DNA from: Vibrio sp. MedPE-SWchi
GTDB taxonomy: Bacteria > Pseudomonadota > Gammaproteobacteria > Enterobacterales > Vibrionaceae
Assembly: GCA_001874155.1 (NCBI GenBank)
Contig: MPDB01000004.1
Span: forward strand, 62,001-126,000
Length of the DNA stretch: 64,000 nt
Reading direction: 5' to 3'
Positions within the stretch are counted from its first letter, which is position 1, and every line of letters begins with the position of its first letter. Positions 1 to 64,000 of the stretch are shown in pieces. Position numbers and translations under genes: made by a program. The notes beneath the pieces are model-generated. The model was not told the origin of the DNA. It was given only the letters and a program-made list of their open reading frames with translations, and ran no database searches.

Positions 1-2
1 GA

Positions 3-749
3 GAAGCGAATGCTGGCTTTGAATCTGGGCTTATGGACAGCCAAAATCAACAGTTCTATCGTCAAATGCTGGATGACCAAATGTCGAGCGAGCTAAGCTC
101 ATCAGGCTCATTAGGATTAGCAGACATGATTGTCGCTCAGTTGAGCACGGGTTCAATTGAGAACAGCAGTGCCGCAGCAAAAGACGGTAATTTTGAAGAG
201 ATAATGGACAGAGTTCAGCGTAATCGAGAACTTAGAGAGTCTTCCCCTACGTTAGAATTAGCATCTACAAAAGACGCTCAACCTACCTCTTTTGAATCCC
301 CAGAAAGTTTTGTTGCCTCCATGAAGCCATATGCTGAACAAGCCGCGAAAGCACTGGGTGTTGATTCTTCACTGCTTCTTGCTCAAGCCGCACTAGAAAC
401 GGGTTGGGGGCAAAAAGTGACCCAAAACTCCCGTGGCAGCAGTAATAATCTATTCAACATCAAAGCGGATAGAAGCTGGCAAGGGGATAAAGTTGCCACC
501 CAAACACTTGAGTATCATGGTGGAGTGCCAGTTAAAGAGCACGCAGCCTTCCGCTCTTATGATAGCTACCAAGATAGTTTTAACGACTATGTTCGATTCT
601 TGAATCAGAACCCACGTTACAACACGGCACTGCAACAAACCGGCAATTCTGAAGAGTTCATTCGAGGAATTCATAAAGCAGGTTACGCGACTGATCCCCT
701 TTACGCAGAGAAAATATTAAGCGTTAAGCAGCGTATTGATAAAATGTAG
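3..749 (+). CDS. flgJ: Flagellar protein FlgJ, peptidoglycan hydrolase (5'-truncated by the window edge)
   Basis: Frame is open to the window start (EANAGFESGLMDSQNQQFYRQMLDDQM). C-terminal glucosaminidase domain (LLLAQAALETGWGQK...NLFNIKA) followed by flgK and flgL. Confidence 0.93.
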   Translation, partial: EANAGFESGLMDSQNQQFYRQMLDDQMSSELSSSGSLGLADMIVAQLSTGSIENSSAAAKDGNFEEIMDRVQRNRELRESSPTLELASTKDAQPTSFESPESFVASMKPYAEQAAKALGVDSSLLLAQAALETGWGQKVTQNSRGSSNNLFNIKADRSWQGDKVATQTLEYHGGVPVKEHAAFRSYDSYQDSFNDYVRFLNQNPRYNTALQQTGNSEEFIRGIHKAGYATDPLYAEKILSVKQRIDKM

Positions 750-790
750 TTAAGCGTGGCTTTGACTCAATGAGTTCCAATCGAAACAGA

Positions 791-816
791 GGCTTACATC
801 ATGTGAGCCTTTTTTA
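791..816 (+). terminator. Rho-independent terminator after flgJ
   Basis: GGCTTACA-tca-TGTGAGCC followed by TTTTTT. Confidence 0.7.
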
Positions 817-843
817 TTTCTAAATCCCCAGCAGTCTCACATC

Positions 844-859
844 TGGCATACATATTGCA
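844..859 (+). promoter_or_regulatory. Sigma-54 type promoter for flgKL
   Basis: TGGCATACATATTGCA fits TGGCAY-N5-TTGCW with GG-N10-GC spacing, 57 nt upstream of flgK. Confidence 0.7.
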
Positions 860-915
860 ATTCTTCTTATAGCATATCGGTATTTACCGGTTTTCTTATT
901 CTATTTGGGGGTTGC

Positions 916-2790
916 ATGGCGTCGGATCTTCTGAATCTAGGAACACAAAGTGTTCTTACCGCTCAGAGACAACTAAACACCACCGGGCATAATATTTCTA
1001 ATGCCAATACAGATGGTTATAGCCGACAGTCTATTATCCAAGGAACCAACGCGCCTCGACAATATGGTGGCGAAACCTACGGCATGGGCGTCCATGTGGA
1101 AAAAGTTCGCCGCTCTTGGGATCAGTTTGCCGTTAACGAACTCAATGTTGCAACCACCAATCACTCGTTCAAAACCGACACAGAAGAAAACCTCGATATG
1201 CTATCGAGCATGCTCTCCTCTGTCGCGTCTAAGAAAATCCCCGAGAACCTCAATGAGTGGTATGACTCAGTGAAAACACTTGCGGATAGCCCGAACGATG
1301 TCGGTTCGAGAAAGGTCGTGCTTGAAAAAGCAGGCTTGATCACCAAAAACCTAAATGATTTCCATGAAACGATCCGTCTTCAATCTGATGTTTCAAACAA
1401 GAAGCTCGATCTTGGTTTAGAGCGAATCAATCAGCTGGCCCTTGAATTACGAGACACTCAGCGCTTGATGATGCGCACGCCTGGGCCGCACAACGACCTT
1501 ATGGATCAACATGAGAAGTTAGTTTCAGAGCTTTCCGAATACACCAAAGTGACGGTGACAGCGCGTAAGCATGGCGAAGGATTCAACATTCACATTGGTA
1601 ATGGTCACACGTTGGTATCAGGTACAGAAGCAAGCCAACTGAAAATGATCGATGGTTACCCCGATGTTCATCAGCATCGTCTCGCGATTGTTGAAGGGAA
1701 GGGCATTAAAGCTATTACCTCTAAAGATATTGATGGCAAGCTTGGCGCATTACTCGAAATGCGCGACAAGCACATCCCATATTTGATGGATGAGCTAGGC
1801 AGAATGTCGACCGCCTTTTCTTATGAAGTGAATAAACTTCAATCGCAAGGTTTGGATCTACGTGGCAACGTCGGTGGCCTTATCTTTACCGATGTAAACG
1901 AAGATAGGCTAACCAAAAACAGAGTCGTCACCGCTTCGGATTCAAAAGCGGACCTCGCGGTCTTTATTGAAGATACCAGTCAGTTGAAAGGCGGTGAGTA
2001 CTCTTTGCAATACAATGGAAGTGAGTATTTTGTCACGCGTCCATCAGGCGAGCGTCTTGTCGTACCTCAACAGAATAATTCGCTGTACGTGGACGGCGTG
2101 CGAATTGAAATTCGTCAAAACTTGGAGGCGGGTGAGCGAGTGCTTATCCGTCCAACGCGCAATGGTGCCGCCGATATTCAAATGGCAACGAATGACCCTA
2201 CCGCAATTGCCGCGCAAAGCTTTAAAGCGTCAACTTCTTTTGCTCAAGGCTCAGCCAAATTTAAGATCTTACAAGTGGGTAACGTAAAAGAGTTTGAAGT
2301 GATCGTTGCACCAACCGGCGATCAGTTTGCAGTGACCGACACCAAAGGAAATATTCTCCTAGAGCCTAAGCCGTATCCACCGACCGGTCCTGTAGAGGTT
2401 CAGGGTACGATATTTAGTTTGAGCCAAGGTGCTATTGCCAACGATAAGTTTACGGCAAACCTTATCCCCTCTGAAGGTGATAACGGCAACCTACTAAAAA
2501 TGCAAAATATTCAGACCGATAAGAAGCTGAATGACAATGAATCTACGGTACTGGATATCTACCACAACCTGAATACGGATGTCGGGCTGCAAATGTCGAC
2601 CGCTTCTCGCCTTGCTGATGTCGCTCAGCTAGAAAAGCAGGGAGCTCAGGAGAGAATCGCGTCAATTTCTGGGGTTAACCTAGATGAAGAAGCCGCCAAT
2701 ATGATGAAATTTCAACACGCTTATATGGCGTCATCTCGCATCATGCAAACGGCTAATGACACCTTTAATACTATCTTGGCATTGCGTTAG
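916..2790 (+). CDS. flgK: Flagellar hook-associated protein FlgK
   Basis: MASDLLNLGTQSVLTAQRQLNTTGHNISNANTDGYSRQ N-terminus and C-terminal SGVNLDEEAANMMKFQHAYMASSRIMQTANDTFNTIL. Confidence 0.97.
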   Translation: MASDLLNLGTQSVLTAQRQLNTTGHNISNANTDGYSRQSIIQGTNAPRQYGGETYGMGVHVEKVRRSWDQFAVNELNVATTNHSFKTDTEENLDMLSSMLSSVASKKIPENLNEWYDSVKTLADSPNDVGSRKVVLEKAGLITKNLNDFHETIRLQSDVSNKKLDLGLERINQLALELRDTQRLMMRTPGPHNDLMDQHEKLVSELSEYTKVTVTARKHGEGFNIHIGNGHTLVSGTEASQLKMIDGYPDVHQHRLAIVEGKGIKAITSKDIDGKLGALLEMRDKHIPYLMDELGRMSTAFSYEVNKLQSQGLDLRGNVGGLIFTDVNEDRLTKNRVVTASDSKADLAVFIEDTSQLKGGEYSLQYNGSEYFVTRPSGERLVVPQQNNSLYVDGVRIEIRQNLEAGERVLIRPTRNGAADIQMATNDPTAIAAQSFKASTSFAQGSAKFKILQVGNVKEFEVIVAPTGDQFAVTDTKGNILLEPKPYPPTGPVEVQGTIFSLSQGAIANDKFTANLIPSEGDNGNLLKMQNIQTDKKLNDNESTVLDIYHNLNTDVGLQMSTASRLADVAQLEKQGAQERIASISGVNLDEEAANMMKFQHAYMASSRIMQTANDTFNTILALR

Positions 2791-2803
2791 GGGAGGCAGA
2801 TAA

Positions 2804-3997
2804 ATGTTAAATCGAATTTCAAGCTTCCATAACTATCAGTCAGTGCAGAATGACTTGCGCCGACAAGAGACCAAAATTCACCATAATCAAGCTCAGCTTG
2901 CTTCTGGTAAAAAGTTAATGAAAGCGAGCGATAACCCGCTTGCAACCCACTATATCCAAAATGTTGGTCAGCAATCAGAGCAGTTAAGGCAGTACGTTGA
3001 CGCTATCGTATTGGTTCGAAACCGTCTAGAACACCACGAAGTGATTATTTCTAATGCGGAAAGCTTTGCCGACGAAACCAAACGAACGGTAATGGAAATG
3101 ATCAACGGTTCTTTGTCATCTGAAGACAGACATGCAAAAAAGCGTGAGATACAAGAACTGGCAAACAATTTCTTGAATTTAGTGAACGTCCAAGATGAGT
3201 CCGGTAACTATATATTTGCTGGGACAAAACCTAAGAATCAGCCTTTCTTCCGTGATAATGATGGCACCGTGAGCTACTCCGGAGACGACTACCAACGCAA
3301 GATGAAGGTATCCAATACGTTGGAAATGGCAATCAATGATCCAGGCAGCAAGCTGTTCATGGAAATTGATAACCCATTCGGGCATTACGAACCCGAATAT
3401 CAATTAAATGATGCGTCGGAGCTGCTGTTAGAGCGCGCCACCAACGTTGAGCCAGCCGATGATTCAACGTATCGAGTCACTTTTGTAGATATGGATAACG
3501 GCAAGTTTGGTTATCAACTTGAAAAGGATGGCAGTGTTGTAAAAGCCGATGAATTCGACGCTTCACAAGGTATTCGTTATGAAGGCCTTACTATTCAGGT
3601 TAAAGGTCAAATAAGCAAGAGTGACACGATTACACTTGAGCCTAGAAAAACCTATTCGATTTTTGACAGCTTTCAAAAGGCGATGGATCTGTCAGAGAAC
3701 TCGGTGTCAGATACCAATAGCACGGCAAAGTTACATCAGATTACGGAAGAGTTTCATTCGGCATTTATTCATTTAAATAAAGCTCGCACAGATGTGGGGG
3801 CTAGGCTGAATACCCTGGATATACAAGAGCAGCAGCATGAAGACTTTAAGTTAACTCTGGCTAAATCGAAGAGTAATTTTGAAGACTTAGATTATGCGGA
3901 AGCCGTGATTGAATTCAATGAGAATTCGCGAGCGTTACAAGCATCGCAGCAAGCTTTTGGTAAAACCAAAGACTTAACTTTATTTAATTACATCTAG
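2804..3997 (+). CDS. flgL: Flagellar hook-associated protein FlgL
   Basis: Flagellin-like N-terminus (MLNRISSFHNYQSVQNDLRRQETKIHHNQAQLASGKKLMKASDNP), immediately after flgK. Confidence 0.96.
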   Translation: MLNRISSFHNYQSVQNDLRRQETKIHHNQAQLASGKKLMKASDNPLATHYIQNVGQQSEQLRQYVDAIVLVRNRLEHHEVIISNAESFADETKRTVMEMINGSLSSEDRHAKKREIQELANNFLNLVNVQDESGNYIFAGTKPKNQPFFRDNDGTVSYSGDDYQRKMKVSNTLEMAINDPGSKLFMEIDNPFGHYEPEYQLNDASELLLERATNVEPADDSTYRVTFVDMDNGKFGYQLEKDGSVVKADEFDASQGIRYEGLTIQVKGQISKSDTITLEPRKTYSIFDSFQKAMDLSENSVSDTNSTAKLHQITEEFHSAFIHLNKARTDVGARLNTLDIQEQQHEDFKLTLAKSKSNFEDLDYAEAVIEFNENSRALQASQQAFGKTKDLTLFNYI

Positions 3998-4208
3998 TTT
4001 TGATGCCTGCCATACGTGCTATGCCGTATGTGCCACTGGATGAATTTTCATGCCGCTAAAACAAGAGTTTTGTTAAAGCGGCAAGCAAGCGGCAATGACT
4101 GTTTGTTCTGCCATAGCTTATCGAGATGTAAAGTCATGGTATCGCATGTAATAAACCTAACGTATTGATTTTGGTTATTATTTGTTAGAAGTAAAATTGG
4201 TTAAAAAG

Positions 4209-4224
4209 TTGGCACATTACTTGT
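4209..4224 (+). promoter_or_regulatory. Sigma-54-like promoter for the first flagellin
   Basis: TTGGCACATTACTTGT; the -24 GG element is good, the -12 element is GT instead of GC; about 140 nt upstream of the ATG. Confidence 0.5.
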
Positions 4225-4363
4225 ATTAACTTAGTAACAGTGAAAATAAAGATAAATAGACTTGTAGTTATACAGGTTTAGCAAGGCAATTACGGTCAGT
4301 GCTTCCAAATGAGATTAAGCTGGCCGCTTCGCAAGCACTTGCGAACTCACTAGGAGAGCAAAT

Positions 4364-5503
4364 ATGACCATTACAGTAAACACAAACGTAGCAGCGTTAA
4401 CCGCTCAGCGTTATTTAAATAAGGCCACCGGTGAACTCAATACGTCAATGGAACGTTTGTCCTCTGGTAACCGTATCAACAGTGCAAAAGATGATGCGGC
4501 TGGCCTACAAATTTCAAACCGATTGACGGCGCAGTCCCGTGGTCTAGATGTCGCAATGCGTAATGCCAATGACGGTATTTCTATTGCACAAACGGCGGAA
4601 GGTGCGATGAATGAGTCGACGAGTATTCTACAACGTATTCGTGACCTTTCACTGCAATCGGCTAACGGCACGAACTCTTCATCAGAGCGACAAGCTTTGA
4701 ACGAAGAAGTGGTGGCATTGCAAAATGAATTGAACCGTATCGCGGAAACCACATCATTTGGTGGGCGTAAGCTACTTAATGGTTCGTTCGGCGAAGCATC
4801 ATTCCAAATCGGTGCGAGTTCGGGTGAAGCAATCATCATGGGCTTAACCAGCATCCGTGCAGATGACTTCCGAATGGGTGGTCAATCTTATTTCTCGGAA
4901 AATGGCAAAAGCTCAGACTGGGATGTAGCGCAAGGCGCGAATGACCTCAAATTCGAATTCACCGATAAGAATGGTGAGCTAGTAACGGTTGATATCCTAG
5001 GTAAAGTGGGCGACGACGTTGAAGAACTTGCGACTTACATCAATGGTCAAACAGACTATATCCAGGCGTCTGTTGGTGATGAAGGTAAGCTACAGGTCTT
5101 CATCGCTCAGCCAGAAATTGAAGGTGACTTAGCCATCTCTGGTGGTCTAGCAACGGAACTTGGTCTCAATGGCGGTCCTGGCGCATATACGACGGTCAAA
5201 GACATTGATGTAACAACGGTGACAGGCTCTCAAAATGCAGTCGGTATCGTGGATGCGGCACTGCAATATGTAGACTCACAGCGTGCGGACTTAGGTGCAA
5301 AACAAAACCGTCTAAGCCACAGCATCAATAACTTGGCGAACATCCAAGAGAACGTTGAAGCGTCAAACAGTCGAATTAAAGATACAGATTTCGCGAAAGA
5401 GACCACTCAATTGACGAAATCTCAAATATTGCAACAAGCAGGTACGTCAATACTTGCTCAAGCTAAACAGTTGCCAAACTCTGCAATAACGTTGTTGCAG
5501 TAG
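4364..5503 (+). CDS. Flagellin (polar flagellar paralog 1)
   Basis: [54 protein letters not shown] and C-terminal [34 protein letters not shown]. Confidence 0.97.
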
Positions 5504-5696
5504 TAATTGGACTTTTACCTTAGTTACACAGACGTGAGTAATAGGTAAAACCCAAGGCAAAGTGTGATTATTATTGGATAGTTAAGCTCTCTCAGATTTA
5601 CCCTGCTTAGTTGTTCTTACGATAACCATGCGCCCCGGTCAGTCGGTATGTGATCATTTCTCTTGATCTCCGCACAAGACGCCGGCTAACCAAACT

Positions 5697-5731
5697 AGCC
5701 CCGGTTCTCTCAAAGGAAAAGGGGCTTTTTC
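5697..5731 (+). terminator. Rho-independent terminator downstream of flagellin 1
   Basis: AGCCCC...GGGGCT followed by TTTTT. Confidence 0.6.
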
Positions 5732-5871
5732 TTGCCTGTTAACCAAGCAATTCACTTTCTTCGCCCCTCGGCAGGTTTGCTGGTTTCTTTAATCTATTTT
5801 TCCATTTATGTCGGTAACGTCTTGTTATTTCGTTATTTCCCAATTTAATTAATTTTATCTCCTCTTTTTTC

Positions 5872-5898
5872 TAAAGGAATTCTTTTCAAGGTCGCTAA
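5872..5898 (+). promoter_or_regulatory. Sigma-28 (FliA) promoter for flagellin 2
   Basis: TAAAGGAA-N11-GTCGCTAA compared with consensus TAAAGTTT-N11-GCCGATAA. Confidence 0.7.
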
Positions 5899-5996
5899 GA
5901 GTTTACTTTGAGAGAACTAATTGGTTTTTCGAGACGTCGGAAACCGTTCGGATAAGAAAATTTCCGCTCGCCGGAAAATCAATAGGAGAGACCACT

Positions 5997-7130
5997 ATGG
6001 CGGTTAATGTAAATACAAACGTATCTGCGATGACAGCTCAACGTTATTTGAACAGTGCAAATAGCGCCCAGCAAACATCAATGGAACGTCTATCATCAGG
6101 CTTCAAGATTAACAGCGCAAAGGACGATGCGGCAGGTCTTCAGATCTCTAACCGCTTGAACGTTCAAAGCCGAGGCTTAGATGTCGCAGTTCGTAATGCG
6201 AATGACGGTATCTCGATTGCACAGACAGCAGAAGGTGCAATGAACGAGACAACTAACATTCTACAACGTATGCGTGATCTATCACTTCAATCTGCAAACG
6301 GCTCTAACTCAAAATCTGAGCGTGTCGCTATTCAGGAAGAAGTCAGCGCACTTAACAACGAGCTAAATCGTATCGCTGAAACAACCTCGTTTGGTGGTAA
6401 CAAGCTGCTTAACGGTACATTTGATACTAAATCATTCCAGATTGGTTCAGATAACGGCGAAGCGGTGATGTTAACGCTAAACAACATGCGTAGTGATAAT
6501 GCGTTGATGGGTGGTAACAGTTATGTCGCTGCAAATGGCCAAGATAAAGATTGGTCAGTTCAGACGGGCGGTAACGACCTGACGATTGCTTTGACTGATA
6601 AGTTCGGTAACGCACAGAACCTCGCTATTGATGCGAAAGTTGGTGATGATATTGAACAACTTGCGACTTACATCAATGGTCAACAAGACATGATCAAAGC
6701 GTCTGTTGATGAAGATGGCAAACTGCAAATGTATGCTGACAACAACAAAGTTGAAGGTGATGTGACATTTGGTGGCAGTTTAGCGGGTGAACTTGCGATT
6801 GGTGGTCCAACAGCTGTTACGGTTGATACTATTGACGTAACGTCAGTTGGTGGCGCTCAAGAGTCTGTTGCAATTGTCGATTCAGCGTTGAAATTTGTTG
6901 ATAGCCACCGTGCTCAACTTGGTGCTTTCCAAAACCGATTTGACCACGCGATTAACAACTTAGATAACATTAATGAGAACGTTAACGCATCTCAAAGCCG
7001 TATCAAAGATACTGACTTTGCGAAAGAAACAACGGCATTGACTAAGTCTCAGATTCTATCTCAAGCGTCGAGCTCAGTACTTGCTCAAGCTAAACAAGCG
7101 CCAAATTCAGCGCTAGGTTTACTGGGATAG
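5997..7130 (+). CDS. Flagellin (paralog 2)
   Basis: [49 protein letters not shown]; canonical flagellin N- and C-terminal domains; AGGAG SD upstream. Confidence 0.97.
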
Positions 7131-7160
7131 AAAGTGGTTTAATCACCTAAGTCTCAAATG

Positions 7161-7187
7161 AAATCCAGCTTCGGCTGGATTTTTTTG
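7161..7187 (+). terminator. Rho-independent terminator with TTCG tetraloop after flagellin 2
   Basis: AAATCCAGC-TTCG-GCTGGATTTTTTT. Confidence 0.85.
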
Positions 7188-7375
7188 ATCGGTACTTTCC
7201 TATCTAGCTGTGCTCGTGTATTTATTTGTTTAAATAAGGCCTGTAAGGTTACCTACAGATAGAAAGGTGGTTGGGTATCTACTAGTGTTGGGTAAACACA
7301 TTGATGCGATTAGGTAGGGTAGAGCGGGAATATCAGCGCGAAAGTTTACTAACTATGTTTTCTAAATTATAGAAA

Positions 7376-7406
7376 CAATAAAGCCCAGCAGAACTGGGCT
7401 TTATTG
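7376..7406 (-). terminator. Hairpin/terminator at the 3' end of the tRNA cluster
   Basis: CAATAAAGCCCAG-CAGAA-CTGGGCTTTATTG, a perfect 13-bp stem just downstream (minus strand) of the last tRNA. Confidence 0.65.
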
Positions 7407-7431
7407 TTTCATCGACAGAGTCGATAAATGA

Positions 7432-7516
7432 TGGTGCGGTCGGAGAGACTTGAACTCTCACACCTTGCGGCGCCAGAACCTAAATCTGGTGCGTCTACCA
7501 ATTCCGCCACGACCGC
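7432..7516 (-). tRNA. tRNA-Leu (anticodon TAG)
   Basis: Minus strand GCGGTCGTGGCGGAATTGGTAGACGCACCAGATTTAGGTTCTGGCGCC...GACCGCACCA; CCA encoded. Confidence 0.96.
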
Positions 7517-7609
7517 AGCAAACTTTGTAGTTATATCGATGATTGGTGAGTCAATATAACGTTGTGCTCTTTGTTTTCGTTTAATACTCAAACCAAGAGT
7601 TGTAAATAG

Positions 7610-7684
7610 TGGCTGGGCTACCTGGATTCGAACCAGGGAATGCTGGCATCAAAAGCCAGTGCCTTACCGCTTGGCGATAGCCCA
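7610..7684 (-). tRNA. tRNA-Gln (anticodon TTG)
   Basis: Minus strand TGGGCTATCGCCAAGCGGTAAGGCACTGGCTTTTGATGCCAGCATTCCCTGGTTCGAATCCAGGTAGCCCAGCCA. Confidence 0.96.
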
Positions 7685-7733
7685 ACAAAATGTTTTAAAA
7701 TCTCAGTGAGATTTACAGACATTATCTGAATAA

Positions 7734-7818
7734 TGGTGCGGTCGGAGAGACTTGAACTCTCACACCTTGCGGCGCCAGAACCTAAATCTGGTGCGTCTAC
7801 CAATTCCGCCACGACCGC
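7734..7818 (-). tRNA. tRNA-Leu (anticodon TAG)
   Basis: Sequence identical to the copy at 7432..7516. Confidence 0.96.
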
Positions 7819-7868
7819 AGCAAACTTTGTGGTTATATCGACGATTGGTGAGTCAATATAACGTTGTA

Positions 7869-7945
7869 TGGTGGCTACTGCGGGATTTGAACCTGCGACC
7901 CCATCATTATGAGTGATGTGCTCTAACCAACTGAGCTAAGTAGCC
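7869..7945 (-). tRNA. tRNA-Met (anticodon CAT, elongator type)
   Basis: Minus strand GGCTACTTAGCTCAGTTGGTTAGAGCACATCACTCATAATGATGGGGTCGCAGGTTCAAATCCCGCAGTAGCCACCA. Confidence 0.95.
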
Positions 7946-7975
7946 AAAACAGTGTCTACACACTATTTTAATGTA

Positions 7976-8060
7976 TGGTGCGGTCGGAGAGACTTGAACT
8001 CTCACACCTTGCGGCGCCAGAACCTAAATCTGGTGCGTCTACCAATTCCGCCACGACCGC
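7976..8060 (-). tRNA. tRNA-Leu (anticodon TAG)
   Basis: Same 85-nt sequence as the other tRNA-Leu copies. Confidence 0.96.
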
Positions 8061-8126
8061 AGCAAGCTTTTACTCTAGCTAAGAGTGTAGTCATATCGAC
8101 GATTGGTGAGTCAATATAACATTGTA

Positions 8127-8203
8127 TGGTGGCTACTGCGGGATTTGAACCTGCGACCCCATCATTATGAGTGATGTGCTCTAACCAACTGAGCTAAGTA
8201 GCC
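8127..8203 (-). tRNA. tRNA-Met (anticodon CAT)
   Basis: Same sequence as 7869..7945. Confidence 0.95.
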
Positions 8204-8283
8204 ATCTTTTCGAGCGAGACAATATAATCAATCTCACTGCAAGTGTCACCCTCTTTTTCAAGATAAATGCCACTTTTAAAGTG

Positions 8284-8358
8284 TGGCTGGGCTACCTGGA
8301 TTCGAACCAGGGAATGCTGGCATCAAAAGCCAGTGCCTTACCGCTTGGCGATAGCCCA
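8284..8358 (-). tRNA. tRNA-Gln (anticodon TTG)
   Basis: Same sequence as 7610..7684. Confidence 0.96.
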
Positions 8359-8387
8359 ACAATGATATCAATTAAGATATCTCAATA

Positions 8388-8472
8388 TGGTGCGGACGGA
8401 GAGACTTGAACTCTCACACCTTGCGGCGCCAGAACCTAAATCTGGTGCGTCTACCAATTCCGCCACGTCCGC
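8388..8472 (-). tRNA. tRNA-Leu (anticodon TAG), acceptor-stem variant
   Basis: Acceptor stem GCGGACG...CGTCCGC; differs from the other three Leu copies by a compensated pair. Confidence 0.95.
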
Positions 8473-8528
8473 ATTATTTCCTAAAAACTCATGTTCGCAC
8501 ATAAATACAAAAATAAGTGCTTAGGAAA

Positions 8529-8605
8529 TGGTGGCTACTGCGGGATTTGAACCTGCGACCCCATCATTATGAGTGATGTGCTCTAACCAACTGAGCTAAG
8601 TAGCC
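8529..8605 (-). tRNA. tRNA-Met (anticodon CAT)
   Basis: Same sequence as 7869..7945; first gene of the cluster in the transcribed direction. Confidence 0.95.
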
Positions 8606-8895
8606 AATACCAAATTGTCTTTCCCTTCAAGAGCGTGTCTTGTTGGGAACGGGGCGCATTATGCGTAGTTGCGTGAAAACCGTCAATAGTTTTTTGTAAT
8701 AAATCCAGATAAATCTATCGTTCGGTTTCTTTTTGAACAAAGCGCTGTGTTTGTGATCGAAAAGTGGTTGTGAATCAGCGAAAATAGTCAGGTTAACAAT
8801 TAATGTGTAAAGCGTTACTAACTGTTAAAAACAAAAGAGCCAGCTTGATTGCTGACTCTTTATACACATTAGTTAAGTGGGGCTAACTTATTGAA

Positions 8896-9987
8896 TTATA
8901 CGTTGAAGCGGAAGTGAACAACATCGCCATCTTTAACGATATAGTCTTTGCCTTCTAGACGCCATTTGCCCGCTTCTTTTGCACCACTTTCACCAGAAAA
9001 TTGAATAAAGTCATCATAACCAACAACTTCAGCTCGAATGAATCCTTTTTCAAAATCAGTGTGAATTTTACCCGCAGATTGTGGCGCGGTTGCACCAATA
9101 GGAATTGTCCAAGCGCGAACCTCTTTAACACCAGCAGTGAAATACGTTTGTAGTGTTAATAGGTCATAACCAGATCGAATCACACGGTTAAGGCCTGGCT
9201 CTTCAATACCCATGTCAGCTAAGAACTCTTCGCGATCTTCGTCGTCCAATTCAGACAGTTCTGATTCAATAGCCGCACAAACGGCAACAACGACGTTGTT
9301 TTCTTTTTCTGCGTATTCTTTAACTGCATCGAGGTAAGGGTTGTTCTCAAAACCATCTTCATTCACGTTAGCGATGTACATGGTTGGCTTCAGTGTAAGG
9401 AAGTTAAGGTAACCAATTGCAGCGAGTTCTTCTTTACCTAGTTCAACAGTGCGAGCCATTCCGCCCTCAGTGAACACTGGAAGCAGCTTTTCAAGGACAG
9501 TGATTTCAAACTTAGCGTCTTTGTCTCCGCCTTTCGCTTTTTTAGCGTTACGTTGAATCGCACGTTCACATGAGTCTAAATCCGCCAATGCAAGCTCTAG
9601 GTTAATCACTTCGATATCATCGATCGGAGAAACTTTACCTGAAACGTGAATGATGTTTTCGTTCTCAAAACAGCGAACAACGTGACCGATAGCGTCAGTT
9701 TCACGGATATTTGCTAGGAATTTGTTTCCTAAACCTTCACCTTTAGACGCGCCAGCAACAAGGCCTGCAATGTCAACGAATTCCATCGTTGTAGGTAGCA
9801 CCTTTTGTGGGTTTACGATCTTTGCTAGTGCGTCTAATCGTAGATCTGGTACCGGTACGATGCCGGTATTTGGCTCGATAGTACAGAAAGGGAAGTTAGC
9901 GGCTTCGATGCCAGCTTTAGTTAGTGCATTAAAAAGCGTTGATTTACCGACATTTGGCAATCCAACAATGCCACATTTAAAACCCAT
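8896..9987 (-). CDS. ychF: Redox-regulated ATPase YchF
   Basis: [42 protein letters not shown]. The ORF-track start at 10047 adds a 20-aa extension overlapping pth; MGFK is the conserved start. Confidence 0.96.
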
Positions 9988-9997
9988 GATAGTAACC

Positions 9998-10588
9998 TTA
10001 TTCTGCTTTGAACGTATGTAAGCGATTTTGTGCTTTGGTGAGGCCATCTTTCAATAAGATGTCTAGACAGCGTACGGATTCGTCGACGGCTGCATCTAAG
10101 CACTCCTGCTCTTTAGCTGGGGCTTTACCAAGCACATAACCTGAAACTTTGTCTTTATGCCCAGGATGGCCGATGCCAATTCTTAAGCGATAAAACTCTT
10201 TATTATTAGCCAGTTTGCTAATCGTGTCGCGTAGACCATTATGTCCACCGTGACCGCCACCCTTTTTGAATTTAGCCACACCCGGAGGCAGATCTAATTC
10301 ATCATGGGCGATCATGATCTCTTCTGGTTTGATTTGATAAAACTTAGCTAGTGCCCCAACGGCTTTACCTGATAGGTTCATAAAAGTGGTTGGGATTAGT
10401 AAGCGGAGATCTTCACCGTTTATGAGGATGCGTCCAGTTAACCCATAAAACTTGGTTTCATTCTTAAGGGTAACGTTATGAACTCTAGCTAACTCTTCTA
10501 CGACCCACGCGCCCGCATTATGACGAGTTCGAGTATATTCAGGGCCGGGGTTCGCTAGACCAACAAGCAGTTTAATTTGCTGACTCAA
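9998..10588 (-). CDS. pth: Peptidyl-tRNA hydrolase
   Basis: [29 protein letters not shown]; adjacent to ychF as in many gammaproteobacteria. Confidence 0.97.
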
Positions 10589-10753
10589 AGTTTGGATCTC
10601 TCTGGATTATCAAAAAGCGCCGTATCATAGCACAGAAAAGAGGTTTGGCTCTAGCGCGTGTAAGGATATAAAAAAAGCACTTCGTAAGAAGTGCTTTTTT
10701 TATTTTAAGCTATTTAATAAGGGAGTGTTCCCTTGATTCACTTAAGGTAGCTA

Positions 10754-11698
10754 TTAGCTAAACATCGCCGAGATTGACTCTTCGTTGCTGATACGACGAA
10801 TCGCTTCAGCTAGCATGCGAGAAAGGCTTAGCTCTGTTACTTTGCCTGTTGCTGCCATCTCTGGAGATAGAGTAATAGAGTCAGTAACGATAACTTGGTC
10901 TAGAACAGAGTTCTTAATGTTTGATGCAGCAGTACCAGAGAAAACAGCGTGCGTAGCGTAAGCGAATACACGCTTAGCACCGCGCTCTTTAAGCGCTTCA
11001 GCTGCTTTACACAGTGTGCCACCAGTATCAATCATGTCATCAACGATAACACAATCACGACCTTCAACATCACCAATTAGGTTCATTACTTCAGAAACAT
11101 TAGCACGTGGACGACGCTTATCAACGATAGCGATATCAACGTCACCTAATGCTTTTGCTGTAGCGCGAGCACGAACAACACCACCTAGGTCTGGAGAAAC
11201 CACAACTGGGTTCTCTAAGCCACGGTTAGCCATATCTTCAAGAAGCACTGGAGTACCGAAGATATTATCTACAGGTACATCGAAGAAGCCTTGAATTTGC
11301 TCAGCGTGTAGGTCAATGGTCAGAACGCGGTCAACACCAACGTTAGACAGGAAGTCTGCAACAACTTTTGCAGTAATTGGCACACGAGCAGAACGTACAC
11401 GACGATCTTGACGAGCGTAACCAAAGTATGGGATTACAGCAGTAATACGGCCCGCTGAAGCACGGCGCATTGCGTCAATCATTACCACCAATTCCATTAG
11501 GTTGTCATTGGTTGGTGCACAAGTAGATTGAATCAGGAATACATCACTACCACGAACATTTTCGTTGATTTGAACAGCGACTTCGCCATCAGAAAAACGG
11601 TCTACAGTAGCGTCGCCAAGAGAAATGTATAAACGATCAGCAATACGTTGGGCTAGTTCAGGTGTTGCGTTACCAGCAAATAGCTTCATATCAGGCAC
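10754..11698 (-). CDS. prs: Ribose-phosphate pyrophosphokinase
   Basis: [23 protein letters not shown]...[22 protein letters not shown] loop. Confidence 0.97.
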
Positions 11699-11726
11699 GG
11701 TGGAAACCTCAGGGTTGCGTCCAGTT

Positions 11727-12599
11727 TTAAATAAAGTCGGTGTGGGCTGTTTGATATTCAGCCAGGGTCTCTTTTAAAGGTGAAATATTTCGCCCTTTCG
11801 CAACAAATGCGGAGACCGTATCAGAGAGTGTTTCTAGGACAAGTATAGCGTCTTTTTTGCTGCTAAATTCAGCAAAAATGCACGAACCTGTTCCAGTCAA
11901 TCTTGACGGCGCATATTGTAGCAGCCATGAAAGTTGCTGATCAACCTCTGGGTACAGTATTCGTACAATTTTTTCGCAATCGTTTCCGTATTCCCCTTGT
12001 AGGAGCTTTTCTAACGGCTGTTTTTCTGTGTTTCTCGTTAAATCTGGGTGTTGGAATATGTCCGCTGTTGCAATGCTTACCGATGGTTTTACGACTAAAT
12101 ACCATTTTTCATCGGGTTCAGCCTTGGCAAGCTTCTCACCCACACCTTCTGCAAAAGCAGAAAATCCGCGCACAAATACGGGAACGTCAGCGCCAAGCTT
12201 CAAACCGATAGTTGCAAGTTCATCATCTGATAGATTCAGCTGCCACAAGTGGTTTAATGCGACCAGTACTGTTGCCGCGTTAGAAGAGCCACCACCGATG
12301 CCGCCGCCCATTGGTAACACTTTAGTAATGCCAATCTTAGCGCCCAAAGAACATCCTGAGTAATCTTTGAGTGCCGTTGCCGCTTTCCAAATAAGGTTGT
12401 CTCTGGTTTCAACCCCTTCTACTGGGTTAAGCAAGGTGATTTGGTCAGTCGAGTCGGCAGTTATAACTAAGTTGTCACCGTGATCTAGAAATTGAAAGAG
12501 AGTCTGTAGCTCATGGTAACCATTCTCTCGCTGGCCTGTAATGTAGAGAAAGAGATTGAGTTTTGCCGGAGAAGGCCAATAAGTGGTGGTTGAAATCAT
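11727..12599 (-). CDS. ispE: 4-diphosphocytidyl-2-C-methyl-D-erythritol kinase
   Basis: [32 protein letters not shown]...[22 protein letters not shown] kinase motifs. Confidence 0.96.
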
Positions 12600-12602
12600 G
12601 CT

Positions 12603-13211
12603 TTAAAGGGTCCACTTGGTGATGACTAAATTGATAACGGTGTCTTGATGGATGAGCTTTATTTTCTTTGGCAACGGCAGAGGCTTCCCCCTATATTCAA
12701 TGTCTTGAAAGGATAAGTATTGTAATTCCCATGGCTGCTGCCCCACTAATTTAGTTAAAGAGCTAAGGGTATTATTGTCATTAAGTTGGAATTGATCAGC
12801 AGACGTTGGGTTGCCAAGTAACCAATCTTGAAGGTGCTCGACAGGAATCGTTAACCCTGTTAGTTGCTCAATCAATACATCGGCACTGGCGTGTGAAAGG
12901 TTCTGACCATCGTAGGTTTCAACCGTTGCGCCTTGTGGCGATATTGAGAGGTTGAGAACGGTTTGACCAATGAAAGTACTCAGTCGAAGCTGACTGGCTT
13001 CCGGATTATGCTTCCATTGAAAATTAAGAGATTGCCTTTGCTCAGGTGAGATATAACCGAGTTTTCCAACGGATTGATAGTCAGTGATTGATGCAAGTTT
13101 CTGTTGGTGAGCTTGCCACTCAACACTGGTTTGGCTTTCCGGCAGTGTCGAACAACCCGCGAGAAAGAGAAAAGAGAGTGCTAAAAAAAGTAATCGTCGA
13201 AAGTTAATCAT
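12603..13211 (-). CDS. lolB: Outer-membrane lipoprotein insertion protein LolB
   Basis: Lipobox FLAGC, located between ispE and hemA; start MINFRRLLFL preferred over the track start at 13232. Confidence 0.93.
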   Translation of the reverse strand: MINFRRLLFLALSFLFLAGCSTLPESQTSVEWQAHQQKLASITDYQSVGKLGYISPEQRQSLNFQWKHNPEASQLRLSTFIGQTVLNLSISPQGATVETYDGQNLSHASADVLIEQLTGLTIPVEHLQDWLLGNPTSADQFQLNDNNTLSSLTKLVGQQPWELQYLSFQDIEYRGKPLPLPKKIKLIHQDTVINLVITKWTL

Positions 13212-13375
13212 AACTGGTTGCGCTTTAAACAATTGTCGATGGTTAATAGCCTTAACTATATCATTGATATCACGAACTCAGTAAAACAAATAGCGTTCGC
13301 TCTTTTAATAACGGAGGGCATCAAGTAAAATTCCGAACCAATTTGTATTTCCTTTAGTCTGAGAACCTTCTATAC

Positions 13376-14635
13376 ATGTCCTTGCTTGTTATTGGCATTA
13401 ATCACAATACGGCGTCAGTTGATTTGCGTGAGAGAGTGGCGTTTGGCCCAGATAAGCTCTCAGATGCGTTAACTCAGCTCGAAGCGAACTCAAATGTTAA
13501 TGGCAGTGTCATTTTATCGACCTGTAATCGCACTGAGATCTATTGTGATACGAAAACAGCGTCAAAGAACAAGGTCATTGACTGGTTAACCCAATTTCAT
13601 CAGGTGAGCCCTGAGGAACTGAAACCGAGTATCTACGTTCATGAGGAACAGGCCGCAATTCGACACCTAATGCGTGTTTCATGTGGGTTGGACTCATTAG
13701 TATTGGGTGAGCCACAGATCTTGGGGCAGGTGAAACAAGCTTACTCAGACGCTCGCGACGCTAAATCGGTCAATGCAACTGCTGAGAAGTTATTTCAAAA
13801 AACGTTTTCAGTCGCAAAACGAGTTCGTACAGAAACCGAGATTGGTAGCAGTGCCGTGTCTGTTGCTTATGCTGCCTGCACACTGGCTAAGCATATCTTT
13901 GAGTCATTGGCTGATTCCACGGTTTTGCTCGTGGGTGCGGGTGAAACGATAGAGCTTGTGGCGAAGCACTTAGCAAGCAATGGTTGTACAAAGATCATTG
14001 TTGCTAACAGAACGAGAGAGCGAGCGCAGGGGTTAGCGGAACAATTTGGGGCTCAGGTGATCAGTCTAGAAGAGATCCCCGAACATTTGCCAAAGGCAGA
14101 TATAGTGATCAGTTCAACGGCAAGTCCGCTGCCTATTATCGGCAAAGGTATGGTGGAATCTGCATTAAAAGCGCGCAAGCATCAGCCCATTCTTCTCGTG
14201 GATATTGCCGTTCCAAGAGATATTGAGTCACAAGTAGGCGACCTTAACGACGCTTATCTATATACTGTCGACGATCTTCAATCCATTGTAGATGGGAATA
14301 TTGAACAGCGAAAAGTCGAAGCGATACAAGCAGAAGCCATTGTGAGTGAGGAAAGTGCCTCATTTATGACTTGGCTAAGATCGCTCCAAGCTGTTGATAG
14401 CATAAGAGAATACAGAAAATCCTCCGATGAGATTCGAGAAGAGTTACTGGCGAAAAGCGTACAGTCTCTACTTGCTGGTGGAGAGCCTGAAAAGGTATTG
14501 CTTGAGCTCAGTAACAAGCTAACGAATCGGTTGATACACGCACCGACTCGAGCACTTCAAAGTGCAGCAGAGCAGGGAGAACCTGCAAAACTAGCCGTAA
14601 TCAGGCAAAGCCTTGGGTTAGATGAACTAAAATAG
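13376..14635 (+). CDS. hemA: Glutamyl-tRNA reductase
   Basis: [23 protein letters not shown]...STCNRTEIY...[13 protein letters not shown]. Confidence 0.97.
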
Positions 14636-14726
14636 TCATCACTCTAATCTTACTCTGCACAATAGAATTTTTATTTAGAAGGTCACTTATTGAGTGACCT
14701 TTGTAACCTAAGTTAAGAAAAGAATT

Positions 14727-15815
14727 ATGAAAGCATCGATTTTAGTAAAGCTAGAAACATTGGTTGAACGCTATGAAGAAGTTCAACACCTACTTGGTGA
14801 CCCAGATGTCATTGGTGACCAAAACAAATTCCGTGCTCTTTCACGTGAATACTCTCAGCTTGAAGAAGTCACTCAGTGTTTCCAAGCCTATCAGCAAGCT
14901 CAAGAAGATTTAGAAGCCGCTGAAGAGATGGCGAAAGAAGACGATGCGGAAATGCGCGAGATGGCGCAAGAAGAGATCAAAGACGCGAAAGAAGCGATTG
15001 AACGTCTTGCTGATGAGTTGCAAATCTTGCTACTACCGAAAGATCCAAACGACGAGCGCAACTGTTTCCTAGAGATTCGTGCCGGTGCTGGCGGTGATGA
15101 AGCGGGTATTTTCGCAGGTAACCTTTTCCGTATGTACTCTAAATTTGCTGAGAAAAAAGGTTGGCGCGTAGAAGTCATGAGCTGCAACCAATCAGAACAG
15201 GGCGGTTACAAAGAAATGATCGCTAAGATCAGCGGCGATGCGGTTTATGGCACCATGAAGTTTGAGTCTGGTGGTCACCGTGTACAGCGTGTCCCTGAAA
15301 CCGAATCTCAAGGTCGTGTTCATACCTCTGCGTGTACTGTTGCGGTTATGGCTGAAGTTCCAGAAGCGGATTTACCCGAGATTAAAGCGGCTGATCTAAA
15401 AATTGATACCTTCCGTGCATCGGGTGCGGGTGGTCAGCACGTCAACACCACTGACTCTGCTATTCGTATTACTCACTTACCAACTGGTACTGTCGTAGAA
15501 TGTCAGGATGAGCGTTCACAGCATAAAAACAAAGCGAAAGCGATGACGGTTCTTGCTGCTCGTATTGTTCAAGCTGAAGAAGCACGTCGTGCGGCTGAAG
15601 TTTCTGATACTCGCCGTAACCTTCTTGGCTCTGGTGACCGTAGTGACCGTATTCGTACCTACAACTACCCACAAGGTCGTGTTTCGGATCACCGTATCAA
15701 CTTAACGCTATACCGTCTTTCAGAAGTATTGGAAGGTGACCTACAGAGCTTGGTTGATCCAGTTATTCAAGAGCACCAGGCCGATCAACTTGCTGCCCTT
15801 GCAGACAATAGCTAG
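14727..15815 (+). CDS. prfA: Peptide chain release factor 1
   Basis: GGQ motif ([25 protein letters not shown]); class I RF, hemA-prfA-prmC order. Confidence 0.97.
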
Positions 15816-15829
15816 GCAGTTCTTACTCC

Positions 15830-16681
15830 GTGTCGACCGTAGAACAGACGTTGAAGAGCGCGACCAGCGCTCTTCTGCATAGCGGCAGTGATTCGCCGGC
15901 TTTAGATGCTGGTGTATTGCTTTGCCACTCCTTAGACAAACCTCGCTCATTTTTACTTACGTGGCCAGATAAAGAACTCACGAAATCCGAACTCTCGGCG
16001 TTTCAGCAGCTCTTGCAGCGCCGTATAGGCGGTGAACCCATCGCCTATATTGTTGGTGAGCGCGAGTTCTGGTCTTTGTCTTTAAAAGTATCCCCAACCA
16101 CCTTGATCCCTCGTCCAGATACCGAGCGCCTCGTTGAGGTTGCACTCGATAAATCCGCTGGGCAATCAGGGCCCATCCTAGATCTGGGAACTGGAACAGG
16201 GGCGATTGCCTTAGCTTTGGCCTCAGAGATGCCCGAAAGACAGGTTGTTGGCATCGATTTGAAGCAAGAAGCGCAATCTCTTGCTACTGATAACGCGAAA
16301 AGCTTAAACATTCAGAATGCTCGCTTTTTGTCTGGAAGTTGGTTCTCTCCACTTGAAGATGGAACAAAGTTTGCTTTAATCGTGTCGAACCCTCCGTATA
16401 TTGATGAAAAAGATCCACATTTGTCTCTGGGAGATGTGCGATTCGAGCCGATGAGTGCCTTGGTTGCAAAGGAGAATGGGCTTGCTGATATTCGCTACAT
16501 CACTCAAACCGCCGTTCACTACCTTGAAGAAGACGCTTGGTTAATGTTTGAACATGGGTTTGAGCAAGGTGAATTGGTTAGAGGCATATTGGCCGAATCA
16601 GGTTACCAAAGCATTGAAACTGTAAAAGATTATGGAAATAACGATCGAGTTACCTTCGGTCAATGGAAGAACAATAAATAA
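15830..16681 (+). CDS. prmC: Release factor glutamine methyltransferase PrmC
   Basis: NPPY motif (IVSNPPYIDEKDPHL), LDLGTGTGAIALAL, follows prfA. Confidence 0.96.
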   Translation: MSTVEQTLKSATSALLHSGSDSPALDAGVLLCHSLDKPRSFLLTWPDKELTKSELSAFQQLLQRRIGGEPIAYIVGEREFWSLSLKVSPTTLIPRPDTERLVEVALDKSAGQSGPILDLGTGTGAIALALASEMPERQVVGIDLKQEAQSLATDNAKSLNIQNARFLSGSWFSPLEDGTKFALIVSNPPYIDEKDPHLSLGDVRFEPMSALVAKENGLADIRYITQTAVHYLEEDAWLMFEHGFEQGELVRGILAESGYQSIETVKDYGNNDRVTFGQWKNNK

Positions 16682-16692
16682 GAGAGATAGCA

Positions 16693-17076
16693 ATGTACGA
16701 AGGACTTAAACATTTTCACATGCTGACCATAGCGCTAAGTGCGACCCTATTATCGGTCCGTTATGGCTTAATGATGGCAGATTCCAAACTACTGAATAAC
16801 CCAGTATTAAAGCGTTTTCCACATATCAACGACACGCTATTGCTACTGTCTGGCTTTGGACTGATGTATATCACTGGCTTTAGCCCACTTAGCCCTAACG
16901 GTGCGTGGCTAATGGAGAAATTCACGTGCATTTTGGCCTACATCGCATTGGGCTTCTTTGCCCTGAAACTTGGACGTAACAAGCTACTAAGAACATTCTC
17001 TTTCTTAGGTGCGCTTGGCTGGTTGATCATGGCAGCTAAAGTCGCACTAACCAAAACGCCAATCTTTTTAGGTTAA
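16693..17076 (+). CDS. SirB2 family membrane protein
   Basis: Hydrophobic 127-aa protein (MYEGLKHFHMLTIALSATLLSVRYGLMM) in the prfA-prmC-sirB2-sirB1-kdsA context. Confidence 0.88.
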   Translation: MYEGLKHFHMLTIALSATLLSVRYGLMMADSKLLNNPVLKRFPHINDTLLLLSGFGLMYITGFSPLSPNGAWLMEKFTCILAYIALGFFALKLGRNKLLRTFSFLGALGWLIMAAKVALTKTPIFLG

Positions 17077-17121
17077 TGAATAAAGAAAGCTGGCTTGTCG
17101 AGTATTGGGTTGAGATTAAGT

Positions 17122-17162
17122 AAAAAGATCATGGGTAGTAAAAAGGTTCCCATGTTCTTTTT
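17122..17162 (+). terminator. Terminator-like hairpin between sirB2 and sirB1
   Basis: AAAAAGA-t-CATGGG...CCCATG-t-TCTTTTT. Confidence 0.55.
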
Positions 17163-17294
17163 GAATCTAAAGTACGAATTCGATGTTACGAGCTCTAATG
17201 GGGCAGCCATTTATGACAAAACTATAGATGGCAGACCACAGTAGTCAGTCCCATTTCTACTAATTGAACTATGAATAGGTAAAGGCAATAGTTG

Positions 17295-18104
17295 ATGTTG
17301 GAACTATTTGACGAAGATTTTGACTCGATGGAACTCGCGGAAGGGGCATTAATGCTCAATAAAGCGGTGGATCCAAAAACAGAAAAGAAATGGGCCGAAA
17401 ATGAGCTTGAACGTCTATTTATGGAAGCGGAATTAGCGCTATGCCATGAAGTGGATGAGAAGCTTAAATTCGACGCTTTTCTACGACTGTTTTATCAAGA
17501 GTGGGGATTTCAAGGCGACAAAGAGGCCTATTTTAATTCTAATAACGCCTTCATCGACAAAGTATTAGAGCGCCGTAAAGGCATCCCTGTCAGTTTGGGG
17601 GCTCTGATTTTATACTTAGGCCGTAAATTAGGCTTTCCTATCGAAGGGGTCACTTTCCCAACCCAGTTCATTCTAAAACTGACGTGGTGCGGTGAAAAAC
17701 CGCTTTTTGTGAACCCATTTGATGGGGAGTACGTCTCCTTACATACTTTGACCTCATGGTTAAAGGGGCAGGAAGGGCAGTTAGCGAAAGTAAAATCGAA
17801 ACACCTTGATGCTGCAGATAATCCAACAGTGATTGGCCGATGGTTAGCATTGCTGAAAAGCTCTCTTCTTAGAGAAGAACGCTATACTTTGGCATTGCAG
17901 TGTTCAAACCTCGCGTTAACGTTTGTCCCTGATGACCCTTATGAAATTCGCGATAGAGGCTATATCTATCAGCAGTTGGATTGCCACCAGATTGCTTCCA
18001 CCGATTTTCAGTATTTTGTCGATCAGTGTCCAGATGACCCGGCAGCTGAGCTGCTAAAGAATCAGATCAGTGCAATGAGTGAAACCGCAGTCGTTGTTCA
18101 TTAA
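17295..18104 (+). CDS. SirB1 family protein (transglutaminase-like/TPR); start 17292 or 17295
   Basis: DAFLRLFYQEWGFQGDKEAYFNSNNAFIDKVLERRKGIPVSLGALIL, upstream of kdsA. Confidence 0.9.
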   Translation: MLELFDEDFDSMELAEGALMLNKAVDPKTEKKWAENELERLFMEAELALCHEVDEKLKFDAFLRLFYQEWGFQGDKEAYFNSNNAFIDKVLERRKGIPVSLGALILYLGRKLGFPIEGVTFPTQFILKLTWCGEKPLFVNPFDGEYVSLHTLTSWLKGQEGQLAKVKSKHLDAADNPTVIGRWLALLKSSLLREERYTLALQCSNLALTFVPDDPYEIRDRGYIYQQLDCHQIASTDFQYFVDQCPDDPAAELLKNQISAMSETAVVVH

Positions 18105-18167
18105 TCAAATGATGAACCGTATTGTTTCGATGCACACAGAAATAGAATTTAGAGCCTTGAGCCATAA

Positions 18168-19037
<870 letters not shown>

Positions 19038-19075
19038 TGACTTAGCGTAACTATCTATGATCAATGAGCCAGCGA

Positions 19076-19090
19076 ATCGCTGGCTTTTTT
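19076..19090 (+). terminator. Rho-independent terminator after kdsA
   Basis: GAGCCAGCG-AAT-CGCTGGCTTTTTT; the hairpin continues a few nt beyond these coordinates. Confidence 0.8.
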
Positions 19091-19410
19091 ACGCCTGAAA
19101 CTTGTTCACTTATTCTTTCAACATCGTTAATTATCAACAAATGTTAACCATTTATGCCTGACTTCACAGTAAAACGTTTGCCTGTGATCTATTGAAATTT
19201 GATATGAAAAAGAACCAAACTGTTACAGGTTATTCACTGTAATTAGTGGATCTAGTTAACATAAATATGAAATCACCATGTTCGGTTTGCTTTGTTAATT
19301 TAAACTAGTTCAAGTTTTATTGAGCCATAGGCACTGAAACCTCGGTGACGACTATTCTTTATGGGTCGATATGTACGCAGTGGATCCCCCAACAGTTCAA
19401 AGGTATGACA

Positions 19411-21072
19411 ATGAAGCAAGGCCTAATTCTAAAAACGACGCTAAGCGCCGCAATTCTTGCCACTCTAGCGGGTTGTGCAACTCAACCTACTCACGAGTGG
19501 GATGCAGATACGACATATAAACTGACGGTATTACACACCAATGACCACCATGGTCGTTTCTGGCAGAACAAATACGGTGAGTACGGTATGGCTGCACGTA
19601 AAACGTTGATCGACGAATTACGTACAGAGATTCGTGCTGAAGGCGGCAGTGTTCTGCTTCTTTCTGGTGGCGATATTAATACCGGAGTACCAGAATCTGA
19701 TTTGCAAGATGCAGAACCAGATTTCAAAGGCATGAACAAGATTGGTTATGATGCGATGGCATTGGGTAACCATGAGTTTGATAACTCTCTAGACGTTCTA
19801 GCGAAGCAAATTGATTGGGCTAATTTCCCAATGTTGTCAGCGAACATTTACGACAAAGCGTCGGGTGAGCGTAAATTCCAAGCATACGAAATGTTTGAGA
19901 AGCAAGGCATCAAGATTGCAGTAATTGGTTTAACCACAGAAGATACAGCGAAGATTGGTAATCCTGAGTTTATCGCAAGCATTGATTTCCGCGACCCGAA
20001 AGAAGAGGCCAAGGCATTAATTGCTGAGCTGGAAGAGACAGAGCAACCTGATCTAATTTTTGCTGTTACGCACATGGGTCACTACGAAGACGGTAAGCGT
20101 GGTATTAATGCGCCCGGTGATGTTGCGCTCGCTCGCTACCTGGATGAAGGGTCTCTTGATATGATCGTTGGTGGTCACTCTCAAGAACCTGTGTGTATGG
20201 AAGCGCCAAACGTGGTAACGAAGAAATTCAAGCCAAGTGATGAGTGTAAGCCAGACATGCAAAACGGTACTTACATTGTGCAAGCGCACGAATGGGGTAA
20301 ATACGTTGGTCGTGCCGACTACGAATTCCGTAATGGCGAGTTAGAAATGGTGAGCTATGATCTTATTCCTGTAAACCTGAAGAAAAAGGTTAAGATCGAC
20401 GGTAAGAAGCAGCGAGTTCTGATTGAAGATGAAATTGCACAAGATGAAGAGTTGCTTGAGTTCTTACGTCCTTTCCAAGAGCAAGGTCAAGCGCAGCTTA
20501 ACGTTAAAATCTCTGAGATTAATGGCAAGTTAGAAGGCGACCGTAATGTGGTTCGTTTCCAACAGACCAACCTAGGCCGCCTCATCGCAACTGCTCACAT
20601 GGAGCGAGCACAAGCTGATTTCGCGGTTATGAACTCTGGTGGTGTGCGTGATTCTATTGAATATGGTGACGTAACTTACAAAGACGTGCTTATCGTGCAA
20701 CCATTTGCCAATATCCTAACCTACACAGACATGTCTGGTGCTGAAGTTATCGACTACCTAAACGTTGTTGCAACGAAGCCTGTCGATTCTGGTGCTTATG
20801 CTCAGTTTGCAGGAATCTCAATGAAGGTCGAGAACGGTGAAGTATCGAATGTCTTCATCGGTGGTAAACAGTTGCGTCTCGATGATACCTATCGATTCAC
20901 TGTACCGAGCTACAATGCGGCTGGTGGTGATGGCTACCCTAAATTGACGGGGCACGCTGGCCACGTTAATACAGGCTTTGTTGATGCTGAGGTGCTAAAA
21001 GATTACTTAGAAGCAAACAGCCCTATTGATGTAAACCTCTATGCACCTTCAGGTGAAATGGTTTACAAGTAG
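19411..21072 (+). CDS. nutA: Lipoprotein 5'-nucleotidase (NutA/UshA family)
   Basis: MKQGLILKTTLSAAILATLAGCATQP lipobox; TVLHTNDHHGRFW, GNHEFD, GGHSQEP metallophosphatase motifs. ORF-track start 19345 is too far upstream. Confidence 0.9.
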   Translation: MKQGLILKTTLSAAILATLAGCATQPTHEWDADTTYKLTVLHTNDHHGRFWQNKYGEYGMAARKTLIDELRTEIRAEGGSVLLLSGGDINTGVPESDLQDAEPDFKGMNKIGYDAMALGNHEFDNSLDVLAKQIDWANFPMLSANIYDKASGERKFQAYEMFEKQGIKIAVIGLTTEDTAKIGNPEFIASIDFRDPKEEAKALIAELEETEQPDLIFAVTHMGHYEDGKRGINAPGDVALARYLDEGSLDMIVGGHSQEPVCMEAPNVVTKKFKPSDECKPDMQNGTYIVQAHEWGKYVGRADYEFRNGELEMVSYDLIPVNLKKKVKIDGKKQRVLIEDEIAQDEELLEFLRPFQEQGQAQLNVKISEINGKLEGDRNVVRFQQTNLGRLIATAHMERAQADFAVMNSGGVRDSIEYGDVTYKDVLIVQPFANILTYTDMSGAEVIDYLNVVATKPVDSGAYAQFAGISMKVENGEVSNVFIGGKQLRLDDTYRFTVPSYNAAGGDGYPKLTGHAGHVNTGFVDAEVLKDYLEANSPIDVNLYAPSGEMVYK

Positions 21073-21245
21073 CCAAAGACACTTGGAGGATTAGCCTCTA
21101 AGGCAAATTGGACTAAATGAAGACGGTGCACTGAGTGCGCCGTTTTTTTATTTAATGATCTGTGTTTTACGATTGATTTATGTTTTATTAAGAAAGAGTT
21201 AGCTAATAAAGCTTTGAAGAGGGCAAACTAGGTAGGGATAACGTC

Positions 21246-21719
21246 ATGACACCAGCAATTGATTACGCAAAAAAGAACAAAGTCGTTCACACCATTCACC
21301 AATACGATCATGATCCGAGAGTGACGTCTTTTGGTATGGAAGCGGTCGAAGTATTAGGCCAGGACCCCAGTAAGGTGTTCAAGACATTGCTATTTTGTCT
21401 CAATGGCGAACCAAAGAACTTGGCTGTCGCCGTGATTCCAGTAAAAAATCAATTAAGCCTCAAGCTTGCAGCAAAAAGTGCGCAAGCAAAAAAAGCGGCA
21501 ATGGCGGATGCCGGAATTGCTCAAAAGGTGACGGGGTATGTTGTGGGAGGCATTAGCCCGCTTGGACAAAAGAAGCGCCTACCTACTTTCATTCATCAGA
21601 GCGCGACAGAGTTCGACGCTATATGCGTTAGTGCAGGAAAAAGAGGTTTGGAGATTGAGTTAGCCGCGAGTGACTTAGCCAAGCTAACCAATGCCACGTT
21701 TGCCTGCTTATGTGATTAA
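21246..21719 (+). CDS. ybaK: Cys-tRNA(Pro)/Cys-tRNA(Cys) deacylase YbaK
   Basis: [23 protein letters not shown]...KTLLFCLNG...[21 protein letters not shown], YbaK/ProX editing family. Confidence 0.93.
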
Positions 21720-21746
21720 AATATTCATACTCAATACTAGATAGCT

Positions 21747-21783
21747 AAAAGGCCAAGTATGAACCTCATACTTGGCCTTTTTT
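21747..21783. terminator. Bidirectional terminator between convergent ybaK and uraA
   Basis: AAAAGGCCAAGTATGA-acc-TCATACTTGGCCTTTTTT. Confidence 0.85.
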
Positions 21784-21837
21784 GTAGGGTGTAAATAGAT
21801 CACGGTTAACGAATGAACCTTAGTACGACATTGGTCA

Positions 21838-23088
21838 TTATTTAGCGTCTTCTTCCATTTGTGCGTTATCCACAACATGGTTTTCACCAAGATCTTGTGG
21901 AAGAATCAGGTTCAACAAGATAGCAACGATCCCGCATAGGCTGACACCTTGTAAGCTAAATTCGCCGATACCAAAGGCCATCCCGCCAATACCAAACACC
22001 AAGGTCACCGCAACAATCACAAGGTTGCGCGATTTGTGCAGGTCAACATTGTGTTTAATCAGCGTATTCAAACCGACCGTCGCAATCGATCCGAACAGCA
22101 GAATCATAATACCGCCCATGACAGGTACAGGAATGGTTTGCAGTAGGGCACCAAGCTTTCCAACGAGCGCAAGAACAATGGCAGTTACTGCTGCCCACGT
22201 CATGATCACTGGGTTGAATGCTTTGGTCAGCATTACGGCCCCAGTCACTTCACTATAAGTAGTATTTGGTGGCGCGCCCATCAGAGAGGCCGCAATCGTC
22301 GCGGCACCGTCACCGGTAATAGTTCGATGAAGGCCGGGCTTTTTCAGATAGTCTTTTTTGGTGACGTTTGAGATAGCAAGCATATCCCCTACGTGCTCAA
22401 CCGCTGGTGCAATAGCGACAGGAATCATAAAGAGAATCGCGTTAATGTTGAACTCAGGCGCAGTGAAGTTTGGCATGGCGAGCCAAGCTGCTTGCGCGAC
22501 AGGAGTAAAGTCAACGACACCAAAATAAAGGCTAAGTAAGTAACCAGCCATGATACCGCCACATATCGGCAGGAGTTTTAGGAAGCCTTTAGCAAATACA
22601 CTGATAGCAATAGTAACAACCAGTGACACGCTTGAAATCCAAAGCGCAGCGCTACCATCGATAAGCTGCATACTGCCATCCCCCGTCTTACCGAGAGCCA
22701 TGTTCACAGCCACCGGCGCTAATCCTAACCCAATAACAATGATCACCGGGCCAACAACAACAGGTGGTAACAGCTTATGAATGATCTCAACGCCTTTAAT
22801 GCGGATCACGGCGCCCATTAGCATGTAAACAACACCCGCTGCCATTAAGCCACCCATGGTAGCCCCAATACCCCAAGTCTGCACACCAAACATGATCGGA
22901 GCGATAAACGCAAAAGAAGAAGCTAGAAAGATGGGTACCGAACGACGAGTAATAACCTGGAAAATTAAGGTACCGACACCAGCACCGAAAAGAGCAACGT
23001 TGGGGTCAAGCCCGGTCAGTAACGGGACAAGCACGAGTGCACCAAAGGCGACAAAAAGCATTTGTGCACCCTGAATTGCGTTCATCAT
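21838..23088 (-). CDS. uraA: Uracil permease (NCS2 family)
   Basis: QMLFVAFGALVLVPLLTGLDPNVALFGAGVGTL...NTTYSEVTGAVMLTK...PVMGGIMILLFGSIA. Confidence 0.92.
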   Translation of the reverse strand: MMNAIQGAQMLFVAFGALVLVPLLTGLDPNVALFGAGVGTLIFQVITRRSVPIFLASSFAFIAPIMFGVQTWGIGATMGGLMAAGVVYMLMGAVIRIKGVEIIHKLLPPVVVGPVIIVIGLGLAPVAVNMALGKTGDGSMQLIDGSAALWISSVSLVVTIAISVFAKGFLKLLPICGGIMAGYLLSLYFGVVDFTPVAQAAWLAMPNFTAPEFNINAILFMIPVAIAPAVEHVGDMLAISNVTKKDYLKKPGLHRTITGDGAATIAASLMGAPPNTTYSEVTGAVMLTKAFNPVIMTWAAVTAIVLALVGKLGALLQTIPVPVMGGIMILLFGSIATVGLNTLIKHNVDLHKSRNLVIVAVTLVFGIGGMAFGIGEFSLQGVSLCGIVAILLNLILPQDLGENHVVDNAQMEEDAK

Positions 23089-23156
23089 AGTAAATTCCTA
23101 TCTACAAAAATGGCGGTTGAAATGACTAAAAAAAAATCGTTACAATTTTATCACTA

Positions 23157-23172
23157 ACGAAAACGTTTGCGT
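23157..23172. promoter_or_regulatory. PurR operator upstream of uraA
   Basis: ACGAAAACGTTTGCGT; its reverse complement ACGCAAACGTTTTCGT is the classic PurR consensus; 69 nt upstream of the uraA start. Confidence 0.88.
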
Positions 23173-23325
23173 TAGGTAAGATCAAATAAATTCATGTAAA
23201 TGATAGGTTTTAGCTCATTGAGAAACGCATTGTTCAAATTCTCACGCTATCTTGAAGTCCATTTCTTGCTCACACGTGGATAGTTGCTTATCATCTACGT
23301 TCGCAAGTTATTATCTAGGAAACGT

Positions 23326-24579
23326 ATGCGTCATTTAGCTTTGTTGGTTGTAAGTTTATTGTCGATCCCTGCTTATGCTCTTACTAATGTTGATCTGTAT
23401 CGCTCAGAAATCATTATTGACCAAGAGAAACCGAATGGAGACGCGGCTGCTCGAGTAAGCGGCATGCAAGAGGTTATCGTTCGAGCGTCGGGTAACCGAG
23501 AAGCGGTGAATAACGAAGTGGTGAGAAAGGCGCTTAGTAAGCACTCCCAGTATTTATCTCAGCTAAGCTACAGCGAGATTAATGAACAATCGTCACTGCG
23601 CATGAGTTTTAGTGCTCCCCACATACGTGGCTTGTTAAGCCAAGCTCAATTGCCATATTGGCCTCAATCACGCTCAAATCTGCTCGTCTGGTTGGTGGAA
23701 GATTCAAACTTTGAACGCAATATTTCATGGGAGCACTCTGATACACTGACTTTAAATCGTATTAAGCAAACCGCGACTCTACGTGGCCTTCCACTGACCG
23801 TACCCGTGGGAGATTTCGATGATATTACCGGTATCTCTATTTCAGATGTATGGGGTGGGTTTGTTGAGCCAATCAGCGCTGCTAGTCAACGTTACCCAAG
23901 TGATGCCGTGTTGGTTGTACGAGCACAAGGCAACAATTTACGTTGGACGTTATACGACCAGAAGCCAGAGAATATGACATCTAGAACACGATCACCTCAA
24001 TCGGGGAGTGCATCGGGTTCAAATGCCGCAGCTGATATGGTTCATGCCATCAGCGATTATTACGCTGAAAAAGACGCAGTGGTTGTTGCAAGCGAATCTT
24101 CAGAGTCAGTACTCGCTCAATTCACTCTCATCGACAGCGCATTAGACTTCTTCCAATTAGAGAAAAAACTGAAAGCACTCTCATCGGTTGCGTCATTGGA
24201 TATCCAAAAAATCCAAGGCACAACGGTTACGTTCCAAGTCCATCTTCTTGCCACAATGGAAGAATTTGAACAAGAAGTGTTGCGTATTGCTCAAGTGAAT
24301 AAGATGCAAGAAGTGGTGACTCCATCAGCTGAAACAGACAGTGTTTCTGAGGTTGATGCTCAAGAACCAAGTAATACCACAGAGCAGCCTGAAGTCGGGG
24401 CAAGAACGATAGATGGTGTTGAGCCGATTCTTATGGAATCCAGAGCATTACCAGCGAACTCTCTTCAAGTTCAATCACCGGAAATGGAAGCTCTTCCAGA
24501 AGATTCATTAAGCCTTGTCACGGAAGAACCCGTAGCCGACCTAAGAACAATATTGCAGTTTGAATGGTTGGCGCAGTAA
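23326..24579 (+). CDS. DUF2066 domain-containing protein (secreted)
   Basis: Signal peptide MRHLALLVVSLLSIPAYA; sequence pattern resembles DUF2066 proteins; start 23326 has an upstream AGGA. Confidence 0.75.
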   Translation: MRHLALLVVSLLSIPAYALTNVDLYRSEIIIDQEKPNGDAAARVSGMQEVIVRASGNREAVNNEVVRKALSKHSQYLSQLSYSEINEQSSLRMSFSAPHIRGLLSQAQLPYWPQSRSNLLVWLVEDSNFERNISWEHSDTLTLNRIKQTATLRGLPLTVPVGDFDDITGISISDVWGGFVEPISAASQRYPSDAVLVVRAQGNNLRWTLYDQKPENMTSRTRSPQSGSASGSNAAADMVHAISDYYAEKDAVVVASESSESVLAQFTLIDSALDFFQLEKKLKALSSVASLDIQKIQGTTVTFQVHLLATMEEFEQEVLRIAQVNKMQEVVTPSAETDSVSEVDAQEPSNTTEQPEVGARTIDGVEPILMESRALPANSLQVQSPEMEALPEDSLSLVTEEPVADLRTILQFEWLAQ

Positions 24580-24666
24580 CCTGATAGGTGAAGAGCCGAG
24601 ACATTAAAGTTTAGAAAGCAAAAAGCCGCACAGTGATGCGGCTTTTTTTAGTCTTTTTCGACGAGA

Positions 24667-25101
24667 CTAAGAGTTGTCGTAGCGTGCCTTTTCTTGCTTT
24701 TCTACTTCAGATAAACGGGTGAGCTTAAGACCCATTTCTTTGCCTCTCGATCTGGCATAGAGAATATTACCGACAAAAGCGATAGAGGTTAAACAAAGCT
24801 CAACCGATGCAAGTAGGCGCTCCCCTTCTCCAATAAACAAAATCACGAAAGCATGCAGGAAGTAGAGCATTAGAACAAAATTTGCCCATGCGTGAGTATA
24901 GGGCTTTCCAGCTAAGATACCGGGTAAAGGCAGTAATAGTGGCACACTCCAAGCGATAGCGAGTGTCAGGTTGTTGATATGCGGATGTGGCGATAGCTGC
25001 CATTGCCACAACACAACCCAAGAGAGTAGGGCAAGGTTGCCAAACAGTGCCAGTAATCGGAATTGTTTACTTCTAGTGGTCATCTCATCTGCCATGGGCA
25101 T
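24667..25101 (-). CDS. DUF2069 family membrane protein
   Basis: Small multi-helix membrane protein next to arsC and bepA. Confidence 0.75.
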   Translation of the reverse strand: MPMADEMTTRSKQFRLLALFGNLALLSWVVLWQWQLSPHPHINNLTLAIAWSVPLLLPLPGILAGKPYTHAWANFVLMLYFLHAFVILFIGEGERLLASVELCLTSIAFVGNILYARSRGKEMGLKLTRLSEVEKQEKARYDNS

Positions 25102-25176
25102 TCCTTTCCTAAGTATCCTTTCTAAGCGGTTCGATTGATTTTACGGAGGTCAATTCTAAACTATCAATCCAAATGT

Positions 25177-25521
25177 TTATAAAATCTCGAGAACCTGTTC
25201 TGGCGGGCGACCGAGTCTCGCTTTGCCATCTTTAATCACAATCGGACGTTCAATGAGTTTTGGGTTATTAGCCATCGCGGAGAATAACTCCTCATCACTG
25301 GCATTGGATAGTTCAAGTGTTTTATACACGTCTTCTTTTACACGCATCATGCCTCTTACACTCTCTAAGCCAAGCTGAGCATAAATCTCTTTGAGTGTCT
25401 CAACGCTTGGTGGGGTTTCCAGATACTTCACGATACTCGGTGACACGTTGTTTTCTTCTAATAGTGCTAACGTTTGACGACTTTTAGAGCATCTTGGGTT
25501 GTGATAAAGAGTGACTGACAT
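25177..25521 (-). CDS. arsC: Arsenate reductase (glutaredoxin) family protein
   Basis: VTLYHNPRCSKSRQTLALLEENNVSPSIVKYLETPPS. Confidence 0.92.
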   Translation of the reverse strand: MSVTLYHNPRCSKSRQTLALLEENNVSPSIVKYLETPPSVETLKEIYAQLGLESVRGMMRVKEDVYKTLELSNASDEELFSAMANNPKLIERPIVIKDGKARLGRPPEQVLEIL

Positions 25522-25546
25522 AGTTTTACCTTCCTAGGTGATGTAA

Positions 25547-27001
25547 TTATTGTAGTGATAAGAAACGTTCACGTTGAACCATAAGTTGATCAATGCGCGC
25601 ATCGTATCGCGCTTGTTTTAGGCTACCAAGCTCGGCAAGCTGCCCCGCCTGAGTATAAAACTGTATCGCCTTATTCCAATTGGCCCTAAGCGCCAGAATT
25701 TCGGCACGTGCGGCGAGGTCTTCGGCGCTGTTTCCTAGCGCAATGTGTGCCTCTGAGAGGAGGTGCCAGCCATTGGTGTCGTTTGGATTATCGTGCGTGT
25801 AACGCTGTAAAACTCGAATCGCTTCGTTGTTCTCTTCAAGCTTAAGCAACACGTTGGCATAGTTAATGGTCAATACGGCGTTATTGGGTTTCGACTTCAA
25901 TGCTCGCTCTAGCATGCTCTTGGCTTTTTCTGGTGTTTTCTTCTCAATGTAGAAATCGGATAACGCATCAAGGTAGAAGTTATTGTACGGGTCTAACTTA
26001 ATAAGCTCTTCTAGTATAGGTTCTGCTTTATCAAGTTCATTGTTATCCATATAAACAAGGGCTTGGCCATAACGATAGGCCGGAGCGACATCTTTATCCG
26101 CGCGTTTTTCCGCTCTTTGTAGCCAGTCAGCTGAGGCGCTGCTGTCAATGTTGGCATACCGAGCCACAATGCGAGAGCGCGATAATTGATAATCCAAGGA
26201 GGGCATAATTCTCATTGGTGGGAAATTGCGTGCACGCTCTCGAGAGTCGGTAATTCGATCTTCTGGAAGTGGGTGAGTCAGAAGCATCGGTGGTGGCTTA
26301 CTGGCATAGCGGTATTCATCAGCTAAACGGCTGAAAAATCGAGGCATGGCTTTAACCTCAAATCCGGCTTTAGCAAGGGTATTAATACCAAACCGGTCGG
26401 CCTCTTTCTCGTTGCTTCGAGTGTAGTTAATTTGACTCTGAATATTACCAGCGGTTGCTGCGGTAATAGCGGCAATACCTGCTTCAGGCGCGGCAATAGC
26501 GATGAGCAGTGAGGCGGCAAGTGCTGCCATAGTCGCAGGAGATCGTCTTGCCTGATCTTCCATTCTTCTTGCCAAGTGGCGCTGTGTTACGTGAGCGATC
26601 TCGTGGGCAACAACAGAAGCAAGTTCACTTTCAGATTGAGCGTGCAGAAATAAACCGGAGTGAAGTGCAACGTAACCGCCAAAAAAGGCAAACGCGTTGA
26701 TGTTTCTATCGCGTATCATGAAGAAGGTAAATGGGGTTTTAACGTCGTTAGCACTCGCAACAAGACGGTGACCTAGGGTATCAATGTACTCGTTCAAGAC
26801 CGGGTCATTGATGATAGGTTGGCTGTTTCTCAGCATACGCATATACGCGTCACCATAGATGATCTCTTGGTCTATAGTGAGAGTTCCACCTGCAACGGTG
26901 CCTATGTCTGGTAACTCTATATTATTGGCAATAGAGACAGATGGGCTGGCTATAGCAGTAGCGACACAAAGGCAGATCAGCGAGCGGGTGCGTTTAAACA
27001 T
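25547..27001 (-). CDS. bepA: Beta-barrel assembly-enhancing protease BepA (M48 metallopeptidase with TPRs)
   Basis: HEIAHVTQRH zinc motif, C-terminal TPR repeats; start MFKRTRSL preceded by GGAG. Confidence 0.93.
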   Translation of the reverse strand: MFKRTRSLICLCVATAIASPSVSIANNIELPDIGTVAGGTLTIDQEIIYGDAYMRMLRNSQPIINDPVLNEYIDTLGHRLVASANDVKTPFTFFMIRDRNINAFAFFGGYVALHSGLFLHAQSESELASVVAHEIAHVTQRHLARRMEDQARRSPATMAALAASLLIAIAAPEAGIAAITAATAGNIQSQINYTRSNEKEADRFGINTLAKAGFEVKAMPRFFSRLADEYRYASKPPPMLLTHPLPEDRITDSRERARNFPPMRIMPSLDYQLSRSRIVARYANIDSSASADWLQRAEKRADKDVAPAYRYGQALVYMDNNELDKAEPILEELIKLDPYNNFYLDALSDFYIEKKTPEKAKSMLERALKSKPNNAVLTINYANVLLKLEENNEAIRVLQRYTHDNPNDTNGWHLLSEAHIALGNSAEDLAARAEILALRANWNKAIQFYTQAGQLAELGSLKQARYDARIDQLMVQRERFLSLQ

Positions 27002-27245
27002 ATTAATCAACAATACTCCATATTCATTGTTGTTATTGACAGTAAGTATCCCAAATGGTTTCAACTTATCCATTCTCTGAATGTTAACAATGAGATGATA
27101 AGTGAAATAGGTAAACGGTCAGGCGTTACTTTAACGTTGTTAGCCTTGTAAATACAAGGGCTGAGCGATGAAACATGAACTTGATTTTGTTTGCTGTTCA
27201 AAACCCTATACAATGGCACGATACTAAAATGCGTCGGGCCAGAAA

Positions 27246-27461
27246 GTGGAACATCACCTCGATTTACGCTGCGAAAGGTGCCCAATGGCATTGCTGCTAG
27301 CAAAGCGATACATCGCTCAATTTTCAAAAGGGCAGCAGGCTGAAATATACGTTTCAGATTCCGGCTCCCAGCGAGATATTGAACGTTACCTGCGTACGCA
27401 TGATCATTTGGTTACGAGTGCAAAAATAAACGACTACTTTAGCCTTAAAGTGGTTATCTAG
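27246..27461 (+). CDS. TusA-like sulfurtransferase family protein (GTG start)
   Basis: LDLRCERCPMALLLAKRYIAQFSKGQQAEIYVSDSGSQRDIERY; the CP motif and size match the TusA family. Confidence 0.75.
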   Translation: MEHHLDLRCERCPMALLLAKRYIAQFSKGQQAEIYVSDSGSQRDIERYLRTHDHLVTSAKINDYFSLKVVI

Positions 27462-27482
27462 AACGAAAGGGAACGCTGGTTA

Positions 27483-28556
27483 ATGTTAGATATGGTTAGT
27501 CGTTGGTATAAACGACGTTTTTCTGATCCTCATGCAGTAAGCTTGGTCGCGATCTTATTCTTTGGTTTTATTACGATCTACTTCTTTGGCTATCTCATTG
27601 CGCCATTGTTAGTTGCCATTGTATTAGCTTACTTGCTGGAATGGCCGGTCGTTAAAATTACGCGATTAGGTATCCCCCGAACCCTGTCGGTTATCCTAGT
27701 GATACTCTCCTTCACCAGTGTCATGATATTGGCCGTGTTTGGCTTAGTACCGACCATATGGCAACAGGTCGGGAACCTTATCAATGACATTCCCAATATG
27801 TACATTGGCTTACAGGACTTTATCTCTATCTTGCCTGAGAAGTACCCTGAGTTTGTGAATGTTCAACTTGTTGAATCACTAATGGACAACATGAAAAACC
27901 AAGTGATTGTCATGGGTGAGAGTGTCGTGAAAGGCTCATTGGCCTCGTTGGTGAGTTTAGCGACACTGGCGGTGTACTTAATTTTAGTGCCTTTGTTAGT
28001 GTTCTTTTTGCTGAAAGATAAGCAAGAGATGATTTCGATAGCCAGTGGCTTGCTTCCTCGAAATCGCCGTCTTGCTGATAAAGTTTGGGTAGAGATGAAC
28101 CAGCAAATCTCGAACTATATTCGCGGCAAGGTACTCGAAATATTAATCGTTGGTGGCACGAGCTACATTACATTCGCTCTGCTTGATCTGCGTTATGCGG
28201 TTCTGCTGGCTGTTGCCGTTGGCTTCTCGGTGTTGATTCCATATATTGGTGCCGCTGCGGTGACGGTTCCTGTTGCGATTGTTGGTCTTTTCCAATGGGG
28301 TTTAACGCCTCCATTTTATTGGCTTCTTTTTGCTTACGGCATTATTCAAATGCTGGATGGAAACGTACTCGTCCCTATTCTATTTTCTGAAGCGGTGAAC
28401 CTGCACCCTGTCGCCATTATTGTTGCGGTGCTTGTGTTCGGTGGGCTATGGGGATTCTGGGGCGTCTTTTTTGCCATCCCGCTCGCAACACTGGTAAAAG
28501 CGGTCATTAATGCCCTTCCGAGTCACGACGAAGATGAGTTGGTTGAATCGCCCTAG
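27483..28556 (+). CDS. perM: AI-2E family transporter (PerM)
   Basis: Multi-TM protein with PLLVFFLLKDKQEM and GFSVLIPYIGAAAVTVPVA...GNVLVPILFSEAVNLHPVAII motifs. Confidence 0.9.
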   Translation: MLDMVSRWYKRRFSDPHAVSLVAILFFGFITIYFFGYLIAPLLVAIVLAYLLEWPVVKITRLGIPRTLSVILVILSFTSVMILAVFGLVPTIWQQVGNLINDIPNMYIGLQDFISILPEKYPEFVNVQLVESLMDNMKNQVIVMGESVVKGSLASLVSLATLAVYLILVPLLVFFLLKDKQEMISIASGLLPRNRRLADKVWVEMNQQISNYIRGKVLEILIVGGTSYITFALLDLRYAVLLAVAVGFSVLIPYIGAAAVTVPVAIVGLFQWGLTPPFYWLLFAYGIIQMLDGNVLVPILFSEAVNLHPVAIIVAVLVFGGLWGFWGVFFAIPLATLVKAVINALPSHDEDELVESP

Positions 28557-28609
28557 AAAGTTAAGCGATTCGAAATTGTTAATGCCCTAAGACATTGAAA
28601 CTATTAAAT

Positions 28610-28648
28610 AAGCGCTATTGATTTTTAATTGATAGCGCTTTTTTTTTG
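28610..28648 (+). terminator. Rho-independent terminator after perM
   Basis: AAGCGCTAT-tgatttttaatt-GATAGCGCTTTTTTTTT. Confidence 0.8.
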
Positions 28649-28821
28649 TTTTAGCACCTATACTTTGAGGGATTACCAACAAAATTCTTTGTTATTAATT
28701 ACATAAATATAATTAAGTTTTTGGGAAAGTTGACGACATAGTTTGTAACATATGGCACAATTCATGTGCGGTATGCTGTACTGTATGTGGTGATGGATAC
28801 TGTTTTTAGTCGAGGGAAATT

Positions 28822-30693
28822 ATGAAGTTTAGTTATAAAATTGTGGCGGCATCGTCTGGGTTGCTGCTTATTACCGTCTTATTGTTATCCATTCAACAAC
28901 TGTCTACCGTGAAAGCAGAGGTCGAAGACCTAGTGTATAGCAGCTTGAATGAGATGGTTTCCGGGGTAAAAAATACGGTGTCTTCGGAAATGGAAAGCAA
29001 GAAAGCGCTAGCGCAATCCTCAACTGAAGTCATAGAGATTAATCCTCAAGATCAAGAATACGTGAAAGAGGTTCTAGAAAAGCCGAAGTTAAAATCCAGC
29101 TTCCTCGCGGTTGGGTTTGGTTATGAGTCGAACGGGTTCGTGATTGAGAATGATGACGGTTGGGATGCTGGGCCTGATTATGACCCTCGCGTTCGCCCTT
29201 GGTACATCGACGCTAAATCTAAAGGGCAGTTGGTTGTAACCGCTCCTTACGTTGATGCTTCTTCGCAAAATGTAATTATTTCAATCGGTACACCAGTTAA
29301 AGAAAATGGCCAGTTCACTGCGGGTATGTTCTATGACTTGGAGTTAACGGGTCTGGCTGATCTTGTGAATAGTGTGAACCTTCTTGACGCGGGTTACCTA
29401 TTTATTGTGACGAGTGATGGAACAACCATTGCTCACCCTGAGTCAGCGAATAATGGTGAGAAACTGGCGAGCTATATGCCGGGTATCACGATTAAAGAGG
29501 GAACCCAAAAGGTTGAGATGGACGGCAGTTCGTTCTTAATCCAATTTGTAAAAGTTCCTGCCGAGAATTGGTATGTTGGCGCTATCGTTGACGAGTCCAT
29601 CGCTTTTGGTGCAATCGCAACGCTTAGAAACAGCGCCATTATTTATGGTCTTATCGGTGTTGTACTAAGTATCATCGGCCTGAGTATGCTGATCAAAGTG
29701 TTGCTCCGTCCATTAGGTGTATTGAATGCGGCAATTCAAGATGTGGCATCAGGGCAGGGTGATCTAACCAAGCGTCTTGATACAAACACAGATCCAGAAT
29801 TTGCTGAACTTGCGAAAGGGTTCAATCAATTTACCGAGTCGCTGCAAAATCAAATTATTCAGTCTAAAGGGATTGGCAGCGATATCATGAATGGCACTGA
29901 GATGATTGTGCATGGCGCGCATGAATCGGCAGACGCCATGCGCAGTCAGTTGCAAGAGCTAGAACAGCTCGCAACGGCGATGAATGAGATGGCCGTGACA
30001 GCAACAGAAGTAGCGAACAACGCGCAAGGGGCTGCAGGGGCTGCCCAGCAAGCCGATGATGCAACGGAAGTGGGGTCGAAAGTGGTCAGTGAAACGACCA
30101 TATCAATTGATAACCTATCGGCACGAATAGACCAGGCTGTGGAAGAGGTCAAAGGGCTTGAGTCTGCAACGGCGAACATTGAAACCATACTGAAAGTTAT
30201 CAATGATATAGCGGACCAGACTAACTTGCTTGCTCTTAATGCCGCCATCGAGGCCGCTCGTGCGGGGGAATCGGGTCGTGGTTTTGCGGTAGTGGCAGAC
30301 GAAGTACGTACTCTGGCGCAGAGAACTCAGGAGTCAACGACTGAAATTCGCAGCATGATTGAACAGCTTCAAGCCGGCGCTAGCTCTGTATCGGCCGCGA
30401 TGAACGAAAGTAAAACGACAGCCGTGGATGCGGTAGATAAAGCGCAAGCGGCAAACTCTTCACTTGAGAGCATCCGAGAAGCCATTCAGCAGATATCGGA
30501 TATGAATCTACAGATTGCCTCTGCGGCAGAAGAGCAGAGTTTGGTTGCTGAAGAGATCAACAATAACACGGTTAAGATTAAAGACCTCTCTACTCAGGTT
30601 GCTGAATCAGCAGACAATACAAGCTCTGCGATGCAAACTCAGAAAGAGAATATTCATCAGCAAGATGCGTTACTCAATAAGTTCATCGTGTAA
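28822..30693 (+). CDS. Methyl-accepting chemotaxis protein with dCache-type sensor domain
   Basis: [39 protein letters not shown] Cache signature, HAMP, and [43 protein letters not shown] hairpin tip. Confidence 0.95.
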
Positions 30694-30727
30694 CTCTCTC
30701 GCAATTCCCTTTATTAGGTAGAAATAA

Positions 30728-30760
30728 AATGCCAGCTCAATGTGAGCTGGCATTTTTTTT
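30728..30760 (+). terminator. Rho-independent terminator after the MCP gene
   Basis: AAATGCCAGCTCA-atg-TGAGCTGGCATTTTTTTT. Confidence 0.85.
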
Positions 30761-30818
30761 ATTGGGTCACTGTTTCTATTCTGAGGCGCTTGAGCTGCCC
30801 TCTAATCCAGTAAAGTGG

Positions 30819-31289
30819 TTACGCTTTCTCGTTTAGGTAATCGAGAACCACTTCGTGGTGAGTCTTGGTTTTAAACTTGTTGAAAACATGTTCGATAATG
30901 CCTTCTTCATTGATAAGGAAGCTAATGCGATGCAGACCATCGTAGACCTTACCCATGAACTTTTTCTCGCCCCAAACACCGAACTGGTCTGCTGCTGCGT
31001 GGTCTTCGTCAGACAACAGAGTGAAGTTTAAGCTATCACGCTCAATGAATTTACCTAGGCGTTTAACGGCATCGATACTGACACCCAGTACCACAACATT
31101 GTGCGCATCCAATTCTGCTTTGATATCTCTAAGCCCTTGAGCTTGAACAGTACAGCCTGGTGTCATCGCTTTTGGGTAAAAATAGAAAAGCACTTTCTTA
31201 CCACTAAAATCATTGAGTGTTACTGTGTTGCCATCTTGATCTAAAAGAGAAAAGTTAGGAGCTGGCGTGCCAGCAGTCAAAGTGTTCAT
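30819..31289 (-). CDS. bcp: Thioredoxin-dependent thiol peroxidase (Bcp)
   Basis: FSGKKVLFYFYPKAMTPGCTVQAQGLRD. Confidence 0.95.
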   Translation of the reverse strand: MNTLTAGTPAPNFSLLDQDGNTVTLNDFSGKKVLFYFYPKAMTPGCTVQAQGLRDIKAELDAHNVVVLGVSIDAVKRLGKFIERDSLNFTLLSDEDHAAADQFGVWGEKKFMGKVYDGLHRISFLINEEGIIEHVFNKFKTKTHHEVVLDYLNEKA

Positions 31290-31301
31290 CGATATTCCTT
31301 T

Positions 31302-31844
31302 CTATTGACTGTTTTTTATAAAATTGAGGGAGCCCTGAACGGAAAGAGACTGGCAAAAGAGAGTGAACTCTTCTTGAAGCTGCATCAAGTTACATTGAGA
31401 ATCGACCGCTGCGGTCAGTGCAATATGGAATTGGTCGCTTTCTCGTTCTGCGGTGGATTTGTTAATCGTCTTGGCACTGAATGAAGCCAAACCAATATTT
31501 CGATCGGCAAAAAACTGAGTAAATTCTTCAGTTAACCCCATTCTGTCATCAGACTCAACAAAGACTTCAAGCGTATACGCGTGGTCAAAAGCAGAGTGGG
31601 TCGACGTACGCTTCATCATAGTGATCAGGTCGTGCTCTTGTCCCAGCAAAGGAAGAGTCGTTTCTACACGAGTGATGCAATTGGCTGTGCCGGAAATAAG
31701 CATGATTAAGGTAAATTCATTACCAAATAAAGCTATTCGGCTATCGATGATATTGCACCCAGATTGCGTTACAAGGTGAACGACTTGATTGGATACGCCA
31801 GGTCGGTCGGAACCAACGGCGGTGATCACTAGATGTTGAGTCAT
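31302..31844 (-). CDS. gcvR: Glycine cleavage system transcriptional repressor-like ACT protein
   Basis: HLVITAVGSDRPGVSNQVVHLVTQSGCNIIDSRIALFGNEFTLIMLISG; bcp-gcvR-dapA-bamC context. Confidence 0.9.
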   Translation of the reverse strand: MTQHLVITAVGSDRPGVSNQVVHLVTQSGCNIIDSRIALFGNEFTLIMLISGTANCITRVETTLPLLGQEHDLITMMKRTSTHSAFDHAYTLEVFVESDDRMGLTEEFTQFFADRNIGLASFSAKTINKSTAERESDQFHIALTAAVDSQCNLMQLQEEFTLFCQSLSVQGSLNFIKNSQ

Positions 31845-32141
31845 GATATCACGTTAAAAAAGGGCTATAGCCAGTATGTTAGCACAGATGATTCGAGATG
31901 CTTGTCTAGTCGATAGGATTTGGTTGAGAACTGTGTAGAGAAACACGCTAAAACGCGTGCTCAAGTAAGGGGGCGATTGGCCTTGTGTCATTATTTGCCA
32001 AGAATATCCGCGAATAACTATGCCAAAGGTCAAACATGTGATAAATATTCATTCTAACAGGTGGTATAACAGCGCTTGAGCCTTGTATTGAGCAAGGGGC
32101 TTACAGTACCATGCAGAAAGTATCAATTTATGGAGAAAGAC

Positions 32142-33020
32142 ATGTTTTCAGGAAGTATTGTTGCATTAATTACACCGTTTAATTCCAATGGTGAGGTCGA
32201 TTACATAAGCCTGAAAAAGTTGGTTGATTTCCATGTGGAAGCTGGCTCAGATGGCCTTGTTGCCGTTGGCACAACTGGCGAGTCTGCAACGCTTACTGTA
32301 GAAGAGCATGTTAAGGTCGTTAATAAAGCCGTTGAATTTGCCGATGGCCGTATTCAAATTATCGCGGGTACAGGCGCTAATGCGACGCATGAATCAGTGA
32401 CCTTCAGTCGCTTACTGAATAACTCAGGTATTGCTGGGTGTTTAAGCGTTACGCCATACTACAACAAGCCAACTCAAGAGGGCTTGTATCAGCACTACAA
32501 AGCAATTGCTGAAGTGAGTGATGTTCCTCAAATCCTTTACAATGTACCAGGCCGTACCGCTGTAGACCTGTTACCTGAGACTGTTGCTCGTTTATCTAAA
32601 ATTGAAAACATCGTTGCATTGAAAGATGCGACGGGCGATTTAGACAGAGTTAAAATTCATCGTGAACTTTGTGGCGAAGATTTTATCTTACTAAGTGGTG
32701 ATGATAGTACTGGTCTAGATTTTGTTCGATTAGGTGGTCACGGCGTTATCTCTGTTACCAATAATATTGCCGCGGCAGACATGGCCAACATGTTCCGACT
32801 CGCAGCGGAAGGTAAGTGGGAAGAAGCTGAGGCAATCAACAACCGTCTTATGCCACTGCATAAAGATCTGTTTGTAGAATCTAGCCCTATTCCAGTAAAA
32901 TGGGCCGCTCATAAAATGGGGCTTATTTCTGAGGGAAACCTTAGACTGCCGCTGACAGTATTATCTGAATCACTACAGCCAAAAGTTAGTCAAGCGATGA
33001 CTGATTCAGGTATTTACTAA
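32142..33020 (+). CDS. dapA: 4-hydroxy-tetrahydrodipicolinate synthase
   Basis: [20 protein letters not shown]...[10 protein letters not shown]...[22 protein letters not shown]-track start 32076 adds a 22-aa non-conserved extension. Confidence 0.97.
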
Positions 33021-33034
33021 TTAATTGAAAAGAT

Positions 33035-33061
33035 GGCCAAGGTCTGAACCTTGGCTTTTTT
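33035..33061 (+). terminator. Rho-independent terminator after dapA
   Basis: GCCAAGGT-ctga-ACCTTGGCTTTTTT. Confidence 0.75.
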
Positions 33062-33071
33062 AGGAGTTTCA

Positions 33072-34091
33072 ATGAAGTTTTCTCACCAGCTAGTTATGAC
33101 ATCACTAGCTGTTTTAGTTTTAAGCGCATGTTCAAGCGATCCATCTTCTCGTCGTCAGGCAAAAGATGATTTTGAATACTTGGACACCCCTGAGTTCTCT
33201 GAATGGCAGTCTCCAGAAGGTGCGGAGCCACGTTTTTATGACGACTATACCATTCCTCAAGGGGAGTTTAATGGTGCGATTGGGCGTGATGTAGACATTC
33301 GTCCTCCACAACAAATTCTAGAGCTAGTTCCGGGCGCTCGTGTTGAACGCAATAACGGTGAAGTTACCTTGTGGCTGCTTAAGAAAGAAGAAGCGGACAA
33401 GGTTTGGGAAACCGCTCTGACCATGATTAACGAGAAAGGCATCAAACTTCGTGAGCAGACAGACGAGCGTGTAGAAACCGATTGGGTAACATGGGAATCT
33501 GAAGATGAAGATACCGTTCTTGGATCTCGTACTGAGTTTACGCATATTGAAGCGAATAACCGCTATGGGTTTAAAGTTGCTCTTATTGACTGGCGTGAAG
33601 GTAACTCAGTTAAGCCAGTAACGGCAACGAATAAAGCGCGTTATAACGTATTGCTGACTAACTTGGTGATGGCGCGTTACGATCTTGACCTACGTGAAGA
33701 AGCAGAACGAAAAGCTCAAGAACTCGTGAAGCGAATCCCTATTACCATGGGCACAGACCGAAGTGGTCTACCGGTTATTATTGCGCGTACGCCATACAAT
33801 GTATTGTGGCAACGACTGCCAACGTTATTGCCAGAGATGGGCTTTACCATTGAAGGGCGTAACCAATCGCAAGGTAACATTAAAGCGAAATACGCAGCAC
33901 CAGATGATGACTTCTGGGAAGAGATTGGCGTGAAACCGTTAGAGCTTCAAGGTGGCACGTATACTTTCCTATTTGGTGATCTTGGTAACCGTACTTCAAT
34001 CAACGTAACCGATTCAGCCGGTAAGCCTGTTGAAGAGCAACTGTTGATGGATATGGCACCAGTGATTGCTGCTATGGTCGAAAAGCAGTAA
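33072..34091 (+). CDS. bamC: Outer membrane assembly lipoprotein BamC
   Basis: Lipobox VLSACSSD, downstream of dapA; start MKFSHQL with AGGAG. Confidence 0.93.
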   Translation: MKFSHQLVMTSLAVLVLSACSSDPSSRRQAKDDFEYLDTPEFSEWQSPEGAEPRFYDDYTIPQGEFNGAIGRDVDIRPPQQILELVPGARVERNNGEVTLWLLKKEEADKVWETALTMINEKGIKLREQTDERVETDWVTWESEDEDTVLGSRTEFTHIEANNRYGFKVALIDWREGNSVKPVTATNKARYNVLLTNLVMARYDLDLREEAERKAQELVKRIPITMGTDRSGLPVIIARTPYNVLWQRLPTLLPEMGFTIEGRNQSQGNIKAKYAAPDDDFWEEIGVKPLELQGGTYTFLFGDLGNRTSINVTDSAGKPVEEQLLMDMAPVIAAMVEKQ

Positions 34092-34103
34092 TAGATACCC
34101 AAT

Positions 34104-34134
34104 AAAAAAAAGAGCGCTTAGGCGCTCTTTTTTT
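34104..34134 (+). terminator. Rho-independent terminator after bamC
   Basis: AAAAAAAGAGCGC-ttag-GCGCTCTTTTTTT. Confidence 0.85.
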
Positions 34135-34154
34135 ACGTTTGAATCTTTGCTTGG

Positions 34155-34394
34155 TTAAGGCTCATTCTTCTTTTCAGATTTGTCTTCTTCAATGTCACTA
34201 GGTAAGGGGACGCTATTTTCTGACTCTTCTTCCGATAGCTGATCTTTTTCAGTGTCCTCAGTTTCTGTCTTTTTAGGGGCTTTTTTTACCTGACCAACTT
34301 TCAGTTTGGCCACGTACTTTAGCGCCATGATGTTACTGACCATAAAACCCATTGCCAGCAAAGATATGATCCAGGGGTTGGCAAGAATATCCAT
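34155..34394 (-). CDS. DUF2897-like small membrane protein
   Basis: N-terminal TM helix followed by a highly charged tail; frame retained next to the M15 peptidase gene. Confidence 0.6.
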   Translation of the reverse strand: MDILANPWIISLLAMGFMVSNIMALKYVAKLKVGQVKKAPKKTETEDTEKDQLSEEESENSVPLPSDIEEDKSEKKNEP

Positions 34395-35078
34395 TTACAT
34401 CTCCGCCGAATTTACATTGGTTATATATTGAGTGTAGATCGCTTCGAGTGAATCTAGGACCGTATTGTTCCCTTGAATTGGATTACGATGAAGCTCTGAT
34501 CTAAGGACGTCGATCGATAGAGCGGATAAGCAGGCATTGCCAGTTTTTACATGGCTGATATGCCAAGGCTCAATGGCCACACCACCGCGCTCTTCTTTGT
34601 AGGGAAAATAGAAGCCGAATTGATGCAAGTGAGACGAAAGCCATTGGTAGAAATGCTGCTGGTGACCGGTTAAATACTCCCAAGGCTCTAGTTTAAGTGT
34701 TACGCCTTCCGGTATCGATATTGAATCATAAATATCAAAATCGGTGCCCCAATGATGACGACTGGCGCCAGGCAGCGCCGACCAACGTAAAATGGCACTG
34801 ACTTTCTGGGCGTCATTTAAGTTCAAAGGGTCAATGGGCTGACTGTGACTGTTGAGTATGTCCCTTTCACCACGCATTTTGCTGTTCCAAATCGCTGCTT
34901 GGCGCTGGAAATCACGAAAGCCGCTGGCGATACAGAGGTTAAAACCTGCGTCACTGGCCGCTTGCTTAAGTGCGAGAAGATCCTGAACAACCTCATGATG
35001 GACTTGAAACACTTTCGTCCCAATCGTGGTATGGGTAAGGTGAGTTTCTGTTTGCCCAGTCAGTTGTTCAGGATTCAT
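34395..35078 (-). CDS. M15 family metallopeptidase (D-Ala-D-Ala carboxypeptidase type)
   Basis: ASGFRDFQRQAAIWNSKMRGE...PGASRHHWGTDFDIYD...IEPWHISHV zinc-binding motifs. Confidence 0.9.
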   Translation of the reverse strand: MNPEQLTGQTETHLTHTTIGTKVFQVHHEVVQDLLALKQAASDAGFNLCIASGFRDFQRQAAIWNSKMRGERDILNSHSQPIDPLNLNDAQKVSAILRWSALPGASRHHWGTDFDIYDSISIPEGVTLKLEPWEYLTGHQQHFYQWLSSHLHQFGFYFPYKEERGGVAIEPWHISHVKTGNACLSALSIDVLRSELHRNPIQGNNTVLDSLEAIYTQYITNVNSAEM

Positions 35079-35080
35079 CG

Positions 35081-36214
35081 TTAGCCCAGTAAGTTTTCTA
35101 GCGTTTTTTCAAACATATCAGTCAACTTCTCGAGATCGGCGATACTGACACACTCATTTACTTTATGGATAGTGGCATTCACAGGACCTAGCTCTACCAC
35201 TTGGCTGCCCATTCGAGCAATGAATCGGCCATCAGATGTACCACCCGTCGTAAGAAGCTCTGGCGCTTTATGGTTGACACTTTCAACGGCTTTGACCACG
35301 GCTTCAAGGAGTTCACCTTCACCCGTTAGAAACGGTTGACCGCTTAATGTCCATTTCAGATCGTAGTCCAAACCATGAGCATCAAGAATAGAGTGCACAC
35401 GCTGCTTAATGTCTGAGTCGGTTAACTCAGTGCTGAAACGAAAGTTAAACTGAACGTCAAACTCGCCTGGAATCACATTCGATGCGCCAGTACCAGACTG
35501 AAGATTAGGGATCTGGAAGCTGGTGGGTGGGAAAAACTCATTCCCGTTATCCCATTTCGTTGCAGCAAGCTCGGCGAGTGCAGGAAGAGATTGATGAACT
35601 GGGTTGCTGGCAAGGTGCGGGTAGGCAACGTGGCCTTGTGTGCCATTCACTCTCAGGTCACCCGTAATCGACCCACGTCGTCCATTTTTAACCACATCAC
35701 CAATTGAGTGTGTGCTCGAAGGTTCAGCGACGATACACATATCAATGATTTCATTGCGCTCCATTAAGGTATCAACGACACGCGTTGTGCCGTTAATGAA
35801 TGGTCCTTCTTCATCTGATGTGATGAGAAACGCAATCGATCCTTTATGGTCTGGGTTATTGGCTATGAACTGTTCAACCGCTACCACCATTGAAGCAAGT
35901 GAGCCTTTCATATCGGCTGCACCGCGGCCATGTAAATAGCCATCGATAATAGTGGGTTCAAAAGGGGGGGTATGCCATTGCTCTAAAGGGCCTGCTGGTA
36001 CAACATCGGTGTGACCGGCAAAAGTGAATAGTGGAGCAGTGGTTCCTCTGCGGGCCCAAAAGTTGGTGGTATCTTCAAATACCATTACTTCGATTTCAAA
36101 CCCTAGCGCCTCTAAGCGTTGGATCATTACCTGTTGGCATCCGGCATCTTCTGGTGTCACTGATTGGCGACTAATTAAGTCTTTAGCGAGCGCCAGAGTT
36201 GGGCTATCTGTCAT
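35081..36214 (-). CDS. dapE: Succinyl-diaminopimelate desuccinylase
   Basis: [29 protein letters not shown]...[11 protein letters not shown]...[15 protein letters not shown]. Start 36214 or 36232. Confidence 0.96.
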
Positions 36215-36234
36215 CCGTGTCGTCCTGTTCATAT

Positions 36235-36582
36235 TTATTTAAAGATTGATTGGTATTGTTCGGCTTTAAAACCAAGATGTAGCTCTTCATTTACCGCTAG
36301 AATTGGTCGTTTTATCATCGCTGGCTGCTCAACCAGTAACGTGATGGCTGATTCAGCGTCTAGAGTGTCTTTCTGCTCTTGGGAAAGCTGACGATAAGTG
36401 GTACCGCGCTTATTAACGACTTGCTCCCAATTCAGTTTTTGAACGAATTGTGTCACTAATTCGCTATTTACACCTTGCTTTCTGTAGTCATGGAAAACGT
36501 AGTCCACATCGTTGGCTTCAAGCCATTTCTTTGCTTTTTTTATGGTATCGCAGTTAGGGATCCCATACATAGTGATGGTCAT
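36235..36582 (-). CDS. ArsC/Spx family protein (YffB type)
   Basis: [38 protein letters not shown], upstream of dapE. Confidence 0.92.
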
Positions 36583-36783
36583 ATTGGTTTCAATATCAGT
36601 AAATTATTCGATGTAGAAATCCTAACAGGAAGTGAGCTAGGACACAAAAAGGGCTTGTTAATATTTTACGTGGTAAAAAAAATGGGTATCAAATTGTTTC
36701 GATTAAAAATAAGTTGATCAAACGCACGTGTTTATATTGAAAAAAAGCAAATAATAGAAAAGAACCACTAGGAGATGTAATCA

Positions 36784-37071
36784 ATGGAATTGAGTCCTGT
36801 TTTTGCAAGACGTTTGTATTTGGCTCTATTAGTTGAGAGTCTAGAAAGACCAAATGTACCAAAGCTTATTGAACAAACGGGTTGGCCCCGTCGTACTATT
36901 CAAGATGTCCTTAAAGCGTTACCTGGCATTGGCATCGAATTGATGTTTGTGCAGGACGGTCGTCGCCATAATGATGGCTACTACCAGCTTTCTGATTGGG
37001 GACCATTCGACAGCCAATGGGTATTAGCCCGACAGCGTGATATCGCTGAAAGCCTGGGTTTTCAAGCATAG
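36784..37071 (+). CDS. Winged helix-turn-helix domain protein
   Basis: 95 aa; PNVPKLIEQTGWPRRTIQDVLKALPGIGIELMFVQDGRRHNDGYYQL is a clear wHTH pattern. Confidence 0.8.
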   Translation: MELSPVFARRLYLALLVESLERPNVPKLIEQTGWPRRTIQDVLKALPGIGIELMFVQDGRRHNDGYYQLSDWGPFDSQWVLARQRDIAESLGFQA

Positions 37072-37135
37072 GGTTTCAAGCTTAAGCCAGCGTCTGCTGG
37101 CTTTTTTATATCAGTAAAGCCTTGAGTACAGGCAA

Positions 37136-37468
37136 TTACTTACACTGATAAGCGACGCCTAACACCGTAAAAGACGTCGCAAAATCTTGTGGACTTGTTA
37201 TATACAGTGTATCCGCGTTGAGGGCCAAACCTTGGTTCTTAGCATCGTTTATCGCACCCTGAATAAGCGTGTCGTTACCATAAAATAGGTAATCATACCA
37301 ATGCCCCTCACTGCCTGTTATCTCTCCTAAAGGTTGACACTGATCAGCGTTAAAGCCTGAGTCCATGCGAATCTCTATATCTTGAGTTCCGTTGAGCGCC
37401 ATATTGCGAGGAGAAGAGCAGCCCACGAGTAAAAAGCTCATGGCACCGATTAAGGTTAAATTTTTCAT
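37136..37468 (-). CDS. Small lipoprotein (DUF4156-like)
   Basis: Lipobox MSFLLVGCSSP; 110 aa; start MKNLTLIGAM. Confidence 0.65.
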   Translation of the reverse strand: MKNLTLIGAMSFLLVGCSSPRNMALNGTQDIEIRMDSGFNADQCQPLGEITGSEGHWYDYLFYGNDTLIQGAINDAKNQGLALNADTLYITSPQDFATSFTVLGVAYQCK

Positions 37469-37498
37469 TAGATTGACGCCTAAAATCATGAATTTGAC

Positions 37499-37840
37499 TT
37501 ACTGTTGCGTGATGTACGTGAAAAAACCTGCCCAACTGACCACGAGCAGCATCCAAGGAAGCATAGAACCTTTTGTTGTATTTTCCACTGGCTGTTGGCT
37601 TGTAGTCTGTGACTCATCAGCGACCTGAACATTCTCTTTTTGTTTCTGAACTTTCTTTCTGACTTTATCCGCTTGTCGATTGCGCTCTTTCTGCTGTTTC
37701 TTGTATTGAGCGATACCCTTTTCGATACCTTGAGCAATGAGTTTGGTTTGCTCTTTGGTCTGGCCTTGTTTCTGTGTTGCTTTCGCTATCTTCATGGCCT
37801 GTTGTTGGGTTTCTTCTGAAGGGACGTTTTTATTTTTCAT
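37499..37840 (-). CDS. DUF2956-like protein, basic with a C-terminal TM helix
   Basis: MKNKNVPSEETQQQAMKIAKATQKQGQTKEQTKLIAQGIEKGIAQYKKQQKERNRQADK...MLPWMLLVVSWAGFFTYI. Confidence 0.7.
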   Translation of the reverse strand: MKNKNVPSEETQQQAMKIAKATQKQGQTKEQTKLIAQGIEKGIAQYKKQQKERNRQADKVRKKVQKQKENVQVADESQTTSQQPVENTTKGSMLPWMLLVVSWAGFFTYITQQ

Positions 37841-37929
37841 TGGATATAGGGCTAGTTGATCAAGGTTGTGAATAGGGTATCACGATATACTCTAAGTTGG
37901 ATGACAGAAAGTAGACGCAGAGGAAGATT

Positions 37930-38562
37930 ATGACGAGTATCGCCTTGGTAACCTTGATACTTTTGTGTGTGACGGTAGTGGTCGTGATGAGCCAGAAAAC
38001 AACGCCTCTCAAGCGCAAGGCTGGCCTATTTATGCTATTGGTTTCTGCGGTAACATTACCTCTGTTCCATTTTCTGTATCAGCCCATGCCCGAAGCGGTT
38101 GAGAAGGTTCTGGCTACTCAAACCCATTCAGAATACATGCAAGACATTCAAGCAAAGCTCACTGACGATCCTAACCAACACGAACTGTGGTTTCAGCTAG
38201 GGCATGGCTATTTACTCAATAATGATTTCAAGTCAGCACTGACCAGCTTTGATTATTCAATTCGCCTTTCCGCTACGCCATCCGCCAATCAACTCGCGGC
38301 GAAGGCCAGTGCCTTGTATTACTTGCGCTCGCAACGCATTGATGAAGACGTTGAGTCGCTCTTAGATCGATCCTTAGAACTAGATTCTGGCAACCCAACA
38401 GCGTTGACTCTTATCGCTAACGATCACCTATTGAGTTTCCGCTATCAACAAGCCATTGATACCTGGGTCCGATTGCTGGACTCACAGAATACAGACCTAG
38501 ACCGAGTCGCCATTATTGGTTCAATAAACTATGCCAAATCGCGATTAAACATTGAACATTGA
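37930..38562 (+). CDS. nrfG: TPR protein resembling NrfG (cytochrome c nitrite reductase maturation)
   Basis: N-terminal TM helices then LTDDPNQHELWFQLGHGYLLNNDFKSALTSFDYSIRLS...ASALYYLRSQRIDEDVESLLDRSLELDSGNPTALTLIANDHLLSFRYQQAIDTWVRLLD, following the E. coli NrfG pattern as recalled. Confidence 0.7.
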   Translation: MTSIALVTLILLCVTVVVVMSQKTTPLKRKAGLFMLLVSAVTLPLFHFLYQPMPEAVEKVLATQTHSEYMQDIQAKLTDDPNQHELWFQLGHGYLLNNDFKSALTSFDYSIRLSATPSANQLAAKASALYYLRSQRIDEDVESLLDRSLELDSGNPTALTLIANDHLLSFRYQQAIDTWVRLLDSQNTDLDRVAIIGSINYAKSRLNIEH

Positions 38563-38585
38563 ATGATGTCAGTTATGCAGGGTGT

Positions 38586-40337
38586 TTAGCCATCGATGAA
38601 CAAGAAAAACTCGACTGCTGACATCAACGCAAAGAATATCGCTGCGCCTTTCCAAAATAAGACGGGATTTCTTTTTCTTAGCGGTTGAATCTGAGCGGCT
38701 TTTACAAGCTTTGTATTGGGCGTGTAGAGATCATTCACAAACTCACTCAACACTTGGTAACGCAGTTGCGGTGAGGGATTGCATGCCTTTTCGATACAAA
38801 GATCTAACCAATGGGGAATGTCTTGGCGGTGGTTGAGCATCGAGCTGTACTGCCAGTCGTGATATTGGGCAGACTGAACCGTTTGCCCCTTGATTGCCTT
38901 GTAAGGACGTTTTCCAGTGAGCATTTCGTAGCCAATCACCGCAACTGAGAAGAGATCACTCGATATAGAACTGGTTCCGTTGGTGATGTGTTCTGTCGCT
39001 GCGTAGTTAATGTCACCCAGCGGTATCGACTCTTCGTTTTTCTTGCCCGCTTCTTCCAGGCCACTGACTTTGACGGAACCAAAATCAATTAACTTAATGC
39101 TGCCACTGCTGAGTACCATAATGTTCTCAGGTTTAAGGTCTTGGTGAACCATGTCGGCGCGCTGCAATACTCGTACGGCTTTAATGACCTCTTCAAGGAT
39201 TGATCTCACCTTGTCTAACGATGGTGTGGGGTTGTCGTACATCCATTGTCTAAGCGTTGTTCCTTCAATTAACTCGCAAAGTTGATAACAGAACTTTGAA
39301 TGAATAGGCGCTGGATACACCTTCATTATTCGGTCATTGTTGAGTTGGCTGCCAACCCAGTATTCATTAGAGAACTGCGACAGCACATCATGGTCATCGA
39401 CATAGTTTAATGACGGCGCTTTTAACACATAGGCTTGACCGCTGTCCTTCTCTCGTACCTGATACACATGGCTACGTGGGCCGGCATAAATCACTTTATC
39501 AACGATGAAGTTATCGATCTGATTGTTAGCGACCATTGACGGCGGAATGGCTTTTTTGAGCAGTTGCTTTTGATGCTCAAACAAAGATTGCTGTGGCAGT
39601 TGGAGGATATCTATGATCAAACAGCTGAGGTTATCATGGCTGCCATTGTTCAGGGCTAACTGACAGAATTCGTTGCTGATCGCTTCATGAGACGGATTGC
39701 GTTGCGTTGCCAGTTGGTTGAATTCTGCTTGTGATAAAAAGTCGTGGACGCCATCGGTGGTGAGAATAAATCGGTCGTTCACTTGCAGTGTGACCGTTTG
39801 GTAATCAACTTCTAGCTGGTTGTCTATCCCAAGCGCTCGAGTTAAATAGGAGCCCTTACCAAAATTGGTGCGTTGATGATCTCGAGTAAGCAATCTCAGC
39901 TTGTTGTCGCGCAGTCGGTAGATTCGACTGTCTCCGATATGGAAAATATGGGCGGTATTGGATTTAAAGACGACAGAACTCAGTGTTGTGACGAGTCCAT
40001 TGTGGTTTAAGCTTTGCTTCTGGCCTTGAGCAAACAGCCATGAATTGAGAGCGGAAACGATCTTGCTGGCGGAATGTTTAACACTCCATGTGTCTGGGGT
40101 GGCGTAGTAATCGGTGATGAACTGCATGGTTGCGGTATGGCTGGCTTTTTGCCCTTGGTCGCTGCAGCTCACGCCGTCGGCAATGCAAGCGACAATGCCT
40201 TTGTGTTCTCGCTCTGCAGGAAGAGTAGGGCTCTTCACCAAAAAGGCATCCTGATTCTCATCGCGAAGCCCAGTTAAAGATGTGCCACCAAAACTGACTG
40301 AAAGTGACGCCTCGGTTTGTAAATTGTTTATACCCAT
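38586..40337 (-). CDS. Bifunctional PP2C phosphatase - Ser/Thr kinase fusion with C-terminal TM helix
   Basis: PP2C motifs TGLRDENQDAF, FHIGDSRIYRL, LTTDG, SHDNLSCLII; kinase motifs MVHQDLKPENIMVL and KLIDFGSVK; terminal hydrophobic VLFWKGAAIFFALMSAVEFFLF. Preferred start MGINNLQ. Confidence 0.92.
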   Translation of the reverse strand: MGINNLQTEASLSVSFGGTSLTGLRDENQDAFLVKSPTLPAEREHKGIVACIADGVSCSDQGQKASHTATMQFITDYYATPDTWSVKHSASKIVSALNSWLFAQGQKQSLNHNGLVTTLSSVVFKSNTAHIFHIGDSRIYRLRDNKLRLLTRDHQRTNFGKGSYLTRALGIDNQLEVDYQTVTLQVNDRFILTTDGVHDFLSQAEFNQLATQRNPSHEAISNEFCQLALNNGSHDNLSCLIIDILQLPQQSLFEHQKQLLKKAIPPSMVANNQIDNFIVDKVIYAGPRSHVYQVREKDSGQAYVLKAPSLNYVDDHDVLSQFSNEYWVGSQLNNDRIMKVYPAPIHSKFCYQLCELIEGTTLRQWMYDNPTPSLDKVRSILEEVIKAVRVLQRADMVHQDLKPENIMVLSSGSIKLIDFGSVKVSGLEEAGKKNEESIPLGDINYAATEHITNGTSSISSDLFSVAVIGYEMLTGKRPYKAIKGQTVQSAQYHDWQYSSMLNHRQDIPHWLDLCIEKACNPSPQLRYQVLSEFVNDLYTPNTKLVKAAQIQPLRKRNPVLFWKGAAIFFALMSAVEFFLFIDG

Positions 40338-40506
40338 CACGTGTCCAATGTTTATCGATTGATGTTCAGAACAAAAGCCCTGCAGGCGCAGAGCTTCTGA
40401 ACGATATTGGTCACTGAGATTATTACCACAGGGCACTAAATGGTGTGCAAGCACTTAGTACTCTAATAATTCAGGGTAACCAATATCCCCGATTCAGTAA
40501 TTAAGA

Positions 40507-41976
40507 TTAATGTGAAACATCAATCATCGTGACGCTTCCATCATCATTTACCTCTGCAATTTGGCCATTCGGCTCTTCCATCAATATCAGTGTTGCGAAG
40601 CCAAGAACGGCCGTACCTGCAATCACATAGAAGAATGTGCTGTAATCAACAAAAGAGAGAACAGTTAAATACACCACCGCACCAACGTTGCCATAGGCAC
40701 CCGTCATGCCGGCAATTTGGCCCGTCATTCTTCGCTTGATAAGAGGAACCGTCGCAAAGACCGCGCCTTCACCCGCTTGAACAAAGAATGAACATGCCAT
40801 TGCGGCTGCAACCGCTAACCAAAGAGGCCAGTCACTGCCCACTTGGCCCATTAGGAAGTAGCCTACCGCTAAGCCCGCTGTCAAAATAAGCAGCGTTGAT
40901 TTACGACCAAATTTATCCGATAACCAGCCGCCGCCAGGTCGAGACATCAGGTTCATGAACGCATAGGCAGACGCCACCATACCGGCCATGACAGGCGTTA
41001 GTTCAAACGTTTCAGAGAAGAACAGAGGCAGCATAGACACAACAGCCAGCTCAGAACCGAACGTCGCGAAATACAACACGTTCAGCACCGCTACTTGCTT
41101 GAATTTGTATTGGTGTACTTCCGGTACAGGCTCGGCAAAGATGTTCTTATTTACCTTCCATACCTGGCTCACTTCGTAGGCGTATAACGCGAGCAAAGCT
41201 ATATAAACGCAGACAATGGTAAATTCAGACAACATACCAATACCCGATGGAGACAGTTTCCAGCCAAGTAATGCGAGGGCCGCGTACATCGGGATCTTCA
41301 TAATGAGTAAGAAAAAGAAATCGCCTTTGCTGGTGACTTCCATTGCTGTGAGGTGCTTTGGTTTGAAGTACGTTGCGCCTTTTGGGGTATCTTCAACATT
41401 GAAATAGAAAATAACTGAGAAGACTAAGCTCATTACGCCAGTAATCGCAACCGCATAGCGCCAACCGTCTTCTCCACCAAAAAGGAGAGCCAGAGTCGGT
41501 AGCGTAAATGCCGCCGCCGCAGAACCAAAGTTGCCCCAGCCTCCATAGATGCCTTCTGCCGTCCCAAGTTGATCATGTGGGAACCATTCTGAGACCAATC
41601 GAATACCGATGACAAAACCGGCGCCAATAAAGCCGAGAAGGAAACGTGCGATCGCTGCTTGAATAAAGGAATCTGCAAAAGCAAACATAAAACAGGGGAT
41701 TGAGCAGACCGCCAGTAGCGCCGAATAAACCAGTCGAGGTCCAAATCTATCGGTGAGCATACCGATGACAACCCTAGCCGGAATGGTGAGTGCCACGTTG
41801 AGTATCAGTAGGGTTTTAATTTCTTCGGTCGTTAGTCCCAAGGTTTCTTTGACCATTGAGAGTAAAGGTGCAAAGTTAAACCACACAACAAAGGTGATGA
41901 AAAATGCCATCCAACTGAGGTGTAATACCTTCATTTTTCCTCTAAATGAAAATATCGAAAAGGCCGTACTATCCAT
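40507..41976 (-). CDS. Nitrate/nitrite MFS transporter, NarK family
   Basis: 12-TM MFS with [21 protein letters not shown] and [16 protein letters not shown] / [14 protein letters not shown] NarK signatures. Confidence 0.93.
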
Positions 41977-42147
41977 AGTAAGTGATCCTAGTAATTAAAT
42001 GTTTTTGGATATAGGAAGCCCTGAGCAGAGCAATGCGCTTCTCTATCTAAACTAAATCTGTGTATTAACTCAAGGTAACGGTGAGATAGACGACTCTTTT
42101 TATCGAGTCGTATTCTACCAATCCATCTGAGAAATAATAAAAAGCAA

Positions 42148-42495
42148 CTAAGCCGCGATCGGCTCAGGTAGCTGCACCTGTATCTCATTGTCGCTAAGGC
42201 GCACTGGGTAAGTGGCCAACTGAACCTCAGGCTCTTCCATGCAAACCCCGGTTTCTAAATGAAAGTGCTGCTTATAAAGCGGTGAAGCGACGCAGGGCTG
42301 ATCGTCGAGAGAGCCAATGATTCCTCTAGAGATCACATTGACACCGCTGAAAGGGTCAAGGTTTGACAGCGCGTATAGCTTGCTACTTCGTCCGCAATAG
42401 AAAATCGCCACTTGCTGTTCTTCTACCTTGGCACAAACGCCCATGTTTGGGATTAAATCGTCGCTTGAGCAGACGGTTATCCAGTTCTTCATCAT
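42148..42495 (-). CDS. nirD: Nitrite reductase (NADH) small subunit NirD
   Basis: Rieske-like NirD fold; immediately after nirB; ends VRLSDNEIQVQLPEPI. Confidence 0.95.
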   Translation of the reverse strand: MMKNWITVCSSDDLIPNMGVCAKVEEQQVAIFYCGRSSKLYALSNLDPFSGVNVISRGIIGSLDDQPCVASPLYKQHFHLETGVCMEEPEVQLATYPVRLSDNEIQVQLPEPIAA

Positions 42496-42550
42496 TCTTC
42501 TCCTAATCCATACTTATTTGAAAATCAGTGCTTATCTAAAATTCGGTCGA

Positions 42551-45109
42551 TTACACTTCAACGACATCAATCTCTTTGCCAAAGTCATGCTTGGCTGGTG
42601 GCGTCGGGAAGCGTTGTTCGCGTATGGTGGTGAACGTTAGATTTTGATCGGTTTGCTCGCTGTTCACGAAGTGCTTAAAGCGCTTAAGTTTCTGTGGATT
42701 CTCGATGGTGGTCTTCCACTCACATTGGTATTTTTCAATGTTGTGTTGGATTTCTTGCTCTAACTCAGCAGCAAGTCCTAGCTTATCTTCAATGACCACC
42801 TGTTTGAGGTAGTCGATGCCGCCCTCTAGGTTTTCTAACCATACGGAAGTACGTTGTAGGCGATCGGCGGTGCGGATATAGAACATCAAGACTCGGTCGA
42901 TGTATTTCACTAAGGTTTCAGTGTCCAGATCGCTGGCAAATAGGTCGGCGTGGCGTGGTCTCATCCCGCCATTACCACATACGTAAAGGTTCCAGCCTTT
43001 ATCCGTTGCGATGATACCGATGTCTTTTGATTGCGCCTCAGCACATTCACGAGTACAACCCGACACAGCGAATTTCAGCTTATGAGGAGAACGAAGCCCC
43101 TTGTAACGGTTTTCAATGTCAATGGCGAAGCCTACGCTGTCACCGACACCATAACGACACCAAGTGCTACCGACACAAGATTTCACGGTACGCACTGATT
43201 TTCCGTAGGCGTGACCGGTTTCAAACCCAGCATCGATGAGTTCTTTCCATATGTCGGGCAGTTCATTGAGTTGCGCGCCAAATAGGTCGACACGCTGTCC
43301 ACCCGTGATCTTAGTGTAGAGGTTGTACTTTTTAGCGACTTCACCAAGCACAATCAAACGGTCTGGGGTGATTTCACCGCCCGCGATACGTGGAACCACC
43401 GAGTAGGTGCCGTCTTTTTGCATGTTACCGAGGTAAACGTCGTTGGTGTCTTGCAGCTCAATGTGCGCGTCTTCAAGAATGTAGTCGTTCCAGTAAGACG
43501 CTAAGATAGAGCCAATCGCTGGCTTACAGATCGTACAGCCAAGCCCCTTCCCGTGTGACTCTAATACCTGGTCAAAGGTTTCGATTTTGTTGACACGAAT
43601 AATGTCACTCAGTTCTTGGCGAGAATAGGCAAAGTGCTCACAGATATCGTTGTTAACCTCAACCCCTAAACTGCTTAGCTCACTATCAAGGACTTGTTTT
43701 GCTAGTGCGCTACAACCGCCACAACCTGTTGATGCGTTGGTGGTCTCTTTGAGCGCAGCCATTGTGGTGCAGCCAGACGCAACGGCCTGCTTGATGTCTC
43801 CCTTAGTAACATCAAAACATGAACAGATCATCGCCGTATCTGGGAGGGCATCCACACCCAATGCCGAAGATTCATCTTGCGCGACATTTGGCAGAATCAG
43901 TACTGATGGGTTTTCCGGTAAAGGCATGTCGTTTTGCATCATCTGCAATAGCGTGCCATAGGCTTCCGCATCACCGACTAATACTGCACCTACAATCTTG
44001 CTGCCATCTTCTGAGATGATTAAACGCTTATAAACCTGTTCTATTTCATCGCTGTAGGTGTAAGACTGCGCGCCAGGCGTGCGGTCGTGAACCTCGCCAA
44101 TACTGGCAACATCAACGCCCAACAGCTTGAGCTTGGTGCTCATGTCTGCACCAGTAAATTCAAGATCGCTTGTTTCTTCAGTAAGGTCAGCCAGTACGTG
44201 AGCAGCCGCTACTTTGGCCATTTGGTAACCTGGAGCGACTAAGCCAAAGATTTTTTGATCCCAAAGGGCACATTCACCAATCGCATACACATCGGGAAGG
44301 TTGGTTTGACAGAGATTGTTGATCACAATACCGCCACGCTCACCAAGCTCGATGGTTGAGCTTCGAGCCAGCTCATCTTGAGGACGAATACCGGCAGAGA
44401 AGACGATCATATCGGTTTCTACATGGCTTCCGTCTGCGAAGTTCATGCGATAGCGTGATGTTTCGCCTGCAACAATTTCCGTGGTCGCTTTTTCGGTATG
44501 AACCGTCACGCCCAGATCTTCGATTTTTCGTTTGAGTAGTTCGCCGCCACCCGCATCAAGCTGAACCGCCATTAGCCTTGGCGCAAATTCAACAACGTGG
44601 GTTTCAATGTCTAAATTCTTCAGTGCATTTGCGGCTTCCAAGCCGAGTAGACCCCCGCCAATCACCACGCCCGTTTTACTTTGTTTGCTTGATAGCTTAA
44701 TGGCATCAAGATCGTCCAGAGTACGATAAACATGACAGTGTTCTTGGTCGTTGCCCGGAATAGGGGGAACAAAAGGGAATGAGCCGGTAGCCAGAACCAA
44801 TTTGTCGTACGCTTCCTTGCGGCCGCTCGCAGTGATGACTTGATTGTTTTCGGTATCAAGTTGAGTCACTTTTTCATTCACAACATAGCTGACCCCGTTT
44901 TCTTGATAATAGGCCTCACTGGTCATTGCCAGGTCTTCTGCACTTTTACCTTCATAATATGACGTGAGCTGAACGCGGTCATAGGCGAGGTACTTCTCTT
45001 CACTAAACGTAATGATCTCAGCATCTTTGGTTGACGATTTGATCAATGTATCGATGAACTTGTGGCCAACCATACCGTTGCCAACAACGACAATCCTTTG
45101 TTTACTCAT
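42551..45109 (-). CDS. nirB: Nitrite reductase (NADH) large subunit NirB
   Basis: IVVVGNGMVGHKFIDTL FAD domain, BFD-like CSCFDVTKGDIKQAV, siroheme/4Fe-4S motif SCVGSTWCRYG...AVSGCTRECAEAQSKDIG. Confidence 0.97.
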   Translation of the reverse strand: MSKQRIVVVGNGMVGHKFIDTLIKSSTKDAEIITFSEEKYLAYDRVQLTSYYEGKSAEDLAMTSEAYYQENGVSYVVNEKVTQLDTENNQVITASGRKEAYDKLVLATGSFPFVPPIPGNDQEHCHVYRTLDDLDAIKLSSKQSKTGVVIGGGLLGLEAANALKNLDIETHVVEFAPRLMAVQLDAGGGELLKRKIEDLGVTVHTEKATTEIVAGETSRYRMNFADGSHVETDMIVFSAGIRPQDELARSSTIELGERGGIVINNLCQTNLPDVYAIGECALWDQKIFGLVAPGYQMAKVAAAHVLADLTEETSDLEFTGADMSTKLKLLGVDVASIGEVHDRTPGAQSYTYSDEIEQVYKRLIISEDGSKIVGAVLVGDAEAYGTLLQMMQNDMPLPENPSVLILPNVAQDESSALGVDALPDTAMICSCFDVTKGDIKQAVASGCTTMAALKETTNASTGCGGCSALAKQVLDSELSSLGVEVNNDICEHFAYSRQELSDIIRVNKIETFDQVLESHGKGLGCTICKPAIGSILASYWNDYILEDAHIELQDTNDVYLGNMQKDGTYSVVPRIAGGEITPDRLIVLGEVAKKYNLYTKITGGQRVDLFGAQLNELPDIWKELIDAGFETGHAYGKSVRTVKSCVGSTWCRYGVGDSVGFAIDIENRYKGLRSPHKLKFAVSGCTRECAEAQSKDIGIIATDKGWNLYVCGNGGMRPRHADLFASDLDTETLVKYIDRVLMFYIRTADRLQRTSVWLENLEGGIDYLKQVVIEDKLGLAAELEQEIQHNIEKYQCEWKTTIENPQKLKRFKHFVNSEQTDQNLTFTTIREQRFPTPPAKHDFGKEIDVVEV

Positions 45110-45146
45110 TTGCTTACTTCCTGTGTAAAAATTATTAGATGTTTTC

Positions 45147-45974
45147 TTACGCTGACAGTCTTAATGGGTGCGCTTGGTGTTTGCTGTCAGCAGAATCACT
45201 ATCAATAGAATGTTTGGTGCGCTGCTCTAACCATTGCATCTGCTCAGAAATCGACACAACGTGGCCGATGACAATCAGAGCGGGGGACTGAATATCGTGT
45301 TGCAGTTTTAGCTCGGTTAACTGCGACAGCTTGCCCGTTACGGTTCTGTGTTCGTCGGTGCAGCCTTTTTCAATAAAGGCGATAGGGGTGTCTTTATCCA
45401 TGCCTGCCGCAAGTAGCTTCTGACTGATCATGTCGGTCTGACTCAGCCCCATGTAAACGACCAATGTTTGCTTAAGGGCTGCAAGTGCACCCCATTGAAT
45501 CTCGAGCTTCTTGTCAGCGTGCGCCGTAATGAACGTGCACCCTTGAGCGATACCACGATGGGTAAGTGGGATCTGTGAATAGGTAGAACAGCCAGACGCC
45601 GCAGTAATGCCCGGTACGACATCGACGCGAATACCGTTTTGAGCGAGAAGCAGCATTTCTTCGCTACCACGACCAAACACAAAGGCGTCTCCGCCTTTGA
45701 CTCGACAAAGACTCTTTCCTTGAGTAGCTTGGTCGATCATCAGCTCATTTATCTCTTGCTGAGTTTTGCTGTGGCAGCCTTTCTTTTTACCGACATAGAT
45801 CCGTTCTGCGTGAGCAGGAAACGTCGCGCGGATCTCTTTGCTGACTAAGTTGTCAAAAACAATCACTTCGGCGCTCTCTATGGCTTTCGCCGCTTTAATC
45901 GTCAATAACTCAGGATCGCCAGGTCCTGCGCTTACTAAGGTCACAACCCCGTACTGCTTGGTTCTTATCGTCAT
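45147..45974 (-). CDS. cobA: Uroporphyrinogen-III C-methyltransferase
   Basis: VTLVSAGPGDPELLTIKAAKAIESAEVIVFDNLVS...GDAFVFGRGSEE SUMT motifs; provides siroheme for NirB. Confidence 0.95.
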   Translation of the reverse strand: MTIRTKQYGVVTLVSAGPGDPELLTIKAAKAIESAEVIVFDNLVSKEIRATFPAHAERIYVGKKKGCHSKTQQEINELMIDQATQGKSLCRVKGGDAFVFGRGSEEMLLLAQNGIRVDVVPGITAASGCSTYSQIPLTHRGIAQGCTFITAHADKKLEIQWGALAALKQTLVVYMGLSQTDMISQKLLAAGMDKDTPIAFIEKGCTDEHRTVTGKLSQLTELKLQHDIQSPALIVIGHVVSISEQMQWLEQRTKHSIDSDSADSKHQAHPLRLSA

Positions 45975-46134
45975 TGCGTTACTCCATTAACTGCAAAGTG
46001 AGTGGGTTGAAATTGGTTAATAAGAGTTGAGCAAAGAGAGTGCCAGATAGGAAATAAACGATAAGAGAATTTTATAAAACTAGTTAAAACAAGTTGTTAC
46101 GTTAGAATTTCGTCGAAATGTTGAGATCCGTTAA

Positions 46135-46202
46135 GGTGCAAAACGATGAAAAAATGCGAGATATTGTGCATTGTTGGTGCAACGGGCTGTAACTTGGTGC
46201 AA
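46135..46202. promoter_or_regulatory. KGTGCA direct-repeat cluster in the cobA/nasA intergenic region
   Basis: GGTGCA at 46135, TGTGCA at 46165, GGTGCAA at 46176 and 46196, all in the same orientation. Confidence 0.45.
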
Positions 46203-46229
46203 ATATTTCTCGTAAGTTATTGATTAATA

Positions 46230-46245
46230 TACCCATTTAGGGGTA
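46230..46245. promoter_or_regulatory. NarL/NarP 7-2-7 binding site
   Basis: TACCCAT-TT-AGGGGTA is an exact match to TACYYMT-N2-AKRRGTA. Confidence 0.7.
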
Positions 46246-46392
46246 GGTGGTTGTATTTTTAGCTCTTAACCTGTTGATATGTATTTACTTTGTTTGCTTA
46301 TTGATTTGAATACATTGTCGATCCCTTGTTTGGCGTAAATGTTGCTACTTAGAGAGTAGGAAAGGATTAGGCTCAACTTGGATGAGGCAACA

Positions 46393-48900
46393 ATGAATAA
46401 AGATAATGAAGGATGGATAAAGACAACTTGCGCATATTGTGGGGTAGGTTGCGGCGTGGAAGCGCGCCCAATGTCATCGGGAAAACTGGACATTCGTGGT
46501 GACCAAAGCCACCCATCAAATTTTGGCAAACTGTGTACCAAGGGAATCGCTTTAGGGGATACGGTGATTCAAGATGGTCGATTACTGCACCCAACGCACA
46601 TCACCGAAAGACAAAGCCATCGTGAAGACGCTCGAAAACACCTTCAATGGGATGAGGCGACCCAACTGGTCGCGGATAAATTTTCACAAGCCATTGAACA
46701 GTATGGCCCTGACTCGGTCGCCTTTTATGTGTCAGGCCAACTTCTGACCGAAGACTACTATGTGGCGAATAAGCTAATGAAAGGCTTTATTGGCAGCAGT
46801 AACATTGATAGTAACTCACGCCTTTGTATGGCTTCTTCTGTGGTCGGACACAAGCGTGCCTTTGGCACAGATACCGTACCTGTAACCTATCAAGATCTTG
46901 AGCAATCGGAATTAGTGGTCATTGTGGGATCTAACCTTGCGTGGTGTCACCCGGTGTTGTTCCAGCGTCTTCGTCAGGCGAAGCAAACGAACCCAGCAAT
47001 GAAAGTCATCGTTGTTGATCCAAGAGAAACCGAAACTTGTACGATTGCTGATCAGCATTTAGCGGTAAAGTCAGGCGCTGATGTCGCGCTGTTTAATGGC
47101 TTGCTCTCCTATCTAGATGAAAATGGAAGCGTGAATAGCGAGTTTGTCGCGAAGCATACCCAAGGTTTCTACAGCGCGATGAAACAAGCGAAAGAGCAAC
47201 CGGATGTAGCCGAGATTACTGGCTTAGCTGCGGATGAGTTGATTGAGTTCTACCAAACTTTCTCGACAACAGATAAGGTGGTGACCATTTATTCGCAAGG
47301 CGTGAACCAATCTAGCCAAGGCTGCGATAAGGTCAACAGCATCATCAACTGTCACCTTGCAACGGGTAAAATTGGAAAGTTGGGTTCTGGCCCATTTTCG
47401 GTGACGGGTCAACCCAATGCTATGGGCGGAAGAGAGGTGGGTGCACTGGCCAATACACTGGCGGCGCACGTGGAGTTTGATGATCCACTTCAGCATCAAC
47501 TCATCAGCGAATTTTGGCAAACCGATGCCCTTGCTAAGCAGCCTGGTCTAAAAGCCATTGAACTGTTTGATGCGATGGCGGATGGAAAAATCAAAGCGGT
47601 GTGGATCATGGGCACCAACCCAATGGTGAGCCTACCCGATAGCGATAAGATTAAATTAGCGCTAGAAACCTGCCCGTTTGTTGTGGTCTCTGACTGCATT
47701 GAGGATACGGAAACGACCCGCATGGCCGATGTGGTTTTGCCTGCGCAAGGTTGGAGTGAGAAGTCGGGCACGGTGACCAATTCTGAACGCAGGATCTCTA
47801 GACAGCGACGCGTGTTACCAAGCCCAGGAAGTGCCAAACCAGACTGGTGGATCATCAGCGCAGTCGCCAAGAAAATGGGGTTTGAAAGCCGATTTAACTA
47901 TCGCCATGAAGGTGAAGTGTTCAAAGAATACGCGCGTCTAACCTCTCTTGGGCATGAACAAAAACCGCGGGATTTGAATCTCATTGGCCTTACGCAGCTC
48001 GATGATTTTGGCTACAGCCGTTTAGTACCGCAGCAGTGGCCAGTTGTCGATCTTCAGGCTGAGCTAGTGCATCACGCCTTATTTCAAGACAACCAATTTT
48101 TCACTGCCAGTGGGAAAGCCAATTTTGTCGCCGTCACGCATGTGCAGCCGTTGAGTGAAACCAATGAACGTTATCCTCTGGTTCTGAATAGCGGTCGAAC
48201 GCGCGACCATTGGCATACGATGTCTCGCACAGGTTTATCGCCTAGGTTGGCTTCTCACGCTCCTGAGCCGTATGTTCAGGTTCACCCCAAGACCGCTCGA
48301 TTGCATCATATTGTTGATCAGCAGTTGGTGGAAGTTACCAGTGATATCGGGAAAGTCATTGCTCGAGCGTCGGTGACGAGAGAAGTCAGCCCACAACAGT
48401 TATTCATGCCAATTCACTGGAATGCGATTACAGCCAAACAGAGCAAACCGTGTGAACTGATTTCTCCTATCAGCGATAAGCTATCAGGACAGCCGGAGTT
48501 TAAGCATACGCCAGCCACTGTCTCGCCTTTATCCATGCTCTCTTCTGCCGTGGTTTTGTCGAGCGTGACCGTAGAATGTGAACCCTTTGATTACTGGAGC
48601 AGACAGAAGATTGAGGGCGGGTATCTGTATCGAATCGAGTCCTTTTTGGATCAGAAGGCGTTGACGGCTTTGATCAAATCGTCTGTCGCTCAACCTTCTG
48701 GTGAGGTCATGGAGACAACTGGAACGGACGTCTATCGCTCAGTGAGTGTGCAGCAAGATCGTTGCCAGCAACTGGTTTGGGTCGGAAGCACGCTCGATGA
48801 AGAAGAAATTAATCACCTCATCGCTCAATTTGATAAAACCTATGATGAACAAACCAAGTTTGATGCGGTACTTACGCCAGGAGAACAAAGCGCCGCATAG
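46393..48900 (+). CDS. nasA: Assimilatory nitrate reductase catalytic subunit (molybdopterin oxidoreductase)
   Basis: 4Fe-4S motif TTCAYCGVGCGVEA, SNIDSNSRLCMAS, NSGRTRDHWHTMSRTG; divergent from cobA-nirBD-narK. Confidence 0.93.
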   Translation: MNKDNEGWIKTTCAYCGVGCGVEARPMSSGKLDIRGDQSHPSNFGKLCTKGIALGDTVIQDGRLLHPTHITERQSHREDARKHLQWDEATQLVADKFSQAIEQYGPDSVAFYVSGQLLTEDYYVANKLMKGFIGSSNIDSNSRLCMASSVVGHKRAFGTDTVPVTYQDLEQSELVVIVGSNLAWCHPVLFQRLRQAKQTNPAMKVIVVDPRETETCTIADQHLAVKSGADVALFNGLLSYLDENGSVNSEFVAKHTQGFYSAMKQAKEQPDVAEITGLAADELIEFYQTFSTTDKVVTIYSQGVNQSSQGCDKVNSIINCHLATGKIGKLGSGPFSVTGQPNAMGGREVGALANTLAAHVEFDDPLQHQLISEFWQTDALAKQPGLKAIELFDAMADGKIKAVWIMGTNPMVSLPDSDKIKLALETCPFVVVSDCIEDTETTRMADVVLPAQGWSEKSGTVTNSERRISRQRRVLPSPGSAKPDWWIISAVAKKMGFESRFNYRHEGEVFKEYARLTSLGHEQKPRDLNLIGLTQLDDFGYSRLVPQQWPVVDLQAELVHHALFQDNQFFTASGKANFVAVTHVQPLSETNERYPLVLNSGRTRDHWHTMSRTGLSPRLASHAPEPYVQVHPKTARLHHIVDQQLVEVTSDIGKVIARASVTREVSPQQLFMPIHWNAITAKQSKPCELISPISDKLSGQPEFKHTPATVSPLSMLSSAVVLSSVTVECEPFDYWSRQKIEGGYLYRIESFLDQKALTALIKSSVAQPSGEVMETTGTDVYRSVSVQQDRCQQLVWVGSTLDEEEINHLIAQFDKTYDEQTKFDAVLTPGEQSAA

Positions 48901-49131
48901 GCTTTAGATCATCATAAGAACGTTTAGAGTTCGAGTTATCTAAGCGTTCTTAGCCCAGCTCGTTTCAGTTTTTATGCCTAACAAAACGTGATTCAAAAAA
49001 CCGAGAGAAAGGTTACTGCTTCTAAATAGGGCCCTGATTGGCAGAGTGTCGTCTTTGCAGCTACTTTTATGAGAGACACTTGTTTATTAATAATTAAAAC
49101 AATAGCCACTTTTTCCCATGGAGCTCTAGGT

Positions 49132-51045
49132 ATGAAGCAGCTTGGATTTAAGCAAAAACTATTAGCATCGGTACTGTTGCTCGTTGGCATCTCAGTATCC
49201 GTTGCCACCTATCTCTCTTACTTGAGCGAGAAAAAACTACTCGCGAAGTATATTACCGAAGCGAGTCAGAGTTACGTGAGATCAAAGGCTCAGGTGATAG
49301 AAGCCAAGCTAGGTGAAAAAGTCGCAGGGGTTGCTGAAGTTGGCGAGATCTTTAAGGATAAACCCTACCCAGGCAGTACGGCAGAAGAGTATATCGATTT
49401 TACCCATGTACTAGCTGGGGCATTCAACACTGGAAGTGCATTTATAGGCTTTGAGGAAACCGGAGAGGCGTATTGGAATCAGACTTCTTCAGGTTGGCCT
49501 AACCACAAACTTGATGGTGATGTGAGGGAAAAAGGGTATTACAAAACCGGACGACAGGCGAACACGCCAATTCCCACCGAACCGTATCTTGGGGAAGATG
49601 GCAAAACCTATTGGATCAGTATCATGCAGCGCACCAAAAGTGGTGTTGTCGCAACGGATATGAACCTGGCGTTTCTAGCGACCCTTGTACAAGATGATGA
49701 TATCCCTCAAGGCGCTGTCGCACTCATCATTAACCAAGACACGACTTTACTCGCCTCGAACTCTCAGGCCATTAAGGCAGGGGAAAAAGGGAGTGACATG
49801 GCTTGGTTCCGCTCAACGGTTGAAGACGCAGTCAGTCAAAGTAGCGCAGCGATTGAATATGCGTACGAAGGAAAAGACAAAATCTTCTTTTCACATCGTA
49901 TCAAGTTTGCGGATAAAAACTGGTATTACGCCATCAGTGTCGACAAAGAGTTCGCCTTTGCGGAGCTGGCCGAAGCCCGAATAGTCGCCACCTCAATAGC
50001 TTTGGTCGCCACCATTGTGAGTGTCATTGTCGCCTTCTTTATTATCCAAATGTTGTACAAACCTATTTTGTCACTGAAGCAGATGGTGATGGCGCTTTCT
50101 CGTGGCGATGGTGATCTCACTCAGCGGCTTGAAGTGAAAAGCAAAGATGATTTGGGCCAAGTCGCTCAATCGATCAATGAGTTTATCGAAAGTTTGCAGC
50201 ATATGATGATCGAGATTCAAGAGGCATCGGGATCGCTGCAGCTCAACGTAGAACGCCTACGCGATCAGTCGTCTCGCAATAGTAATATTTTGCAAAACCA
50301 TGTCTCGGAAACCGAACAAGTAGTGACAGCAATTGAAGAGATGAACGCAACTGCCGATTCAATGGCAACCGATGCGGCCAATACAGCCGACCTTACACAA
50401 CAAGCCAGCCAAACCAGTGACGAGTCTCGTCAAATCGTTTCGCAGTCTCAAAATACGGTCTCTGCATTGATTGCGGAAGTCGACGAATCCGCGATTAATG
50501 TTCAGAAGATGGCCGATGAGACACAGGGTATTAACACGGTTTTAAGTGTGATCAGTGACATCGCAGAACAAACGAATTTGCTGGCGCTCAACGCGGCTAT
50601 TGAAGCGGCTAGGGCAGGCGAGCAAGGTCGAGGTTTTGCCGTGGTTGCTGATGAAGTACGTAACCTAGCCAGCCGAACGAAAGACAGCACCGAAGAGATA
50701 GAAACGGCGCTGAGTAGTTTGGTGAAAGGCACGCAGGTAGTAGTTGATTCTATGGAGAATACGAAAGCGCGTTGCCAAGAAGCCTCTGACGGGTCGGGTG
50801 GTGTTGGCGCAAGCTTAGAGAGCATGACCAATTACGTGAGTCAGATTAATGATTTGAGTACGCAGATTGCGACGGCAGCCGAAGAGCAAAGCAGTGTTAC
50901 TCAAGAAGTCAGTCGTAACATGACGTCTATTAACGAAATTGTAGGGGACTTGGATGCCAATGGGCGACAGGCTCTAGAGGATGCGGAAAATATCTCCTCA
51001 ATCAATGAGCAGTTAAACAACATCGTAAATCGATTTAAATTGTAA
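49132..51045 (+). CDS. Methyl-accepting chemotaxis protein with Cache-type sensor domain
   Basis: TM-Cache-TM-HAMP-MCPsignal; [43 protein letters not shown]. Start at MKQLGFKQK. Confidence 0.94.
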
Positions 51046-51161
51046 GAGGATAGAGTGCTCTAATGAGATAACGGACACAAATCGTGGCCGTTATCTCGGA
51101 GTATTGGCTGAATAATAACAAGAGGTTAATTGAAAGTGTGCTAAGGAGTCTTTCAAGTTAA

Positions 51162-51470
51162 CTATAAATCCCGCATGAGAATTTCATATTCTTCGTGCGC
51201 ATTACCAATCAGCTTATTGAGTTCCGACGCATCTTGCACATCGAGCTCAAGTTCCCATGGCTTTTGTTTGTCCTTCCCGCAGATCTTCGTGACCGCTCCA
51301 AGAGGTTTGAAGGTGATATCACTCAGGTCAGTTTGGTGACGAATATTCTTGTCCCTTATCTCAACATCTAAAGTTCCTACTGGGTTTACGACAACGTGAG
51401 CAACAGGTGAATTGCTTTCTTGTCGTAGAGTGTTTCCTCGTAATTGGTAGTTTCTGTGTACAGTAATCAT
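51162..51470 (-). CDS. Hypothetical protein, 102 aa
   Basis: Intact ORF with its own intergenic flanks; no family recognised. Confidence 0.6.
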   Translation of the reverse strand: MITVHRNYQLRGNTLRQESNSPVAHVVVNPVGTLDVEIRDKNIRHQTDLSDITFKPLGAVTKICGKDKQKPWELELDVQDASELNKLIGNAHEEYEILMRDL

Positions 51471-51730
51471 AACGGCTAGCCTCCGTTTTTTGTGGGTGTC
51501 CCAAACAAGTGTAGAAGATTATTTCTCGATGTTTAGTGAAATAATTTGGAAAGTTTGATTGGCTATGAATCGTTTCTACAGGACTCTATGCCTCTAGACT
51601 TTTTGCCTTAATGTTCTCGTTTGACCTGATAATAATTGGCGGAGAGTTTAGAAATTGAGAACAAGGTAATATAGGAAAATCATTCATTTGATATACTCAC
51701 AGCTTAACCGATACAGAGGATAGTGATGAT

Positions 51731-51991
51731 ATGTCGAAGACCGCTAAGATATTGAATGAAGATAAACTTGTTAAAAAAGCGCTAGATGTCGGTTTTAAGA
51801 TGGCAAAGTTACAGGGGCTGAATTTACCTACTTCGCCTGCGCCGACTAAAGTGAAAGCGGTGTATTTGTTTTTAGTGGAAGTGAATCAAATTACACCTCT
51901 GCCAGACAGTAAATTGGATGGTGCGAACATCAAAAAACGATTAGCGTTATGGATGCACAGTGCCTTGCCCGATAACGATCCATTGAAGTAA
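51731..51991 (+). CDS. DUF5062-like small protein
   Basis: 86 aa, MSKTAKILNEDKLVKKALDVGFKMAKLQGLNLP; upstream AGAGGA and downstream bidirectional terminator. Confidence 0.65.
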   Translation: MSKTAKILNEDKLVKKALDVGFKMAKLQGLNLPTSPAPTKVKAVYLFLVEVNQITPLPDSKLDGANIKKRLALWMHSALPDNDPLK

Positions 51992-52025
51992 CTTAAATTA
52001 TTCAAGAAAACCTAATTATCCAATA

Positions 52026-52056
52026 AAAAGAGCCAAGTCAATGACTTGGCTCTTTG
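52026..52056. terminator. Bidirectional terminator between DUF5062 gene and nrfA
   Basis: AAAAGAGCCAAGTCA-a-TGACTTGGCTCTTT. Confidence 0.8.
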
Positions 52057-52083
52057 CTTTTCTACTTATTCGATCGGTATCGA

Positions 52084-53517
52084 CTAGTAAGTGGCTTCAC
52101 GTTCTTCTGCGGCTTTTTCCCAGTTTGGTACGACATTTTTCAAGAACTCTTGTTTCTCTTTGTTCATCGCATCCATATCCATACCAAGGGCTTGTTGCGC
52201 TTTTGCTTTGGTTGAAATGTCTGGAATTTGAATTGGCTCAGTAATGCCTTTCTTCGCAAGTAGACGAATGAGCTTAGTACGAGCATCGGCTGCGCTATCT
52301 ACGGCTGTACCAAGAACCTCAAGAGCGATTTCTGGTGCGTGCATATGAACGCCGTGAGAAGCTATGGCGTAATCCCAACGCCATTGCGCGTGGCGGATAT
52401 CCATGAGGATAGGGGCCATTTCTTCTTCTGTAGCACCTGCATCCCAAGCCGCGCCAGCTTCAAAGTGCGCCGCAACGATCTGTTTCTCAGCGGTCAGTTT
52501 CATGTTCAGAACTTGTGCTTTACGTGATGACACAATCTCTCTCAGCTGATCTTTGGTTTGGGTATGACACTGAGCACACGTGTCTTCGAATCGATCAAAT
52601 GGGTTGCCCACTTTATGATCGGTGTACACGGTGCCGTCTTCTTTTGTTACTTTCGGCATATGACAGTCAACACACACCACCTTGTTTTTGCCATGTATTC
52701 CATCACGCCATGTTTCGTAACCTGGGTGCTGCGCTTTTAGCATGGGTGCTTTCGACACCTTGTGTGTCCAGTCTTTAAAGTTAAGAGCGTCGTAGTACTC
52801 TTCCATTTCGTTCACTCGAGTTCCTCTATCCCAAGGGAACTTCACGGCTTTCGTTGGGCCAGTAAAGTAGTACTCTACGTGACACTGTGCACAGACTGAG
52901 GCCTGTTGATCAAGGCGAGATTGGTGCTCGAATGGTTTATCGATGGCTTCAAATGCACGTTCAACATAAGGCTTGGTAATGGCGAGAGCCGGTTCACCCT
53001 TTTTGAACTCGTCACTGCGCGTATCATGACAATCTGCACAGCCAATCGGGTTGGCTATTTCAGCGCCGAGACGCGCCCATTTACCTTCAAAGTAACCATC
53101 TTCGCTGCGCTCTTCTATAACACGTCCAACGTCTGGGCTTTTACAGCTCCAACAGGCCATTGGCATTGGGCCTGAGGTTTCATCTTTTGGCCCACCAGTG
53201 CGAAGGGTTTGGCGAACGTCATCAACAGCAAAAAAGTGTCCGCGTGCTTTGTTGTAATCTTTAGCGAAGCCGTAGCCTGCCCACATGATGACCATGTTAG
53301 GGTCTTCTGCTAGGGCGTCTTCTAAGTGTTCACTTTCAGAGGTGGCTTTCCAAGATTGGTATTGGTCAGGGTGGTTTTGCTCGTAGGCGTCATTACGAGG
53401 GTCAGCTTCAGCTAATCCTTTTTCTCCAGATGCAGCGATGCTCGTTACGCTAAATAAAGCGGTTGCGACGAATATCATTGCTGCAGCGGAATTAGGAATC
53501 CAATGCAATTTTTTCAC
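52084..53517 (-). CDS. nrfA: Ammonia-forming cytochrome c nitrite reductase, catalytic subunit
   Basis: CWSCK active-site haem motif plus four CXXCH (CADCH, CAQCH, CVDCH, CAQCH); signal peptide. Confidence 0.97.
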
Positions 53518-53646
53518 AGTGTTATCTCCGTATTCTGTTTGTTATAAACAGCGTTGTGAACTGGCCATACCAAAATAAAGAATTGGAGAACTGAATAAGA
53601 GTGTAATAGAAGTAACAATAAATAATAATTGCTTACATTAAATTGG

Positions 53647-53660
53647 TTGTTTTAGATCAA
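53647..53660. promoter_or_regulatory. FNR-like site upstream of nrfA
   Basis: TTGTTTTAGATCAA, one mismatch from TTGAT-N4-ATCAA; about 130-143 nt from the nrfA start. Confidence 0.55.
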
Positions 53661-53669
53661 TTCCTAGTG

Positions 53670-53683
53670 GTGATGTAGCTCAC
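53670..53683. promoter_or_regulatory. CRP-like site upstream of nrfA
   Basis: GTGATGTAGCTCAC matches the GTGA-N6-TCAC core. Confidence 0.5.
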
Positions 53684-54036
53684 GATTATCCCCTTCTACC
53701 CCTAAAGTGTTATTTATGAATTTCTTTAGGTTAAATTTATCAATGACTTAGTGATATTGACCTTGTAATAAATAAGGTGATAGGTGTCTACTTTTTGAAC
53801 GGTAATTCTACCTCTAACGGGGCATGAGAGTATTATGGTTATATAGCGTTGTGGCTTATTCCGAAATAAGAATTGATATCATTTAGAGTTTGTTTTTAAT
53901 AACTCTGGAAGACGTTAAATTTGATCAGTAAATAACAATTGCGAATAGTTATCATTGTTAATTTAATATTTTGTCAGACTTTGAATTAATTTATGACTAC
54001 TTGTTTTGGTTAGCGCTGATATAAGGAAAGGATAAA

Positions 54037-54624
54037 ATGGGCAATATAAAGTTGGCCATAGCCATAATGCTGAAGTCTCTTCTTGCATTTTGCCTCTATG
54101 GTTATTCTCTTCATGCCGTTGCCGATACTTCAACCTTGCAGTCTGAAGATACGACAGGTAGACATGAAGTTACGCTTATCCGTGACAAGGATTACAAATG
54201 TGTTCAATGTCATAAGGATTCAAAGGAAACGCTTGCAGGTTCTCACGGTGAAGAAGCACATAGTATTCTTGGCCGAGAGGTTAACTGTACTGACTGCCAT
54301 AACGGAATTGGTCCTGACCACCGTGAAGGCGCTCCTGAAGTTAATAAGTTCTCTAGTGCACAGTCTAAACAAGGCACCGAAAAGGTTTTTCTCGATCCAG
54401 AATTGATTTTGGATGCGAACAGCCAATGTACCGAGTGTCATACCCCTTCTAAACTGCAAGAGAAAAGCTGGACACACGATGTTCATGCGAAAAACCTGAC
54501 CTGCTCAAACTGCCATGATGTACACGCCAATAAAGCGAAGGTGCTGGGTATCGAGCGCAAGGAAACCATTCAAATGTGTGTTGATTGCCACTCTGATTTT
54601 AACCAAAAAGAAGAGGAGAGGTAG
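54037..54624 (+). CDS. nrfB: Cytochrome c nitrite reductase pentaheme subunit NrfB
   Basis: Five CXXCH motifs (CVQCH, CTDCH, CTECH, CSNCH, CVDCH), followed by nrfC. Confidence 0.94.
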   Translation: MGNIKLAIAIMLKSLLAFCLYGYSLHAVADTSTLQSEDTTGRHEVTLIRDKDYKCVQCHKDSKETLAGSHGEEAHSILGREVNCTDCHNGIGPDHREGAPEVNKFSSAQSKQGTEKVFLDPELILDANSQCTECHTPSKLQEKSWTHDVHAKNLTCSNCHDVHANKAKVLGIERKETIQMCVDCHSDFNQKEEER

Positions 54625-54625
54625 T

Positions 54626-55318
54626 ATGAGCTGTTCTAGACGAAATTTTTTAGCGGGTGCTGGTGCCGTCATTATGACCACTGGCGTTGCGGGTACTGCT
54701 GCTCTCAATAGTCGAAAAACTCTGGCAAATGTTGAAGAAGAAGGCGGTAAGCTTTATGGCATGGTTCACGATGAGACGGCGTGTATTGGTTGTACTGCCT
54801 GTACTGAAGCGTGTCGAGAAGTGAACAAAGTACCTGAAGGCGTGTCTCGATTAGAGATCGTTCGAAGCGAGCCGATGGGCGAACATCCCGATGTGGAATA
54901 CCGTTTTACGCGTAATTCATGCCAGCATTGTGACAACGCACCGTGTGTCATGGTTTGCCCGACAGGGGCAGCGTACAAAGATGAAAAAACAGGCATTGTC
55001 GACGTCCATAAAGAGAAATGTGTGGGCTGCGGGTATTGCCTATTAGCGTGCCCTTACCAAGTTCGATTCTTCCACCCTGAAAATGGGTCTGCCGACAAAT
55101 GTAATTTCTGCCGTGATACCAACCTCGCCCAAGGCAAGTTGCCTGCGTGTGTTGAGTCGTGTCCAACCAATGCGCTCGTGTTTGGTGATCTTAATGATCC
55201 CGCAAGTGAGATCACTAAGTTACTGAATAATGAAATCGTCTATCGAGACAAGCTGCATTTAGGTACGAAACCTAAGTTGTACAAAATACCACATCAGAAA
55301 GGGGAGGTTTCATCATGA
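54626..55318 (+). CDS. nrfC: NrfC, 4Fe-4S ferredoxin subunit
   Basis: MSCSRRNFLAGAGAV Tat-type signal; four Cys clusters (CIGCTACTEAC, CQHCDNAPCVMVC, CVGCGYCLLAC, CNFCRDTN). Track start 54515 overlaps nrfB. Confidence 0.95.
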   Translation: MSCSRRNFLAGAGAVIMTTGVAGTAALNSRKTLANVEEEGGKLYGMVHDETACIGCTACTEACREVNKVPEGVSRLEIVRSEPMGEHPDVEYRFTRNSCQHCDNAPCVMVCPTGAAYKDEKTGIVDVHKEKCVGCGYCLLACPYQVRFFHPENGSADKCNFCRDTNLAQGKLPACVESCPTNALVFGDLNDPASEITKLLNNEIVYRDKLHLGTKPKLYKIPHQKGEVSS

Positions 55319-56271
55319 GTGCATGGGATACCGCATTTCAATCTGGTACGGTTGTATGGGATTGGATCATAGCAGTCTATCTGTTCTTAGCAGGCATGTC
55401 AGCTGGTGCAGTAATGATTTCAATTTACCTAAAAAGAAAGGTGATAGAAGGGGATGCTGCTGATAATGGCATCTTAAAGGCAACCGCATTTTTGGCGCCT
55501 TTTGGCATCGTGGTTGGCTTGACGATTCTGGTCTTCCACTTAACCAAACCGTTAGATTTTTGGAAGATCATGGTCTTCTACAATCCAACGTCTGTGATGT
55601 CTATGGGGGTGATGCTCTTTAATGTCTATATGGCGGTGTTGTTCGTTTGGATTGGTATCATTTTTAGAGAGCCGCTCGTTGGCTTCCTGAAAGGCAAGTT
55701 TGGTTTTGTTGATGACCTTTTGGTTAAGTTTGGTCAGTTTGAGAACGCGATAGAGATCTTCCTCGGAATACTAGCGGTGACGCTGGCGGCCTATACCGGC
55801 TTCTTATTGTCGGCACTGCAAACCTTCCCAATGCTGAATAATCCAGTTCTGCCAATACTGTTTCTTTTCTCTAGTTTATCCTCTGGCGCAGCGGCGTGTT
55901 TGCTGTTTGGTATCTTGGTGTTTAAAGAGCCCGTCAGTAGCGCAAGCGTAAAGTGGGTACACGGACTTGAACGCCCTGTGGTGCTGTTTGAGCTGTTTGT
56001 TCTTTTGACATTCTTTACTGGCCTTATTTTCAGCGGTGGTCAAGCTGAAGTCGCGGCTTGGAATGCGATAGGCAGCGGCTTTTGGGCGCAATGGTTCTGG
56101 GTCGGCGTGATCTTTATCGGCATGGTACTGCCATTGACGCTTAACGCAGTGACACCGAAAGAGGTGCAGCACAATAATGGCTTTATACTGGTTGTGACCA
56201 CGCTAAGCTTAGTGGGAGTGCTGATGCTAAGAACATTCATTCTCTACGCGGGTCAAATGACAATGGTATAG
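55315..56271 (+). CDS. nrfD: NrfD, polysulfide reductase-type membrane subunit
   Basis: 8-9 TM protein, VVWDWIIAVYLFLAGMSAGAVMISIYL; ATGA overlap with nrfC. Confidence 0.95.
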   Translation: MSAWDTAFQSGTVVWDWIIAVYLFLAGMSAGAVMISIYLKRKVIEGDAADNGILKATAFLAPFGIVVGLTILVFHLTKPLDFWKIMVFYNPTSVMSMGVMLFNVYMAVLFVWIGIIFREPLVGFLKGKFGFVDDLLVKFGQFENAIEIFLGILAVTLAAYTGFLLSALQTFPMLNNPVLPILFLFSSLSSGAAACLLFGILVFKEPVSSASVKWVHGLERPVVLFELFVLLTFFTGLIFSGGQAEVAAWNAIGSGFWAQWFWVGVIFIGMVLPLTLNAVTPKEVQHNNGFILVVTTLSLVGVLMLRTFILYAGQMTMV

Positions 56272-56312
56272 AGGCAGGCAGTGCGATTAACGAAGAGGTT
56301 ATTCAGTTAAGA

Positions 56313-58286
56313 ATGATAGGAGAGTTAGGCTTTATCACGCTGCTGTTAGTGGCGGTATTAAGTTCACTGCTGGCGTTCTATTACGTCATTGAACGCTGGT
56401 TTACAAACCATGGACAGGCCGATTTAATACTTCCAGTAACGCGGCTCAATGCTTTGCTCTCACTATCAAGTCTATGTTTGTTAGGGGCTGGGTTTGTCAC
56501 GGACCAATTTGGGCTTGAGTACGTGGCTTCTCATTCAAACTCTCAACTGCCAGTGTTTTTTAAAGTCGCGGCAATTTGGGGCGGGCACCAAGGATCAATG
56601 TTGTTTTGGGTGATGACACTGTGTTGTTGGGCCGCCATCATCTCTTTTCATCAACTCTCAAATCCGGTCAAACATAAATCTAACTACCTGAATGATGTGT
56701 TGTGGGTGATGAATTTACTCATCGCCGCATTTGCTTGGTTCACCGTGTTTGCTTCCAATCCTTTTGAGCCTTCTAATACGCTGTTAGCGGAAGGTCGAGA
56801 TCTTAATCCAATGCTCCAGGACGTTGGGTTAATCTTTCATCCTCCTCTTCTTTATCTTGGTTATATTGGCTACTCAACGGTGTTTGCTTTTGCGTGCGCT
56901 GCGATGATGCGAGGTGGGATTGATCATGATTGGCTAGCGTTAAGCCGATATTATGTTTTGGCCTCGTGGGTCTTTCTGACCGCCGGAATCGTTCTGGGCT
57001 CTTGGTGGGCGTACTATGAATTAGGGTGGGGAGGCTGGTGGTTTTGGGACCCAGTCGAGAACGCTTCCTTGTTGCCTTGGTTAACGGGGACGGCTCTCTT
57101 GCATGCTCACCTTGCTGCTCATCGTCATGATCTGTTCCATCGGTGGGCGATCGGACTGTCTATTACGACATTCTGCTTCAGTATTCTAGGAACATTTATT
57201 GTTCGCTCTGGGGTGCTGACATCAGTCCATGCATTCGCCGTTGACCCAAACAAAGGCATCGCGCTGTTACTTATTCTGGTGATTGCGTTACTGGGTTCGT
57301 TAGGGCTTCTCATCATGAAGTTCGACTCATGGGTAAGCCAACCTTTGAAGTCGTTGATGAGCCGAAGTTATCTGCTATTGCTGTCGATTGGTTTACTGGT
57401 TGTTGCGACGTTTACGGTGTTTCTCGGCACTTTCTATCCCATGGTCTATGAGCTCATTGGCTTCGGCAACATTTCTGTCGGCGCGCCATATTTCAACACC
57501 TTGATACTCCCTCTGACGGCTTTGGCGTTAATCGTGATGGGCTTTGCGCCATTGCTTAAGTGGTATAAAGGTAAAACCGTCAGCACCCCAAAATTGATTC
57601 TACTGGTGTGCTTGTCGATAGGCTTAGCGACGTGGACGTATTGGCTATTGCTCGCCTTTGTTCAGTATCCACAGGTTGCCGCCGATGACCTACTTTCAGA
57701 CCAGTTTAGCCCTCTTGCGTGGTGCATTTGGGTATTGTCTATGTGGGTATGTGTTACGCATGTACGAACACTTGTCATGAGCCAGTTCAACCCTAAGACG
57801 TTGGCGACATTCTTTGCCCATATTGGGTTGGGTATCGCGTGTGTTGGCGCGGTGATGAATAGTGAGCACTCACAAGAGATTGGGCGTAAGCTATCGAGTG
57901 AAACCCAGTTTAGCTTTCAGCAGTGGCAAGTGGTGTACCATGATACACACTGGGTGATTGGCCCTAATTATACGGCGGAAAGGGCTGAGATAGAGCTGAT
58001 CGATTTGAATGGACAATCATTAACCTTGTCACCAGAGCGTCGTTATTATCCGGTACGAGTGATGAACATGAGTGAACCGGCGATAAAGATCTTCTGGCAC
58101 GGTGATGTTTACATCACGCTGGGGGACAAGTTGGATACCAATAGCTACGCTGTGAAAATTCAGTATAAAGCGTACATTCGTTGGGTTTGGTTGGGCGCAA
58201 TGTTGATGATGTTAGGCGGTATCGTCAGTGCAATATCGTCTCAAAAAGTGAGAGTAAAGCAGCATGAAGAAATCCAAGTTACCTAA
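56313..58286 (+). CDS. nrfE: NrfE, CcmF-type haem lyase subunit
   Basis: WGGHQGSMLFW WWD-family motif, GWGGWWFWDPVENASLLPWLTGTALLH. Confidence 0.94.
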   Translation: MIGELGFITLLLVAVLSSLLAFYYVIERWFTNHGQADLILPVTRLNALLSLSSLCLLGAGFVTDQFGLEYVASHSNSQLPVFFKVAAIWGGHQGSMLFWVMTLCCWAAIISFHQLSNPVKHKSNYLNDVLWVMNLLIAAFAWFTVFASNPFEPSNTLLAEGRDLNPMLQDVGLIFHPPLLYLGYIGYSTVFAFACAAMMRGGIDHDWLALSRYYVLASWVFLTAGIVLGSWWAYYELGWGGWWFWDPVENASLLPWLTGTALLHAHLAAHRHDLFHRWAIGLSITTFCFSILGTFIVRSGVLTSVHAFAVDPNKGIALLLILVIALLGSLGLLIMKFDSWVSQPLKSLMSRSYLLLLSIGLLVVATFTVFLGTFYPMVYELIGFGNISVGAPYFNTLILPLTALALIVMGFAPLLKWYKGKTVSTPKLILLVCLSIGLATWTYWLLLAFVQYPQVAADDLLSDQFSPLAWCIWVLSMWVCVTHVRTLVMSQFNPKTLATFFAHIGLGIACVGAVMNSEHSQEIGRKLSSETQFSFQQWQVVYHDTHWVIGPNYTAERAEIELIDLNGQSLTLSPERRYYPVRVMNMSEPAIKIFWHGDVYITLGDKLDTNSYAVKIQYKAYIRWVWLGAMLMMLGGIVSAISSQKVRVKQHEEIQVT

Positions 58287-58797
58287 ACTCCTTATCTTAG
58301 TGCTTCTGGTCATGGCGTTTGCCAGCGTTGTTGTCGTGGGTATTTTTCAGCAGGACGCCGATAATGTGGTCGCAGCAACGGCGCGATCATTTCCCGAGTT
58401 TCAATCGGTCAGCTTATTAAACGATACGCAAGTGATCGATGAGAAAACCCTTAAGGGAAAGGGGTATCAGCTAGTGAATGTTTGGGCGAGTTGGTGCGGC
58501 GTATGTTTGAGCGAGCATGATTTCTTGGTTGAATTACAAACCCAAGGCGTGCCTATCATAGGCTTGAACTATCGGGATAAAAAGAAGGCGGCAAAAAGGT
58601 ATTTAATCGAACAAGAAAACCCATACAACGCCGTAATTTATGACCCTAATGGACGATTGGCGATTGATCTTGGCGTGATAGGCACACCGGAAACGTACTT
58701 AGTCGATAACGAAGGCAAGATCGTTAAAAAAGCCGTCGGTCGATTAACCAACACTCTTTGGAATACGCATTTTAGTGAGTATTTTAATGAAGGGTAA
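58264..58797 (+). CDS. DsbE/CcmG-like thiol:disulfide interchange protein in the nrf operon
   Basis: VNVWASWCGVCLSEHDFLVELQTQGVPIIGLNYRDKK; overlaps the 3' end of nrfE. Confidence 0.92.
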   Translation: MKKSKLPKLLILVLLVMAFASVVVVGIFQQDADNVVAATARSFPEFQSVSLLNDTQVIDEKTLKGKGYQLVNVWASWCGVCLSEHDFLVELQTQGVPIIGLNYRDKKKAAKRYLIEQENPYNAVIYDPNGRLAIDLGVIGTPETYLVDNEGKIVKKAVGRLTNTLWNTHFSEYFNEG

Positions 58798-59281
58798 TGT
58801 CGTGCTCCGAATTCTAGTATTGCTGACTGTCTTGCTAAATGTATTGACTATTGCAGGGTGCTGGAGTGCCTCTATCGCTCATGCACAAACTGATGGTGTG
58901 TTTTCTGCACCAACCAAAGAAGCCACGGAATTGGTGGAACTGTTTGAATTTAAAACGCCAGAGCATCAGAAGATCGCGGTTAATTTGGCGAAGTCTCTGC
59001 GCTGCCCGCAATGCCAAAATCAAAACTTAGTAGAATCCAACTCGCCCATTGCTAAAGATCTGCGTTTCATCGTTTTTACCAAAATCAATCAAGGTGAGAC
59101 CGAGCAGCAAGTGGTGGATTTCATGACTTCGCGTTATGGAGAGTTTGTTTTATACAATCCGCCTAAAACCTTTAAGAACATACTCTTGTGGGGGCTACCT
59201 ATTCTAGTCATGCTCTTGTTTGTGTTTTTCTCCTATCGTTCGGTTTCGCGAACAACGACCGACCAGCACCATCAAGAGTAA
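58787..59281 (+). CDS. nrfF: NrfF, CcmH-type haem lyase component
   Basis: AKSLRCPQCQNQNLVESNSPIAKDLRFIVFTKINQGETEQQVVDFMTSRYGEFVLYNPP. Confidence 0.93.
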   Translation: MKGNVVLRILVLLTVLLNVLTIAGCWSASIAHAQTDGVFSAPTKEATELVELFEFKTPEHQKIAVNLAKSLRCPQCQNQNLVESNSPIAKDLRFIVFTKINQGETEQQVVDFMTSRYGEFVLYNPPKTFKNILLWGLPILVMLLFVFFSYRSVSRTTTDQHHQE

Positions 59282-59491
59282 CCGTGGCCATCGAACTCAA
59301 TTCAGTTCAACGACTTACAAGTAACCCCAAAAATCATCACGTCTACTATCACCGAATAAGAGTGATGAGTTAGGGCATTACCGTTGTTATTCCCCTACTT
59401 TTTTTGTTAGAAATTACCAAAATGACATCACACAGTGTTGGAATTGCGGTAAAGTATTGCCAATTCAGTCCATTAATTTATAAGACAGTGT

Positions 59492-59950
59492 GTGCGTTAT
59501 TCCGTTGAACAACATGACAAAAATGGCTTTCTAAAGGCACCTATTTGGCTGTGGCTGGGTTGGCTCTTTTTAGCCAAAGCGTGGATTGTATTCGTCGTCG
59601 CTGGGGCAAGCCGTGAAAGTGGGGCGAAAATCTTGGGTATTGTTTACCCTGATCAGACAACGCTCTACATTGGTTTAGCGATGGGCGTGCCGAGTATTAT
59701 ATTTATGTGGTTCGTCGGCTTACGCAATGTTGAACGTCATTGGATAAATAGAATCGTCAGTTGGGGGCGTGTTATTACGTTGATGACGGTTAGTGCTCAG
59801 TTTGCTCTTACTTTTTACCATGTTCATTTAGAACACGGTGCGTTTAGCTGGGCTAATGGCTTGACCCTAATGCTATTATTATGGCTTGCCATCTATTTAG
59901 TTAAAAGCCGGAGTGTTCGAGATAGCCTTCGTGTTCCAACACTTGAGTAA
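59492..59950 (+). CDS. DUF2919-like inner membrane protein
   Basis: 152 aa with about four TM helices; MRYSVEQHDKNGFLKAPIWLWLGWLFLAKAWIVFV. Confidence 0.7.
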   Translation: MRYSVEQHDKNGFLKAPIWLWLGWLFLAKAWIVFVVAGASRESGAKILGIVYPDQTTLYIGLAMGVPSIIFMWFVGLRNVERHWINRIVSWGRVITLMTVSAQFALTFYHVHLEHGAFSWANGLTLMLLLWLAIYLVKSRSVRDSLRVPTLE

Positions 59951-60128
59951 ACGATTTCAAGTAAACTATTTCACTGATCCATTTCAATAGCAATGTCTGC
60001 GGTTGGACGTCGTGCGAAGTATGGCCTAAACCAACCGTAATAAGAGATACAAACTTGGCGCTGAGTCACCAAAGACGGGACACTATCAGCGCCTTGGTAG
60101 AAAGAATTCAAAATCAGAGGACAAGTCA

Positions 60129-61031
60129 ATGTCACAACCACAAAGTGCAATCCTTCCAGAAGCAGGTCCGTTTGCACAATATACACTATTAAAAATAAAG
60201 CAAAATTCTGCCAATGTTCTTAACCATCTAAAGGCGCTTCCATCTCTCATTGAAGGCGTTAATGACAAACAACCTGATGCCGATTTAACATTGTCTGTCG
60301 CCTTTACCAAATCGTTTTGGGATCAATTGAATCAAGCGACGCCTGATGAATTGATCGATTTTCCCGTTCTTGGCAGCGGTGATATCACGGCCCCTAGCAG
60401 CGACGTCGATGTTCTGATTCACTGTCATTCAAAGCGCCATGATCTGCACTTTTATGTGTTACGAAAGCTACTCGCCGACATTTCTGATGACGTGGATGTC
60501 GTTGATGAAACCAATGGCTACCGTTACTTAGATTCTCGAGATATGACCGATTTTGTCGATGGCACTGAGAACCCTAAGAATGACGTTCGAAACGAAGTTG
60601 CCATTATCCCTCAAGGGGAGTTTGTTGGTGGCAGCTATGTGATGGTTCAGCGTTTTGTTCATGACCTACCGGCCTGGCACAGACTCAATGTCGCCGCGCA
60701 AGAAAAGGTGGTAGGGCGTACTAAACCTGACTCGATTGAATTAGACGACGTACCTGCAGCTTCGCACGTTGGCCGTGTAGACATTAAAGAAGAGGGCAAA
60801 GGCGTGAAAATAGTTCGCCACAGCCTACCGTATGGCAGTGCTAGTGGAGAGCACGGCTTGCTATTCATTGCTTACTGTAACCGCGTCCATAACTTTAAAG
60901 TCATGTTAGAAAGTATGTACGGTGTTACGGATGGAAAAACGGATCAACTGCTTCGCTTTACTAAGGCGGTAACAGGGGCCTATTTCTTTGCGCCTTCTAC
61001 TGAAATGCTTCAGGCATTGGCCATCAAATAA
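60129..61031 (+). CDS. Dyp-type peroxidase (YfeX-like)
   Basis: DMTDFVDGTENPKNDVRNEVAIIPQGEFVGGSYVMVQRFVHDL contains the GXXDG-type distal motif; C-terminal haem region HSLPYGSASGEHGLLFIAYC. Confidence 0.92.
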   Translation: MSQPQSAILPEAGPFAQYTLLKIKQNSANVLNHLKALPSLIEGVNDKQPDADLTLSVAFTKSFWDQLNQATPDELIDFPVLGSGDITAPSSDVDVLIHCHSKRHDLHFYVLRKLLADISDDVDVVDETNGYRYLDSRDMTDFVDGTENPKNDVRNEVAIIPQGEFVGGSYVMVQRFVHDLPAWHRLNVAAQEKVVGRTKPDSIELDDVPAASHVGRVDIKEEGKGVKIVRHSLPYGSASGEHGLLFIAYCNRVHNFKVMLESMYGVTDGKTDQLLRFTKAVTGAYFFAPSTEMLQALAIK

Positions 61032-61047
61032 GCGAACTAAGTAAATG

Positions 61048-61077
61048 AAAAAACGAGCCTTGTGCTCGTTTTTTTTG
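61048..61077 (+). terminator. Rho-independent terminator after the Dyp peroxidase gene
   Basis: AAAAAACGAGC-cttgt-GCTCGTTTTTTTT. Confidence 0.85.
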
Positions 61078-61078
61078 T

Positions 61079-61105
61079 TAAAGATTCCTTTCTTATGACC
61101 GATAT
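61079..61105 (+). promoter_or_regulatory. Sigma-28 (FliA) promoter for flagellin 3
   Basis: TAAAGATT-N11-ACCGATAT against TAAAGTTT-N11-GCCGATAA. Confidence 0.72.
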
Positions 61106-61184
61106 ATTAAGAAGTACGGTTGTCTCTATCAGACACAACCGTCAGTGACGATATGTTAATTCGTTGATTTATTTAGAGGATGTT

Positions 61185-62318
61185 ATGGCTATTACTGTTA
61201 ATACGAATGTTTCAGCACTGACCGCGCAGCGCCATTTAGGCAATGCGACGAACATGCTGAATCAATCACTTGAGCGCTTAGCCTCAGGTAGCCGTATTAA
61301 TAGCGCCAAGGATGACGCAGCTGGTCTGCAAATCTCAAATCGCCTTGAATCTCAAATGCGTGGGCTAGATGTCGCGGTAAGAAATGCAAACGATGGTATC
61401 TCCATCATGCAAACGGCAGAAGGTGCGATGCAAGAGTCAACGAACTTACTTCAACGCATGAGAGATCTCTCTCTGCAGTCAGCCAATGGTTCGAATAGCC
61501 AATCAGAGCGCATAGCCTTGCAAGAGGAAATGAGTGCTTTAAACGCAGAATTGAACAGGATTGCTGAAACCACCTCTTTTGGTGGTCGAAAACTGCTCAA
61601 TGGCTCGTTTGGGGAGTCAGCATTTCAAATCGGTGCTAGTTCAGGTGAAGCGGTACAAGTGTCATTGAATTCGATGCGGTCCGACAATATGGGTATGGGC
61701 GGGTTTAGCTACATTGCGGCAGGTAAGGCTGACTCCAGTTGGCAAGTGAAGCAAGGGGCGCAGTCCTTAACCATGCAATATACCGATGCCGTCGGTGAAC
61801 AGCAGACGATTCAAATCGATGCGAAAGTCGGCGATGATATTGAGCAACTTGCCACCTATATTAATGGGCAAACCGATCAGGTGTCCGCATCGGTAAATGA
61901 AGAGGGGCAGCTTCAGGTCTATATGTCTGGCAAGGAGACGGCAGGAACCATCGCGTTTTCAGGGGACTTAGCCTCTGAGCTTCAATTGTCACTTTCTGGT
62001 TATGAAGCGGTTGATAATGTAGACATTACCGACGTTGGCGGTGCACAAAGAGCGGTGTCTATCATCGATACAGCCCTTGAATACGTAGACAGTCATAGAG
62101 CCGAACTCGGTGCGATGCAAAATCGATTTAGTCACGCGATCAATAATCTAGACAATGTTCATGAGAACCTAGCGGCCTCGAACAGTCGTATTAAAGACAC
62201 CGACTATGCCAAAGAAACGACGCAAATGATCAAGCAGCAAATCTTGCAGCAGGTCAGTACCTCTATTCTCGCTCAAGCGAAACAGCAACCGAACCTGGCT
62301 CTTACACTGCTCGGTTGA
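61185..62318 (+). CDS. Flagellin (paralog 3)
   Basis: [57 protein letters not shown]-terminal [17 protein letters not shown]. Confidence 0.97.
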
Positions 62319-62501
62319 TCAAACCCTCGTTAATCCCTTCTAGTCTTAGTTGCGCACACTTCTTATCTATATTGCGTTCACTGAAACCGTCCAGAAGATA
62401 AAAATCTTGAGCTAAAAATATCTGTTTAGTTTGTTTTTTGTACGAAAGATCACCTTTTCCACTCCAAACGCATTTAATTTATAAAAAACTTAAAAAAAGT
62501 C

Positions 62502-62528
62502 TCAAGGTTTGGAAAATAGTGCCGTTAA
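62502..62528 (+). promoter_or_regulatory. Sigma-28 (FliA) promoter for flagellin 4
   Basis: TCAAGGTT-N11-GCCGTTAA against TAAAGTTT-N11-GCCGATAA. Confidence 0.7.
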
Positions 62529-62609
62529 TAAAAATAACTTTAAAAGAACAGCTTGGTTTTTCGAGACATCGAAAACCTGAAATACCGAAAAATCAATTGG
62601 AGATATACC

Positions 62610-63743
62610 ATGGCAGTGAATGTAAATACTAACGTATCAGCGATGACAGCACAGCGTTACCTAAACAGCGCGAACAATGCACAACAAACATCAATGGAAC
62701 GTTTATCATCGGGCTTTAAGATCAACAGTGCAAAAGATGACGCTGCTGGCCTTCAAATCTCAAACCGATTAAATGTTCAAAGTCGTGGTCTTGATGTTGC
62801 CGTACGTAACGCAAATGACGGTATTTCAATTGCGCAAACTGCTGAAGGTGCAATGAATGAAACAACCAACATTCTGCAACGTATGCGTGACCTATCTCTA
62901 CAATCAGCAAACGGCTCTAACTCAAAGTCTGAGCGTGTAGCGATTCAAGAAGAAGTTAGCGCACTAAACAACGAACTTAACCGTATCGCAGAGACAACGT
63001 CTTTCGGTGGTAACAAGCTACTTAACGGCACGTTCGACACCAAATCATTCCAAATTGGTGCAGATAACGGTGAAGCAGTTATGTTGTCACTAAGCAACAT
63101 GCGTAGCGATAATGCGGAAATGGGCGGTACGAGCTACAGCACTACAAACGGTCAAGATAAAGACTGGTCTGTACAAGCAGGCGGCAGCGATTTATCAATG
63201 ACATTCAAAGACAAGTTCGGCCAAGACCAAGCGCTGACGATTAACGCTAAAGAAGGCGATGATATCGAGCAGCTAGCAACATACATCAACGGTCAACAAG
63301 ACTTCATCAAAGCGTCTGTGAACGAAGATGGTCAACTACAAATGCTTGCTGGTGCAAATAAAGTCGATGGCGATGTGGCATTTGGTGGTGCACTAGCGGG
63401 CGAACTTGGATTCGAAGCTGGCCAAGCGGTATCGGTAAACGACATTGACGTGACGTCAGTGGGCGGTGCTCAAGAGTCTGTTGCCATCATCGATACAGCA
63501 TTGAACTTTGTTGATAGCCACCGTGCAGAACTGGGTGCATTCCAAAATCGTTTTGACCACGCAATCAGCAACTTAGATAACATCAACGAAAATGTAAATG
63601 CGTCTAAGAGCCGAATCAAAGACACTGACTTTGCTAAAGAAACAACCGCATTGACTAAGTCACAAATTCTTTCGCAAGCATCAAGCTCTATTCTTGCTCA
63701 AGCGAAACAAGCACCAAACTCAGCACTAAGCCTTCTAGGTTAA
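62610..63743 (+). CDS. Flagellin (paralog 4; close homolog of the gene at 5997..7130)
   Basis: [44 protein letters not shown]. The 62553 track start runs through the conserved leader hairpin; SD GGAG precedes 62610. Confidence 0.97.
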
Positions 63744-63823
63744 GTCTAGTGCGGAACGGCTCGGTAACCCTTACCTAGCCATTGAGACGAAATTCTCAAA
63801 GTCGCTCTTTAATGAGCACTCCA

Positions 63824-63850
63824 AAAACTCAGCTTCGGCTGGGTTTTTTT
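63824..63850 (+). terminator. Rho-independent terminator with TTCG tetraloop after flagellin 4
   Basis: AAAACTCAGC-TTCG-GCTGGGTTTTTTT. Confidence 0.85.
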
Positions 63851-64000
63851 TGTTTATTGCATCTCAAACTCTTTGAGAGAAACGGAATCGAAACAAAAAA
63901 AGGCTAAAGTTGGGTATCGGGTCTTAAAGGCAAGAATTGAGTCGATTTTCATTTGTGGCAAAATTCTCGATAATTTATTTATACCGTACTTGTGCTCTAA

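Follow-up and report, generated by a model that had tools for sequence, protein, structure and literature searches.

The mRNAs of two Vibrio flagellin genes, flaC-like and flaD-like, appear to begin with a cis-acting RNA leader that can adopt two alternative structures, a reading to which we assign a probability of about 0.5 from sequence comparison. In this two-state leader, one strand (arm A) would pair either with arm B, forming a bulged hairpin, or with arm C, directly ahead of the Shine–Dalgarno sequence (SD). The parts of this reading differ in strength. The flagellin leaders almost certainly carry an RNA element that is protected by evolution, and the compared sequences establish selection at the RNA level on A:B; A:C is supported as a conserved alternative pairing, but more weakly. 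We infer which state would be ON and which OFF, what would trigger the change and how expression would respond. An earlier note on this DNA had proposed that a single selected hairpin controls the stability or translation of flagellin mRNA, possibly as the target of a protein or a small RNA (sRNA). Its selected RNA-level element stands, given the genus-wide conservation, the covariation and a stem that is kept while its loop varies; its single hairpin probably does not, since arm A has a second conserved partner.

Vibrio filaments contain several near-identical flagellins. Their regulation has been described mainly at the level of transcription, and by proteolysis in V. vulnificus (PMC8032703). 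Through a leader that spans the genus and is supported by covariation, two flagellin mRNAs would bring control at the RNA level into the flagellin hierarchy. The leader would also serve as a defined bait with which to capture a regulator from bacteria in which neither FliW nor FlbT was detected, and the model can be tested directly with a few point mutations.

Two flagellin leaders in the window

The window is a stretch of 64,000 nucleotides from Vibrio sp. MedPE-SWchi. The two hairpin sequences, GGTTTTTCGAGACGTCGGAAACC at 5923–5945 and GGTTTTTCGAGACATCGAAAACC at 62555–62577, lie exactly where the earlier note had read them, and each folds as it had described, with 9 bp, one bulged U and a 4 nt loop. 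The single stem difference between them is indeed a change from U.G to U-A; the loops differ too (GACG versus GACA). These two are the only matches in the 2.57 Mb genome (66% complete) when up to two mismatches are allowed, and a reversed-pattern control gave none. The predicted energies are −6.6 kcal/mol for the copy at 5923 and −7.2 kcal/mol for that at 62555, with folding z-scores of −1.2 and −3.1, respectively, the copy at 5923 being unconvincing on folding energy alone.

All of the features described here are on the plus strand. The first leader precedes flagellin 2 (5997–7130, 377 amino acids; Pfam Flagellin_N and Flagellin_C). Its sigma-28-like promoter (5872–5898), read from the sequence, consists of TAAAG (5872–5876), N14 and GTCGCTAA (5891–5898), and in relatives these boxes stand at an equal distance ahead of the leader. 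Leader comparison then reveals a conserved 5′-terminal block, ACTTTGAGAGAAC (5905–5917), the predicted first 13 or so nucleotides of the mRNA; the predicted +1 is placed at this block because of the position of the promoter. Arm A (TTGGTTTTTCGA; 5921–5932), delimited by sequence, alignment and covariation, is followed by the GACG loop (5933–5936; folding) and by arm B (TCGGAAACC; 5937–5945; covariation and folding), the 3′ side of hairpin A:B. Arm C (CGGAAAATCAA; 5972–5982), identified by covariation, folding and the position-7 search described below, lies directly ahead of the SD (AGGAG; 5984–5988).

The second leader precedes flagellin 4 (62610–63743, 377 amino acids; the same two Pfam domains), which is 87% identical to flagellin 2. 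Read in the same way from the sequence, its sigma-28-like promoter (62502–62528) comprises TCAAG (62502–62506), N14 and GCCGTTAA (62521–62528). A diverged copy of the 5′-terminal block, ACTTTAAAAGAAC (62537–62549; sequence and alignment), comes next, followed by arm A, again TTGGTTTTTCGA (62553–62564; sequence and alignment), and by the GACA loop (62565–62568; folding). Arm B (TCGAAAACC; 62569–62577) carries the compensating A and arm C (CGAAAAATCAA; 62586–62596) carries one as well, both recognized by covariation and the position-7 search; the SD is GGAG (62599–62602). Both SDs are those given in the earlier note, and the stem begins about 18–19 nt after the predicted sigma-28 start (+1 near 5905 and 62536), close to the distance that it had estimated.

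The genome holds five flagellin genes, in the order flgK–flgL–flagellin–flagellin and, elsewhere, flagellin–flagellin–flagellin. By inference from gene order in V. cholerae, the gene at 5997 would be flaC-like and that at 62610 flaD-like. The flaC-like leaders are longer than the flaD-like leaders and have an extra segment between arms B and C (5946–5971 in the window) of the type TTCGG..TTCCG, a potential small hairpin. Downstream, an array of nine tRNA genes (7435–8605, minus strand) separates the flaC-like flagellin from a ychF-like GTPase gene.

Distribution in Vibrio

Leaders were collected with a pattern on the 5′ block and the flagellin N-terminus. This pattern is anchored outside the hairpin and therefore does not presuppose the stem. 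It found the leader in 188 of the 228 genomes of the genus. Among the matches listed, the named records are all Vibrio or Vibrionaceae/Vibrionales and include V. mimicus, V. metoecus, V. anguillarum, V. furnissii, V. splendidus and V. diabolicus. A covariance model found the leader in 198 of 331 Vibrionaceae genomes, all of them Vibrio (198 of about 228) and nearly always with two copies per genome; under strict filters it found the leader in none of the 12 other genera of the family. Weak matches in model-negative Vibrio genomes (E values of 0.2–0.4) lie ahead of other genes and look like chance. The matches whose context was checked all precede flagellin starts, the exceptions being matches at contig ends with no visible start.

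The leader is present five times in each of three genomes, and the copies examined precede flagellin genes. In some species (L056, L057, L145, L147, L230–L235), three to five copies are found within flagellin arrays; these include copies with replaced loops of 5–18 nt and intact arms A, B and C.

Within 32 genomes, the 5′ block ACTTTGAGAGAAC is essentially confined to the two flagellin leaders in the sense orientation, and no exactly matching trans-encoded antisense or decoy RNA was found there.

Covariation of the arms

Side-by-side comparison of the leaders gives arm A (UUGGUUUUYCGA) two complements. With arm B (UCGRAAACC) it forms a local hairpin with one bulged base. With arm C (CGRAAAAUCAA), which stays directly ahead of the SD at 4 to 28 nt from B, it can form up to 11 contiguous pairs, and this pairing and the hairpin are mutually exclusive.

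Both pairings were measured on an alignment of 96 distinct leaders (A1) against 500 shuffles. In A:B, 98.4% of cells are paired and double changes occur at three pairs, in ten cells; on four of the five measures used, none of the 500 shuffles matches it, and on the remaining one, the count of double-change pairs, the figure is 1/500; it also beats every slid register on cells paired. A:C has 96.7% of cells paired and double changes at two pairs, and 46 of the 500 shuffles attain its covariation score, a weak result by the shuffle test alone. We also used a tree-based null, in which the parsimony changes of each column were redistributed 2000 times over the branches of a FastTree tree of the flagellin coding sequence (110 leaders). 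Here, A:B gave p = 0.0005, and A:C gave p = 0.003 for covariation and p = 0.001 for pairing. The gap at a6–c4 was placed by us and favours A:C there, so part of the signal at this pair rests on its placement; a7–c3 (p = 0.02) and a5–c5 (p = 0.016) are independent of that gap column. The covariation check on orthologous leaders that the earlier note had suggested thus found compensatory changes beyond the tree-based null. RNAalifold on the full leader alignment returned only the inner 4 bp, since there is little signal in columns that are conserved or in spacers that vary.

Position 7 of arm A, at which the two window copies bear a U, is the most informative. U7 occurs in 17 leaders of the 228 genomes; the facing base in arm C is A in 12 and G in five, and that in arm B is A in 13 and G in four. 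C7 combined with A, C or T in arm C was never found in the 228 genomes. Counted as distinct leaders, all 80 with C7 have G in B together with G in C, and those with U7 show all four B/C combinations (GG 3, AA 3, AG 3, GA 2); B and C therefore each follow A and are independent of one another. Fisher's test gives p = 1e-5 on distinct leaders, a value that is no true probability because the sequences are related. The A-containing C arms belong to several lineages, as judged by their differing spacers. In two leaders (L010 and one copy in L235), an A5 in arm A is matched by a U in arm C; in both, arm B keeps its A and can bulge A5 out. One group (G088, G089, G105, G122 and G139) has largely lost A:C in its flaC-like copy but has kept A:B.

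This last group suits the closest competitor of the two-state leader, a single-state hairpin in which only A:B matters, either as the place where an RNA-binding protein of the flagellar system attaches or by stabilizing the mRNA at its 5′ end, with C a translation-enhancing segment whose match to A is secondary. We regard this as a real possibility, yet clearly behind the two-state leader. It would account for A:B being the most strongly covarying element and for the wide retention of the single bulge on the 5′ side and of the GACG loop, and known analogues (FlbT, FljA and CsrA) bind flagellin leaders. It leaves unexplained why C changes only with changes in A, independently of B, and why C contains changes that pair with A5. 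Moreover, the loop is wholly replaced in several paralogues, unlike what would be expected of a site read through its loop, and a protein reading GACG as the general mechanism is disfavoured because diverged paralogues keep the stem around other loops. GACG kissing loops are known in retroviruses; dimerization of the leaders through such loops is speculation here, and some paralogues have no GACG loop.

Relation to known regulatory systems

Two-state cis-regulatory leaders, riboswitch-like or attenuator-like, work by alternative pairing. The Vibrio leader would be like them in that a single strand has a choice between two conserved partners that exclude each other, the second adjoining the ribosome-binding site, but it differs in having no recognized ligand pocket or terminator and no Rfam match. 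At the gathering score, Rfam 15 reports only tRNAs in the window, and around 5700–6050 and at the other flagellin loci it gives only weak sub-threshold matches. We found no description of the leader in the literature searched, chiefly open-access papers. By the gene that it would regulate, it resembles the flagellin leaders controlled by FlbT, FljA and CsrA, and it is a member of none of the systems tested.

FlbT acts on the 5′ leader of a Caulobacter flagellin mRNA (Anderson and Gober, 2000, via PMC8306008 and PMC3120886), for which the passages of these sources that treat it describe no arm with two partners. FlbT (PF07378) was found in none of 37 relatives including the present genome (66% complete), with a positive Caulobacter control. 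As outlined in the same two sources, FljA acts on the Salmonella fliC leader (Yamamoto and Kutsukake, 2006), a likeness in that one flagellin paralogue is controlled post-transcriptionally through its untranslated leader; the FljA system differs in being tied to fljB/fljA phase variation. In Escherichia coli, sigma-28-dependent sRNAs act on fliC (PMC10578931), which is again RNA-level tuning of a flagellin mRNA of the sigma-28 class, but they do so in trans and mostly within the fliC coding sequence (PMC10578931).

In Bacillus subtilis, FliW and CsrA control the translation of the flagellin hag (PMC6529632; review PMC8306008), and this takes place, as it would in Vibrio, at the ribosome-binding region of the flagellin's own leader. 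Most Vibrio leaders have three GGA motifs, one in each of arms B and C and one in the SD, through which a CsrA-type repressor could act. In V. cholerae, CsrA influences motility and the expression of flagellar genes, although the bound targets named in the relevant part of that report are flrC, rpoS and rpoN and not flagellin leaders (PMC7858070). The GGA of the SD is present in all leaders, but that of B and/or C is lost in U7 variants, for example in the flaD-like copy of the window (CGAAAACC and CGAAAAATC). CsrA is disfavoured as a general ligand because many U7 leaders lack these motifs, which are thus not kept across variants. FliW (PF02623), with which CsrA acts in Bacillus, was found in none of the 37 relatives, with a positive B. 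subtilis control and the present genome being only 66% complete. Altogether we consider CsrA-type repression improbable.

RNA or DNA element

The consensus inner part, TTTCCGA-GACG-TCGGAAA, is a nearly perfect DNA palindrome and the 5′ block adjoins the predicted start. The conserved sequence could thus be imagined as a palindromic operator, or as a downstream promoter element directly after the sigma-28 start. The loop, however, has 4 nt in 105 of the 110 distinct leaders (GACG in most) and 5, 9, 9, 15 and 18 nt in the other five, with the stem persisting around it; G.U pairs are tolerated; and arm C covaries despite a B–C distance that ranges from 4 to 28 nt. A DNA operator bound by a dimer is unlikely, as it would not tolerate such variable loops, G.U pairs or the variable distance to arm C, and we give the DNA-level explanation as a whole very little credit. 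Because the changes in the stem are compensated and the stem is kept around loops of 5–18 nt, selection acts on the RNA rather than on a DNA operator. With its conserved secondary structure and its compensatory changes within a 5′ UTR, the element classes, on sequence grounds, as a structured cis-regulatory leader.

Predicted energetics of the two states

In unconstrained folds of both window leaders, A:C forms and the hairpin does not. When the two states are forced, A:C is preferred in 73 of 95 leaders; the median preference at 37°C is −3.2 kcal/mol for the short flaD-like leaders and −0.4 kcal/mol for the long flaC-like leaders, the window copies having values of −3.8 (flaC-like) and −0.4 (flaD-like). 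In the short leaders at 37°C, the segment from arm C up to the SD is predicted to be 0.62 unpaired in A:B versus 0.10 in A:C, and the accessibility of the SD itself is similar in both states (0.50 versus 0.49). Direct sequestration of the SD by A:C, which we also considered, is absent from the ensemble calculation. Since the SD is about equally open in both states, the proposed block would act only through the segment that adjoins it.

For the two-state leader, these values suggest the following course. A:B would form first during transcription and would present the ribosome with a single-stranded segment ahead of the SD (ON). The other pairing, A:C, is usually of equal or greater stability and would then close this segment (OFF or low). 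The time available for refolding, the loading of ribosomes or a ligand would shift the balance between the two, which would set flagellin output, and the leader would in this way probably tune the amount of flagellin. Other bacteria have RNA thermometers, and a structured leader close to the ribosome-binding site might suggest one here; yet between 10 and 37°C the predicted accessibility of the SD shows only a modest rise and the preferred state hardly changes, which makes a thermometer still less credible than a DNA element.

Sequence conservation

Between species, the mean pairwise identity of the hairpin is 0.97 for flaD-like and 0.93 for flaC-like leaders, and that of the segment from arm C to the SD is 0.95 and 0.85, respectively. 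In the corresponding coding regions, identity at fourfold-degenerate positions is 0.52 (flaD-like) and 0.41 (flaC-like), and in the promoter spacer it is 0.40 and 0.35. Of the 49 fourfold-degenerate sites that the two window copies share, 28 differ, against two positions in the 23 nt hairpin, which bears out the argument of the earlier note against a recent duplication. Flagellin paralogues can exchange sequence and both leader copies are identical in some genomes, but a functionless similarity that stems from shared ancestry or from gene conversion between these genes can practically be dismissed in view of a hairpin that is 93–97% identical against 41–52% at fourfold sites and 35–40% in the promoter spacer, and of the compensatory changes.

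Other flagellin leaders

The motif UGAGAGAA is common to the 5′-proximal part of the flaB-, flaC- and flaD-like transcripts, shortly after the sigma-28 −10 box (5905–5917 in the window). It may possibly reflect a common reader or an effect of the initially transcribed sequence. The flaB-like leader, at about 126082–126173 of the contig (G000:C21) and just beyond the window, has a different hairpin, GATGTGCC..GTGAGGTGAGAGACAC..GGCACATC, with a conserved apical GAGGUGAGAGA and compensatory double changes at seven of nine pairs among 30 sequences (alignment A2); no Rfam family matches this leader at threshold. A broader and rather doubtful idea is that the leaders are paralogue-specific, with a metastable A:B/A:C switch on the flaC- and flaD-like mRNAs and the unrelated hairpin on the flaB-like mRNA, and that one flagellar factor would read UGAGAGAA, RNA structure thereby setting the order or ratio of the filament subunits.

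The flaA-like leader (4279–4363 in the window; alignment A3) is near-invariant, which could be explained by an enhancer on which FlrC acts at the DNA level, downstream of where flaA transcription starts. It contains two potential hairpins, CGGTCAG/CTGGCCG and TTCGCAAG/CTTGCGAA; its changes are one-sided only, and RNA structure there is a candidate.
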